Shown: positions 1 through 51,721 of the stretch, piece by piece
Position numbering within the stretch: position 1 is the first letter of the stretch
Layout of the letters: each line of letters starts with the position of its first letter
Origin: Bdellovibrionota bacterium
Lineage (GTDB): Bacteria > Bdellovibrionota > UBA1018 > CAUJDS01
DNA length: 51,721 nt
Assembly (NCBI GenBank): GCA_963169695.1
Contig: CAUJDS010000047.1
Location: 1-51,721, forward strand
Direction: 5' to 3'
The notes under the pieces: generated by a model
Databases searched by the model: none
Told to the model about the DNA's origin: nothing
The model's input: the letters and a program-made list of their open reading frames with translations, nothing else
Position numbers and translations under genes: made by a program

Positions 1-303
1 AAGCAGAAGCTGTTTTGTTATAGTGGATTCGGGCATGGTCCAGGATTCCTTTCGTTGAATCAGTTCTTGTTAAACCAATTCTACGCATTGTTTCCTGACT
101 GTGCCCTCCTTCTATTCACCCACCACTAAGCGAGAAGAGCCTTTTTATACAATGAGATTGAGGGGTGATTGAGGGTTCAAGTAGCGGAGTGAAACGGCTG
201 GTTCCACGAATTGGCCAAGAAGGCCAATTCGAACGTTAGCCCAAAGGGCGAGTCACAGGATGTGACGAGTAATCCCAGTCAGCCCAACCATTTCAACTCC
301 TCC
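1..303. other. Window edge with no recognisable gene
   Basis: I see no convincing coding frame in this stretch, which lies beyond the stop codon of the Fic-like gene. It contains an inverted repeat with 10-base arms at 207-216 and 222-231 around a 5-base loop. There is no T-run beside it, so it is not a clear intrinsic terminator. The gene that ends or begins to the left of the window is not visible. Confidence 0.5.
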
Positions 304-1425
304 TTAGGGAGCCCCGAAACTTCCGCTGCACGATCCACCGGGTCCAAAGGGCCCAGCGGGTGGATAACGTTGTGAGAGTCCCCGAAAGAGGGATTCCGTT
401 TTTTCCATTTGTTGTAGGTAGAATCGGCCCAAGTCGTAAGAAGTCATTTCGAAGTCTTTGAGCGGAAACTGAGCCGGAATGGGTACTTCAAGGTAGTTGC
501 TCAGCCATTGAAGGGCAAGCTTGGTGACTCTTCCACATCCATCATAGAAAATATGCACCCCGTTGAGTAGGATCTGAGCGTCGGCAAAGAGCCCTGCAGC
601 GGCCAATCGCAACTTCATTGAACCCGGTGCTTCGTTCTGCTTCATTCGTTCCGCTCTCATTCGGATCAGATTCCAGTCGAACATACGCATTCCCACTTCA
701 CGGCCTGCGGGATGTTTGATCCAAACGCCAATGCGCCCGTTAGGAAGTCGTACCGCTTTGACGACGGTGATATGCGGCTTAATCCGAATCACCTGCAGTC
801 CGCTATCATCAGTCTCTAGGTACGGATTGCCCCCATTGGTGCTTCCCGAACTCCACGTTGGATCACCCGGCAGATGAATCCCGGGTTCGCTTCGAAGTCG
901 ACCTAAGATCGACACGAACCCAAGGGTGTGCAAGTAACGATAGTTTCCATTTTGAAGGTGTTGATGAAGGGTTTGTTTGTCCGCGCGAGAATAGGTTGAG
1001 TTATCAATTTGATATTTATAGAAAGCGTCCTGCGAGTGTGGATAGTCGTAGGCGATCGTATGCAATCCTTTGAGATCGTCCATGGTAGGCGGGCGCGTTG
1101 CACTGCGAGGAAGGAGGTAAGACTGCGCCGCAGACCAGGACTTAAACGGAGCGTCACCATAAGCCAAATAAGGATGGGCCATCAGATAGGAGTCGCTAGG
1201 ATAGCCAATTCCGTTGATGTTTCCGTAGCGAAGGACATTTTGCCAATGTTCAAAGTCTATAAAACGCAGTCCCCAAACCGTGGGCAATTCGGAGGCGTTG
1301 GATTGAATCATCTTGGATTCGATGGATCGCATTTGACCCGGAGAAGGAACGCTTTGTGCCAAAGCGTTGGATGACAAAGCTACCGTAAATGACAACGCAA
1401 TGCTGCGCAAAATAGATGATTTCAT
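304..1425 (-). CDS. Exported Fic-like domain protein with altered active-site motif
   Basis: The protein has 373 residues if it starts at the ATG at 1425. That start has a GGGGG stretch just upstream and is followed directly by a signal peptide (MKSSILRSIALSF... to about ALAQ). A longer frame begins six codons earlier without a better ribosome site. Near residues 291-302 the sequence HIFYDGCGRVTK closely resembles the Fic catalytic loop HxFx(D/E)GNGRxxR, but with Asn changed to Cys and the last Arg to Lys. Helical sequence precedes the loop, as in Fic folds. Fic proteins usually transfer AMP or another phosphate-containing group to target proteins. Whether this variant is active cannot be told from sequence. 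The last 20 or so residues are rich in Gly, Pro and Ser. The signal peptide places it in the periplasm or outside the cell. The family call rests mainly on one motif. Confidence 0.6.
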   Translation of the reverse strand: MKSSILRSIALSFTVALSSNALAQSVPSPGQMRSIESKMIQSNASELPTVWGLRFIDFEHWQNVLRYGNINGIGYPSDSYLMAHPYLAYGDAPFKSWSAAQSYLLPRSATRPPTMDDLKGLHTIAYDYPHSQDAFYKYQIDNSTYSRADKQTLHQHLQNGNYRYLHTLGFVSILGRLRSEPGIHLPGDPTWSSGSTNGGNPYLETDDSGLQVIRIKPHITVVKAVRLPNGRIGVWIKHPAGREVGMRMFDWNLIRMRAERMKQNEAPGSMKLRLAAAGLFADAQILLNGVHIFYDGCGRVTKLALQWLSNYLEVPIPAQFPLKDFEMTSYDLGRFYLQQMEKTESLFRGLSQRYPPAGPFGPGGSCSGSFGAP

Positions 1426-1541
1426 AGATCCCCCTGAACCCAAAAAACAGACCCTAGATCTATGCCAGTAATATAAAAATAAATTGATTTCAATGAAGAA
1501 GATGCTTTACTCTCTAGTCTGAAAAATTAGCCGGGGGAGAC

Positions 1542-1997
1542 ATGAAATTGATTAAGACTTTGTCCATTTGTATGAGTGTGGGATTTCTTTTTGCTGGAGC
1601 TGCAAAAGCTCAAGATTGGAAAGGCGATTACGAGAAAATATATAAAGACGAAAGAGCTACGCAACTGACTAAAGACTGGTGCGGCGGAACTGCTAAAGTC
1701 GCCTGTCAGAATAGAACTTCCTGCGAAATTATTATTGATAACTCTCAGTGCGGCAATGTTGAGCTCTACCTCGATGACAATGGATTTCGAAGGATTGCAA
1801 ATGAATCCTACCAGGCATCGCTTCCGCTCTACCGGCCACTTTTTGATGATGACTATTACGCGGGTAGAATTTATCTAGACCTAGGGAAGGCCAAGACGTT
1901 CGGCTCTGGCAGAGATAAGCAGCAGTATATCAATATTCTTTTAAGAAACGCTGATGGCTCAAAGTATCAAAAGCTTTCAGCCAACTTTAAGAATTAA
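1542..1997 (+). CDS. Small secreted protein, unknown function
   Basis: This is a 151-residue protein starting at an ATG preceded by a good GGGGGAG ribosome site. Residues 1-23 form a clear signal peptide ending in AKAQ. The mature part contains several cysteines (for example in WCGG, VACQN, SCEI and QCGN) that could form disulfide bonds in the periplasm. It is rich in acidic and aromatic residues. I do not recognise a family. The gene is divergent from the Fic-like gene and its end overlaps the stop of the convergent histidine kinase gene by a few bases. There is no recognisable operon partner. Confidence 0.75.
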   Translation: MKLIKTLSICMSVGFLFAGAAKAQDWKGDYEKIYKDERATQLTKDWCGGTAKVACQNRTSCEIIIDNSQCGNVELYLDDNGFRRIANESYQASLPLYRPLFDDDYYAGRIYLDLGKAKTFGSGRDKQQYINILLRNADGSKYQKLSANFKN

Positions 1998-3463
1998 GCC
2001 TTCTTGAGGTCCGTGCGTTTCATCAATACTTTAAATAGATTGCCGCGCTTTTCGCGAATGGAAAGTTCGATTTCGAATCCGTGAGCGTCGGCAATCTCTT
2101 TTGCAATGGCTAGTCCTAATCCGTGCCCACGTACGGAGTAGGTACCCCGGTAATGCCGCTTGAAGAGTGAGTCCTGAATAGCTTCAGGAATTCTGTCGGC
2201 TTCATCCGCAACCGAGACAATGACTTGGGTATCATTAGCTTCAAGATAAACACCCACCGACGAATTCCCGGGCGAATATTTGAGCGCATTTTCAAGTAGA
2301 GATTCCAAAAGGCTCGTAATCAGTATGGCATCGCCCCTCACTTCAAAGACGCCATCTCTGGGAATAGAAGTCAGGTCACGAACCTGAAAATCAAATCGAA
2401 TGCTTCGCTTCCTTGCAATGGGAGAAAGTCGTTCAAGCATATCCAATATAAGATCACGCATGGCCACGCGACCAAAGGAGATGGATGAAGGCCCTCGCGC
2501 CTGAAGCTGCGAAAGTTGGAGAAGCCGATTGACGAGTTTGGAGAGGTCTTGGATCTGTACAACGACTCGGGAGGCGATGTCTTCCAACTCTTGCTTCGTG
2601 ATAATGTCAGAGCGGCGCATTCCCTCCAATTCAGACAATAGTACGGTCAAGGGTGTTTGCAACTGATGAGCGGCATTTACCACAAAGCGATCCTGTGCAT
2701 CGAAGGCTAGGTTCAGTCGCTCGAGCAGTCCGTTGACAGAGCGTGAGATTTCTTGAATTTCTACGAGACCACTTTGCACCGAAACAGGGACATCGATTCG
2801 TGCAGGCGTAATAGAATGCAGTTCTTGAAGAAGCCGCTTCAAGGGTCTCAGAAACGCGCCTGACAAAAGGAAGCTGGAAAGTCCCAAGAATATTCCTAGC
2901 AGAGGCAGCATTGCTAAGTTAAATCGCACCATGCGGCGATTCAATTCGGCAAGTGCGGAGAATGGCGCGGCAACACAGATTGCGTAACCACGAGTCTTCT
3001 TTCCAAAAGGAATCACCGCGATCCGAAATGGATCCTCTACATGGTAGTGCAAATTCAGGGGGCTGCTTTTGTCGAGCGTTTCGAAGGCAATCTTTTGGGC
3101 CTTAGCTACGCGTAGCGTTTCTGCCGAAACTGGGAGTACGTTGGGTGGATAGAATCCGGGTGACTTACTGATGGGATTTCGATTTCCATCAATGACTTGC
3201 CAATAGAGTTGCGTCGGCTCAAAGGGGAGACGAAATTTTTTGGAATAGCCCTGGATCTTTTTGAGAAACGGTTGGCCGGACCTTTGATCAATCTGCTGGA
3301 TCAAGTCCACGGCAAGATTATAAATGTCATTGTCGAATTCTTGTTCGTAGTCCGCAACGAGCTGCCGAAAAAGGAGGGCATTGTTGACGCCAATTCCGAT
3401 CATGCCCAAGAAGAACGTGAAGAGAAAAGCTCTTGTCCGAAGCCTACGAGGGAGGAGTCTCAT
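1994..3463 (-). CDS. Membrane sensor histidine kinase with unusual ATP-lid motif
   Basis: This is a 489-residue two-component sensor kinase. A first membrane segment lies at about residues 12-32, a periplasmic sensor region follows, and a second membrane segment lies at about 183-203. Next come a HAMP-like linker and a HisKA domain with the phospho-accepting His266 in AAHQLQTPL. The C-terminal ATPase domain has the N box around LENALKYSP (Asn392) and a G2 motif GHGLGLAI at about 446-453. The usual G1 motif DxGxG reads DEADRI near 420, so the conserved glycines are missing. ATP binding may therefore be altered. The gene lies 3 bp downstream of its response regulator, so the two are cotranscribed. 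The stimulus is unknown. The arrangement is like CusS/QseC-type kinases, but no metal ligands are obvious. Confidence 0.9.
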   Translation of the reverse strand: MRLLPRRLRTRAFLFTFFLGMIGIGVNNALLFRQLVADYEQEFDNDIYNLAVDLIQQIDQRSGQPFLKKIQGYSKKFRLPFEPTQLYWQVIDGNRNPISKSPGFYPPNVLPVSAETLRVAKAQKIAFETLDKSSPLNLHYHVEDPFRIAVIPFGKKTRGYAICVAAPFSALAELNRRMVRFNLAMLPLLGIFLGLSSFLLSGAFLRPLKRLLQELHSITPARIDVPVSVQSGLVEIQEISRSVNGLLERLNLAFDAQDRFVVNAAHQLQTPLTVLLSELEGMRRSDIITKQELEDIASRVVVQIQDLSKLVNRLLQLSQLQARGPSSISFGRVAMRDLILDMLERLSPIARKRSIRFDFQVRDLTSIPRDGVFEVRGDAILITSLLESLLENALKYSPGNSSVGVYLEANDTQVIVSVADEADRIPEAIQDSLFKRHYRGTYSVRGHGLGLAIAKEIADAHGFEIELSIREKRGNLFKVLMKRTDLKKA

Positions 3464-3466
3464 GGC

Positions 3467-4138
3467 TCAACCTTTTCGAAGGGCATAGCCTACCCCGGTG
3501 ACGGTCTGGATGTATTTTTCTTGCGTGATGGTCTCTATCTTTTTGCGAAGGGTCTTGATGTAGGAATCGACAATATTGCTATTCGTATCGAAGTGGATGT
3601 CCCAAACATGCTCCGTCAATTCTGTACGCGAAATAGGTCGCTCAGGATTGCGCATAAAATATTCCATGAGCGAAAATTCTTTGGCCGTGAGCGAGAGTTT
3701 TTCGGTACCAACACAGAGTTGGCGTCGGATGAGGTCCAATTCTAGGATCTCAAATTGAATCCGAGTCTGCTCAGATTGGTCCTTTCTACGCAGAAGTGCC
3801 CGCACCTGGGCCAAGACTTCCTCAAAAACAAAGGGTTTGGTGAGGTAGGCATCACCTCCGGCCTCCAAGCCATGGACGCGCTCACGTGCTGACCCTAGGG
3901 CACTTAAGAAGAGGATGGGCAAAGCATAGCCATTCTTCCGTATAGTGCGCGCCAAGTCGTAACCATTGCCATCCGGCAACATGACATCCAGGATGATAAG
4001 GTCATAGGGGTTTTCTGACGCAAGGCGCTCACTGGTTTCAATACTCGCTGCAATATCGACGGAATATCCCGCCTCTTGGAGGCCCTTTTTGACAAAAGCG
4101 GAGATCTTCCTCTCGTCTTCTACTAGTAGAATTCGCAT
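3467..4138 (-). CDS. OmpR/PhoB-family response regulator
   Basis: This is a 223-residue DNA-binding response regulator. The REC domain (residues 1-120) has the acidic pair in LLVEDE, the phospho-acceptor Asp in LIILDVMLPDG and the conserved Lys in YLTKPF. The C-terminal winged-helix domain (about 130-223) shows the family signature around LTAKEFSLMEYF and ends in TVTGVGYALRKG, typical of OmpR/CopR-like regulators. The start ATG at 4138 has an AAGGAG site at ideal spacing. It is the first gene of a two-gene operon with the kinase. It is transcribed divergently from the small Lys/Ala-rich exported protein, a common layout for a regulator and its target, although no operator was identified. Confidence 0.93.
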   Translation of the reverse strand: MRILLVEDERKISAFVKKGLQEAGYSVDIAASIETSERLASENPYDLIILDVMLPDGNGYDLARTIRKNGYALPILFLSALGSARERVHGLEAGGDAYLTKPFVFEEVLAQVRALLRRKDQSEQTRIQFEILELDLIRRQLCVGTEKLSLTAKEFSLMEYFMRNPERPISRTELTEHVWDIHFDTNSNIVDSYIKTLRKKIETITQEKYIQTVTGVGYALRKG

Positions 4139-4320
4139 GGCTTGCTCCTTGCTGTCACGTTAACTAGCTTAGCAGACCCTAGTGGGGGGATCCCGCGCTA
4201 ACTGCGCGTCATCATTAGATGAATTTCTTTTCATCTCGCTTTCACGCAGTGGCCAGAGCCGATCCGGTATCCTCTAAATATCAAAGAAACAAAACATTCG
4301 TCGTTCTAAAGGAGAACTCA

Positions 4321-4527
4321 ATGAATAAGCAAATCAAACTCGCCACCCTCGCCCTCGCCGCTATGGCAATCGCTTCTTACTCTGCCATGGCAGAAGATCA
4401 AGAAAGCGTGACTGCTGATGGAATGGGCGCTCCAGCTGCAGAGCAGGCTGCTCCTGCCAAAGAAATGAAAAAGGCTAAGAAAGCCAAAAAAGCTAAGAAA
4501 GCAAAACACGGAAAAAAAGCTCACTAA
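4321..4527 (+). CDS. Small exported Lys/Ala-rich protein
   Basis: The protein has 68 residues. The start at 4321 is chosen because AAAGGAG lies 8 bases upstream and a signal peptide of about 24 residues (cleavage near AMAED) follows at once. An upstream in-frame extension from 4219 has no such support. The mature protein is a short acidic/Ala region followed by a tail of repeated KKA units ending in KHGKKAH. Strongly cationic low-complexity tails of this kind occur in acid-shock (Asr-like) and histone H1-like proteins, but the similarity is compositional only. A strong intrinsic terminator follows. The gene faces away from the two-component operon and could be its target; that is inference. 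Confidence 0.75.
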   Translation: MNKQIKLATLALAAMAIASYSAMAEDQESVTADGMGAPAAEQAAPAKEMKKAKKAKKAKKAKHGKKAH

Positions 4528-4557
4528 AAAGCTAACCTTGAAGTTTTAAGGTATAAG

Positions 4558-4598
4558 ACACCTGAGTGCGTAACAAACGTACTCAGGTGTTTTTTTTT
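4558..4598 (+). terminator. Intrinsic terminator of the Lys/Ala-rich protein gene
   Basis: An inverted repeat with 10-base perfect arms (ACACCTGAGT and ACTCAGGTGT) closes a 13-base loop that itself contains short complementary ends. It is followed by a run of T residues. It ends the 4321 gene just before the ribosome site of the DedA gene. Confidence 0.9.
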
Positions 4599-4609
4599 GA
4601 GGTGGATGA

Positions 4610-5263
4610 ATGATGGAATGGCTTCAGCAGCTGCACAGTGCCGATGGAATCTCGAATATGATAGCGTGGGGTGGACTGATTATAGTTGTCGGTATCGTCT
4701 ATGCAGAGACGGGGTTGTTGGTAGGATTTTTTCTACCCGGAGACTCACTCCTCATCACCGCAGGCGTCTTAGCCAATCCCCAAAATCCCCACGCAGTTTT
4801 CGAGGTGGGGATGCTCTCCCTTAACATCGCGTTGGTCCTTGCAGCTGCCATTGGGGATCAGACGGGTTATTGGTTGGGACATCGTGCCGGTGCTGGAATC
4901 TGGAATAAAAAGGACGGTCGGTTTTTTAAGCAGAAGCATCTTTTGGCAGCCCAAGCATTTTACGCAAAGTATGGCAACGCCTCAGTCATCGCGGCCAAGT
5001 ACGTCCCGATCGTCCGTACCTTTGTACCCTTCGTGGCGGGGATAGCCAGAATGCCCTATCGAAGGTTTGCCCTATGGAGTTTTATGGGGGCAATTCTCTG
5101 GATTACGTCGCTCCTTTGGATTGGCTACTTCCTAGGGCAAACACCCTTGGCCAATCGCCTGGATAAACTTTTGGTCTTGGTTGTTTTTGTCTCGATTCTA
5201 CCCATTTTGGTTGGGGGTCTGAAGAGTTATCGGGGCAAGAAGAGCAGAACCGTTTTAAATTAA
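4610..5263 (+). CDS. DedA-family inner-membrane protein
   Basis: This is a 217-residue polytopic membrane protein of the DedA (SNARE-associated/VTT) family, whose members act in lipid-carrier recycling and envelope homeostasis. Hallmarks are the acidic motif YAETGLLVGFFLPGDSLL near residues 31-48 and the arginine-bearing KYVPIVRTFVPFVAG around 130-145. Hydrophobic segments lie near 18-40, 70-85, 150-172 and 185-202. The length is typical. It starts at the first of two adjacent ATG codons with GAGGTGG a few bases upstream. The ribosome site lies right after the terminator of the preceding gene, so it needs its own promoter or read-through. Substrate cannot be predicted. Confidence 0.93.
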   Translation: MMEWLQQLHSADGISNMIAWGGLIIVVGIVYAETGLLVGFFLPGDSLLITAGVLANPQNPHAVFEVGMLSLNIALVLAAAIGDQTGYWLGHRAGAGIWNKKDGRFFKQKHLLAAQAFYAKYGNASVIAAKYVPIVRTFVPFVAGIARMPYRRFALWSFMGAILWITSLLWIGYFLGQTPLANRLDKLLVLVVFVSILPILVGGLKSYRGKKSRTVLN

Positions 5264-5400
5264 TGCGTAAAGTCATCCTGCGGCTGAACAAGTCATTCTA
5301 GGACGAAAGAATATTTTTCTTTGATTGTTTCTGCAGGCGGTTCATCTAAACCGAGTAGACCGCTCCTGTTTTGGTTAGAACTGTCGAAAAGCTCTTTGGA

Positions 5401-5823
5401 ATGAATAAGCCAAAGAAAGCCAAAGTCCTTATTGTCGACGATGAGTCTGATTTGCTTCAAATTTTGGAGGATCTGCTTGTCGACTACGACGTTATTCGGG
5501 CCACCAATGGCAAAGAAGGGCTAAAAAAGGTTCTAACTGAAAAACCCCAGGCCGTTATTACCGATATCACCATGCCCGAGATGACGGGAATAGAGATGCT
5601 GATGAAAATCAGAGAAACCAATTCAGATTTGCCAGTCATTATTCTTACTGGGTTTGCTGATGTCAAAAACATCCGGCAAGCGTGGAAACTAGGCGCCTTT
5701 GACTTTTTGGATAAGCCATTTGAAGAAGAGATGCTTCTATCGCTAGTCAAAAACGCGGTGGAGTTCGGAAATCCAGCTGCCAGCCACGCTGGAATACAGG
5801 CCGCAAAGAAGCGAATTGCTTAA
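5401..5823 (+). CDS. Single-domain response regulator (CheY-like)
   Basis: This is about 140 residues consisting of one REC domain plus a short Ala-rich tail. It has the acidic pair in VLIVDDES, a phospho-acceptor Asp in AVITDITMPEMTG, the Thr in VIILTGFAD and the Lys in FLDKPF. There is no output domain. The ATG at 5401 starts the fold directly. An upstream TTG at 5371 is also in frame, and neither start has a strong ribosome site. It is the first gene before the PAS-cheA-cheW-mcp-cheRB run on the same strand and is the likely diffusible phospho-target of that CheA. Its sequence also resembles REC domains of larger hybrid regulators, so a role other than motor control is possible. Confidence 0.85.
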   Translation: MNKPKKAKVLIVDDESDLLQILEDLLVDYDVIRATNGKEGLKKVLTEKPQAVITDITMPEMTGIEMLMKIRETNSDLPVIILTGFADVKNIRQAWKLGAFDFLDKPFEEEMLLSLVKNAVEFGNPAASHAGIQAAKKRIA

Positions 5824-5867
5824 TATTAAGCTTCTGTTGAAATCTTAACCAAACGCAAGATCCACCG

Positions 5868-7304
5868 ATGAGTAATCGTATGGAACCGAAGCCAACTATG
5901 ACTCCTGACGAAATCGAAGCTCACTTTACGCTCGACGAGCTTTTTGTATCCAGAACCGATGAACGTGGCGTAATCCAATCCGGCAATCCGGTTTTTGTTC
6001 GGGTCTCCGGCTATCCACTAGAAAAACTCCTAGGAAGCCCGCACAACATAATTCGGCATCCGGATATGCCAAAAACGGTATTCAAATTATTCTGGGACAC
6101 TCTCAAATCCGGGCAGCCGATTGTAGCCTATGTCAAAAATCGATCCATTGACGGCAAGCCTTACTGGGTACTAGCCTGTGCGTTTCCGATTGATGGTGGA
6201 TTTCTATCTATTCGTATCAAACCTACCTCATCCATCCTTGGACAAATTAAGTCTCTCTATTCTGAAATAGCCAAGGAAGAAAAAATAAAGGGCATTCCAG
6301 CGGCAGCAAAATTGCTAGAACAAAAGCTCGCTGAAATGGGATTCAATACCTACTTTGACTTTATGTCGCATGCGGCAGCCGCCGAAATCAAAGCCAGAGA
6401 TGAAGGCTTGGCAGCCAATCAAAAACAGGCCGCTCCCGAACAGAAATATGGAGAGACCCACTTCTTGGCCAAAGAATTCGATGAAATGAATCGAGTGTGC
6501 GTGGATCGAGCCAAAGACTTTCAAAGCCTTTTATTGAAGCTGGAAGAATACGCTGGAATCGATTCCTACATTGGCACCCGAATCAGTACCATAACTCAGG
6601 CAACTAATCGACTGGAAGCCTTGGCCGTTAATATGTCGATCAGTTCGCATCGATTGGGTTCTAAAGGGGCAACGCTTTCCGTGGTGGCAAGTACCTTCAA
6701 AACCGCAGCCAAAGAAGTCCTAAAGATTGTAGAAGACCTAAAAAAGCAGCTCAGTCCGGTAGTGGAAGAATTGCGACCGGTAAGATTAAATCTTATGATA
6801 TCTCGCCTTCAGAGTGAAATGCTTGCCTTCTTCACCAAGGAGATCAGAGATTTCTCCTCCAAGTACGCGGTAAGAGCAATCCCTCACCTTAAAGACATTC
6901 AAAACGATACGACAATCCTCATCGATCAAATTTCTATTTACTTCAAAAAAAATATTGAACAATTGGATCGAATTCTCGTCGTATTGGATGAAATGAGAGA
7001 TCGCCTTCTCAAGGGCAAAGCGGCCCTGCAGAGTTTAGACGTAATCCGCCTAGGGGGTAGGTTAGAGAGTGCGTTTGAAAAATCAACTGAAGAGGCCTTC
7101 GGTCCCTACGTCCAAGAAATGCTTCAGTTCGTGGACGTGATTGGCAAGCCCATCATGGAAGTCTTACTTCTCGTGGAAGGCTCCAAGAGGTTTTTCACCC
7201 TATCCAAAAATGAGATTCGTCGAAACCTCTCTGCCCTTCTCATTCTGGAATTGAGAAGAAATCGAATAGCCTACTTAGAGCCCAATAAAGAGGATGCCGC
7301 ATGA
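5868..7304 (+). CDS. Soluble PAS-domain sensor protein of chemosensory operon
   Basis: This is a 478-residue protein without membrane segments. Residues about 19-120 form an Aer-type PAS domain, with the tell-tale IIRHPDMPK at 61-69 and a conserved VSGYPLEKLLG just before it. In aerotaxis receptors this domain binds FAD or another small cofactor. The rest is predicted to be long helices (about 120-478), but it lacks the conserved methyl-accepting hairpin tip found in MCPs, so it is not a standard chemoreceptor. Its stop overlaps the start of cheA (ATGA), which argues for translational coupling and a shared function with CheA. It may feed redox or ligand information into the pathway. The function of the helical part is unknown. 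Confidence 0.8.
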   Translation: MSNRMEPKPTMTPDEIEAHFTLDELFVSRTDERGVIQSGNPVFVRVSGYPLEKLLGSPHNIIRHPDMPKTVFKLFWDTLKSGQPIVAYVKNRSIDGKPYWVLACAFPIDGGFLSIRIKPTSSILGQIKSLYSEIAKEEKIKGIPAAAKLLEQKLAEMGFNTYFDFMSHAAAAEIKARDEGLAANQKQAAPEQKYGETHFLAKEFDEMNRVCVDRAKDFQSLLLKLEEYAGIDSYIGTRISTITQATNRLEALAVNMSISSHRLGSKGATLSVVASTFKTAAKEVLKIVEDLKKQLSPVVEELRPVRLNLMISRLQSEMLAFFTKEIRDFSSKYAVRAIPHLKDIQNDTTILIDQISIYFKKNIEQLDRILVVLDEMRDRLLKGKAALQSLDVIRLGGRLESAFEKSTEEAFGPYVQEMLQFVDVIGKPIMEVLLLVEGSKRFFTLSKNEIRRNLSALLILELRRNRIAYLEPNKEDAA

Positions 7305-9043
7305 GCGAAGTAGATATTGAGCTCCTCAATTGCTTTATCGACGAATCCTCCGATCTCCTTATCAAATGGGAATCCATTTGTTTCGAGTTGGAAGAGGCCC
7401 CTACTGAAGACAACTGGAATAATCTCTTCCGAGTTGCTCATAACCTCAAAGGTACTTCTCGCTCGGTGGGGCTTGACGCCATAGGTGCCTTTGTTCATCG
7501 TGTTGAAGATGGAATCACTCTAGCCAAGCAGGGAAAAATATTCGTCAATAAAGAGTTCATTCAGGCGCTCCTCAAGGCCCAAAGCATACTTCAAACCTGG
7601 ACCCAAGATGTCAAAAAAGATCCTAGCGTTGTATTTGACCCAACACCCTTTCAACCTTATGAGGCCATATTAGTAACGGGAGGTACGGGCACTACAGAAG
7701 TCACTGCTATTCAGGCGACTGAGGTTAAGGTGGTGGAGGCTGTAGTAAAAGAGGCTCCAGTTCCCCAAGCTACCGCCCCGACGGTTGCCCAACCCAAGGA
7801 CAAGAAGGTCAAAGCAAATGGAGCGGCGTCACAAAGTACAATGGACGAGACCATTCGTGTCTCCGCCCGCAAGTTGGATCAATTTATTCAAATGGTAGGC
7901 GAGCTTTCCATTCAGCAAAATGTGCTCTCCCATCAGAATGCTTCTTCTCCAGCTACGGGAGATGCAGCCCAACAATCTCACTATCAATTGCGAAAGATCA
8001 CTCGAGACCTCTACGAAAAGGCACTATCGCTCCGAATGCAACCTGTACAACCGATCTTTCAGCGTCTCGAAAGAACCGTTAGAGATATTGCTTCAAGCAT
8101 AGGTAAAGAAGTAAAAGTAGAGGTCACCGGCGGAGAAGTGGAGTTGGATAAAACTGTATGTGAAAAAATCATTGAGCCACTCACCCATATGGTGCGTAAT
8201 TCGGTAGATCACGGACTTGAACCATCCGACATGCGCACTGCTGCCGGCAAGCCCACTGCTGGAACCGTTTCGATTCGCGCGATCCAGGAGTCTTCTTCGG
8301 TCTCACTCATTATTCAGGACGATGGGAGAGGATTGGATGAGGAGAAGATACTCAAAAAAGCCATGGAAAGAGGTTTAGTAAAGGACTCGAAGTCTCTTTC
8401 TCAATCCGAGATCTTTGCTCTCATTTTCTTGCCCGGCTTCTCTACGGCAGAGAAAGTTACTGATGTCTCTGGAAGAGGTGTTGGCATGGATGTAGTCATG
8501 CGCGCCATCGATGCGCTGAAGGGCCAAGTGAATATCGGCAGTGAAAAGGGCAAAGGCACTAAATTCTCAATTAAGCTTCCGACTTCTCTTAGCCTCATTG
8601 ATGCGCTCATAGTGAAACTCTCGGACCTCGACTACGCCGTTCCCTTAGATTCCATTGAAGAAGTTATAGATGTTGTAGAAGAAGCCGTTTCTTCAACGGT
8701 CGAAGGTGGAGAGGCTAAGCGAATGATTAGCCTTAGAAATCGCGTCGTCCCACTCCTACGGCTAGATAGCTATTTAAAGACACAAAGAAGCAAGGGGACC
8801 GCGACTTCGTGTAACAAGGCACTAATTGTGCGTCTTGGCAAAAATAGCGTCGCGCTTCAGGTTGATGAAATCGGAGAGCAGCAGCAGATCGTCGTTCGAC
8901 AGCTCGATGAGAAAATTGGCAATGTCCAAGGATTCTCTGGTGGAACAATCCTGGGTAGCGGTGACCCTGGCCTCATTGTTGATGTTGAAGGTATCGCCCG
9001 AAAATATTTCTTAATGTTCCATTCCAAGGAGGAAGCAGCGTGA
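7301..9043 (+). CDS. cheA: Chemotaxis histidine kinase CheA
   Basis: This is a 580-residue CheA. The Hpt (P1) domain is N-terminal with His47 in VAHNLKGTSRSVG. A Pro/Ala/Val-rich linker at about 115-180 replaces the usual CheY-binding P2 domain, which I do not see. The dimerisation domain begins near TIRVSARKLDQFIQMVGEL. The ATPase domain has the N box HMVRNSVDHGLE (296-307), G1 in DDGRGL (340-345) and G2 GRGVGM (391-396). A CheW-like P5 domain fills about 430-580. It autophosphorylates and passes phosphate to REC proteins such as the 5401 product and the REC part of the CheR-CheB fusion. It is coupled to its neighbours by ATGA and GTGA overlaps. Confidence 0.96.
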   Translation: MSEVDIELLNCFIDESSDLLIKWESICFELEEAPTEDNWNNLFRVAHNLKGTSRSVGLDAIGAFVHRVEDGITLAKQGKIFVNKEFIQALLKAQSILQTWTQDVKKDPSVVFDPTPFQPYEAILVTGGTGTTEVTAIQATEVKVVEAVVKEAPVPQATAPTVAQPKDKKVKANGAASQSTMDETIRVSARKLDQFIQMVGELSIQQNVLSHQNASSPATGDAAQQSHYQLRKITRDLYEKALSLRMQPVQPIFQRLERTVRDIASSIGKEVKVEVTGGEVELDKTVCEKIIEPLTHMVRNSVDHGLEPSDMRTAAGKPTAGTVSIRAIQESSSVSLIIQDDGRGLDEEKILKKAMERGLVKDSKSLSQSEIFALIFLPGFSTAEKVTDVSGRGVGMDVVMRAIDALKGQVNIGSEKGKGTKFSIKLPTSLSLIDALIVKLSDLDYAVPLDSIEEVIDVVEEAVSSTVEGGEAKRMISLRNRVVPLLRLDSYLKTQRSKGTATSCNKALIVRLGKNSVALQVDEIGEQQQIVVRQLDEKIGNVQGFSGGTILGSGDPGLIVDVEGIARKYFLMFHSKEEAA

Positions 9044-9501
9044 GCACAGAAACCAATGTAAACGATGATCGATATCTCATTTACAGAATAGGAGATGAGA
9101 CCTACGGTACGCCGCTATTGGATGTACGAGAAGTCGTTGAATACCAAAAGCCAAAGTTCATGCCGAATATGGAATCGTACTTTTCTGGCGTCATCAATAT
9201 CCGTGGATCTATTGTAGGCGTCGTGGATATGCGATTGCGATTTGGACAAACTTCCGCGGTGGCAAAAATGCCAGCTCTCTTGATTTGCGAATCCGATCGA
9301 GGCTCTATCGCTGCTGTAGTGGATCAAGTGGAGGCGGTTGTCTCTATTCCAGACACCGAAATCGAAAAGAAGCCTCCCGTGGTAGCGAAGGTAGAACAGG
9401 AGTACCTTCTCGGAGTCGCTAAGATTCAAGGACGTCTCATTACTCTTATCGATCTTAAGAGTTCATTGACCGAAATGAAGGTCATACAAAAAGCAGCTTA
9501 G
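9040..9501 (+). CDS. cheW: Chemotaxis adaptor CheW
   Basis: This is a 153-residue single CheW domain, beginning with the typical YLIYRIGDETYGTPLLDVREVV and containing YFSGVINIRGSIVGVVDMR, a hallmark of CheW. It docks MCPs to CheA in the signalling array at the inner membrane. It starts with GTG at 9040, overlapping the cheA stop. The AAGGAGG ribosome site in the last cheA codons supports this start. The length is normal for the family. Confidence 0.96.
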   Translation: MSTETNVNDDRYLIYRIGDETYGTPLLDVREVVEYQKPKFMPNMESYFSGVINIRGSIVGVVDMRLRFGQTSAVAKMPALLICESDRGSIAAVVDQVEAVVSIPDTEIEKKPPVVAKVEQEYLLGVAKIQGRLITLIDLKSSLTEMKVIQKAA

Positions 9502-9512
9502 GAAACGGAACC

Positions 9513-11570
9513 ATGAGAAATTTAAGTCTTTCTACTAAAATAACCCTACTTACATTGGTTGGTGCTGCGCTACTGAGCGGGATAAATGCCTTCAATTTTC
9601 AGAAAATAGACCAACGCTTGAGGAGCCAAATAACAGAGGAGTTGAATTCGTGGCGTGGAACACTTGCAAGTGCTATATCCGCCCAAGTATACGAGCGGTA
9701 CGGTGATGTTCAAGCCTTCGGATTAAATGAGGTGCTTTTGAGCGGCAATACCCAAAACATTACAAGCGCTCTCAATGCTTACATTGCCACTTATGGAATT
9801 TATGATCTGATCCTGGTGCTATCTCTCGACGGTTCACTCATCGCTGTCAATGATAGGGACCCCAAGGGAAACAAGATCGATGTCACTCCCCTTTACTCAA
9901 AGAATTTCTCCAGCGAACTCTGGCATCAAAAAGTCATAGAGGGCAAAACAATCGATGATGTCGAAAAAGGCTTTGCAGGAACTTATATCTCGGATCCTCA
10001 GAATCTAAAAATATTTAACTGGGTTTATAAAAAGGATGGTTGGCACAATGTGTTTAGTGCTGCGGTCAAAGACAAGGCTGGAAAGCCAGTCGCTGTTCTG
10101 GCAAATTTTGCAAACTTTAGGTGGGTGTACGATGAATTCAACACGTTTATGCGGACCCATTCTACCAATGGGGCAGCTAGCGCAAATTTTTCATTGGTAG
10201 GATCGGATGGTAGCATTCTTTGGGAAACCGCAACCTCCTCTTCGGCGAGCAACACGGGCATTTTAGACTTAAAGTCTCTTGAGAATACTAATCTCGTGGA
10301 AAAAGGCGTCGAGGCAGTGGCCTTATCTATAAGTGGTAAGGAGGGAATAGTCGAAGGAGAACATTTTCGTTCAGGTCAACGAGAAGTGATAAGCTATGGA
10401 AAGATTGTCGGTCCAAAATTTCCATCAGGAATGGAATGGAGTCTGCTGGTATCACGTCCGGTTTCAACTCTGTTGGGAAGTCTCGAGCGGGATGTTCGTC
10501 TTTTTTACCTATCTCTATTCTTCGGGTTGGCCCTGGTGGGTTTGGTATCTGTTCTATTTTCAAGAGCCATGGGTAGAAATCTTTCGACCTTTTCACGGCA
10601 ATTGGAAACGATACTGGACGAGTCCAAGAAGATGGGGCTATCTCTTACCCAGTCCTCAGGCGACCTCGCAGCCAGTAGTACGGAGCAGGCTTCTGCCATT
10701 CAAGAATCTGTTTCTGCGCTGAACGAAATGTCGAGTATGTTGAATCAGACCTCCGAGAATTCTAAGAAATCTCAAGAAACGGCGCGCGAGGTCTCTGAGA
10801 AGAGTAAATCAGGTACAGCTACGGTTAAAAAAATGGTTCACTCCATGAATTCCATTAGTGAAGCGAGCAAGAATCTGGAAGCCATTGCGCAAGCGATTCA
10901 TCAGATTAAGGACAAAACGAGTATGATCAATGCGATCGTCTTCAAAACCCAGCTTCTGTCCTTTAACGCATCTATTGAAGCTGCTCGAGCAGGACAGTAC
11001 GGAAAAGGATTCGCTGTCGTGGCTGAAGAGGTTGGAAACCTTGCCCAAATGAGTGGGGCTGCTTCAGGTGAGATCGAAACTCTCATTGGAAAAAGTCAGC
11101 AGCAAGTTGATGGTACATTGGAGTTAATTCAATCTCGTGTTCAGGATGGACAAACGGTATCAGCAGAGGTTGCAACTACCTTTGCAGAAATTGCAAGCTC
11201 CATCGAGGGCATCAGTGCTCAGATCACCTCCATTGCCGAAGCTAGCCATCAGCAAGACGTGGGTATTCAGCAAAGTCAGAAGGCCATGGAGCAATTGGAT
11301 ATCGCAGCGAGAAAGAACAGTGAAGCAGCTGCTTCCACCCAGACAGCATCCGTCAATCTTGGAAAACAGGATATAATTCTTGGAGGAATCGTTAGTAAGC
11401 TTAACGAGGTCGTCCTAGGGCAAGGCAGAGAGAAGCCCACCGAGAAATTCCGTAGATGGATTAGGTCCAAAGGCGCTGGCTCAAAAATGGCTGAGGTTAT
11501 CGAATTGCCTCTGCCCAAGAGTGGAGAATCGATCCACGCAGACGATGATTCCTTCAAGCATGTAGCGTAA
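9513..11570 (+). CDS. Methyl-accepting chemotaxis protein
   Basis: This is a 685-residue transmembrane chemoreceptor. The first membrane segment is at about residues 8-26. A large periplasmic ligand-binding region follows (about 30-328, probably Cache-like by length and pattern, not proven). The second membrane segment is at about 330-350. No clear HAMP domain follows. The cytoplasmic coiled coil has its conserved tip around residues 472-512, with the typical [20 protein letters not shown] followed by EEVGNLA. Gln/Glu pairs suitable for methylation occur in the helices, which fits the methylase/esterase encoded next. It is 11 bp downstream of cheW, and the start ATG follows GGAAACGG. It is the only membrane receptor in this operon. 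Confidence 0.95.
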
Positions 11571-11588
11571 CACGAGGAGTATTCTGTT

Positions 11589-13481
11589 ATGAGCTTTACG
11601 CCTAGTGAAGAAGAAGAAGTCTACGGACTTGTGGAGGAAATCACGGGCTCTTGCCAAAAAGGCAAATACCGTAGAGAAGTCTTGCTGACGAATATCCTAA
11701 GGCGAATGGAAGCCCATGACTCCAAGCGATTTGAGGACTACCTCAAATTAGCACGTGCCAATTCGGAAGAGTGGAAGGAATTTCTCTCGGCCATTACCAT
11801 CCATACGACTTCTTGGTTTAGGGAAATGCCTCACTACGAGCATATTCGTACTTGGATTGATACGCATGAAAGGGATTTCCTAACGGATCCTTTCTTGATT
11901 TGGTCCTCAGCTTGTTCAACCGGCGAAGAGCTCTACTCCATTGGGCTTGAGATGGAACGCTATCGACTTGAGAACCCAGGATTTGATTATAGGCTCTTGG
12001 GCACTGATATCGATCCCGTCTCAGTGGCAATCGGCAATAGAGCTATCTACAGCGCAAAGCACCTCAGCGCCGTACCCAATGCTTGCTTGCCAGGAGTCAT
12101 GGTGGGAAGCGGTAAGACAGATGGACTAATGACACTCGACAAAGAAATCCGTTGCCGCGCTTCCTTTAAAGTGTGGAATCTTAGCGACGGTACCTTTGAG
12201 CATACCAAAGCTAAATTTGATCTTATTTTCTGCAGAAATGTCCTGATTTACTTTAGCCCCGAGAAAGTGGCAACTATCGTGCGCAATTTAGCGGATGGCT
12301 TAAAAATGCAAGGGCTACTAGTTCTTGGACACAGCGAAGCCCTGGAAAAAGCGCCTACGGACTTTCTTTTCGTTGGCAATTCCATGTATGAAAAAGCTTC
12401 GCCCAGGAAGGCCCTATCAGAAACAGCAGGTACTCAGCAGAAAATTTTGGTCGTGGATGACTCAGTTTCAGTAAGGAAAGTTTTGTCCAAACTCTTTTTG
12501 AAAAACGGATTTGAAGTGGTCGAAGCATCAAATCCATTAGAAGCTACTCAAGCCACACAAAAGTATAGAATCAGTGCCGTTACGTTAGACCTCAATATGG
12601 GAAGACCAACGGATGGATCAGAATGGTTAAAAGAAGCCAGGGCAAGAGGATTCAAAGAACCGGTGGTGGTCATTACTGATGCGCGTGTTGAAGATGCCCA
12701 TCATGTATTAGGAACTTTGGAGTCGGGAGCGCAGGATTACGTGGTGAAGAGTGTATTGGCCAATCATCCGGATGATGTGGTGGCAAGGATGCGAGATCTG
12801 ATTGTATCGCATACGCAGCACCAGTATGCGGGACCATCGAACGGCAATTTTCTGCATGAATTCGAAATGGTTCGGCCAGAGGTCTTCGTTCTAGGAGCAA
12901 GTACAGGTGGCCCAGAAGCTTTGGCGCAGATTTTGCGTGATTTTTCGAAAATACCGGTTGAGTTCATTCCTCCTGTTGTCGTTGTTCAACACATTAGTCC
13001 AGAGTTTGCACCAGCTTTAGCGCAGCGGATGGAGTCGGTATCGGGATTGAAGCTTGCTACTGGTTCGACAGGAGAGGTGCTCGTACCGGGCAAGCTCTAT
13101 ATGAGTCAGTCCGATGCCCATATCGGGCTTCGACGTGAGGGAGGACGTCTTGCCTCGTTCTTTACGCAAGAGGGCAAGATAAATGGGCATCGACCAGCAG
13201 TGGACTTTCTATTTCGAACGACTGCTGACACCAGTGCTAGGACGATGGCTGTTCTGCTGACGGGTATGGGACGTGACGGTGCGGCGGGCATGCTTGATCT
13301 CCTAAAGAAAGGCCGGTCCATCAACCTCGCACAGAATGAAGCCAGTAGCGTCGTCTATGGCATGCCCAAGGAAGCCGTAACGCTCAATGCAGTACACTTT
13401 ACAGGCAACATCAAACAGCTACGAGCCATGATGGAGCGATCTATCAAAATGAAGGAATTGGCAGGAAAGAAGGCTGCTTAG
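11589..13481 (+). CDS. CheR-REC-CheB fusion: receptor methyltransferase and methylesterase in one chain
   Basis: This is a 630-residue fusion. Residues about 1-270 are a CheR methyltransferase with the SAM-binding WSSACSTGEELYS (105-117) and FCRNVLIYF (214-222). Residues about 285-405 are a REC domain with Asp290/Asp291, phospho-acceptor Asp334 in LDLNM, Thr363 and Lys387. Residues about 430-620 are a CheB methylesterase with its catalytic triad: Ser438 in GASTGG, His468 in VQHIS and Asp563 in GMGRDG. Every catalytic residue is present. The protein should therefore both add and remove receptor methyl groups, with the REC domain as the switch. The REC-CheB part has the order of normal CheB, so the fusion is simply cheR joined in frame to cheB. 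No separate cheR or cheB is seen in the window. Confidence 0.95.
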   Translation: MSFTPSEEEEVYGLVEEITGSCQKGKYRREVLLTNILRRMEAHDSKRFEDYLKLARANSEEWKEFLSAITIHTTSWFREMPHYEHIRTWIDTHERDFLTDPFLIWSSACSTGEELYSIGLEMERYRLENPGFDYRLLGTDIDPVSVAIGNRAIYSAKHLSAVPNACLPGVMVGSGKTDGLMTLDKEIRCRASFKVWNLSDGTFEHTKAKFDLIFCRNVLIYFSPEKVATIVRNLADGLKMQGLLVLGHSEALEKAPTDFLFVGNSMYEKASPRKALSETAGTQQKILVVDDSVSVRKVLSKLFLKNGFEVVEASNPLEATQATQKYRISAVTLDLNMGRPTDGSEWLKEARARGFKEPVVVITDARVEDAHHVLGTLESGAQDYVVKSVLANHPDDVVARMRDLIVSHTQHQYAGPSNGNFLHEFEMVRPEVFVLGASTGGPEALAQILRDFSKIPVEFIPPVVVVQHISPEFAPALAQRMESVSGLKLATGSTGEVLVPGKLYMSQSDAHIGLRREGGRLASFFTQEGKINGHRPAVDFLFRTTADTSARTMAVLLTGMGRDGAAGMLDLLKKGRSINLAQNEASSVVYGMPKEAVTLNAVHFTGNIKQLRAMMERSIKMKELAGKKAA

Positions 13482-13492
13482 GCAGCTTTTTT
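13466..13492 (+). terminator. Terminator overlapping the stop codons of two convergent genes
   Basis: A stem GCTGC/GCAGC (13473-13477 with 13482-13486) is extended by A/G-T pairs, closes a TTAG loop and is followed by six T residues on the plus strand. The loop contains the stop codons of both the cheRB fusion and the convergent small gene. It can end the chemosensory transcript. Minus-strand termination is less likely because the T-run there is poor. Confidence 0.75.
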
Positions 13493-13723
13493 CTCGTCTC
13501 CACTCTCTCTGGAGTGGATTGCTGACTTCTGTTCGGCGTGGAGGGCTTCCATTTTTTCAACAGCCTTTAATGCTGCTTCAAGCCGTTCCATTTGCTTTTC
13601 GGGGCCTTGATTGGGCTTTTTGCCTGTGATTTCGTCAATGGTGCGCTTGATCATGTTACGAACAACAAAGAGAGGGGTGGCAAGATCATGCAGAAATTTT
13701 CGGTCTTGTTGATTACGCGACAT
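13478..13723 (-). CDS. Mini-protein resembling only the DHp helical hairpin of a histidine kinase
   Basis: This is about 81 residues from the ATG at 13723, which has GAGGT six bases upstream. An ATG ten codons earlier is also in frame. Residues 8-26 (RKFLHDLATPLFVVRN) match a HisKA H box of the form HDLxTPL, with His12 in the phospho-acceptor position. A second predicted helix spans about 41-68. No ATP-binding domain follows. The protein could form the four-helix dimer that carries the phospho-histidine in histidine kinases and in phosphotransferases such as Spo0B. It converges on the chemosensory operon and shares stop-codon bases with it. A phosphotransfer or phosphate-sink role is inference only. 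Confidence 0.65.
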   Translation of the reverse strand: MSRNQQDRKFLHDLATPLFVVRNMIKRTIDEITGKKPNQGPEKQMERLEAALKAVEKMEALHAEQKSAIHSRESGDEKKAA

Positions 13724-13865
13724 AGCTACCTCAAGTACCTCTCGTCGGGGCAATACAAAAACTAAAGTTCTAAAGGTCGCTAAATGTCGCTCAATACGAA
13801 AGAAATCTAAAACAGTAGCACGTTAATGCATTGCGTTGATCTAATCCACACAATGGCCGGAGCAG

Positions 13866-15425
13866 TTAGTTGATTCTCAATACTCTAAGTCCAACGCCAG
13901 CAATGTCTAATGCTACCCAAGTTCCATTGGGACTGATTTGCAAATGAGTCACGCCCAACCATTCACTCCTTAGTTGAAAAGGGTCAAGATCCAGATCTCT
14001 AAAAATGCCAGTCTGGACGGGTAAAAAGGACTCGCTCTCTTTCACCTTCACAATATCGACAGCAATATCTCTTCTATTGCTCAAAACCAGACTCCGAGCA
14101 ATGAGTAGCGTGCCATCATCAAGCAGATGCACTGCCGTCTGACGACCCCAGGCCATTCCAGTCAAGTTCGTAGAATAGTTTTCAGAATTGGGTTCTGTAG
14201 CCAGGAGAGAATCCAGGTTTTCAGAAGTCACCACTCTCGGTGGAGTATTAGTTTGAATATTCCATAACAAGAAAAGGTCCTTTTCTAGTTCTTTAAATCC
14301 TTCACCTTGGCTCAACCTTATCTTCAGTGAAAAGAAGCTTCCGTCCGGCGACATTTCAGAGCTTGTATCAGTAAAAGCGAGTTTCCATCCAAGCCCGCGG
14401 GCCTTCCTTAGTCTTTTCTGTATTTCGGACCATCCTGATAGAGCTACTCGCCTCCGCTTTCTTTCTGAAAAGTCTAGCAACACGGGCTTGATTGACTGGA
14501 CCTCTCTGCTTTCGTCCACCGCAAATCTAGTCAAGGAATGGCTGGTGGCTAGTATTTTTCCTGAGAAGCGATGAAGGAGTTTAAAACCTGAAAGATCGTG
14601 AGGCGCTCCACCTTCCGTCCATTGGCTTCTTTCAATAGCGTATACTCGGTTCTCTTCAGTACCCTTATCAAATGCGTGCCAGCTTACGACGAACGAGTCT
14701 CCGGATTCACTTAATTTGACGTATGCTATATGCGATTCGTTAAAACGAAAGGAAACCTTCCTTCCCGTTTCTAAATCGAAGATTTCATATACGCCAGGAT
14801 TCATCTTTGTAGGATTCACTGCAGTGAGAACAAACCTCTTTGAATGAAGCGAAACTAGTGATGGGACTTCCGACATCTCGCTGGCACTGGCCGAACTCAG
14901 GGGCGTAAGATCCTTGGTAACGTAATTGTATTTTAGAAGAAGCCTACTTCGTCTCGCCAAAGCATAGAAAATAACTTCATTCCCAACAATCTGTGGCTGA
15001 CTCATTTCAATGGACGTCACTTTGTCATCGCCAATGGCACTGCCCAATTTGCTGAGGAATGTTTCGTAAGCAGAAAATAAAGTACTTTGATCTTTTAACG
15101 AAATCACATCAGTCGGCGATACGACCACTCGCTGTACGCGTGGTCCGTAAGGTTGATTGAGAAGGTACTTCACCTGCGTAGTAATGACCGCATCTTCCCC
15201 AGCGGAAAATAGTGCGAGATAAGGATGCGCTTCTGTTTCGTGGCCCTTGAATACAATAACCTCGGGAGTTGCGGCCACGCCTTGGGGCAAAGTGTTAACA
15301 CGGAGTTGGACTGGGCCAGCCTGGTCATCGAAGGAGAGCTTGCATAGGTCTGAGGCAAGCAACGTCGATGCCAATAGCACTTGCGCAAATACGAGTAAAC
15401 TGAGCTTGGCGAGTCTCCTTATCAT
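13866..15425 (-). CDS. Large secreted protein, possibly beta-propeller, unknown function
   Basis: This is a 519-residue protein starting with a signal peptide (about 1-24, ending LLASDL). The mature part alternates short beta-like stretches with turns and has recurring patterns such as SPDGSFFSLKI and ISPNGTWVALDI, which are typical of TolB/WD-like propeller blades. I cannot define repeats rigorously. There is no catalytic motif. The stretch between this gene and the convergent mini-gene contains nothing recognisable. Upstream lies a transposase fragment, so the region has seen insertion. The start ATG has no strong ribosome site and the exact start is uncertain. Confidence 0.7.
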   Translation of the reverse strand: MIRRLAKLSLLVFAQVLLASTLLASDLCKLSFDDQAGPVQLRVNTLPQGVAATPEVIVFKGHETEAHPYLALFSAGEDAVITTQVKYLLNQPYGPRVQRVVVSPTDVISLKDQSTLFSAYETFLSKLGSAIGDDKVTSIEMSQPQIVGNEVIFYALARRSRLLLKYNYVTKDLTPLSSASASEMSEVPSLVSLHSKRFVLTAVNPTKMNPGVYEIFDLETGRKVSFRFNESHIAYVKLSESGDSFVVSWHAFDKGTEENRVYAIERSQWTEGGAPHDLSGFKLLHRFSGKILATSHSLTRFAVDESREVQSIKPVLLDFSERKRRRVALSGWSEIQKRLRKARGLGWKLAFTDTSSEMSPDGSFFSLKIRLSQGEGFKELEKDLFLLWNIQTNTPPRVVTSENLDSLLATEPNSENYSTNLTGMAWGRQTAVHLLDDGTLLIARSLVLSNRRDIAVDIVKVKESESFLPVQTGIFRDLDLDPFQLRSEWLGVTHLQISPNGTWVALDIAGVGLRVLRIN

Positions 15426-15475
15426 TCGGCGAATGGGTTATCATAAGAATTCAAGAAAGGCACACGGAGCTAGTT

Positions 15476-15610
15476 TCAACTTGCCAGTGGAACATTTTGA
15501 TTCGTAGCAACTTCATAGGGTGTTCTATAGTCGAGTACGCGTCTTGGCCTACGGTTTAATTTGCTTTCAATAGCCTTTAAAAGGGCGATCGTGGGTTTTT
15601 TAGGGTTGAG
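15476..15610 (-). pseudogene. C-terminal remnant of an IS30-like transposase
   Basis: The minus strand reads in frame into a TGA at 15476-15478 through the segment LNRRPRRVLDYRTPYEV. This matches the conserved C-terminus of IS30-family transposases (LNxRPRKxLGYxTPxEV). Only about 45 codons are recognisable. The catalytic DDE region and N-terminus are absent, and I see no inverted terminal repeats. It is a decayed fragment. The rest of the 350-base gap between the neighbouring genes shows nothing else clear. Confidence 0.75.
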
Positions 15611-15775
15611 GCGACGCAGCAAGTCCCAAAAGTATGAAGGCAGTCAATGGTGGAACAAGCTGGTGATCCTTCGCTTTGTAAGCATTTTTAAATCCTTCAG
15701 TTCATCGGGCCAGTTAAGATCTCTTTCCTGGCTTTCAGAACCCAAATTGGCGATGTTGACGCGAAGGAATTTCAT

Positions 15776-16243
15776 ATGAAACTAAACAATCTTATGGCCG
15801 GCGAAGAGATTCTAAAAGATGTACGTCTCCACCGAGCAACATTCCTCATTCCACTTACTTTTTGCATCTTGGCGGCCTTACTTTGGATAGTCGCCGGGAT
15901 TAGTAAGAATCCATCTTTGTCGGGAGGTGGACTCGGTATGTTTCTTGTCTTAGGGATGATTACAATTAGAGCTGTGCTTCAATATTTCTCCTCAACGTAT
16001 GTAGTTACAAATCGAAGAGTTCTAATTAAGGTGGGTTTGCTTTCAAAGAAATCAGTAGAGACATTATTGACCAAGGTGGAGAGTATTGGAATCGAACAAC
16101 CGCTGCTCGGCAGAATTCTGGACTTTGGAACAATTGTAATTGGTGGGACTGGTGGAACAAAAGAAGCCTTTTCTAATATTGATCAACCTAATGAATTTCG
16201 CATGACAATTCAGGAGCAGATCGAAAAGAATCGTTCAAGATAG
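15776..16243 (+). CDS. Bacterial PH-domain membrane protein (YdbS/YdbT-like)
   Basis: This is a 155-residue protein with two membrane segments at about residues 24-41 and 52-70, followed by a bacterial pleckstrin-homology domain. The domain begins with the characteristic YVVTNRRVLIKVGLLSKKS and continues through VESIGIEQPLLGRILDFGTI, which is typical of bPH_2 proteins. These are small membrane proteins of mostly unknown role. The start at 15776 has AAGGAA seven bases upstream. It is flanked by the transposase remnant and the GIY-YIG gene, with no operon partner on close spacing. Confidence 0.88.
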   Translation: MKLNNLMAGEEILKDVRLHRATFLIPLTFCILAALLWIVAGISKNPSLSGGGLGMFLVLGMITIRAVLQYFSSTYVVTNRRVLIKVGLLSKKSVETLLTKVESIGIEQPLLGRILDFGTIVIGGTGGTKEAFSNIDQPNEFRMTIQEQIEKNRSR

Positions 16244-16425
16244 GTCATGCTGAATTCTCAGCTTTGCTCAATATCAACTATGATTTTGCTGAATGCCTTT
16301 TTAAATCGAATTTAAATATGCATATGATGTTCCAATGGAGCAGACGAAAAACTGATAAGATGATTGCATTGATTTTGATTCAATTATAGTTCCCAAAAAT
16401 TACTAAAAAAATGTCAGGCTGGATT

Positions 16426-16445
16426 TATTGTTTGACGAGACAATA
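16426..16445 (+). promoter_or_regulatory. Inverted repeat just upstream of the GIY-YIG/HTH gene
   Basis: TATTGT and ACAATA form six-base arms around an eight-base centre, ending three bases before the ATG at 16448. Its position over the translation start region and the HTH in the product make an autoregulatory operator or an RNA hairpin possible. No Shine-Dalgarno sequence is visible in front of this start. Confidence 0.35.
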
Positions 16446-16447
16446 CT

Positions 16448-17146
16448 ATGAGAAAAAAAAAGCGCCGCAAAGAGGGAGCTGGATCCGAGCGAGAAAATAG
16501 CGCAGTAGTTGTTAGGCATCTGCCCCCCGTGTCTAGAAGTCTCTTGGAGGGAGAGCAGTATAGATATAAATTCATTGAATTTTTAAAGGAATATGGCGCC
16601 CATGGCGTCTACGCTTGGTACGATAAAAATGACAATCTTCGTTATGTAGGTAAAGCGATTGATTTTGGTGTTCGCTTGGAGCAGCATCTCAAAAATCAAA
16701 AAAAATCTAAAAGCTGGGAACGGATGTCTCTTTATGGTTTATCGACCAATCTTGATCCTAGAGAAGTTGAATCTCTTATTCTACAAATCGCAAACCCTCC
16801 AGGCAACAAACGCGGCGGAAAGCTAAAGGGCAGCCTGCAAAAGAAATTAAAGCAATTTTTAAAAAACGAATTACTCTCGGAACTTACCCGCGCAATAGCG
16901 TCACCCAAACAAAAAAGTGGTATAAAAAAGGTGGATAAACGTCTAACTACTGGAAAGTTGAAGCAGTTAACACAATCCAATATTGCAAGAATTTTGAATC
17001 TTTCACAGGGTCGAGTTAGCCAATTAATTTCCGAAGATAAAAAGACGTGGAAGGCACTTCGAGAGCATGTTGAAACTTCTGGTCTAAGAGATAAGATTCT
17101 TCATGAGATTGATCTAAAGTCCGTAAAGTTAAAGCACAAAGAGTAA
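16448..17146 (+). CDS. GIY-YIG nuclease-like protein with C-terminal helix-turn-helix
   Basis: The protein has 232 residues. The GIY-YIG fold is visible as GVY at 53-55, YVG at 66-68, the catalytic Arg76, a Glu at 106-108 (REVESL) and Asn119 in PPGNKRGG, so all five family signatures are present. A lysine-rich linker follows. The segment at about 173-196 (LTQSNIARILNLSQGRVSQL) is a good helix-turn-helix. GIY-YIG enzymes cut DNA in homing, restriction or repair; the HTH suggests sequence-directed binding. The gene is AT-richer than its neighbours and lies between a transposase scrap and a repeat-rich tRNA-Ser locus, which suggests acquisition by transfer. No cognate methylase is adjacent, so it does not look like a restriction system. 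Confidence 0.75.
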   Translation: MRKKKRRKEGAGSERENSAVVVRHLPPVSRSLLEGEQYRYKFIEFLKEYGAHGVYAWYDKNDNLRYVGKAIDFGVRLEQHLKNQKKSKSWERMSLYGLSTNLDPREVESLILQIANPPGNKRGGKLKGSLQKKLKQFLKNELLSELTRAIASPKQKSGIKKVDKRLTTGKLKQLTQSNIARILNLSQGRVSQLISEDKKTWKALREHVETSGLRDKILHEIDLKSVKLKHKE

Positions 17147-17240
17147 AGCCCCACTGCTTCAGAGTGCAAGGTCCACAAAAATGTGACGGACTCGAAAACC
17201 CAAAAATTTCCCCGAATAGCACCAGGCAATAGGGCTAAAT

Positions 17241-17269
17241 ATGGCGGAGAGCTTTGAGGGCGTGATGCC
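17241..17269 (+). repeat. 29-bp direct repeat, copy 1, begins with tRNA-Ser 3'-end sequence
   Basis: This is a 29-base sequence identical to the copy at 17493-17521. Its first 11 bases, read on the minus strand, equal the last bases of the tRNA-Ser gene including CCA. Just after this copy, a further short stretch near 17275-17292 resembles the T-arm of the same tRNA. The 17147-17561 gap contains these repeats and a stem-loop but no gene. Confidence 0.8.
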
Positions 17270-17449
17270 GAAAAAAAGAGAGGGATTCGCCCTGCTGTGC
17301 GGATTCTCTTCTCGCTTATCTATTTTGGGATTCGACCTACGGGTTTTGCACTCTCGTGCAAACCCTTCGGCATGCCTCGCTCGTTGCCCGCCCCTGCGGG
17401 CACCCACTCGCTCCGGCTGTTCTCATCCCTCTCTCCACTTCGCCAAAAA

Positions 17450-17490
17450 CACAAAAGGCCGCCGACCCTTTGGGTCGACAGCCTTTTGTG
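17450..17490 (-). terminator. Strong stem-loop downstream of tRNA-Ser
   Basis: Ten-base perfect arms (CACAAAAGGC and GCCTTTTGTG) enclose a small internal loop and a second six-base stem (CGACCC/GGGTCG) with a TTT loop. On the minus strand it is followed by a T-rich stretch, fitting a terminator for the tRNA-Ser transcript. A related element lies downstream of tRNA-Arg at 40925-40964. Confidence 0.6.
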
Positions 17491-17492
17491 AA

Positions 17493-17521
17493 ATGGCGGA
17501 GAGCTTTGAGGGCGTGATGCC
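17493..17521 (+). repeat. 29-bp direct repeat, copy 2, begins with tRNA-Ser 3'-end sequence
   Basis: This copy is identical to the one at 17241-17269. It lies 40 bases from the tRNA-Ser gene, whose own 3' end gives a third, shorter copy at 17561-17571. Such serial copies of a tRNA 3' end are what repeated integration and loss at a tRNA attachment site, or slippage duplication, can leave. Confidence 0.8.
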
Positions 17522-17561
17522 CGAAAAGTCGTGCGTCCTGTGGACGCCTCGGAGCCATGGA

Positions 17562-17651
17562 TGGCGGAGAGAGAGGGATTCGAACCCTCGAAAGGCTTGC
17601 GCCTTTACACGCTTTCCAAGCGTGCTCCTTCAGCCACTCGGACACCTCTCC
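17562..17651 (-). tRNA. tRNA-Ser (anticodon GGA)
   Basis: The minus strand folds into a complete class II tRNA of 90 nt with CCA encoded. The acceptor stem starts GGAGAGG. The anticodon stem CACGC/GCGTG holds the loop TTGGAAA (anticodon GGA), followed by a long variable arm AAAGGC-GCAA-GCCTTT and a T-arm GAGGG/CCCTC. It reads UCC and UCU serine codons. It follows the 17673 gene on the same strand after 21 bases. Confidence 0.97.
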
Positions 17652-17672
17652 GCATATTGATATTGGAAACAA

Positions 17673-19118
17673 CTACCGCAGATTCCTTAGCCTTGTCCAC
17701 CATGTCCTCACTTCTTGGGGAGGGGATTGGCTTTTCTGCTGAACCGAGGTGTCCCAACTGTCGTCAACCGAATGAATTAGGGCACCGGCATATTCCTTTT
17801 CAAAAAGCTGATTGAGCATCTCCGTCCCTTGGTATTTCAATTGATTCCAAATTTCAGTGCTTCGACGGTGACGTTGCTTCGTCAGGTTGTCCGCTAGAAA
17901 AGAGTTTCGAACCTTCTGCCAATCCCGAAAGGCCTTCTCCGCCAGTGGGACCCACTGATTCATAACAATTTCATAGAGTCCTGTTTTTTCGACGCTTGCA
18001 AGCGCCCGTTCGTAAGCTTTTGCGAAGAGCAAATCCCTCCGCTGCCAATAGGAGGACGGAATGTGAGAGGCCTTTCCAAAATAGTTTTCAAGGGCTTGAC
18101 TTAAAGCGTTATCTGCTAGAACGTTCACCCCCAGTTTGCGGGGCGTCCAATAGGACTTAGCGTAGCTATATCTTCTTCTCGTCAGCCAACCCGGCTTGCC
18201 GATAAAAAGGCCATATTCGTGAGAGAGATCCAATAATTCATTCTCAAATTTCTCGGCCAGGTCCTTTTTAATGGCTAAGTGAGAAAGGGCGTTTCTAAGA
18301 TTGATTTTCAGAAGAGGAATGAGTTGCTCTCGGTCCAAGCGTTGAAACCTATCCTCGAGTGATTGGGGAATCAATTGGTCCTGAGGAGTCGCCAATGCAA
18401 AGTCCTTCAACGCTCTCGGATCGGACTTGCGGACTAGGATGATGAGGGAGGGCTGGGCACTCTCTGATTTTTTCCAGAGCAAGATCTCCAATGCGAGTTG
18501 CCGAGTTAGCGGCAGACCTGCCTTTCCATTTTGCTCGATGACCTCATGGTTCCTTCCCTCATAGAGGAACTGACCTGGCTGAAGGGACTCTGCCGTCTCC
18601 TTCAATCGGCTAAGCCAGGCATCCGACATTTCCTCCTTGGGTGTACCGATTGAAATCTCAGCAAACTTGGATTGTGTGGAGCTGTGTGATTGCTTGAAAA
18701 TCGCTTCAATGAGCTCTAGGACTTCAGCCTTCCCTTCCGCTACTATCGCCTCGGCTCCACCAAAAATTTGAACGGACCTATTTGCTGTCACTATTCTGCG
18801 GTTGAGCAACCATGCCTGGTCTTGGTCCAGCTTGATCGTCGGTAGTCCCGTGACTAGAAGTGGGGAATCCATGGGACTCACGCTTCTGGGTTCACCGCTG
18901 AGGTAGGCCTCTCTTAGTTTGTTGAGTTGGTCCAATGCCTGCAGCACTGAATAGGACTGCTGGCCTTTGCTGCCTGCTAAGCTAAGGACTCCCAAACACG
19001 TAGCCGGCTGAAGGGGATTCAGCGCCCAAGTCGATTCAACCAAAAATAGGAGAAGGAGCGCGGACGCTCCCCTCCATCCCAAACCAATCATACCAACCGC
19101 CGTCCAATTGTTTTTCAT
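17673..19118 (-). CDS. Exported protein of unknown function
   Basis: This is a 481-residue protein with a signal peptide or anchor at about residues 13-33 (ending in ESTWAL). The mature part is mostly helical and charged, and I recognise no domain. It contains clusters such as [17 protein letters not shown] and a C-terminal region rich in Trp and Arg. The ATG at 19118 has AGGA seven bases upstream. It lies 22 bases after the patatin-like gene on the same strand, so the two probably form an operon and may act together on the envelope. Confidence 0.7.
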
Positions 19119-19140
19119 AGCAAATCCTAAGTGTCAATGC

Positions 19141-20403
19141 TCAGGTGGGTGGCGAAAGGTCGAGGTCTTCAAATTCATAGTGCTTCAGGACTTCGGTTGC
19201 TGCACGAAATCCGCTGAGCACAATATCTTGAAGCACTTGAGTTGATAGGCTGAAATGCTCTCGAATAAACATTCGAGTATCGCTGGGACGTGGATGAATA
19301 TAAATCGTATCGACTTCTCTTCGAAACGCAAACCGCTCTTCCATGATGCCGAGGATGGCTGATCGATGTTTGGGGTCCAATCCAGCCTGTTTGCAGTATG
19401 CTTCAACTTCTTCGATCGCTTTCTTTTGACTGCGTCGAGTGTGGATGTAGTGATTTATTTTTTGCTCGATCATCAGATAAAGCGACTGAACAATAATCGC
19501 CGAAAGTCCCAACTTGGTGAGCGATCCCACTTCTTTGACGTAGTGGTAAGGCTGATGCGTATAGGAAGCAATAACCAGATCACATCCCGCATCGTCGGCT
19601 ACATGAGAAGACAGTGTATCCCGAATTTCACCATCAATATAGTCGGCCCGCTTTCCTGACTTAGTTCTTATATGATAGGGCGAAAAAAAAGGGGGAAGCG
19701 CGATACTAGCCGCAACGGCATCGGATACTGTGACGTCAGTGATGTACTGACAAGTGGGATCGTGAGCTGGAGGATCAAATTGCGAACGACCAAAGACAAC
19801 TTTGCGCGAATGATTGAGTTGAGTGCCGACAATAAAAAGGTCCGCCGCATAGTCCTCAAACTGATTGGATGGCAGTACCTCTTCTCGCATATAGGATTCG
19901 ATTCCAGAAGTTGAAAAAAATCCAGTGATCTTAAACCACTCGGTATTGAGAAGGGTTTCCCATTTTCCTTTCATGAGGTCTTTGAGAAGCTTCCTACCAT
20001 TCAGTAGCTGCGCGAGTTGTTCTTTTGCTAGCTCTGGTCGAAGCTTAAATATTTTGGAATAGGTCAGTCGAGGTATGCGGGGCTTTTCTTGTGCTCCCTC
20101 TCGATTCATAAAGGCATCAAAAATTTCTTCGATCGCAAATCCCGAAGCAAGCAAGGAAGAAATCAGCGCACCGGCACTTGACCCAACGTAGGTATCAATC
20201 TCCATGGGCTGAGGCTTCGCTGAGTGCTCCGTTCGGGAGGTCAGAAGCCCCCCCTTGAACCGAAATCCGTGCTCGCGGAGTCCAAGCGCTACGCCAATAT
20301 GAAATGCGCCTGCTTTGATCGCACCACCGCTGCAGACGAAGCCGACGCGCTTTTTCTTCGGAATCCTGATTTTTCCCTGACGTTTTTTGTTTTGATTCAA
20401 CAT
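19141..20403 (-). CDS. Patatin-like phospholipase
   Basis: This is a 420-residue patatin-family serine hydrolase. The oxyanion region reads CSGGAIKAGAFH (24-35), the nucleophile elbow is GSSAG with Ser76, and the second dyad residue is Asp257 in IDGE, in place of the usual DGG/DGA. Such enzymes release fatty acids from phospholipids. No signal peptide is present, so the protein is probably cytoplasmic or exported by another route. A 50-residue insert separates the oxyanion loop from the nucleophile. It is the first gene of a probable operon with the exported 17673 protein. The start lies 16 bp from a 27-bp palindrome shared with the divergent HTH gene, suggesting joint regulation. Confidence 0.92.
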   Translation of the reverse strand: MLNQNKKRQGKIRIPKKKRVGFVCSGGAIKAGAFHIGVALGLREHGFRFKGGLLTSRTEHSAKPQPMEIDTYVGSSAGALISSLLASGFAIEEIFDAFMNREGAQEKPRIPRLTYSKIFKLRPELAKEQLAQLLNGRKLLKDLMKGKWETLLNTEWFKITGFFSTSGIESYMREEVLPSNQFEDYAADLFIVGTQLNHSRKVVFGRSQFDPPAHDPTCQYITDVTVSDAVAASIALPPFFSPYHIRTKSGKRADYIDGEIRDTLSSHVADDAGCDLVIASYTHQPYHYVKEVGSLTKLGLSAIIVQSLYLMIEQKINHYIHTRRSQKKAIEEVEAYCKQAGLDPKHRSAILGIMEERFAFRREVDTIYIHPRPSDTRMFIREHFSLSTQVLQDIVLSGFRAATEVLKHYEFEDLDLSPPT

Positions 20404-20418
20404 ATCAAAGCTGAGTGC

Positions 20419-20445
20419 TTGTATTTCCTAATTTAAGAAATACAA
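20419..20445. promoter_or_regulatory. 27-bp palindrome between divergent genes, likely operator
   Basis: TTGTATTTC at 20419-20427 and GAAATACAA at 20437-20445 are perfect nine-base arms around a nine-base AT-rich spacer. The site fills most of the 51-base gap between the patatin-like gene (minus) and the HTH/coiled-coil gene (plus). Spacing and symmetry fit binding of a dimeric regulator, possibly the adjacent HTH protein. Confidence 0.65.
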
Positions 20446-20454
20446 TGATGTCAG

Positions 20455-20784
20455 ATGTCTATGCAAGTGACAAAGGGCCAATGGGTTCCACTCGTAGAGT
20501 ATGCTGTTCGTAGGAATGTAAGCCTTTCAACACTTCGACGACACATCAAAGCTTCCAAGGTTGAACACAAAAAGGTGGCAGGGAAGTACCTCATTTGGGA
20601 TGAGAGCGAATCCTCCACGAATGCTGGTGCGAGCGCGGTTCCTAGCGTAGGAGCGGTAAGGTTTGCGGTAGCTTCTTCGGAAGTCGAAGTCCTCAAAAGC
20701 GAGTTGCATCGGGCACATCGTGAGATTACGGAGCTCAAAACGCTCATAGCCCTCTATGAGGAGCGAATGCCTAATGGATTTTAA
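20455..20784 (+). CDS. Small HTH plus coiled-coil protein, probable DNA-binding regulator
   Basis: The protein has 109 residues. Residues about 9-48 (VPLVEYAVRRNVSLSTLRRH then IKASKVEHKKVAGKYLIWDE) look like a MerR/excisionase-type winged helix. In that fold a helix-turn-helix is followed by a beta wing that reads 'K..GK.LIW'. An Ala/Ser linker is followed by a heptad-rich helix at about 74-104 that could dimerise. The 27-bp palindrome directly upstream is a natural candidate binding site. The stop overlaps the start region of the outer-membrane protein gene, so they form an operon that continues to ligA. Confidence 0.75.
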   Translation: MSMQVTKGQWVPLVEYAVRRNVSLSTLRRHIKASKVEHKKVAGKYLIWDESESSTNAGASAVPSVGAVRFAVASSEVEVLKSELHRAHREITELKTLIALYEERMPNGF

Positions 20785-22300
20785 TCGCTGGCCTCGATGG
20801 AGTCTCCTTTTATTGGCTTTGCTCAATTTTCAACTCGAGGCTAGAGCCGGGTCTGAGTTGGATCGCCAATTCACGCTCGAAACCGTGGGCTTGCTCAAGT
20901 CCTGGGACAATGTCGACGGACTTTTTGCGGACTATGTCGCACGAGCCTATGAAAATTATTTCAGTGGCCAAAGTCGCTTCAAGGTTCGCAGCCTCAAGCC
21001 GGTCGAGTCCATTTTGAATCGTTCACCCTTGGCCTATCAGGCGTTGATCGACGACCCCAAGATTTTGGAAGAAGTCGCGCGAAAGGTTCGTGCCGAGACC
21101 TTGATTCGGACCAAGGTATATAAGGAAGGCGCACAGTACCGATTCAGCATGGATTGGCTACAGGCACCTAAGATGAATGTCTTGGGGCATCATGGCTTTG
21201 TATCCGGTGATTCGGCGGGATCGGCAGAGTTGGACCAAAGTTTGAAGCTCGCGCTTGGGGTACTTTTTTCTAAGGTCCCTTTTCTCGGACATGTGACGGG
21301 AAGAGATCAAGATTGGGTTACGGTCAATATGGGGAGCCTGAGCGGTGTCGAAAAAGGGGATACGCTTCTCTTCGGAACCTTGGATCAGGTCAAAGAACAT
21401 CCTTTGACGCGGGAGAATGTAGACTGGAAGCTAAATCCAGTAGGCCAAGCAATCGTGCAAAACGTCGAAGATCAGATAGCTTTTGCAAAGGTCCAGTCAG
21501 AGGAGCCGGGGCAAGAAATTCGGCGCTATCATAAGGTCACTCAATTGGTGAAGGGCAAGCCTGCCAAAGTCACTCCTTCTGAAGACTCCGAGGAGGATGC
21601 AAATCCCTGGGAGCATGAGAAGCCACTACTGGGATTTGGCGGACTAGGACTTTTGATAGGAAGTGTGAGCCGCGAGTATCATACGGGGAGCTCCTCAACA
21701 GCGACTTCGGGAAGTGGATTTGCCTACGGAATTAAATCTCAGGCGCAGCTTTGGTTTACGGATCACCTTTGGGCAGAAGCAGGATTCTCGTACGCAACCT
21801 ACAGCTATTCGCAGAAAGTAGGTACGACAGGAAGTGCCGTATCTATTGGTACGGGGTCCCTTTCACATTGGCGCATCAATGCGGTCTATGCGCTTCCATT
21901 GGCTCAAACGTTCTACGGACCTAGGCTCCTATTTCGTGGGGGCTATCATAGCTTCAATTATGGAACGCCAAGTTCTTCCACTGACTTTACGGGCAGCCTT
22001 GCGGTCAGCGCGCTGTATTTGGGAATGGGTGGGGAAATTCCAATTCGAGATCGCTATGGCGTATCTATGGGATTGGACCTAGGCATTTTCAAGTCCGCCG
22101 AGCAAAGCGGGTTTACGGTAGCTGGAAACGAAGGAAGTACGGATATCAGCTTTAATGTCTCAGGGACCTATATGATCACGCCAAAGATGACCTTCATGCT
22201 GGGATTTGAGTTCTACTCACATGGAATGGAGTTCAGCACGACGACCGATGCAAGTCAGACGGCAGTGCTTTTCACCCCGACGCTTTTGTACTATTTCTAG
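20774..22300 (+). CDS. Exported protein with C-terminal outer-membrane barrel
   Basis: This is a 508-residue protein when started at the ATG at 20774, which has GAGGAG 10 bases upstream; an ATG six codons earlier lacks this. A signal peptide covers about residues 1-26. The N-terminal half (about 27-270) has mixed alpha/beta character. The last 220 residues alternate polar and aromatic residues, contain many Gly/Ser/Thr, and end in LLYYF with a terminal Phe. That is a classic outer-membrane beta-barrel signature. A soluble periplasmic domain followed by a barrel of about 8-10 strands is likely. The specific function is unknown. It overlaps the preceding HTH gene and is 15 bp before ligA. Confidence 0.78.
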   Translation: MDFNRWPRWSLLLLALLNFQLEARAGSELDRQFTLETVGLLKSWDNVDGLFADYVARAYENYFSGQSRFKVRSLKPVESILNRSPLAYQALIDDPKILEEVARKVRAETLIRTKVYKEGAQYRFSMDWLQAPKMNVLGHHGFVSGDSAGSAELDQSLKLALGVLFSKVPFLGHVTGRDQDWVTVNMGSLSGVEKGDTLLFGTLDQVKEHPLTRENVDWKLNPVGQAIVQNVEDQIAFAKVQSEEPGQEIRRYHKVTQLVKGKPAKVTPSEDSEEDANPWEHEKPLLGFGGLGLLIGSVSREYHTGSSSTATSGSGFAYGIKSQAQLWFTDHLWAEAGFSYATYSYSQKVGTTGSAVSIGTGSLSHWRINAVYALPLAQTFYGPRLLFRGGYHSFNYGTPSSSTDFTGSLAVSALYLGMGGEIPIRDRYGVSMGLDLGIFKSAEQSGFTVAGNEGSTDISFNVSGTYMITPKMTFMLGFEFYSHGMEFSTTTDASQTAVLFTPTLLYYF

Positions 22301-22306
22301 CTTTAG

Positions 22307-24319
<2,013 letters not shown>

Positions 24320-24324
24320 TTAGG

Positions 24325-24666
24325 CTAGGACCTTCCTCTGGCCTTGCCGCTTTCGAAGTCTTTGAGCTGCTTCTCCCACCGGTCTCGAAAGGTAGTATAT
24401 TTGGATTGAACAGCGCCAAACCTAAATTTCAAATCCGGAGTGGGTTTTACGGCGGACTCGAGTTGCGTCATCTTAGCGTCGAGCATTCTGCGCTTCTCAA
24501 TGGGCGGACGCTTTTCATAACGTGCAAAGTACTGCGCATAAAGATGATCGAGCTGATCAATCAGTATTTCCATGGAGTGAAGAGCGGCGCGCAGCTCATC
24601 ATTTTCGTTCCTGGCTGGGGCCTTAGAGTCCGATTCCTGGTCTGTGTCCCAAAAGTATTTGCCCAT
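24325..24666 (-). CDS. Small coiled-coil protein, unknown function
   Basis: This is about 113 residues from the ATG at 24666 (MGKYFWDTD), preceded by AAGAGG at good spacing. A frame starting seven codons earlier has no support. It is soluble and highly charged. Predicted long helices at about 24-70 and 80-108 have heptad-like spacing. No family is recognised. It is convergent with ligA, 5 bp from its stop, and divergent from radA with only 28 bases between the two starts, so promoter elements must lie inside neighbouring coding sequence. Confidence 0.65.
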   Translation of the reverse strand: MGKYFWDTDQESDSKAPARNENDELRAALHSMEILIDQLDHLYAQYFARYEKRPPIEKRRMLDAKMTQLESAVKPTPDLKFRFGAVQSKYTTFRDRWEKQLKDFESGKARGRS

Positions 24667-24694
24667 GCCTCTTATTATCGGTAACACTGAGGCG

Positions 24695-26176
24695 ATGGTA
24701 AAGGCCCGAAATAAGTCTGTTTATATTTGTCAGAGTTGCGCCTATCAGTCCGCAAAATGGTTGGGGCGCTGCAATGACTGCGGTGAGTGGAACTCCTTTG
24801 TAGAGGAGGCCGCAGCGCCCAGTCGCGGAAAAAGCGCTTATGAGGGAGTCAGCGGCAGCAAGGCAGAGCCCCTTATGCTGGATGATGCCGAGGCAGAATC
24901 CAGGGCCGCGGCCTATCGCCATCCTACAGGAATTGAAGAGCTGGATCGCGTTTTGGGCGGAGGATTGGTTCGAGATAGTTTTGTCCTTCTTGGGGGTGAC
25001 CCGGGAATCGGAAAAAGCACGCTGCTCCTACAGATGGCCTCGGGCTTGATGGAATCCAAAACAAGCAAGGTCACTAAAGTTTTGTATGCCAGCGGAGAAG
25101 AGTCTCCGCACCAAATCCGAGATCGTGCGCGCCGGCTGAAGTTGCCGGCCCAGCAGGGAGTGATGCTATTGGCATCCACCCAGATTGAGGAAGTATTGGC
25201 GACGGTTGCTGCTGAGCATCCAGAGGTGCTCATCGTAGATTCTTTGCAGACTTTTGTGTCTGGAGCCTTGGAGTCGGCTCCAGGTAGCGTGAGCCAAGTA
25301 AGAGAAATTGCACATCAGCTCATGCAGCTATCCAAAGCAAAAGGAATGGCAGTGTTCTTAGTGGGACATGTGACGAAGGATGGCGGAATTGCGGGGCCAA
25401 AGACCATCGAGCATATGGTGGACACTGTTTTGTATTTTGAAGGCGACTCGACGCAGAATTTTAGGCTCCTTCGCACGGTGAAGAATCGTTTCGGAAGCTC
25501 ACGAGAATTGGGGGTCTTCGAAATGATTGCCGATGGGCTTCGCGAGGTGAAAAATCCATCCGAATTATTTTTGGGTGATCGAAGTCAAAACGTCTTTGGC
25601 GTCGCTGTAGGATCTTCCTTAGAGGGAAGTCGTTCGTTCTTGGTTGAGCTTCAGGCATTGGTCTCACGAAGCTCGTTGAGTTTTCCACGAAGGACGTCGG
25701 TAGGTCTGGAAGCTAATAGGCTTACGCTACTGGTTGCTATCCTTGAACGTCACCTTCAGCTCAAGCTTTCGGAGTTGGATGTCTATCTCAATGTTGCGGG
25801 AGGTCTGCGCTTGGAAGAACCTGCTTGTGATTTGGCCGCTGCGGCGGCCGTGAGTTCTAGTCTCTATGAAGTGCCGATTCCGCGGGAAATGCTTTTCATC
25901 GGAGAACTGGGTTTGACGGGTGAAGTTCGAAGCGTGAGCCAAATTGAAGCGCGCGTCAGTGAGGCAAAGAAGCTTGGATTTGATACGGTAGTACTTCCCA
26001 AGGCACAGCTAGGCAGAGTGGAAGGCATTCCCGGATTGAAGTGGATTCCGGTCAAATACCTTTCTGAATTGCGAGAACTTCTGCCACGAGCAGGCACCCC
26101 TCGTCCTTCAGGTACCGTGGTAGGTCACGCGACCAATCGCCGTGGTCCAACGTTCGAGAGCGATCTTTCGAGTTGA
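24695..26176 (+). CDS. radA: DNA repair protein RadA
   Basis: This is a 493-residue protein from the ATG at 24695, chosen because RadA proteins begin just before the zinc finger; a start 17 codons upstream is possible. The four-Cys finger (Cys12, 15, 26, 29) is followed by a RecA-like ATPase with Walker A GDPGIGKS (101-108), Walker B VLIVDSLQT, and the RadA-specific KNRFG (263-267). The C-terminal half is the Lon-protease-like domain. RadA drives branch migration of recombination intermediates. The last 23 codons lie antisense over the 3' end of glpK. Confidence 0.97.
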   Translation: MVKARNKSVYICQSCAYQSAKWLGRCNDCGEWNSFVEEAAAPSRGKSAYEGVSGSKAEPLMLDDAEAESRAAAYRHPTGIEELDRVLGGGLVRDSFVLLGGDPGIGKSTLLLQMASGLMESKTSKVTKVLYASGEESPHQIRDRARRLKLPAQQGVMLLASTQIEEVLATVAAEHPEVLIVDSLQTFVSGALESAPGSVSQVREIAHQLMQLSKAKGMAVFLVGHVTKDGGIAGPKTIEHMVDTVLYFEGDSTQNFRLLRTVKNRFGSSRELGVFEMIADGLREVKNPSELFLGDRSQNVFGVAVGSSLEGSRSFLVELQALVSRSSLSFPRRTSVGLEANRLTLLVAILERHLQLKLSELDVYLNVAGGLRLEEPACDLAAAAAVSSSLYEVPIPREMLFIGELGLTGEVRSVSQIEARVSEAKKLGFDTVVLPKAQLGRVEGIPGLKWIPVKYLSELRELLPRAGTPRPSGTVVGHATNRRGPTFESDLSS

Positions 26177-27595
26177 ATCGTTCCAGGTTGGATGAAAAGA
26201 GCGATCGATCTTCCAGCTCTTTTTGACGTCGTTTAGCTTCTTCCACAATCCGATTCCCAGTCCTGCTGCGAAGATGGCTCCAAGTGAAGTGGAGCCTAGG
26301 TAGTTGGGCCTTTTGAGTTCCACGCCAAGCAAGTCCGCTTGAATCTGCATCAGAAGGTTATTGGCCGAAGCTCCTCCATCCACACTCAAAGCGCGAAGCG
26401 GTTTCTTGCTGTCTTTCTGCATGGCTTCTAGAATGGCAACGTTTTGAAACGCGATGCCCTCTAAGGTTGCACGTGCTACATGGGCTTGTGTGGTTCCGCG
26501 CGTGAGGCCCGTCAACATGCCAGTAGCGTGAGGATCCCAATAGGGTGCTCCCAATCCCGTAAGTGCTGGGACAAAGACCACTCCTTCACTCGAAGGGACC
26601 GATGCAGCAAGAGCCTCGACTTCAGAGGATTTTTGAATGCACTTCAGTCCGTCGCGCAACCATTGCACAGCCGCTCCAGCAATAAAGGCACTGCCCTCTA
26701 GCGCATAGGTTGGAGATTCTCCTGCCATTTGCCAGGCAATAGTCGTGAGTAAGCGATGCGTACTTGGCACGGCATGGGAGCCAGTATTCATGAGGAGAAA
26801 GGCACCCGTTCCGAAAGTACACTTGGCTTCGCCTACTTCAACGCAAGCCTGTCCGAGAAGCGCCGCTTGTTGATCGCCAAGGCAACCATGAATCGGAATT
26901 CCATCTGGTAGACCAGGAATTCCTTTGGTCACGCCGAGGAGGCCATTGCTTGGGCGAACCTCTGGTAAGATTGAGATCGGAACATGGAGCAAGTCGCAAA
27001 GGTTCTGATCCCAAGCCAATGCGTGAATATCAAATAGCAGCGTCCGCGAAGCATTGCTCGGTTCAGTGACGTGCGACACTCCATGAGTGAGTCGGCTAAT
27101 CAAATAACTATCGATGGTGCCCACGGCGAGCGTGCCGTTCTTGGCGGCTTGCTGAAGGACGGATTGATTTTCAAGCGCCCACTGAATTTTTGTTCCGGCA
27201 AAGTAAGGATCGAGGAGCAAGCCTGTCTTCGATTGAAACTCTTTTTCGTGGCCCAGGTCGCGAAGCTCCTTGCAGCGGTCAGCCGTCCTTCGATCTTGCC
27301 AGACAATGGCTGGCGCAAGGGACTCCCCGGTCTTTCGATTCCAAAAGCATACCGTCTCGCGTTGATTGGTAATTCCGATTGCCGCGATTTGCTTGGCTTT
27401 GTCGCCTTGAGTAACTTTCTGAATGCCGTTGAGAATCGTCTTCCAGATCTCGTCGGGGTGATGCTCTACCCAACCTGGCTTCGGATAGTATTGCGGAAAT
27501 TCTTCGGTGTGCTCCGCAACAACAGCAAGGTTTTCGTCCATCAGGAGTGACTTGGTTCCGGTTGTGCCTTGATCAAAGGCGAGTAGGTACTGCAT
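26108..27595 (-). CDS. glpK: Glycerol kinase
   Basis: This is a 495-residue FGGY kinase. The N-terminal phosphate-binding loop is AFDQGTTGTKS. GITNQRET, WQDRRT and the C-terminal FGGY block around GGASANNLLMQIQADLLG are the usual glycerol kinase signatures. It phosphorylates glycerol to sn-glycerol 3-phosphate in the cytoplasm. No glpF or glpD is nearby, so the gene appears alone. The start ATG at 27595 (MQYLLAFDQG) fits the family. Its 3' end overlaps the convergent radA gene by 69 bp. It is normal in length, so the overlap comes mainly from the tail of radA. Confidence 0.97.
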   Translation of the reverse strand: MQYLLAFDQGTTGTKSLLMDENLAVVAEHTEEFPQYYPKPGWVEHHPDEIWKTILNGIQKVTQGDKAKQIAAIGITNQRETVCFWNRKTGESLAPAIVWQDRRTADRCKELRDLGHEKEFQSKTGLLLDPYFAGTKIQWALENQSVLQQAAKNGTLAVGTIDSYLISRLTHGVSHVTEPSNASRTLLFDIHALAWDQNLCDLLHVPISILPEVRPSNGLLGVTKGIPGLPDGIPIHGCLGDQQAALLGQACVEVGEAKCTFGTGAFLLMNTGSHAVPSTHRLLTTIAWQMAGESPTYALEGSAFIAGAAVQWLRDGLKCIQKSSEVEALAASVPSSEGVVFVPALTGLGAPYWDPHATGMLTGLTRGTTQAHVARATLEGIAFQNVAILEAMQKDSKKPLRALSVDGGASANNLLMQIQADLLGVELKRPNYLGSTSLGAIFAAGLGIGLWKKLNDVKKSWKIDRSFHPTWNDSTRKIALERWTTAIGRVTYHGT

Positions 27596-27720
27596 CCGTC
27601 CGTTTTATGACACAAAGGGAAGGATTGTCTATTGTGCGCAGCGTGGAAGTCTGCGAGATACGCTGCCGTCAAAAAAACCCCGCTTAGGACCTCCGCCAAC
27701 TAGGCCGATACGTCATTGGG

Positions 27721-28785
27721 ATGGACCCACGAAGATTGATTGCAAGATGGTCTGGTGTAATGGGAGCTGCGACTTTGGTCGCGCTGATTGCGTATGCCGA
27801 TCACCTTCGTGTGGAAAGCAAAGCTGAGACCCTCGGTTTGCAACTTGCGCGAGCATGGGTTGCGCAGACAGAGAGTCTTCGAGGTCTGAGCAAGCAAGGC
27901 GAAGCCCCTTTTGAATGGAAATCAGCGATTCAGCTCTTGCGCAAACGTCTGGATGGCAATGAACAGCAGATCTTTTATGCTCGTCTGAAGCCGCAAGAAA
28001 AGTCCGAACTCGAACGCTACGAATACGGCTTCTTCAAGGGCGAGTTTGACTACACCAAAGTCCTCGATCCAGAGTCGGGAGATGCGATTCGAGTGGTGCT
28101 TCAGCTTCCCTATGAGGGATTGCTTGGTGCATCGAATACAGCGATGAACGCGGTTTATCTTGGTGCCCTTCTACTCCTTTTCTATACCTTGTTTTATTTA
28201 AGCACCCTAAAGCTGGTGAAGTACCATGCGCCAGACGAACGTTTTCGAAGTCGCCTTCGTAGTTGGATGGAAGGCGCGCGCACGACATTTGATGAAGTAG
28301 AACTTTGCGTTCTAGACATCATGAATCAACTGGAAGAATATGTGACGTCTCGAAATGATCAGCAGAGTCAGTTTCAATCGCGATTAAACCAAGTAAAGCC
28401 AATGGTTCAGCAAAGCCTTTTAGCAGTGACCGCTATGAAGAATCTTGCTGAAGGTTATTTGCGATTGGCGCGTCAGTCCCAAAAAATGCACCAAGAAGCG
28501 CTAGCCTTTGGAGAAGACGGAAAAGTCTTGGCTGGAACGGCAGAGCAAGCGTGCGAAGAATTTGTCAAACTCAATCAGGACATGAAAACCTTCCAAAAAA
28601 CGATGTTTTTCTTTGCTAGAGAACTCGCTGAATGGGCCAAGCTCTCGCGAGATTTTCATCATTCCGATGGAGATGTTCAACAGTCTCAGGCTATTCAAGT
28701 CAAATTGGAGGAGCTTAGCAAGACCTTTGACCAGCATGGTACTGCGTTCAAGAAGCTCACCAAAACAATCGAGCGAAGCGCTTAG
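27721..28785 (+). CDS. Membrane protein with long cytoplasmic coiled coil, unknown function
   Basis: This is a 354-residue protein. Membrane segments lie at about residues 9-26 and 140-165, enclosing a periplasmic loop of about 110 residues. From about 190 to the end the protein is almost wholly helical with heptad spacing and many Gln/Glu. The layout recalls chemoreceptors or sensor proteins, but there is no MCP hairpin tip, kinase or cyclase domain. It starts with ATG at 27721 without a clear ribosome site. It is convergent with the ureohydrolase gene, 11 bp apart. Confidence 0.7.
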   Translation: MDPRRLIARWSGVMGAATLVALIAYADHLRVESKAETLGLQLARAWVAQTESLRGLSKQGEAPFEWKSAIQLLRKRLDGNEQQIFYARLKPQEKSELERYEYGFFKGEFDYTKVLDPESGDAIRVVLQLPYEGLLGASNTAMNAVYLGALLLLFYTLFYLSTLKLVKYHAPDERFRSRLRSWMEGARTTFDEVELCVLDIMNQLEEYVTSRNDQQSQFQSRLNQVKPMVQQSLLAVTAMKNLAEGYLRLARQSQKMHQEALAFGEDGKVLAGTAEQACEEFVKLNQDMKTFQKTMFFFARELAEWAKLSRDFHHSDGDVQQSQAIQVKLEELSKTFDQHGTAFKKLTKTIERSA

Positions 28786-28796
28786 AAATAAATCCT

Positions 28797-29618
28797 TCAG
28801 TGCCCCAAGAAGTAATACGCCGCTTGAGCTGCGATCTTTGCGGTGACATCGTTGCGGTCATGTTCGGGGTTGAGTTCGAATATTCCAAGCGAACAAACTT
28901 TGCTCGATTTCTTGGCCGAACGGAGGATGTCGTAGATCTCGCCTGGCGTGAATCCATCGGGTTGTGGCGCACTGACGCCGGGAGCGTGCGCTTCAGCAAT
29001 GCAGTCTAGATCGAGTTGCACAACGATACGATCACAGCTCTTGTGGAGCCGAGTCAGGATACGATTAAAGGTCTTGAGTACGCCTCGACGCCGGATCTCG
29101 TGTAGCTCGTGGATCGGTACTTTGTTTTTCTTTGCATACTCCCAGAGGTCCTTGGCGTTGCAATGCCCTTGAATCCCAAATTCGATAAGATCGGTACCGC
29201 GCAGGACCTTGTTTTCGATTGCCAGGTAGAAAGGAGATCCACTTGAAATAACCGGCTTGCTCTTGCGGACATCTAAGTGCGCATCGAGATTGATGCAACC
29301 GAGGCGGCCCTTTTTTACTCCAAGCAGGTGAGAGTAGCCGTGATCATGGCCACCGCCTACGACGAGGCTGCGAGGGGCCTTCTCATGCGCCTCTTTGATG
29401 ATTTGTGCCGCAGCATCATGATTGGATTCAATAGAAGAGGTTACTTGGGTATCTCCCAGATCAACGCACTGATCCGCAACTGGCGTTCTTCCTCTGAGCT
29501 TAAAAAACGCACTGCGGAACGCTTCAGGACCTTTTGAGGCACCAATGCGGCCACCTACATTTTTGACGCCAAGGTCGTCTGGAATGCCAACTAGGCAGAA
29601 TTTGCTGATTTCAGTCAT
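28797..29618 (-). CDS. Ureohydrolase (arginase/agmatinase/formimidoylglutamase family)
   Basis: This is a 273-residue binuclear manganese hydrolase. Metal ligands appear in the family order: His91 in GGGHDHG, Asp112/His114/Asp116 in LDAHLDVR, and Asp203/Asp205 in QLDLDCI. SGSPF, APGVSAPQPDG and FELNPEHD are the other family blocks. The SGSPF and short length resemble formimidoylglutamase (HutG) or bacterial arginase-like proteins more than classical arginase. The substrate cannot be fixed, and no hut or arc genes are adjacent. It is divergent from the GYF_2 gene with a 52-bp shared gap. Confidence 0.9.
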   Translation of the reverse strand: MTEISKFCLVGIPDDLGVKNVGGRIGASKGPEAFRSAFFKLRGRTPVADQCVDLGDTQVTSSIESNHDAAAQIIKEAHEKAPRSLVVGGGHDHGYSHLLGVKKGRLGCINLDAHLDVRKSKPVISSGSPFYLAIENKVLRGTDLIEFGIQGHCNAKDLWEYAKKNKVPIHELHEIRRRGVLKTFNRILTRLHKSCDRIVVQLDLDCIAEAHAPGVSAPQPDGFTPGEIYDILRSAKKSSKVCSLGIFELNPEHDRNDVTAKIAAQAAYYFLGH

Positions 29619-29670
29619 TTAATTTAGACTATCCTTAGCCTGTTATTATATTAAGTGGGGCGCCGCCGCA

Positions 29671-31335
29671 ATGAGCACAATGCAGGGACCATCTCACGAT
29701 AAAAAATGGTTTGTCTATTTGGGGGACCACCATGAGGGGCCCTTTACTCAAATAGAAATTCAAGAGCAATTGGCTGGTTCCAAGATCACCAAGGAGCACT
29801 TTGTCTGGCAAGAGGGAATGGCGGACTGGAAAGCTCTGCAAGAGGTCGAAGAACTCTTAGCCCCGCCACAGGAACCTGCTCCCTCTTTGCCGCATGAACG
29901 GACAGCGCCACCCTTTATCATGGAGGAAGTTCCGCTAGAGTCCTCAGAGCCTTCCGTGAACGTCAATCTGGAGGATGTTGCTTATGGTGGGGACTTACCG
30001 GTCTTGGAAGAGCCGAGTATTGTGGCCACGATGGAAGCGCCACTGATTCAGAACAACGAAGATCCAGTGGTGGATCATTCCAAAGTCATTGCGGTAGAAA
30101 CACCCATTAATTTTGAAGAAAATCCTGCAATCCGAGCCGCACGAAAAAACAGAGTGGAAGTAACAGGATCTCAAGCTATTCCCAGGCGAAAGTCTTACCT
30201 TCGCATTGCATTGGTCTTAGCGGTTTTAGGTGGAATGGGTGTGTATGTTGGCGCGCAGATCAATGTACTTGGTGTCGACGGGTTTAAGGCGCGCATCGTG
30301 GCTGAGACCCGAGCAGTCATAGCTCAGCTCGTGGTCTATGTACCGCAGCTCGGAAAGTTTGCATGGTCCATTCCCAAGACCGAACATCTGAGTGATGAAG
30401 ATTTCGAAAGACTCAATCAGACCGCCGGGCTGTCTCTTGCAACGGATGGCCCCAAGGTAGCAATTGCCGTCGAAAAAGGCGCACCTCGCACACCTCGGCT
30501 AGTGGTCGCTTCCAATCTTCCGGATGGCGTAAAAATTACGGTTTTTGTCAAAGGAGTTTCGCAGACTCTACTCAACGACCTGCATTTTCAAAAGGCTGTC
30601 GAGGTGACGCTTCATTCTCACTTAGGGATTTCGCAAGAAATTCGAGCGGAAAACGGCCAAGCATTGCCACAGGGCCAGTACGCTATTTATGCATTTGATT
30701 CCTTGATTCAAACAGATACCGGCACAGAGGCACTGAAGAGTCTTCCTGTTGCCAGTCAGCAACTCCCTGATGACCTTCCGCAAGGAAGAAAAGTGGTAGG
30801 CATACAGGCTGGATTCTTAGGGGGCACCAAAGACAAAGAGTACCTCCTTCGCCTCAAAAAATATCACGAAACCGTTTTGCTAAGTCTCAAGAAGGAAGTC
30901 GAAACGCTCAAGCAATTTCAGTCGACCTTGACCAATCAATTTCAGAGCACGCTCTTTCAATTTCAAAATCTCAGTCGCATGAAATCCTATTCCGCCACAT
31001 CACTCAATAAGTGGAAGTCCTTTTCAAAGAAGTGGTACACCTTTGTTTCGCACTTAAGAAAAGGGTTTGATGCTTGGACGCCAGATTATTTGGCAAGAAA
31101 GGTCTATTTTGCAGATCTCCACAAAGGTGTGAGGAGCTATGCGGATCTTGTTTTGGCTTTTCATTTGGAGCAAGGCAAGTGGCTTGCCGAGAAAAATATG
31201 GCCACCCGTACAGAGTTGATGAAGAAACTGATGGACCAAGATAAGGTTATTCGTGACTATTACAAACGACTTCAGGCCAAAGAGTCCGAAGTCGAAAAAG
31301 CACTCAGCGAAGAACGATTACCTCCGAAAGAGTAA
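29671..31335 (+). CDS. GYF_2 (DUF4339) domain membrane protein
   Basis: This is a 554-residue protein. Residues about 12-63 are a GYF_2 domain (WFVYLGDHHEGPFTQIEIQ, then a WQEGMADWK block), a peptide-binding module. A Pro/Glu-rich linker follows, then a single membrane segment at about 176-195 (IALVLAVLGGMGVYVGA). The C-terminal part, outside the inner membrane, starts with a beta-rich region (about 265-370) and ends in a charged coiled coil (about 390-550). It begins an operon with two PilZ genes at very short spacing, so it may link a c-di-GMP signal to an envelope or motility process. Confidence 0.82.
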   Translation: MSTMQGPSHDKKWFVYLGDHHEGPFTQIEIQEQLAGSKITKEHFVWQEGMADWKALQEVEELLAPPQEPAPSLPHERTAPPFIMEEVPLESSEPSVNVNLEDVAYGGDLPVLEEPSIVATMEAPLIQNNEDPVVDHSKVIAVETPINFEENPAIRAARKNRVEVTGSQAIPRRKSYLRIALVLAVLGGMGVYVGAQINVLGVDGFKARIVAETRAVIAQLVVYVPQLGKFAWSIPKTEHLSDEDFERLNQTAGLSLATDGPKVAIAVEKGAPRTPRLVVASNLPDGVKITVFVKGVSQTLLNDLHFQKAVEVTLHSHLGISQEIRAENGQALPQGQYAIYAFDSLIQTDTGTEALKSLPVASQQLPDDLPQGRKVVGIQAGFLGGTKDKEYLLRLKKYHETVLLSLKKEVETLKQFQSTLTNQFQSTLFQFQNLSRMKSYSATSLNKWKSFSKKWYTFVSHLRKGFDAWTPDYLARKVYFADLHKGVRSYADLVLAFHLEQGKWLAEKNMATRTELMKKLMDQDKVIRDYYKRLQAKESEVEKALSEERLPPKE

Positions 31336-31340
31336 ATAGA

Positions 31341-31733
31341 ATGTCAAAAAAAGACCCCGGTACCGAACGTCGTCGAGCCAAAAGAATTCCGATCTTGGAA
31401 TCCTTCTCTGTTGCTGCAGTATTGCCAGGGCGAGGTGATTTGAGGCTTCCACTTGAAGACATTAGTGAAGTTGGCATTGGCATTAGGATTTCTCAAGACC
31501 TCATGGAGCATCCGGGATTGGTACTGACTGCCGGAACTCAAATCGATGTTCAGCTCTACCTCAATCAATCGCTCTTCCTTCCGCTGAAAGTACGAGTCGT
31601 GCGCTCCAGTCAAAAAAATGACGAAATGCACGTGGGCATGGACTTTATTGCGGGGCGCGCAGATGCCATCACTGCCGTCAGCCATTTCGTGAAAATGGTG
31701 GATATCCTCAGCCAGATAGCCACAGTGGTATAG
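31341..31733 (+). CDS. PilZ-domain protein (c-di-GMP receptor type)
   Basis: This is a 130-residue single PilZ domain. The N-terminal RRRAKR block supplies the RxxxR motif, and EDISEVGIG supplies DxSxxG, so both c-di-GMP-binding motifs are intact. It lies 5 bp after the GYF_2 gene and 67 bp before a second PilZ gene. PilZ proteins change shape on binding c-di-GMP to control motility, secretion or polymer export. Confidence 0.9.
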   Translation: MSKKDPGTERRRAKRIPILESFSVAAVLPGRGDLRLPLEDISEVGIGIRISQDLMEHPGLVLTAGTQIDVQLYLNQSLFLPLKVRVVRSSQKNDEMHVGMDFIAGRADAITAVSHFVKMVDILSQIATVV

Positions 31734-31800
31734 CCAGGGCAGATCCTGCCTCTTCAGAGACACGGGGTTCCTTCCGAAGAGGTTCTTGGAGGCCAAACCC

Positions 31801-32280
31801 ATGTCTAGAAAATCCAAGGATACCGATTCGAATACGCCATCTCATCAGGTGGTAGACTTTGGCAAAGCCCGAGAACAAAAGCTCGAGGAAAAGAGACGTA
31901 ACACAGAACGTCTTTTCTTCACTCAGCTCCTGGGTATCTACGGAGTGACGGATCAGGAGAAGATGCTTCCCATCGATCTTGTGGATATGAGCATGGAAGG
32001 TATTGCCTTTAAGGTGACGGAACAAGCGGCGCTTCCAAAAGAAATGAAGTCCTTTGTTGTCAGGCTCTACTTCAGTCAAGAGAGTTATTTGCCGGTGAAT
32101 GTTACGGTTCAAAACACAAGGCCCTATATCGAAGAAGGCATTCGCTATATTCGATACGGAACATTGGTCGATCCTACACATTCAGCTTACGAAGCGTATA
32201 TGAATTTTGTGCGATTCCTGAAGAGCTACTCCACCCATGCGCATCGAGATATGGGTGATGTGACGCTGTTCTACGTTTGA
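31801..32280 (+). CDS. Second PilZ-like protein
   Basis: This is a 159-residue protein starting at the ATG at 31801, with GGAGG eight bases upstream; an in-frame start five codons earlier is less likely. VDMSMEGIAFKV gives the DxSxxG motif of PilZ domains. The N-terminal RxxxR motif is not clear (a KRRNTER stretch lies near it), so c-di-GMP binding is uncertain. The overall strand pattern resembles the neighbouring PilZ protein, suggesting duplication and divergence. It is the last gene before a structured gene-free stretch. Confidence 0.82.
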   Translation: MSRKSKDTDSNTPSHQVVDFGKAREQKLEEKRRNTERLFFTQLLGIYGVTDQEKMLPIDLVDMSMEGIAFKVTEQAALPKEMKSFVVRLYFSQESYLPVNVTVQNTRPYIEEGIRYIRYGTLVDPTHSAYEAYMNFVRFLKSYSTHAHRDMGDVTLFYV

Positions 32281-32290
32281 AGAATCACAG

Positions 32291-32377
32291 GGACCAGCTG
32301 AGTACCGCTGAATTACGTGCACTGTCAACGTCGTTGGCTCACTAAAATCAGATGCATCGCTCGAGGTACTCAGGTCC
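32291..32377 (+). repeat. Inverted repeat in the gene-free stretch after the PilZ genes
   Basis: CTGAGTACC at 32298-32306 pairs with GGTACTCAG at 32365-32373, and GGACC/GTCC extends the helix outward past a two-base bulge. The 58-base interior has no ORF. This is part of the 32281-32683 gap and may belong to the same RNA as the larger stem 110 bases downstream. Confidence 0.6.
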
Positions 32378-32485
32378 ATGAGTCATCGCGTGCCATCCCT
32401 GGCCCGCTCTTTTAGCTCGCGCTGCCTCTCATTTTATTGAGCCTCCTTTTTGTTGCCAGTCCTGTTCTGGCGCTTCGAGAAAAAG

Positions 32486-32613
32486 ACTCCCGTCTGATTC
32501 TATTTGAGTCAGAGCGACTTACCCCGAAGTGAGGGCATGGAGGCCCGAACCGGGGCTGGGGCAGAACCATGGAAGGTTGTGGAGCTCTGATTTAAATAGA
32601 ATCAGACGAGAGT
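32486..32613 (+). ncRNA. Candidate structured RNA: 30-bp stem with folded 68-nt loop
   Basis: Positions 32486-32515 pair with 32584-32613 over 30 positions. As a plus-strand RNA there are 27 Watson-Crick pairs, two G-U pairs and one C-A mismatch. On the minus strand the G-U pairs would become C-A mismatches, which favours plus-strand transcription. The loop contains further nested stems: CCCCG with CGGGG enclosing GGGC/GCCC, and AACC/GGTT. It has no coding frame and does not match any RNA family I know; it is not tmRNA, RNase P, SRP or an obvious riboswitch. A palindromic mobile-element end is the other option. Confidence 0.5.
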
Positions 32614-32683
32614 TGCACTTCGAGATAAAGAGCCAGGAGGCTTCTTGTGAATGTTTTGTGGTGAGCTTAGACGCAGCTCTTGC

Positions 32684-32869
32684 TCAGGAAGCAGATTTCT
32701 TTTTGATCCATTCGCTGAGGACCTTGGCGGCTTTCTTAGGGTTTGCCAGCACCTGCTTCTTGGACTTTTCAATCAAATGTGGGAGAGGCTCCCCCGAAGC
32801 CGGATTTTCCGGCTTGGGTACAGGCTTAGGACTATCGGTTGGGATAATCTTTCGGACCGTCTTGCTCAT
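32684..32869 (-). CDS. Tiny Pro/Lys-rich protein with FliF-tail-like helix
   Basis: This is a 61-residue protein. The N-terminal half is proline- and lysine-rich and probably disordered. The C-terminal half ends in NPKKAAKVLSEWIKKK, which resembles the C-terminal helix of the flagellar ring protein FliF that binds FliG (pattern: NPxxAAxVLxxWL). This likeness covers only about 15 residues and could be chance. Its ATG overlaps the stop of the upstream small gene (ATGA), so the two are translationally coupled. Confidence 0.6.
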   Translation of the reverse strand: MSKTVRKIIPTDSPKPVPKPENPASGEPLPHLIEKSKKQVLANPKKAAKVLSEWIKKKSAS

Positions 32870-33054
32870 AGGCCTTGTTTGAGTTCATTGCCCGGAACCA
32901 ATTCGGGGCTGACTTCTCCAAAAAATACTTCATCGTCAATGACGGAAAACGCATACCAGGTGTCTCCCATTCGTTGGTAGAGCACATCGACTTCTTGAGT
33001 GGTTGATTTTTTTTCGGTTGAGCTAACTGGCTTTTGGTTTTTTTCTGCTGACAT
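32866..33054 (-). CDS. Tiny protein of unknown function coupled to the 61-residue protein
   Basis: This is a 62-residue protein from the ATG at 33054 (MSAEKNQKP), which has AGGAGG seven bases upstream. An ATG two codons earlier is too close to that site. The first 22 residues are Lys/Ser/Thr-rich. The rest (DVLYQRMGDTWYAFSVIDDE) looks like a compact beta fold. I recognise no family. It forms a two-gene unit with the following gene through an ATGA overlap. Confidence 0.65.
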   Translation of the reverse strand: MSAEKNQKPVSSTEKKSTTQEVDVLYQRMGDTWYAFSVIDDEVFFGEVSPELVPGNELKQGL

Positions 33055-33122
33055 TTTCATCCCTCCTGGAATCTGAAGTACGGATCGGACTTCCAGTAGG
33101 GAACTAAACGGGAAAAATCTGC

Positions 33123-33569
33123 CTAAGGTATGCTGATCGTTCCGTTGATGGTGGGATTGTACTGGTCTTGATAAGACCAGGTTGTGCTCGATTGACTGAT
33201 CACAATAGGATAGGCCCAAGCGCGATGTTTGGATTCAGGCACTTGTACAAAGCTAGGGGAGAAGGACTGCGGGTTATTGCTTGATACCACTTGGTGGTAA
33301 GTCGCATTACCCATCAAATAGAACCACACGGTCTTACCGTTAGAAACTTGACAGTCCAAAGCGGTAGGAGGGGTTTGCTTTGTACCGTTCTGTCCGCTTC
33401 CTTCGCATCCACAGTAGTTTTCAGCATAGCCATCCCAAATCAAGATCGCTGCCGTTTGACTATCGCAGTGGACCAACTCGCTAGAACTCTTTGGAGCTTC
33501 CGTATTTCCGCACGCGGTGATGAAAGCGAGTCCGCACAGGATCCCTAGCTTTGCTGCGCGCCTAATCAC
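33123..33569 (-). CDS. Lipoprotein, unknown function
   Basis: This is a 148-residue protein starting with GTG at 33569. The N-terminal signal ends in a lipobox FITAC, so Cys20 should be lipidated. The mature part has several cysteines, including a CGC pair, a Thr/Ser-rich sequence and beta-strand pattern. I do not recognise the family. Its start overlaps the end of the upstream lipoprotein gene by 8 bp, so the two form an operon and may form a complex on the cell surface or at the outer membrane. Confidence 0.75.
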   Translation of the reverse strand: MIRRAAKLGILCGLAFITACGNTEAPKSSSELVHCDSQTAAILIWDGYAENYCGCEGSGQNGTKQTPPTALDCQVSNGKTVWFYLMGNATYHQVVSSNNPQSFSPSFVQVPESKHRAWAYPIVISQSSTTWSYQDQYNPTINGTISIP

Positions 33570-34164
33570 AACCCACTCGAATCATAAAATCCTTCAGGGC
33601 CTTGGTCCCACTGCTATCTGGCACATTACTCCATACGCCCGCGGCTTTTTCCATCGCCAGTCCGCTCGTATAAGTGTTGGTGGAGTTTCCCAACCACCGA
33701 ACATACTTGGTAGCATTGGCGCTGTATCCACCTTCCACAATCACCCAATAAGTGGTGCTAGCGGAGAGAGACAATGACGAATCAAAGGTGACCTTCTGAT
33801 AGGCGGAGCTAGTCCCGATATTATTGAGGTCGGTTGCGCTAAGTGACTCAATGCTAGATAGCGTCGTGCCCGGACTTGTAGACCCAGAGTCGGAGGCCAA
33901 GTAGATCTTCAGCGTGTCGCCGCCCGTGGTTGTATCGAAGGTCCCCGTCTTGGCCAGGTAAACCGACACATTGCTGACGGTGGAATCACTTGAGAGATAG
34001 AAGGACTGCGCGTAGTCCAGGCTGCTGGCATTACGTACTTCTCTCTCCGCGCCATCCGTATCCGTGCCTAGGTTGACGAGGCAGCTTGACGAGGAAGTTG
34101 TGCCACATCCCATCATCGTGGCCAAAAAAGAGAGAATGGGCAGCACCAGTGTTCCAAAAACCAT
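33562..34164 (-). CDS. Lipoprotein with choice-of-anchor-R-like beta domain
   Basis: This is a 200-residue protein with a signal ending in a lipobox around ATMMGC (Cys20), followed by a Ser-rich tether. The mature domain, with AQSFYLSSDSTVSNVSVYLA and SASTTYWVIVEGG, resembles the beta-sandwich named choice-of-anchor R, found in many secreted bacterial proteins. It has no enzymatic motif. It is the first gene of a two-lipoprotein operon. A 20-bp sequence shared with the AAA+ gene's upstream region lies 60-80 bases before its ATG. Confidence 0.78.
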   Translation of the reverse strand: MVFGTLVLPILSFLATMMGCGTTSSSSCLVNLGTDTDGAEREVRNASSLDYAQSFYLSSDSTVSNVSVYLAKTGTFDTTTGGDTLKIYLASDSGSTSPGTTLSSIESLSATDLNNIGTSSAYQKVTFDSSLSLSASTTYWVIVEGGYSANATKYVRWLGNSTNTYTSGLAMEKAAGVWSNVPDSSGTKALKDFMIRVGCD

Positions 34165-34224
34165 ATCGCCAGAAAATACCAGACACCTCCCTAGGTGCCT
34201 ACCAGCTTTTTAGGTACGACTTGC

Positions 34225-34244
34225 TTGTGGGACGGACCGCGTTA
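34225..34244. repeat. 20-bp repeat copy upstream of the lipoprotein operon
   Basis: The sequence TTGTGGGACGGACCGCGTTA is identical to 36880-36899. Similarity is weaker but continues on one side (AGGTACG about 13 bases away in both). It lies between the stop of the AAA+ gene and the start of the lipoprotein operon. Confidence 0.85.
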
Positions 34245-34275
34245 TTGGAGTACGCCGTGCGAGGTAGCAATCGAA

Positions 34276-36786
34276 CTAAAAATCCTTAGGTAGTGGAACA
34301 TCCAGTGGTGCGCGCTCGCCCCTGAAACGAAGGTGTCTGCGAGGATCCACGCTTCGGCAAAGGAGGCGAAGGTAGCCCGAAAGCTTTGGTGGAATTCCAA
34401 ATCCTTGAAGGAAGCCTGGCCGAAGGAGTAGGTCCATCTGTGTCGCGACAGAATGCCTGACGATACTGGGCCTATTGCTTTGAATTGCTGCATAGGCCTC
34501 GCGCATGGACTTGGAAGAACCAAAGGGGCCGTGAGCTTGAAAAAGTCTTTTAATCGTGGCCGCAGGGACTTCCCGATTCGCTTCGAGTTCTTTCACGAGT
34601 TCTGCAGCGAGTTGACGGTGACGTGCAAGGATCTCTTGAGCTTTGTCCAATGCAACTTTATAAATATTCTCTGATGGGATAGTTGCATTGGCCAAAAGGT
34701 CAAACAAGAATCCTCCCCGACCTTTTCCTTTGGTAACGACTGACCACTGTTCGGAGACAGATTTTCCAGAAAGTTTGGCCTGTCTTTCAATAAGCGCTCG
34801 AATCTTCTCGATTTGGCTTATGGCCTGATTCCTTGCAGCGGCCGCCTGGGAAGACAACTCCGTTGACGGTGAGAATTCTAATTCTGCCGCTATACCACCC
34901 AAATCAGCCAAGATGCTATTGCGTAGGATATGAAATTCGTTGTGATCAGGCAGTTTCCAGAGTTTCGTCGTGCTCCCAGTAAGCTCAAGCCTTTCTGGTA
35001 CAGAACCATAGGCCAGCGTGCCGAGGATTCCCTTACCTGCCTCATGAATGGACTTTCGTCTTATTGTTTGCTGCGCGTTCAGCACAGCATCTTCACCTTG
35101 ATTGCTCAGCTGAGCCGCGCGAGTCAAGCGAGTTGTGGAAAGAGGAAGTTTCATTTCAACATGCTTGTTAGTGTCATTGATGACTGCAAGTTGGCCTTCA
35201 ATGATACCAACCTTAAACTGACGCCTTTCTCCTTCAGGTAGATCATTGAGCATCCTTACCATTTGCGGCATGGCTGGACCGATGGTTTCGGCAGTAGTAT
35301 CAATAAGAGGACGCGCTCCCTTAAGTGGATCAACTCCTAGTTCATAAATGTACTTGATCAAAGAAGGTTCGGCTTCGAGGGTGATGGAAGACCCTGGTTT
35401 GGTAGCATGCCTCAGCTGGTCTAATCGACTGTTTACAATATTGCCTGTAATTTTTAGCCATTCCTCTGAAGAAGCAGGAAGGATGTACTCAACATCTCCC
35501 CAACGAGAAAGGAAAGCTTCTGGATTGGAGGGCTCTCCAAAAATGCCATAGATAAAGTCCTTAAAAATTTCACCCTTACTTCTTTTTACAAGACCCTCAT
35601 AAGCTTGCCGGACTTCGTCGGGGTCGTGAATGTTGTGAACTGAATCGGTAACTTTTTTCATTAATACCGGATCGTTCGATGCAAAGATAATGATGCCACG
35701 TTTGAAGTTGGTCGTCCCGTCTACTCGATATTTACGGAGGCGGTCTTCAAATTCGGAAAATGCATTTGGATTCGTCGCTAAATCTAGCAAAAAAAATTCG
35801 AGATTACTCAGATGCCGTTCAAGAACCTTATCTCCAGTACTGGCATAGCTATCAAAGAGTCCCGGATATTGCTTCTCGAAGAAGCCATATGCGTTTGCTA
35901 AATACGCTCGATTCGTTGCTTGACTTCGAGAATCTGGCACTGTGTCGAAGTACTTTCGAATACGTTCGGCTTTTTGATCAGCACTTAGTGCTTTGTCATT
36001 TTGAATATTATTGATGGTTTCTCTTGCATCAATAAAAGTCCTAGCAGCACTTGATAGTTCTTGGTCGCGAGGTGCCGAGTTCCCTGATGGACTTATTTTC
36101 AGTTCACCCGATCCCGCCACACTCCAAAGTGCAGCCAGAAAGTCTTCCGTACCGCTGACGGGACGTCTGTAATAGTTATTTGTGAGTATGCTCTCAGCCA
36201 AACGACTGCGAGAGCCTTCGTCTTCCACGGACTTCAATAGCGCCGACTGTAACTCCTCATGAGTTGTGCCAGTGACATTTTGTCTATTGTGAATTGGCAA
36301 GTGTCGCTTCTCTTTAGCAATCGTGCCGAGTGGCGTCTCCAAATTGTAGAGCTCATCGTAAACAATAATTCCCTGCACTCCTCTTTTCTCATTGGCTCCC
36401 GTCTGAATAAGTCGCTTAAGACTTGAAGCACTAATCACTTGAGTCCCTTCTGCAAGAGTTTCCTCTACAAATCTCCCACCTAAGCCTAGGTCATTGACGA
36501 GCTCCCTCACCATTTGGGTTTTGCCGATGGCAGGGGGTCCAATCATTACGATGGGTGAATTGATGCCTTCTAATGCTTCAGGCAGAAACTCAGCAAGATA
36601 GATGCGATTGCAGATTTTATCGACAACGCCAGCCAGTGCCGGGTATTTCTTTTTGAGCTTCTCGCGGGAGACTTCAATAACTTTGGCCCGTTCAGGAGTG
36701 GGGGCATGGGTATTGGCCTGCAAATGGCGCGACGCACTAGTGCTCACAATCAAAAAGACAATACCTATCAGTCCGAATCTCATCAT
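34276..36786 (-). CDS. Exported or membrane-anchored AAA+ protein with Clp-like ATPase and inactive M41-like tail
   Basis: This is about 836 residues from the ATG at 36786. A TTG three codons earlier follows a G-rich stretch and may be the true start, while a frame reaching 36936 is unlikely. Residues about 3-25 are a hydrophobic signal peptide or anchor (FGLIGIVFLIVSTSAS). The AAA+ core has Walker A GPPAIGKT (83-90), Walker B IIVYDE (Asp144/Glu145) and a sensor-1 Asn in IIIFASNDP. GVDPLKGARPLI near 484-495 matches the small domain of Clp/Hsp100 ATPases. Then comes a part like the FtsH peptidase (M41): HEAGK at 581-585 in place of HEAGH, and LGGIAAELEF at 629-638 like LGGRAAEE. The second zinc His is Lys and no third ligand is seen, so it is probably proteolytically dead. 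An AAA+ protein facing the periplasm would lack ATP unless delivered elsewhere. Confidence 0.75.
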   Translation of the reverse strand: MMRFGLIGIVFLIVSTSASRHLQANTHAPTPERAKVIEVSREKLKKKYPALAGVVDKICNRIYLAEFLPEALEGINSPIVMIGPPAIGKTQMVRELVNDLGLGGRFVEETLAEGTQVISASSLKRLIQTGANEKRGVQGIIVYDELYNLETPLGTIAKEKRHLPIHNRQNVTGTTHEELQSALLKSVEDEGSRSRLAESILTNNYYRRPVSGTEDFLAALWSVAGSGELKISPSGNSAPRDQELSSAARTFIDARETINNIQNDKALSADQKAERIRKYFDTVPDSRSQATNRAYLANAYGFFEKQYPGLFDSYASTGDKVLERHLSNLEFFLLDLATNPNAFSEFEDRLRKYRVDGTTNFKRGIIIFASNDPVLMKKVTDSVHNIHDPDEVRQAYEGLVKRSKGEIFKDFIYGIFGEPSNPEAFLSRWGDVEYILPASSEEWLKITGNIVNSRLDQLRHATKPGSSITLEAEPSLIKYIYELGVDPLKGARPLIDTTAETIGPAMPQMVRMLNDLPEGERRQFKVGIIEGQLAVINDTNKHVEMKLPLSTTRLTRAAQLSNQGEDAVLNAQQTIRRKSIHEAGKGILGTLAYGSVPERLELTGSTTKLWKLPDHNEFHILRNSILADLGGIAAELEFSPSTELSSQAAAARNQAISQIEKIRALIERQAKLSGKSVSEQWSVVTKGKGRGGFLFDLLANATIPSENIYKVALDKAQEILARHRQLAAELVKELEANREVPAATIKRLFQAHGPFGSSKSMREAYAAIQSNRPSIVRHSVATQMDLLLRPGFLQGFGIPPKLSGYLRLLCRSVDPRRHLRFRGERAPLDVPLPKDF

Positions 36787-36879
36787 TTTGTTCAAAGTCA
36801 CCACCCCGCCTACACAGAGTAACTTTTCCCGCCGCTTCTTGGAAGAGGTAGAAGAGGTACGGAAAAGGTACGGAACTAG

Positions 36880-36899
36880 TTGTGGGACGGACCGCGTTA
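36880..36899. repeat. 20-bp repeat copy upstream of the AAA+ gene
   Basis: This is the second copy of the 34225-34244 sequence, in the same orientation and 2655 bp away. It lies 94-113 bases upstream of the AAA+ start. Next to it, 36844-36875 is a short imperfect tandem repeat of AGAGGTA/AAGGTACGGA units. The pair could be shared promoter or operator elements, or ends of a moved segment. Confidence 0.85.
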
Positions 36900-37003
36900 G
36901 GTGCAAGTGCGCGAGAGCTTTGTCAATCTCATCCAAATAGACTTTGATAGGTGACTGGTCTATTTAAGCAACAAACGCAATCACACCTCTCGAGGAAATA
37001 ACT

Positions 37004-38122
37004 ATGAAAGCGAATCACGATCTCTTTAAGCCAATTACGATTGGGCAACTTACCTTGCCCAATCGAGTCTTTATGGCTCCACTGACTCGCTCTCGTTCGT
37101 TAGCTCCTGGTCATATTCAAACACCGCTTCACGTTGAATATTACTCACAGAGGGCTTCTGCGGGGCTGATCATCACAGAAGCCACACAAATCAGTGCCCA
37201 GGGTCAAGGCTATGCGTGGACGCCCGGAATTTTCACCAACGAGCAGATTGAAAGCTGGAAACCAGTGAACATGGCGGTTCATCAACTGGGTGGACATATC
37301 TTCAATCAAATTTGGCACGTGGGAGCGATCTCACATAACGTCTTTCAACCTGAAGGAAAGAATCCTGTCTCCTCTAGTGAGTGGACTCCGCAGGGCCAGG
37401 CCTTTGTTGGAAACTACCTCCCTCAAGGCCCGATGGTTGCCTTTCCTCGGGCGCATCAGCTCACTCGAGATGAAATCAAAAAAATTATTGAAGATTACAA
37501 ACACGCGGCCCTTTCTGCGATGAAGGCCGGTTTTGACGGAGTAGAGTTTCACGCGGCCAATGGCTACCTGATTGATCAATTCCTACGAGACTCTGTCAAT
37601 AAGCGCACCGACGAGTATGGAGGATCGATCGAGAACCGCCTACGCCTATTGATTGAAGTAGTCGAGGCATTGAGCAGTGTGGTCGATCCGTCTCGCATTG
37701 GCGTGAGACTCACTCCCATGGGGGGCCCAGGTGGGAGCTTCGACAGTAATCCAGATGCGGTTTACACTGCTGCAGCCAAAGCTCTTGCCAAGCGAGGTCT
37801 TGCTTACTTGCACGTTGTTCGTCCAAACGGGCACGGAGGCAATGCAGTCGACCTCGACCAAGCAAACACAATTGTCGCCAAAATGAAAAACGCTTTCGAC
37901 GGTCCGTTTCTCGTTAACGGTGATTTCACGCCTCAAGAAGCTTCGCTCTGGATTTCTCAGGGCCGTGCTGACGCCGTTACTTTTGGACGTCTCTTCATCG
38001 CCAACCCAGATCTTCCGGAGCGCATCGCCGATAATGGGCCTTATAACGAACCCAACCGCGCCACTTTCTATGGCGGGACCCAGGTGGGCTACACAGATTA
38101 TCCGAGCAGGACGGAACACTGA
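37004..38122 (+). CDS. Old Yellow Enzyme family alkene reductase
   Basis: This is a 372-residue FMN-dependent oxidoreductase of the NemA/OYE type. It starts LFKPITIGQLTLPNRVFMAP, has the substrate/flavin region QIWHVG and the catalytic block VEFHAANGYLIDQFLRDSVN, then DEYGGSIENR, and ends with the FGRLFIANPDLPER phosphate-binding region. It reduces activated C=C bonds of enones, maleimides or nitro compounds with NADPH. The ATG follows GAGGAAATAACT. It stands alone, and a TetR-type NemR regulator is not visible nearby. Confidence 0.95.
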   Translation: MKANHDLFKPITIGQLTLPNRVFMAPLTRSRSLAPGHIQTPLHVEYYSQRASAGLIITEATQISAQGQGYAWTPGIFTNEQIESWKPVNMAVHQLGGHIFNQIWHVGAISHNVFQPEGKNPVSSSEWTPQGQAFVGNYLPQGPMVAFPRAHQLTRDEIKKIIEDYKHAALSAMKAGFDGVEFHAANGYLIDQFLRDSVNKRTDEYGGSIENRLRLLIEVVEALSSVVDPSRIGVRLTPMGGPGGSFDSNPDAVYTAAAKALAKRGLAYLHVVRPNGHGGNAVDLDQANTIVAKMKNAFDGPFLVNGDFTPQEASLWISQGRADAVTFGRLFIANPDLPERIADNGPYNEPNRATFYGGTQVGYTDYPSRTEH

Positions 38123-38324
38123 AAGGCCTTTAGACACAAACCTATTTGGGTGACAATCCTGCCTCTGTCGACTTTGGGAGATCCTTCGCTAGCCAGGAAT
38201 TCGGCGTGCAGCAAAAGAAGCCTAAATGTGATGACTGATTCATCTTGACTTGGCGCGAGCATTTGACTCAATAAGTCACGCATGATATTCGGCGGTATCA
38301 CTTCTATAGGAGCTCTATCTAAAT

Positions 38325-39668
38325 ATGCGCTTTCGATTTAACGGTCTCTGTTTGCTTTTATTGGCTCAGCTTACAATGACTTCTTGCAACGAAAGTGACG
38401 AGCATACTTTATCGTCCAACGTGGATGATGGCCGGGGAGGCGAGGGTTCCTCTGAGCCTGCTCGTTTAACGCCTGAGCAAGAGAAAGATCTGGTAGCAAA
38501 AAGTGAGCGTGGAGCAAAAGCAAAGAGTCGCCTAGATGCTGCGGTTAGTGGCCTTCGCGATGCTGGGATTACACTCTCAGTGCAAACCAGAGTGGAGCCG
38601 ACTCTTCAACTGGGTTTTTCAAATCCTTACGGCGAGCCTACTAGGACAAGGATTGAAACGACTTTAAGGTTTTTACCGATGGCCGATATCGCTAGACTAG
38701 AAATAAAGCCGGAAACACAGACCATTGCCTTGAGAGAGTATGTGGCTGCGGCAGACCAGTACCTAAGTCTGTTCCCTGAAGTCTCCTACTCCGAATTAAA
38801 CCGACAAGACAATGATTGCATGTTGAAGCAAAAACGAGAATTGGCGAAGCAGTCGATTGTCTCCGCTACCATCGGTGAGCAGTTTATTCGTTATGTAACG
38901 GCGCTGGGTAATCTTGAGAGTCACGGCATAGTTTTCCTTTCGCGAGCAAAATATATTGAGAGGCTTGAGGCAGAGAAGGGCGTGAAATTTTCAGCGCAAA
39001 CGGTCAGTTTTTTTAATAGCTCCTATGTTCTTTTCGCAGATCCCGCTCAGGGAAGTAATCGAGATGAAATGATTGAAGCTTTGGATAAATTCAATCTCTC
39101 CCAAGTGACATTTCTTGGTGACTTTGATTTCCTCAAGACATCTAGCGTTCAGACCAAGTCCTTACTTGATAACGATAAAGTCCGGGAGTTGCTTAAGGAG
39201 CTTCGTCCGCAGACTTTGTTAAATTCTGAGATTCCCGGCGTAGCACAGACACAGACTTTTTCGGACACTCAGATGGGAAGTGAAATGATTGATTTTGTTA
39301 AAACTTCTCAAGATGCGATAGCTGCTTTTAGAGCTCGTTTAGTAGAAAATAAGCAAAATTTGAATATGAGTGCTCCTTTGGCCTATGCCATAGTAGAAGC
39401 TATGGTCATTGCGGAAATGGAACTAGCCCAACTAGGAATCCGTTTTGTCATGCTCGAAAAAATTTGGGTATTGGACACGACATTTTACAACCGGAAAGAT
39501 TTTCCCTTTGGTCCAAAAAAAGAGGATGTAGTAAAAAAATTCAAGCAATTCGTTCAGCCCGTCACCGAAAGTGTAGCCAATCTTAGCGATGGCTTTGTTC
39601 CTGGGCAAAATTTGATTTTTGAGGCTTACCAAGGCAAGTTAAAAGCGTTGCAACTATTTGGACTTTGA
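38325..39668 (+). CDS. Lipoprotein of unknown function
   Basis: This is a 447-residue protein with TAGGAG at good distance before the ATG. A signal peptide ends in a lipobox around TMTSC (Cys21), followed by an acidic/Gly-rich tether of about 30 residues. The mature protein is mainly helical and charged, with no recognised motif. It is flanked by the OYE gene and the convergent nucleoside hydrolase. The 202-base gap before it holds no other gene. Confidence 0.75.
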   Translation: MRFRFNGLCLLLLAQLTMTSCNESDEHTLSSNVDDGRGGEGSSEPARLTPEQEKDLVAKSERGAKAKSRLDAAVSGLRDAGITLSVQTRVEPTLQLGFSNPYGEPTRTRIETTLRFLPMADIARLEIKPETQTIALREYVAAADQYLSLFPEVSYSELNRQDNDCMLKQKRELAKQSIVSATIGEQFIRYVTALGNLESHGIVFLSRAKYIERLEAEKGVKFSAQTVSFFNSSYVLFADPAQGSNRDEMIEALDKFNLSQVTFLGDFDFLKTSSVQTKSLLDNDKVRELLKELRPQTLLNSEIPGVAQTQTFSDTQMGSEMIDFVKTSQDAIAAFRARLVENKQNLNMSAPLAYAIVEAMVIAEMELAQLGIRFVMLEKIWVLDTTFYNRKDFPFGPKKEDVVKKFKQFVQPVTESVANLSDGFVPGQNLIFEAYQGKLKALQLFGL

Positions 39669-39726
39669 TGCAGCAAATGGATGAATTTGGCTTTCACCAA
39701 AAGCAAGGTCGATGAAGTTTAACAAG

Positions 39727-40650
39727 CTAGCGTTTCAAGAAGTCTAGCAGGAAATCCTCGACGGCTTTTTGTTCAATAAGTATCGGAACAGTGACCTCGA
39801 TACCAGCCGGATCGGGAATAGACCTTCCAGCCGATTTGCCATCAGTAACGATCGAGATGCATTCTTTCTTAAACTGAAACAAGTTCGGCTGTAGCAGTCC
39901 AATGACGGTCAAGATATCCCACATGTAGTAGTTCTGATGAGGATTCTTAAGAACAATCTGTTGGGCTTCATAGGTGAAACGAGAGAGCTGAAATGAACGC
40001 TGGTCTTTCAATCGCTCCACAAAACGAGCCGTCACGGGCAAGTGGTTGGTAATATCGAGGGAAACGACAGTTATGGGAATACCCGAAGCGAGAACGCGCT
40101 GAGCGGCAATCGGATGGTTATAAAAGTTCCATTCAGCCGATCCGTCATGGGAAGGCTCCGTGCTGACATTGCCATCGACGTGGATCGCTCCGCCCATTAC
40201 CCATAGACTATTGATGTTCTTCGCAATGGAAGGCGTCTGTTCGAGTGCAGCTGCAATATTGGTCAATGGACCTGTCTCAACAATGTCAAATCGCTCCGAC
40301 CCGCTAAGAAGATCAACGAGCAATTCAGGCGCGGTTTGATCGGTCGAGCAATGCACGGTCTTACGAAGGTCTTTGAAAATGGGCAGGTGAGGAGCGTGAT
40401 TCGAGTCTTCTCGGTATTGGTCGGGAAACGGATGGGTCCCTTCGTTCATATCTCGCGCAAATTTCACATGATGGGCTCCGAACAAGGTCAAAAGTTTTTC
40501 GACTGCATCGGTTGCAGGTTCCAGAAAGCAATCCGCTGGGGATAAGGTTGTGGCCGCAAGAACGCGATCTTTTGCCATGGCGAGCATGGCGAGTGAAATC
40601 AAATCATCGGGATGACCGTCGTGATCGTGAATAACAGGGAAGTGCCTCAT
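39727..40650 (-). CDS. Inosine-uridine-preferring nucleoside hydrolase family protein
   Basis: This is a 307-residue protein of the IUNH family. The calcium-binding signature appears as IHDHDGHPDDLISL, a variant of DxDxxxDD. LSGSERFDIVETGPLTNIAAALE and a late VMGGAIHVDGNVS block are typical. These enzymes split ribonucleosides into base and ribose. The first Asp of the usual pattern is preceded by His, so the metal site should be checked. No signal peptide is seen. It is transcribed towards the lipoprotein gene and away from the tRNA-Arg side. Confidence 0.88.
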   Translation of the reverse strand: MRHFPVIHDHDGHPDDLISLAMLAMAKDRVLAATTLSPADCFLEPATDAVEKLLTLFGAHHVKFARDMNEGTHPFPDQYREDSNHAPHLPIFKDLRKTVHCSTDQTAPELLVDLLSGSERFDIVETGPLTNIAAALEQTPSIAKNINSLWVMGGAIHVDGNVSTEPSHDGSAEWNFYNHPIAAQRVLASGIPITVVSLDITNHLPVTARFVERLKDQRSFQLSRFTYEAQQIVLKNPHQNYYMWDILTVIGLLQPNLFQFKKECISIVTDGKSAGRSIPDPAGIEVTVPILIEQKAVEDFLLDFLKR

Positions 40651-40924
40651 GAAATATTTTTTTACACCGCACTCTTTTTCAAAGTCACCTTAAAACCCAT
40701 TTTTCGAAGGAGTACGGACATACTTTGGGGACTTCGCGCGTCAATACTGCCCTGGCAAGTTGAAATCGGCTCCGTAATTTTTCACTCTGCTTGGCTACTA
40801 CGGTCGGGACTCGTGTCCCTCCCTGCGTAGGCTCACCTCCGGCTGCTTTCGCTCGCGTCACGCTCGCTCAGCGTCCACTGGACGCCGCAGCCTTCGTTTC
40901 AAGCCCTGGTCGATCACCGCAAAT
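40651..40924. other. Gene-free stretch downstream of tRNA-Arg
   Basis: I find no convincing gene here. It contains palindromes GGGACTCGTGTCCC (near 40803) and GCGTCCACTGGACGC (40871-40885). The second matches GCGTCCTGTGGACGC at 17533-17547 beside tRNA-Ser, so the two tRNA-flanking regions share elements. Confidence 0.5.
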
Positions 40925-40964
40925 TAAAAAAGCCGCCAACCCTTTCGGGCTAACAGCTTTTTTA
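40925..40964 (-). terminator. Stem-loop terminator downstream of tRNA-Arg
   Basis: TAAAAAAGC (40925-40933) and GCTTTTTTA (40956-40964) are nine-base arms around an inner CCC/GGG stem. On the minus strand it lies 4 bases past the tRNA-Arg end and ends in a T-run, so it probably terminates or marks processing of that transcript. It shares its inner sequence with the element at 17450-17490. Confidence 0.75.
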
Positions 40965-40968
40965 TTTA

Positions 40969-41046
40969 TGGCGGACCCGACAGGGCTTGAACCTGTGACC
41001 TCCAGATTCGTAGTCTGGCACTCTAATCCAACTGAGCTACGGGTCC
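40969..41046 (-). tRNA. tRNA-Arg (anticodon ACG)
   Basis: This is a complete 78-nt tRNA on the minus strand with CCA encoded. The acceptor stem is GGACCCG/CGGGTCC, the anticodon stem is CCAGA/TCTGG with loop CTACGAA (anticodon ACG, normally edited to ICG by TadA), and the T-arm is ACAGG/CCTGT. It reads CGU, CGC and CGA codons. Confidence 0.97.
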
Positions 41047-41142
41047 GTGTGCCAAATCGAATACCTCAACACGGTGTCTGATGGCAAGCCGAACATCTAG
41101 GCCGACTGGTCGGATATTTTGGAGGTAGGTCTCGGGTTTTAC

Positions 41143-42252
41143 TTATTTATTTGCTTCGCAGGCAAATTGGAGGGTCGCAATGTCAGATTGGGCAAAGAGT
41201 CGAATCTTCTCCAGCTTGTCTGGTGCATTTTGTAGCAGGGTTTCGTATCCCCAATCACGTGTATCGAGCGAAGCCTTTGCAAGTTCTTGGATTTCTTTCA
41301 GCGAGGCTTCCGTCTCAACGCAGGTATTGATTTGCCTAAATAGCAAATTTCCGTCGGCCAATACCTTTCGTAGGTCCGCAATGAGGTGATCTAGCTCCAG
41401 GCGGTTTTTATCCTTTGGACTCAGGTTCAAAGTGCTTTCTTTCCAGCCTGGACTAAACAGGGCTAACCGGTTGATCAGTGCCTCCGCGGCAGGGGTGAGA
41501 GGAACTTGGCTTATTTCGGGAAGAGGGGCGGCCGAGGTGCTCTTTACCACCACCATTTTTCCGGGGGTCTGACCTTCCAGCGGCTCGACACGAAGCCCAA
41601 TCAAGGCTCGCAGGAGGCGCATTTCTTCCTGCATTATTCGGAGCTGCCTAAGCACAATGCGGTTCTTAGCTGAAATATCCGAATCGCTCTTTTTAATTTC
41701 TGTATTTCGGGCACAGGACAAGCGCGCAATGCTCACAGAAGGGCCCACATTATACGAACTTGGGTAGGTTCGCATTTTGGAATCAAACTTCTCAGGCAAA
41801 GGGGTGTTCTCACTCCCCACGGTTGGGATCTGAAAAATGCCTTTTGCTTCCGCAAGGTGTCCCGAGCGCTGGTAGTTGGCATAATCTTCTGGCGTAAGCA
41901 GGTTGAAAAAAAATCCCTGATCCTGATCCGATTTTGTCACCTCGCTGATTCGTCCTCGAAGGCCCAGGGTGCTGTTGGAAACCATATTCTGAATCCACAA
42001 AACTTCGGGTTCAGACGGATTTCCCTCTGCTTGGGTTACCAAGACGAATGGTGCGTTCATGGTACGCTGAATCACTTGACCCGTGATGGAACTTTCGCAG
42101 CGGAAACCGCTGGAAGAAACGGGGTATTCTGCGAAGGCTGATTCTGAAATGAGAAGCGAGGCAGCTGCGGTAGCGGAGAAGATAGTAAGGACTGCCTCGT
42201 TTAGGCGGCTGTTGCCCCCATGAAAACTGAATGCAGACCTCAAAGATTTCAT
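41143..42252 (-). CDS. Secreted protein of unknown function
   Basis: This is about 369 residues from the ATG at 42252. The reading frame extends to 42672, but that part overlaps the start of rmuC and is not plausible coding. An ATG at 42270 is an alternative. A signal sequence with a long N-region ends near ESAFAE. The mature part has a few cysteines (for example RCES and ACEANK at the end) and a helical region rich in Leu/Glu/Arg. I recognise no family. It is divergent from rmuC and has no operon partner. Confidence 0.65.
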   Translation of the reverse strand: MKSLRSAFSFHGGNSRLNEAVLTIFSATAAASLLISESAFAEYPVSSSGFRCESSITGQVIQRTMNAPFVLVTQAEGNPSEPEVLWIQNMVSNSTLGLRGRISEVTKSDQDQGFFFNLLTPEDYANYQRSGHLAEAKGIFQIPTVGSENTPLPEKFDSKMRTYPSSYNVGPSVSIARLSCARNTEIKKSDSDISAKNRIVLRQLRIMQEEMRLLRALIGLRVEPLEGQTPGKMVVVKSTSAAPLPEISQVPLTPAAEALINRLALFSPGWKESTLNLSPKDKNRLELDHLIADLRKVLADGNLLFRQINTCVETEASLKEIQELAKASLDTRDWGYETLLQNAPDKLEKIRLFAQSDIATLQFACEANK

Positions 42253-42371
42253 TAGATTCGCGGATAACATAGTCGAAGGGTCCAAGCAATTATACAATCG
42301 ATGAAAATAATAAAAAATTTGAATTTGAAATTGAATGCAAAAAATCTGGAGCCTTTTCCGAATCCAGGACT

Positions 42372-43667
42372 GTGTTAACTTATCTCGGCATGATTTTATC
42401 AATGAACACTGTTTTGGTTTTCTTAAGTGGTTTTGCGCTGGCGGCAGGGCTTTCGTACCTTTTTCTGTATAAAGAGCTGCATCGCTTGCGCGACGAGAAT
42501 CAAGTCCTTCAGGCCAGCGCTCAAGAACAGAGGCAGCAGGAGATTCGGCTAGAGGAGAAGCTAAGATCCGTGACGGAAGCACAGGCGCTCCTGATCGAAC
42601 GATTCGGCGCGGTTTCGCAGCAGGCCCTTCAAAGCAATAACCAAACCTTTCTGGACTTGGCAAAGACGGCATTCGAAAAACTCAGGCAAGAATCTCAGGG
42701 CGACCTTCAGTCTCGGCAGCAAGCCATCGAGTCGATGGTCAAGCCCGTGCAGGAGTCTCTTCAACGAGTGGACCAGAAGATTCAGGACCTCGAAAAATCA
42801 CGAGTAGGTGCTTACGAAGGTATCAAACAGCAGGTTCAGTCGCTCCTCGAGGTCCAAAATCGACTCAGAGATGAGACTGGTAATTTGGTCAAGGCGCTTC
42901 GGTCACCCATTGTCCGAGGACGGTGGGGCGAAATCCAGCTCAAGCGTGTCGTCGAGATGGCGGGAATGCTCGAGCATTGCGACTTCTATGAGCAGAGCAG
43001 TCGCGAAGGGGATGACGGCAAACGCCTTCGTCCAGACATGGTCGTGCGCCTCCCAGGGGGCAAACAGATTATTGTCGATGCCAAGGCGCCTCTCTCTGCG
43101 TATTTGGAGGCCATTGAGGCAACGACCGAAGAGGCTCGTATTCTGCGGCTCAAGCATCACGCGCTTCAAATCCGAGAGCACATGACCTTGCTCAGCCGAA
43201 AATCCTACTGGGATCAGTTTCAGCCGTCGCCCGAGTTCGTAGTCCTCTTCCTACCTGGTGAGGCATTTTTCAGCGCAGCACTGGAGCAGGATCCGGCCTT
43301 GATCGAAATGGGCGTCGAGCAGCGAGTTATCCTTGCGACGCCAACTACACTGATTGCATTGCTTCGAGCCGTAGCCTACGGGTGGCGACAGGAGAGCATC
43401 ACCCAAAATGCTGAATTGATTAGCCAACTGGGGAGAGAGCTCTACAAGCGGGTAGTGGATTTATCGGACCACTTGTCTCGTGTAGGCAAAGGCTTGGGTC
43501 ACGCGGTGGAGTCTTACAATCGTGCCATCGGATCGTATGAATCGCGCGTGCTTGTCAGTGCGCGCAGGTTTCAAGAGCTTGATCCCATGGCTTCTAAGGA
43601 AGAGTTGGGTCCTCTGGCTGGAGTGGAGACCGTTACCCGTGAATTAACCCCTCAGCAACCGGTCTGA
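42372..43667 (+). CDS. rmuC: DNA recombination protein RmuC
   Basis: This is a 431-residue protein if started at the GTG at 42372; ATG codons at 42390 and 42402 are alternatives and none has an ideal ribosome site. A membrane anchor (about 11-33) is followed by a long coiled coil and the RmuC nuclease-like domain, with the signature VRGRWGEIQLKRVVE, RPDMVVRLPGGKQIIVDAKAPL and the late KRVVDLSDHLSRVGKGL. RmuC proteins limit DNA inversion and rearrangement at short repeats. Its 3' end overlaps the convergent response regulator by 16 bp. Confidence 0.95.
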   Translation: MLTYLGMILSMNTVLVFLSGFALAAGLSYLFLYKELHRLRDENQVLQASAQEQRQQEIRLEEKLRSVTEAQALLIERFGAVSQQALQSNNQTFLDLAKTAFEKLRQESQGDLQSRQQAIESMVKPVQESLQRVDQKIQDLEKSRVGAYEGIKQQVQSLLEVQNRLRDETGNLVKALRSPIVRGRWGEIQLKRVVEMAGMLEHCDFYEQSSREGDDGKRLRPDMVVRLPGGKQIIVDAKAPLSAYLEAIEATTEEARILRLKHHALQIREHMTLLSRKSYWDQFQPSPEFVVLFLPGEAFFSAALEQDPALIEMGVEQRVILATPTTLIALLRAVAYGWRQESITQNAELISQLGRELYKRVVDLSDHLSRVGKGLGHAVESYNRAIGSYESRVLVSARRFQELDPMASKEELGPLAGVETVTRELTPQQPV

Positions 43668-45091
43668 AGCTTTTCTTGCTCTAGGTCGATGCCATAGGTA
43701 CGAATTTTTTTGTGAAGATGGCTGCGCTCAATGTCCAGTGCTGCGGCGGTCTTAGAGACATTCCAGCCGTTTTCTTTGAGAGATCTCAAGATCATCTCCT
43801 TCTCAAACTGCTGGCGCGCGTCTCGAAGGTTGCGATAGTCCGAAATCGCACCTACCGAATCGTTCCTTCCACCTTCAGGATCGGTGTCCAGTGCTCCCGT
43901 ACCGCTGGATCCTTGTTCGAGGTACTGGGCTACCGTAGAAAGAGAGATAGGCTCTTTGAGCTCGAATTCTTGGGTAAGAATAATAATACGATCAATCAGG
44001 TTCTTGAGTTCACGGACATTGCCAGGCCACGAGTAATGGCCCAAGAGCTTCAAGGCATCGGCAGAAAATTTTCGAAGGGGCTTTTCATAGGCGGTGCAAG
44101 CTTCATCAAGAAAATATTCGGCTAATAGTGGGATGTCGTCCCGACGCTCCGAAAGCGATGGAATGACAAACGGAATAACATTGAGTCTATAGTAGAGGTC
44201 TTCTCGAAATGCCCCCCGCTTAATCTCCTCTCGGAGGTCCTTATTGGTAGCGGCAATTATTCGGACGTCGACTCCGATGGTGTCCATTCCACCCACTCGC
44301 TCAAAACGCTGTTCTTGGAGGATGCGCAGTATCTTCGCCTGAGTTCTTAGTGACATATCGCCAATTTCGTCGAGGAAGAGGGTGCCGCCATCGGCGAGAT
44401 CGAATTTACCTTTTTTTTGTTTAATCGCCCCAGTGAATGCTCCCTTTTCGTGGCCAAAAAGCTCACTCTCAATAAGTTCGTCTGGGATTGCAGCGCAATT
44501 GACATCAATGAACGGTCGATCATTTCGGGGAGAAAATGCATGGATGCTATGGGCGATGAGTTCTTTTCCGGTTCCGTTTCCGCCGGTAATGAGGACCGAT
44601 CCTCGGGTGGGCGCTACGCGCTTTATCAATTCTCGGATCTGTTGAATGGGGCCACTCGTACCAATGATTTGACGATTTCTTTCAATCTGATTTCTCAGCG
44701 CTTTGTTCTCGCTAGCAAGTTCTCTCGCCTGCAGCGCATTTCGGATAAGGACTAGGAGTTTCTCTAGCGATAACGGCTTTTCTACAAAATCAAAAGCGCC
44801 GAGCTTGGTAGCACGGACGGCCGTTTCAATGGTGCCATGGCCTGACATCATAATGACTGGAATTTGTGGCCACTGTCTTCGGATTCGCTGAAGGGTTTCG
44901 ATTCCGTCCAGTTCATCCATCCAAATATCCAAAAGCACGAGGTCGTAAGGCCCTTGCTCAAGCAGATGCAGGCCCTGCATTCCGGAGAGCGCACTGGTGA
45001 CTTCATAACCTTCATCGGTAAGGGCGCCGCGGAGGGATTTGACGATGGCGGCCTCGTCGTCAACAATGAGGATTTTAGATTTCGGATTCAT
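43652..45091 (-). CDS. NtrX-like sigma-54 response regulator
   Basis: The protein has 479 residues. The REC domain has phospho-acceptor Asp55 in LVLLDIWMDELDG and Lys105 in FVEKPL. The AAA+ domain has Walker A GGNGTGKE (170-177), the sigma-54 contact loop GAFTGA (217-222) and LDEIGDM. The C-terminal Fis-type HTH reads NVSKTAAALDIERSHLHKKI. It activates sigma-54 promoters when phosphorylated by the adjacent kinase, whose gene it overlaps by 17 bp. NtrX homologues affect nitrogen, redox and envelope genes; the target set here is unknown. Confidence 0.94.
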   Translation of the reverse strand: MNPKSKILIVDDEAAIVKSLRGALTDEGYEVTSALSGMQGLHLLEQGPYDLVLLDIWMDELDGIETLQRIRRQWPQIPVIMMSGHGTIETAVRATKLGAFDFVEKPLSLEKLLVLIRNALQARELASENKALRNQIERNRQIIGTSGPIQQIRELIKRVAPTRGSVLITGGNGTGKELIAHSIHAFSPRNDRPFIDVNCAAIPDELIESELFGHEKGAFTGAIKQKKGKFDLADGGTLFLDEIGDMSLRTQAKILRILQEQRFERVGGMDTIGVDVRIIAATNKDLREEIKRGAFREDLYYRLNVIPFVIPSLSERRDDIPLLAEYFLDEACTAYEKPLRKFSADALKLLGHYSWPGNVRELKNLIDRIIILTQEFELKEPISLSTVAQYLEQGSSGTGALDTDPEGGRNDSVGAISDYRNLRDARQQFEKEMILRSLKENGWNVSKTAAALDIERSHLHKKIRTYGIDLEQEKLQTGC

Positions 45092-47402
45092 GGGTTCCTA
45101 TTTCTAGCGTCTCCCCTCCAGAAAAGCTAGCTGAACGGCGAATATCGGGTTTGGCTTGGGTGGGGAGCTCCACCAGAAATCTAGCGCCTTGCTCCGACTT
45201 CTGCACGATGCGAATAAATCCATCGTGGTCGTTGACGATCCGCTTTGCAATGGCGAGCCCGAGGCCGGTTCCTTCCTTTTTTGTCGAAAAGTAGGGTTCA
45301 AAAATGCGTTCCTCGGCTTCGTCCGGAATACCAGGACCATTGTCGTCTACGCTGACAGCGGCAATACGCAGCTTTTCGTTGTAATGAGATTCTACAGCGA
45401 CAAGCTTTTTGTTCTTTGAAGGTGAGGCTTGCAGGGCTGCCACACTGTTGTCTAAGAGATTGATGAAGACTCGCTTGATCTGATCGCGGTCAAACTCAAA
45501 CGCCGGTAGCCTTCTTTCGGGCGCGAATTGGAATTCAACAAACGAGTGCGCCGAAGCATAGAGGCCCAAGACTTCTTGCAGTACTTGGTTGAGGTCATTG
45601 GACTCTGGTGCAATCGCCGGAAAGCGCGCAAAATTCGAAAATTCGTTTACCATCTCCTTCAATTCATCCGTGTGCTGGACAATGGTGTTGGTGCACTCGA
45701 GGAGGAGTTCCGCGTTCTTCCCAGTGAGGTTGGCAAATCGCCTCTGAAGACGCTGCGCAGAGAGTTTGATAGGCGTGAGTGGATTTTTAATCTCGTGTGC
45801 AATTCTGCGAGCAACTTCTCTCCATGCCACTTCTCGTTGCGCTTTCAAAAAATGAGACATGTCATCAACGACAGCGACGGCTCCCCATATTTCTTTTCCT
45901 TCACGGAGGGTCGTGACCATGGCAGCTAGTTGTCTAGATTGAGTCGAGGTCTTGCAGGTCCACTGGGCAGTGAGGGAATCGCTGTGAGGGGAGATCTCAG
46001 TGGGAGCAATCGCTGTTTCAATCAATTTAATAAGGACTTCATTGCTGTTGTGGAGGGCATCCTTGAAATGGCGACCTTGAGAATCTAATAGGTCCAGTTC
46101 CAAGAGCTTCGATGCCGCATTATTGAACGTAATGATTGTGCCCATCTTGTCCACACCGATCACGCCGGCGCCGATATGGGCTAAGATGGCCTCGAGTTGC
46201 ACCCTGCGCTTTTCTAGGTCCTTTGTTGCTTGGGTGAGGTGTTCACGGTTTTGTTTGAGATCGCGGGTCATTTTATTGAAGGACTGAATCAGCGTCGCGA
46301 CTTCATCTTCCCCCGATACAGGGATTTGCACATCCAGATTGCCACTTCCTACGGCCCGGGATCCGCGAGCGAGTCGTTCAATGGGGACCGTAAGTTCTCG
46401 AGCAAAATACAGCCCCAGCCAGATCGCCACAAACATCACCACCAGCGTGACCATGACCAATATGGCGAAGTAAGTGGTCTTGATGGGGTATTGGAGAGGA
46501 TTGGTAACTTTATAGTCGTCGATCACATGGGCAATCTCGTCTACTTTATTGACCAGGCTCACGGGGATGTATTGATTGGTTACGATGACACCGAGGACTT
46601 CGCTCTTCTTGGAATCAAAAAAGATGGGAGCTGTTGCCCGTATGAGGTCTCCATTTTGTAAGTGTTGGATCATCGATCCGCCCTGCCCCTGAAACGCCTT
46701 CGTTAATACATCCAGGGGGACACGAGGATACTCCTTGAGCGACTCGGGGTTCTCTGTCTCTTCACGGACGATGAGTCGCGGATCGAGAGGGTTGGCGTAA
46801 TACTCTATCGCGTTGAGTGCCAGGAGACTTCGATTCTGTCGGAGGTAGGCCTCCAATCCCTTTGGCAGTTGCGGAAACAGAGGCTTCTGCCCATTCAGCG
46901 AGAATCGATGGCCCGCTTCTTCGGCCAAGTGACTGGCAAAGTGAGCAGCGGTTTGATCGGTGTGCAAGTAATAGGTCCGCGTGATCTCGAGCGAAGACTG
47001 AAGGGTGTTTTGAATTTTGATGGAGAACCACTTGTCAAAACTCGAATTAATATAGAACGATGAAATCGCAAACAAGATCAATGTCGGAACAATAGAGAAT
47101 GTCAAAAACGCCACGACCAACTTGGTCTTGAGGTGTGCGCCAAGAACGCGATTGCGGCGTTCCCAAAAGAGCTTTCCGATGTTTCGAAAGATGAGCCAGA
47201 AGAGCGCGATCAGTAGGATGACGTTGACGTTGATGAGTCCAAAAAAGAAAATGGAGTTTACGAAAGGAAGCGATTGCGAAACATGACTCAAACGGATTTC
47301 AAGGTAGGTCAGAAAGAGAAACGCTGCGAAAATGAGCGCAATGGCTAGTCGCTCTCGCTTACGCTTCTTGAGTTCTTGGGGGGCTATGGAAGATCTTTGC
47401 AC
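45075..47402 (-). CDS. NtrY-like membrane sensor histidine kinase
   Basis: This is about 775 residues from the GTG at 47402, which has AGGA five bases upstream; a TTG at 47450 gives 16 more residues. The protein has several N-terminal membrane segments, a periplasmic region of about 180 residues, another membrane segment and a HAMP domain (near the [20 protein letters not shown] block). A PAS domain ([20 protein letters not shown]) follows, then HisKA with [18 protein letters not shown] and the ATPase domain with [17 protein letters not shown] and GTGLGLAI. It is divergent from proS and overlaps the ntrX-like gene it should phosphorylate. Confidence 0.93.
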
Positions 47403-47479
47403 AACTTTCCTCGCGCCCGAAATCGTCCCAGGCCGGGGATCCGATTGCAACGGCGAATTCCTTCATATATGAATCAGGT

Positions 47480-48955
47480 ATGGCTGAAAAGATCACTCCT
47501 CGCGCGCAAGATTTTTCTCAATGGTATCAAGATGTTGTTCTAGGGTCCGAATTAGCAGACTATTCCCCCGTGAAGGGCTGCATGGTGATTCGACCCAATG
47601 GCTATGCCATTTGGGAGGCCATCCAGTCGGACCTCAATCGACGAATCAAGGACCAGGGAGTAAGGAACGCCTATTTTCCGCTCTTCATTCCTGAGAGTTT
47701 CATCAAAAAAGAAGCCGAACACGTAGAAGGGTTTGCCCCGCAGGTTGCTGTCGTGACCTACGCTGGTGGCAAAGAGCTCGAAGAAAAACTCGTTGTCAGA
47801 CCAACCTCCGAAACCATCATCAACAGCATGTTTTCGAAGTGGATTCAGTCCTATCGTGATTTGCCTCTGCTGATCAACCAGTGGGCCAACGTTGTTCGTT
47901 GGGAAATGCGCACTCGTCTCTTCTTAAGAACGACGGAGTTTCTCTGGCAAGAAGGTCATACCTGCCATGCGACTCATGATGAGGCAGAGCAATTTGCACG
48001 TCGAATGCTCAAAGTTTATCAGGAGTTTTCTGAAGAGACGCTCGCTATGCCCGTGATTTGCGGCATTAAAACCGAGTCAGAGAAATTTGCCGGAGCACTG
48101 CGCACTTACTGCATTGAAGCGATGATGCAGGATAAGAAGGCCCTTCAGGCAGGAACTTCGCATAACTTGTCGACCCATTTCGCCGAGGCATTCGAAACTC
48201 GCTACCTAGCATCCGATGGCAAGTTGGCATCTGTTCACCAGACCAGCTGGGGGGTTTCTACGCGCCTGATCGGTGGCATGGTGATGACCCATTCTGACGA
48301 CAAGGGGTTGATTCTGCCCCCGCGGCTTGCCGAAACGCATGTCATGATCATTCCAATCTACGGCAAAGACGCAGCTGAGAACCTTCGAGTCAATGAGCAC
48401 GCTGAGAAGCTAGCGGAGTCTATTCGAAAAATGGGGAATCAAGGACCTTGGAGTGCGCCGATTCAGGTTCGCATTGATCGCGACGAAAGCAAGAAGCCTG
48501 GGTGGAAGTTTCATCAAGTAGAATTGCTAGGCGTGCCTATTCGCTTAGAATTAGGCCCCAAGGATCTCGAAAAACAACAGGCCGTTTGGCTTCGCAGAGA
48601 TATTGGCACCAAGGAGTTTCTCCCATTGGATAGTATTCCGGCCCGAGTGGCGTCCGAACTTCCTAAGATGCAGAGTGAGCTTCTGGAGCGCGCGCGGGCC
48701 TTTCGGATTCAAAACACGCACTCGGTTGAAAGCTACGAGGAGTTTAAGTCGAAATTGGAATCCGAAGGCGGATTCTTTGAGGCATCTTGGGTCCCAGATG
48801 CTGAGGTCGAAAAGCGAATCAAAGACGAAACCAAGGCCACGGTGCGATGCCTTCCCTATGGAGCAGATTTCGAACCGCAGAGAACTTCTACTCCATGTTT
48901 CATTACAGGAAGGCGAGAGGGGACCGTCAAGGCGCTATTCGCTAGGTCGTATTGA
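47480..48955 (+). CDS. proS: Prolyl-tRNA synthetase, short (archaeal/eukaryotic-like) type
   Basis: The protein has 491 residues. It begins [20 protein letters not shown] and has class II motif 2 ([20 protein letters not shown]) and motif 3 ([20 protein letters not shown]). There is no editing insertion between motifs 2 and 3, and the short C-terminal extension ends in AR-SY. This is the ProS type 3 found in archaea, eukaryotes and some bacteria rather than the long E. coli type. Its stop overlaps the start of pyrF (TGATG), so the two are coupled, and the unit continues into the methyltransferase gene. Confidence 0.97.
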
Positions 48956-49656
48956 TGGAGTTGATGGTTGCTCTGGATTATCCTGAAGTGAAGCAAGCCG
49001 CTGAGTTGGCCGATCAGCTCCGTGGTCTGCCCGTAACCTACAAGATCGGCTCAGAGCTTTTTCTTCAGATGGGATTGAAGGGCCTTCATGAATTCAAAAA
49101 ACAATGGAATGCCTCCCTATTTCTGGACCTCAAGTTTCACGACATTCCCAACACCGTAAGCCGCAGCATTGCTCAACTCATGACCTATGACCTCAAGTAC
49201 GTGACCATGCATTTGTCGGGCGGCAGGTCCATGATGGAAGCTTCTCGTCAGGTGGTGGATCAAAGCAAATCCACTTTGCAGCTCCTGGGTGTGAGTGTGC
49301 TGACATCCTTCGATGAAGCTGAATGGAAAGAAGTGGCCGTGGCTATTCATCCCTCTCCCGCTCCATTGGCCGACACCGTAAGCGCCTGGGTCGCACTTGG
49401 CGCCCAATCGGGTATTCACGGTGTGGTCTGTTCTGGTCATGAAGTAAGCGCCTTAAAAAAAGCGCATCCTACGTTGAAATTTATTATTCCAGGAGTTAGG
49501 CCAGATGGGTTCGAGAAAGGTCCCTCCGATCAAAAAAGAGTCCTGACTCCTTCTGAAGTCAAAAAGCGCGGGGGTGATGCAATCGTAGTGGGGCGTCCAA
49601 TTACCCAAAATGAACAACCCAAAAAAATAGTGGAGGCCATCCTTCGTGATTGTTGA
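48955..49656 (+). CDS. pyrF: Orotidine 5'-phosphate decarboxylase
   Basis: This is a 233-residue protein from the ATG at 48955, overlapping the proS stop; a TTG just before it is also in frame. MVALDYPEVKQAAELAD, the catalytic DLKFHDIPNTV block (Asp/Lys/Asp) and the phosphate-binding GDAIVVGRPI are all present. It makes UMP in the last step of pyrimidine synthesis. It ends 11 bp inside the following methyltransferase gene. Confidence 0.96.
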   Translation: MELMVALDYPEVKQAAELADQLRGLPVTYKIGSELFLQMGLKGLHEFKKQWNASLFLDLKFHDIPNTVSRSIAQLMTYDLKYVTMHLSGGRSMMEASRQVVDQSKSTLQLLGVSVLTSFDEAEWKEVAVAIHPSPAPLADTVSAWVALGAQSGIHGVVCSGHEVSALKKAHPTLKFIIPGVRPDGFEKGPSDQKRVLTPSEVKKRGGDAIVVGRPITQNEQPKKIVEAILRDC

Positions 49657-50344
49657 ACTTCGCAATCCTCATTCTATTTTAGCCACGCTCAAGCATCGGC
49701 CTGAAGCGATTGCTGAACTTCGTTTGCCTAGAAAGCTGAACACCAGTTCCTGGGAGTCCGTTGCCGAATTAGCCTCAGAATTGAAGGGATTCAAAATCCA
49801 GCAAAATCAGGACGGGATGGCGCGAGTGAAGGCTAAATCTCCCGTGGAAGTCGAAGACCTTTTTGTGGGTGAAGAGGAACAAGGAGTTTGGCTGGGACTT
49901 GATTGCCTTCAGGATCCACAGAATGTTGGCGCGATTTTTAGAAGCGCATCTTTTTTTGGCGTGCGGGGAATCGTGATGACTTCCGAGCGATCCAGCCCCA
50001 TGACCTCCACCGTCTACGACATCGCGTCCGGTGGCGTAGAATCGATTCCATTTGCGAGTGTTCCAAACTTTAAGCGTTCGATCGACCTGGCCAAAGAGGG
50101 CGGGCTTTGGGTTCTTGGTACTTCCGAGCACGAAGGAGAGTCGCTTACCTCGATGGACTGCGACCGCAAGTGGTTTATTCTTATGGGCAATGAAGAAAAA
50201 GGGATTCGATCCCTGACTTCCCAGTCCTGTGATCTGCATTGCAGAATTCCGCAAGGACCTGGGTCAGAAGGAATTGGCTCTCTCAATGTCTCGGTAGCTA
50301 CCGGTGTGCTGCTGTACCACTTCTTAGGTGCTCGAGCGAATTAG
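49646..50344 (+). CDS. TrmH/SpoU-family RNA 2'-O-methyltransferase (RlmB-like)
   Basis: This is a 232-residue SPOUT methyltransferase starting with GTG at 49646, with GGAGG nine bases upstream. Knot motifs are DCLQDPQNVGAIFRSA (motif 1), LMGNEEKGIRS (motif 2) and IGSLNVSVATGVLLYH (motif 3). It most resembles RlmB-type 23S rRNA methyltransferases, but tRNA targets cannot be excluded. It is the third gene of the proS-pyrF unit and overlaps pyrF by 11 bp. Confidence 0.93.
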   Translation: MIVELRNPHSILATLKHRPEAIAELRLPRKLNTSSWESVAELASELKGFKIQQNQDGMARVKAKSPVEVEDLFVGEEEQGVWLGLDCLQDPQNVGAIFRSASFFGVRGIVMTSERSSPMTSTVYDIASGGVESIPFASVPNFKRSIDLAKEGGLWVLGTSEHEGESLTSMDCDRKWFILMGNEEKGIRSLTSQSCDLHCRIPQGPGSEGIGSLNVSVATGVLLYHFLGARAN

Positions 50345-50370
50345 GCCCAAGCGTTCTCCGTGAGATCCCA

Positions 50371-50931
50371 TTAGAAAATATAATGAACGCTCAATCCGAG
50401 CAGAGAAGACAAAGCTCCCGCTTGAAAGTTGGCCGTACCGTCCGTTACCGAAAGCGTGGCTCCCGTATCCAGGTTGAACAGGACTCGATCCAATCCCGGA
50501 AAAAAGAAATGAATCCCAGCGATCGGGGCGAGACTGAAAAAGAATTTTCCAACCACACTTCCAAGCCCCGCACCTGCACCGACATGAAACCCAGCATTTC
50601 CGCCTGCAAAAAGCGTGAATTTATAATAACCCGCAAAGCCTAAGGTGAGCTTTGGGCTCGTAGCGCCCAACCCCAACGTCAGCTGGAGAGCTTGGCCTTG
50701 GTTCAGCCTCATCCAGGCCGAAAGGGCCGAGAAGCTCTGTGAGGGAAGTCCGGGTGAGGAGGTCGAAAGACCGAGCCCAACCTGCTTGGACCCGGAAGAT
50801 GGCGTATTCACCATTTGCGCCTGGGACTGGCTAGTTTTTAGTCGGTCGCCTTTCGCAAAGCTCTCTGAAGCATTTGTCAGGGATACGAAGCAGGCCAACA
50901 CACCAAGGGTCGCGATTTGAATTGTTTTCAT
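50371..50931 (-). CDS. Small outer-membrane beta-barrel-like protein
   Basis: The protein has 186 residues. A signal peptide (about 1-22) is followed by a Ser/Thr/Gln-rich region and a Gly-rich stretch of alternating hydrophobic residues (LGFAGYYKFTLFAGGNAGFH). It ends in VHYIF with C-terminal Phe, which is a barrel-end signature. A barrel of roughly 6-8 strands is plausible. It is convergent with the methyltransferase gene. No function is assigned. The 223-base gap between it and the tRNA cluster shows no gene. Confidence 0.72.
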   Translation of the reverse strand: MKTIQIATLGVLACFVSLTNASESFAKGDRLKTSQSQAQMVNTPSSGSKQVGLGLSTSSPGLPSQSFSALSAWMRLNQGQALQLTLGLGATSPKLTLGFAGYYKFTLFAGGNAGFHVGAGAGLGSVVGKFFFSLAPIAGIHFFFPGLDRVLFNLDTGATLSVTDGTANFQAGALSSLLGLSVHYIF

Positions 50932-51154
50932 GTTCGAGAAAGATTGCGTAAGGTTTGTGAGCTGTCAACGTTGTTTCCTGGCCCTTTTCTCGCCGGAAGT
51001 CGTTTGACATTCTTCTCAAAGAGTGGAATTTTGCACCATTACCTAAAGATGCGTCTGCTTCAATGAGACATTGTCTCTCGAGAATGACCCAGCGCGATAT
51101 CGTATTGGTTCGTTTGATTTGAAGCAAAATTCGCTTTAGGTGGCGGTTTAGTGG

Positions 51155-51230
51155 GCTGGAGTAGCTCAGTTGGTAGAGCAGCTGATTTGTAATCAGCCGG
51201 TCGGGGGTTCAAGTCCCTTCTCCAGCTCCA
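51155..51230 (+). tRNA. tRNA-Thr (anticodon TGT)
   Basis: This is a 76-nt tRNA with encoded CCA. The acceptor stem is GCTGGAG/CTCCAGC, the anticodon stem is GCTGA/TCAGC with loop TTTGTAA, and the discriminator is T. It is the first of four tRNAs before tuf, in the same place as thrU in the E. coli thrU-tyrU-glyT-thrT-tufB cluster. Confidence 0.97.
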
Positions 51231-51240
51231 CGGAATGCAG

Positions 51241-51326
51241 GGAGAGGTGCCCGAGCGGCCAAAGGGACCAGGCTGTAAACCTGGCGGCGTCAGCCTACGA
51301 AGGTTCGAATCCTTCCCTCTCCACCA
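51241..51326 (+). tRNA. tRNA-Tyr (anticodon GTA)
   Basis: This is an 86-nt class II tRNA with long variable arm and encoded ACCA end. The acceptor stem is GGAGAGG/CCTCTCC and the anticodon stem is CCAGG/CCTGG with loop CTGTAAA. It is in the tyrU position of the cluster. Confidence 0.97.
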
Positions 51327-51379
51327 CTTTGTTATTGAAAAGGGGCAGCCTTTTTCATACCGCTAGGACAGTTCATATT

Positions 51380-51456
51380 GCGGGAGTAGCTCAGATGGCT
51401 AGAGCATCAGCCTTCCAAGCTGAGGGTCGCGGGTTCGAGCCCCGTCTCCCGCTCCA
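51380..51456 (+). tRNA. tRNA-Gly (anticodon TCC)
   Basis: This is a 77-nt tRNA with encoded CCA. The acceptor stem is GCGGGAG/CTCCCGC and the anticodon stem is TCAGC/GCTGA with loop CTTCCAA. It is in the glyT position, with one base separating it from the next tRNA. Confidence 0.97.
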
Positions 51457-51457
51457 T

Positions 51458-51532
51458 GCTGTTGTAGCTCAGTGGTAGAGCACTCCCTTGTTAAGGGAGA
51501 GGTCGAGGGTTCAACCCCCTTCAACAGCTCCA
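51458..51532 (+). tRNA. tRNA in thrT position with anticodon GTT (Asn by anticodon, Thr by body)
   Basis: This is a 75-nt tRNA with encoded CCA and perfect acceptor stem GCTGTTG/CAACAGC. The anticodon stem CTCCC/GGGAG has loop TTGTTAA, so the anticodon reads GTT. The anticodon arm, discriminator T, G1-C72 and C2-G71 pairs and gene order match bacterial tRNA-Thr(GGT) except for position 35 (G to T). The D loop is one base shorter than in the TGT tRNA-Thr here. Bacterial tRNA-Asn usually has discriminator G, which is absent. Amino acid identity is therefore uncertain. Confidence 0.9.
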
Positions 51533-51591
51533 GGATTTTTTGAAATTTTATTTTTAAACGATAACGAAATAAGACACAGAGGAGAACGACG

Positions 51592-51721
51592 ATGTCAAAA
51601 GAGAAATTTAACCGAAGTAAGCCGCATGTAAACGTGGGAACGATAGGTCACGTTGACCATGGGAAGACGACATTGACGGCAGCGATCACGTCGGTGATGG
51701 CGAAGAAGGGATTAGCGCAAG
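51592..51721 (+). CDS. tuf: Elongation factor Tu, start of gene (runs off the window)
   Basis: The first 43 codons are visible: [20 protein letters not shown] then [20 protein letters not shown]. This contains the P-loop GHVDHGKT of the GTPase. AGGAGA lies eight bases upstream of the ATG. It is cotranscribed with the four upstream tRNAs in the widely conserved tRNA-tuf arrangement. Confidence 0.98.

Follow-up and report, generated by a model that had tools for sequence, protein, structure and literature searches.

What could an AAA+ ATPase with a peptidase domain do outside the bacterial cytoplasm? AAA+ machines are regarded as cytosolic or organellar, because of their need for ATP. The question is raised by one minus-strand gene of the window, the stretch of 51,721 nucleotides of Bdellovibrionota DNA that we analysed. 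Its predicted product combines a Clp-type ATPase, a degenerate M41 (FtsH peptidase)-like domain and an N-terminal export signal. A branch of bacterial proteins that are exported, have a strictly conserved ATPase site and have lost the peptidase makes an AAA+ motor outside the bacterial cytoplasm directly testable, along with the question of whose ATP it would use. An earlier note on this DNA had called the domain combination an undescribed family. This agrees with our searches, as the open full-text literature described neither a Clp-type AAA+ fusion with M41 nor its exported forms nor the phage family reported below, and NCBIfam holds no family for a Clp-type AAA+ plus M41 combination.

Domain architecture

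The gene spans 34276..36786 on the minus strand and encodes 836 amino acids. An ORF check found the coordinates to be exact, with the ATG at 36786 and the stop at 34276. All parts of the gene given below lie on the same strand. The ATPase module contains Walker A (GPPAIGKT, residues 83-90, 36517..36540), Walker B (GIIVYDE, residues 139-145, 36352..36372), sensor 1 (IIFASND with N371, 35671..35691) and an arginine-finger region (FLSRWGD with R428, 35494..35514). Walker B and sensor 1 are separated by an enlarged insert of 225 residues (35692..36351), predicted with low confidence to be mostly helical. Next, a Clp/ClpB D2 small domain covers residues 449-508 (35263..35442) and includes sensor 2, R492, in DPLKGARPL (486-494). 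The arginine finger is an addition to the motifs of the earlier note; those it had listed (Walker A and B, the sensor-1 Asn, DPLKGARPL, HEAGK and LGGIAAELEF) are all present.

In terms of Pfam, the AAA model matches residues 80-191 at 23.3 bits (cut-off 21.2) and ClpB_D2-small matches residues 449-508 at 27.4 bits (cut-off 21.9). A PDB sequence search also returned ClpB. Structure prediction and structural search, which the same note had proposed as a check, gave ClpB (NBD2) as the best match, a weak one; the AlphaFold model, with a mean pLDDT of 51.5 from a five-row alignment, decides nothing alone.

The M41-like domain covers residues 574-751 (34534..35067), as located by hhalign and a family HMM. 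Its zinc motif is broken, reading HEAGK (residues 581-585, 35032..35046) where active relatives have HExxH. The alignment shows no Asp at the position of the third zinc ligand, and LGGIAAELEF follows at residues 629-638. Pfam Peptidase_M41 does not match this protein on its own, and the domain is assigned because the profiles of its relatives do match. An HMM built from 35 zinc-intact relatives only recognises it with 96 bits (E=1e-25, Z=1e6), over residues 31-758 and in two pieces, the AAA+ module (31-151) and the small domain with M41 (427-758, iE 9e-13). Furthermore, hhalign aligns a profile of exported members with the FtsH M41 domain at E=1e-7, with the HEAGK and HExxH columns in register. 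The profiles thus support M41 homology for residues 560-750, where the earlier note had looked for it. Its reading of the protein as a fusion of a Clp-type AAA+ module with a catalytically inactive M41-like domain, carrying an export signal, is upheld. We are highly confident of the predicted architecture, the family and the dead peptidase.

As in FtsH, the M41 fold is C-terminal to an AAA+ module. Unlike FtsH, the AAA+ module and small domain of the family are of the Clp/HSP100 type, and the window protein lacks both HExxH and the third zinc ligand and has one N-terminal hydrophobic segment instead of a transmembrane pair with a periplasmic domain. In the relatives, the NCBIfam FtsH models recognise just the C-terminal peptidase part, and none matches the window protein. 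With the second ATPase domain of ClpB, ClpA and ClpC (HSP100) it shares the AAA+ core, the arginine finger, the D2 small domain and the sensor-2 GARPL. It differs from these in being a predicted exported, single AAA+ ring without Clp N-domain, with a fused M41 domain and a large insert between Walker B and sensor 1.

Relatives in Bdellovibrionota and jumbo phages

As a single query, the window protein found no relative in genome contigs, viral contigs or phages, and none was found in its own class (58 genomes). Two own-class matches (E 1e-3 to 1e-2) were rejected, one being a Clp ATPase-like AAA+ ORF and the other an unrelated surface-protein-like ORF. Further weak own-class matches, restricted to the AAA region, were also rejected. 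Across the phylum (369 genomes) the search revealed true homologues that align over both AAA+ and M41. Matches to M41 only were read as FtsH by their length and position, and were kept out of the member count.

The homologues fall into two groups. The first is soluble and comes from five Bdellovibrionota genomes: G226, Bdellovibrio sp. 28-41-41 (G246), MAG KLAP46 (G270), Bdellovibrionales ACE_BDE2 (G303) and, as a partial sequence, G268. These proteins have no signal peptide and an intact HEAGH, and Pfam Peptidase_M41 matches those of G270 (1.6e-22) and G303 (2.2e-24). The AlphaFold model of the G270 protein (pLDDT 60) has FtsH as its first match (E 3e-9), with ClpC lower down, and its M41 part superposes on 2di4, the solved FtsH protease domain, with a TM of 0.75. 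Structures of Ycf2-FtsHi, the chloroplast import motor, are among its best Foldseek matches.

The second group consists of eight exported members: the window protein, one each in G275 and Bdellovibrionaceae Jr-03apr18-63 (G306), two in G116 and three in G117. A signal-like segment is present at every N-terminus seen, and the zinc site is broken. The seven relatives reach about 1,400 amino acids and some carry a WD40 propeller. Zinc-site variants of the group are HEAGK, HQAGH, RVAGT, HQVGY, HKAGS, QQASY, NLLGH and ILAGY, the alignment of the last being less certain. The G275 protein has kept its metal ligands and lost the catalytic Glu; it is exported and still passes Pfam M41 (34.1 bits, cut-off 29.9), which ties the whole group to M41. 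Overall, 35/35 phage and soluble bacterial members have a complete zinc triad with catalytic Glu, compared with 0/8 exported ones.

Pairwise identity among exported members is only around 20-30%. Even so, five ATPase features persist at every site that could be read: the Lys of Walker A, the Glu of Walker B, the sensor-1 Asn, the arginine finger and the sensor-2 Arg. Departures from the usual residues were found in Walker A GKN (G117c), in Walker B YEE of one G116 protein, with Glu for Asp, and in AKT (G117b). Between Walker B and sensor 1, the exported branch has an insert of 213-356 residues, with G306 left out; in four soluble bacterial members this insert measures 124-132 residues, and the phage median is 149.

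Genomes G116 and G117 belong to one genus, with 2-3 divergent copies per genome. Here, exported AAA+/M41-like proteins carry an N-terminal WD40 beta-propeller (L056:3788-7870 and L081:871-2871). One G116 member is split at contig ends into an N-terminal piece with signal and WD40 (L081) and a C-terminal piece (L016). The shared peptide YKDVLKIYED indicates that the two are probably parts of a single gene. In the same genus, a gene for an exported transglutaminase-elicitor (PF16683) homologue (L014:7157-8560) adjoins an exported AAA+/M41-like gene, and in G117 an ankyrin-repeat protein of 652 aa (L057:3414-5369) is encoded near another. A TLC-type gene (ATP/ADP translocase family) occurs only in this genus and in the neighbouring genome G118, and was undetected in the window genome, G275 and G306. 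The translocase was therefore rejected as a general companion of the family.

Searched with the soluble group, IMG/VR yielded full-length homologues, and the largest of their contigs measures 548 kb. In total, 30 non-redundant jumbo-phage contigs (L086, L090, L093-L134) encode a soluble Clp-type AAA+ module with M41, and HExxH with the downstream Asp is present in 30/30 phage proteins and 5/5 proteins of the soluble bacterial group. The phage scan used the patterns AVHEAGH or IF[VIC][SV]GN[LI]D. An exact AVHEAGH is missing from 17/30 phage members, almost all of which can only have been picked up by the second pattern, so that selection bias is limited. No signal peptide was seen in phage members, with the exception of L122, whose start is ambiguous and has a hydrophobic upstream extension. 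Some members adjoin genes for phage DNA polymerase, major head protein, clamp loader or nicotinamide phosphoribosyltransferase. Named phage records yielded no full-length member, only M41/FtsH matches over at most one third of the protein.

The window protein is therefore no lone oddity, as it had first appeared, since jumbo phages and a few Bdellovibrionota encode the same combination in soluble form with the zinc site intact. The search also brought to light an apparently undescribed family of putative soluble ATP-dependent proteases of jumbo phages, which may act in host takeover.

Export and its origins

Hydropathy and a start-codon check place a signal peptide or N-terminal anchor at residues 1-24 (MMRFGLIGIVFLIVSTSASRHLQA, 36715..36786). 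This is the sole transmembrane-like stretch by hydropathy, and TSA|SR and SAS|RH are candidate cleavage sites. The only downstream in-frame start that removes the whole hydrophobic segment is a TTG at codon 22, with no evident Shine-Dalgarno sequence. An upstream TTG at 36795, 5 nt past GGGGTGG, would prepend MNK and retain the segment, and would strengthen the signal peptide.

Every complete member that is exported and zinc-dead has a signal-like N-terminus, and no complete soluble bacterial member does. Translation from beyond the hydrophobic segment is unlikely, both because of the poor context of the codon-22 TTG and because every complete exported relative begins in this way. The misplaced start that the earlier note had considered as a cause of an apparent ATPase outside the cell loses ground for the same reason: with such relatives at hand, the arrangement is a recurring, conserved feature in need of explanation and not a likely annotation error. 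Judged on sequence features, export of the window protein is very probable.

The same segment could also act as a reverse anchor (N-out, C-in), leaving the ATPase in the cytoplasm of what would be a single-TM, FtsH-like pseudo-protease chaperone at the inner membrane. This would solve the ATP problem, and in the window protein a single Arg precedes the segment. However, the other complete exported members have a net charge of +3 or +4 there and Sec-like c-regions, e.g. PAHA|IW and AFAS|ND. The upstream TTG would give the window protein an extra Lys ahead of the segment, and FtsH itself has two segments. We consider a reverse anchor improbable.

A decaying or misannotated gene, that is, a degenerate copy of the soluble protease with a hydrophobic N-terminus by chance, is very improbable. 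The window protein stands alone in its own class and sits on a long branch, as such a copy might, but its 836 codons are open, its ATPase motifs are intact, and seven more exported homologues have both the signal and a broken zinc site.

As for the history of the exported proteins, G306 joins the soluble bacterial members in the tree (UFBoot 100), in a clade that in turn groups with the phage members L086, L090 and L134 (95-98). The remaining exported members form a separate long branch. In topology tests that involve long branches, a single-matrix model (as does the tree) and a fast constrained search, forcing all exported members together was rejected (AU p=0.0046), and forcing all Bdellovibrionota members together was not (p=0.145). 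Since G306 falls outside the other exported members, export and peptidase loss would have arisen at least twice, and two origins are probable. The dead peptidase appears as a derived state of the exported branch, to which the window protein, with its broken zinc site and predicted signal peptide, can be assigned.

Possible role and gene surroundings

We propose that the window protein is an exported pseudo-protease, derived from a soluble ATP-dependent protease with a Clp-type ATPase and an M41 zinc peptidase. FtsH M41 domains form the peptidase ring of the hexamer, and the dead domain would serve oligomer assembly or substrate docking. The ATPase would remodel target proteins without cutting them, as in FtsHi pseudo-proteases. 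Like the window protein, the latter retain the ATPase and have lost HEXXH (PMC8197885). They differ in having a classic FtsH AAA domain, in being FtsH-derived and in residing in an ATP-containing organelle, and the likeness need not mean common origin. Torsins and human mitochondrial CLPB/Skd3 are also Clp-like AAA+ proteins outside the cytosol, in ATP-supplied eukaryotic compartments; unlike the window protein, they have no M41 domain.

ATP is unexpected in a free-living periplasm. One answer would be an exported, ATP-independent scaffold or binding protein of the periplasm or surface, whose ATPase residues are a relic or bind nucleotide statically. Two members with atypical Walker residues fit this, and so does the pore loop: no canonical aromatic-hydrophobic-Gly motif is evident in the window protein, where the alignment is uncertain, and this would count against classical threading. 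However, at 20-30% identity all five catalytic positions of the ATPase survive wherever they can be seen, while the zinc ligands decay in the same proteins, and a relic should lose both. This pattern suggests selection for ATP use, and a scaffold seems rather unlikely.

A remodeller would instead need ATP beyond the cell that makes it, and the simplest place for it to act would be within a prey or host cell or up against one. Bdellovibrionota is a phylum of predators and parasites and, with no periplasmic ATP expected, the simplest supply would be that of prey or host. The chances look evenly balanced that the protein is a secreted or periplasm-facing AAA+ pseudo-protease, an ATP-driven remodeller working where such ATP is available, and ATP-driven action in the prey or host falls a little short of that. 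The context in G116/G117, with divergent copies, WD40 fusions, the ankyrin protein, the transglutaminase-elicitor homologue and TLC genes, appears effector-like. As no TLC gene was detected in the window genome, foreign-ATP use in this organism is something we infer. A wider scenario, in which Bdellovibrionota took up a soluble Clp-M41 protease that they share with jumbo phages, disabled its peptidase and at least twice made of it an exported AAA+ effector, remodelling proteins within prey or host and running on the victim's ATP, is tentative and somewhat doubtful.

Around the gene, an exact 20-bp direct repeat occurs just twice in the genome, both times upstream of a minus-strand gene whose predicted product is exported. 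Copy 2 (36880..36899, plus strand) is 94 bp upstream of the start codon of the window gene, and copy 1 (34225..34244, plus strand) precedes the next gene on the minus strand by 61 bp. An insertion was rejected in favour of a shared promoter element, given these positions and a similarity that seemingly extends beyond the repeat; a shared promoter or operator element is possible. The gene behind copy 1 (33562..34164, minus strand) has a lipoprotein-like signal and a weak DUF4082 match, and is possibly co-regulated with the window gene.

Lastly, two predicted lipoprotein genes lie directly downstream of the window gene (33123-34164, minus strand), and a chemotaxis-type cluster is found at 5868-13481 on the plus strand, with a PAS protein, a CheA-like kinase, an MCP and a single-chain CheR-receiver-CheB fusion.
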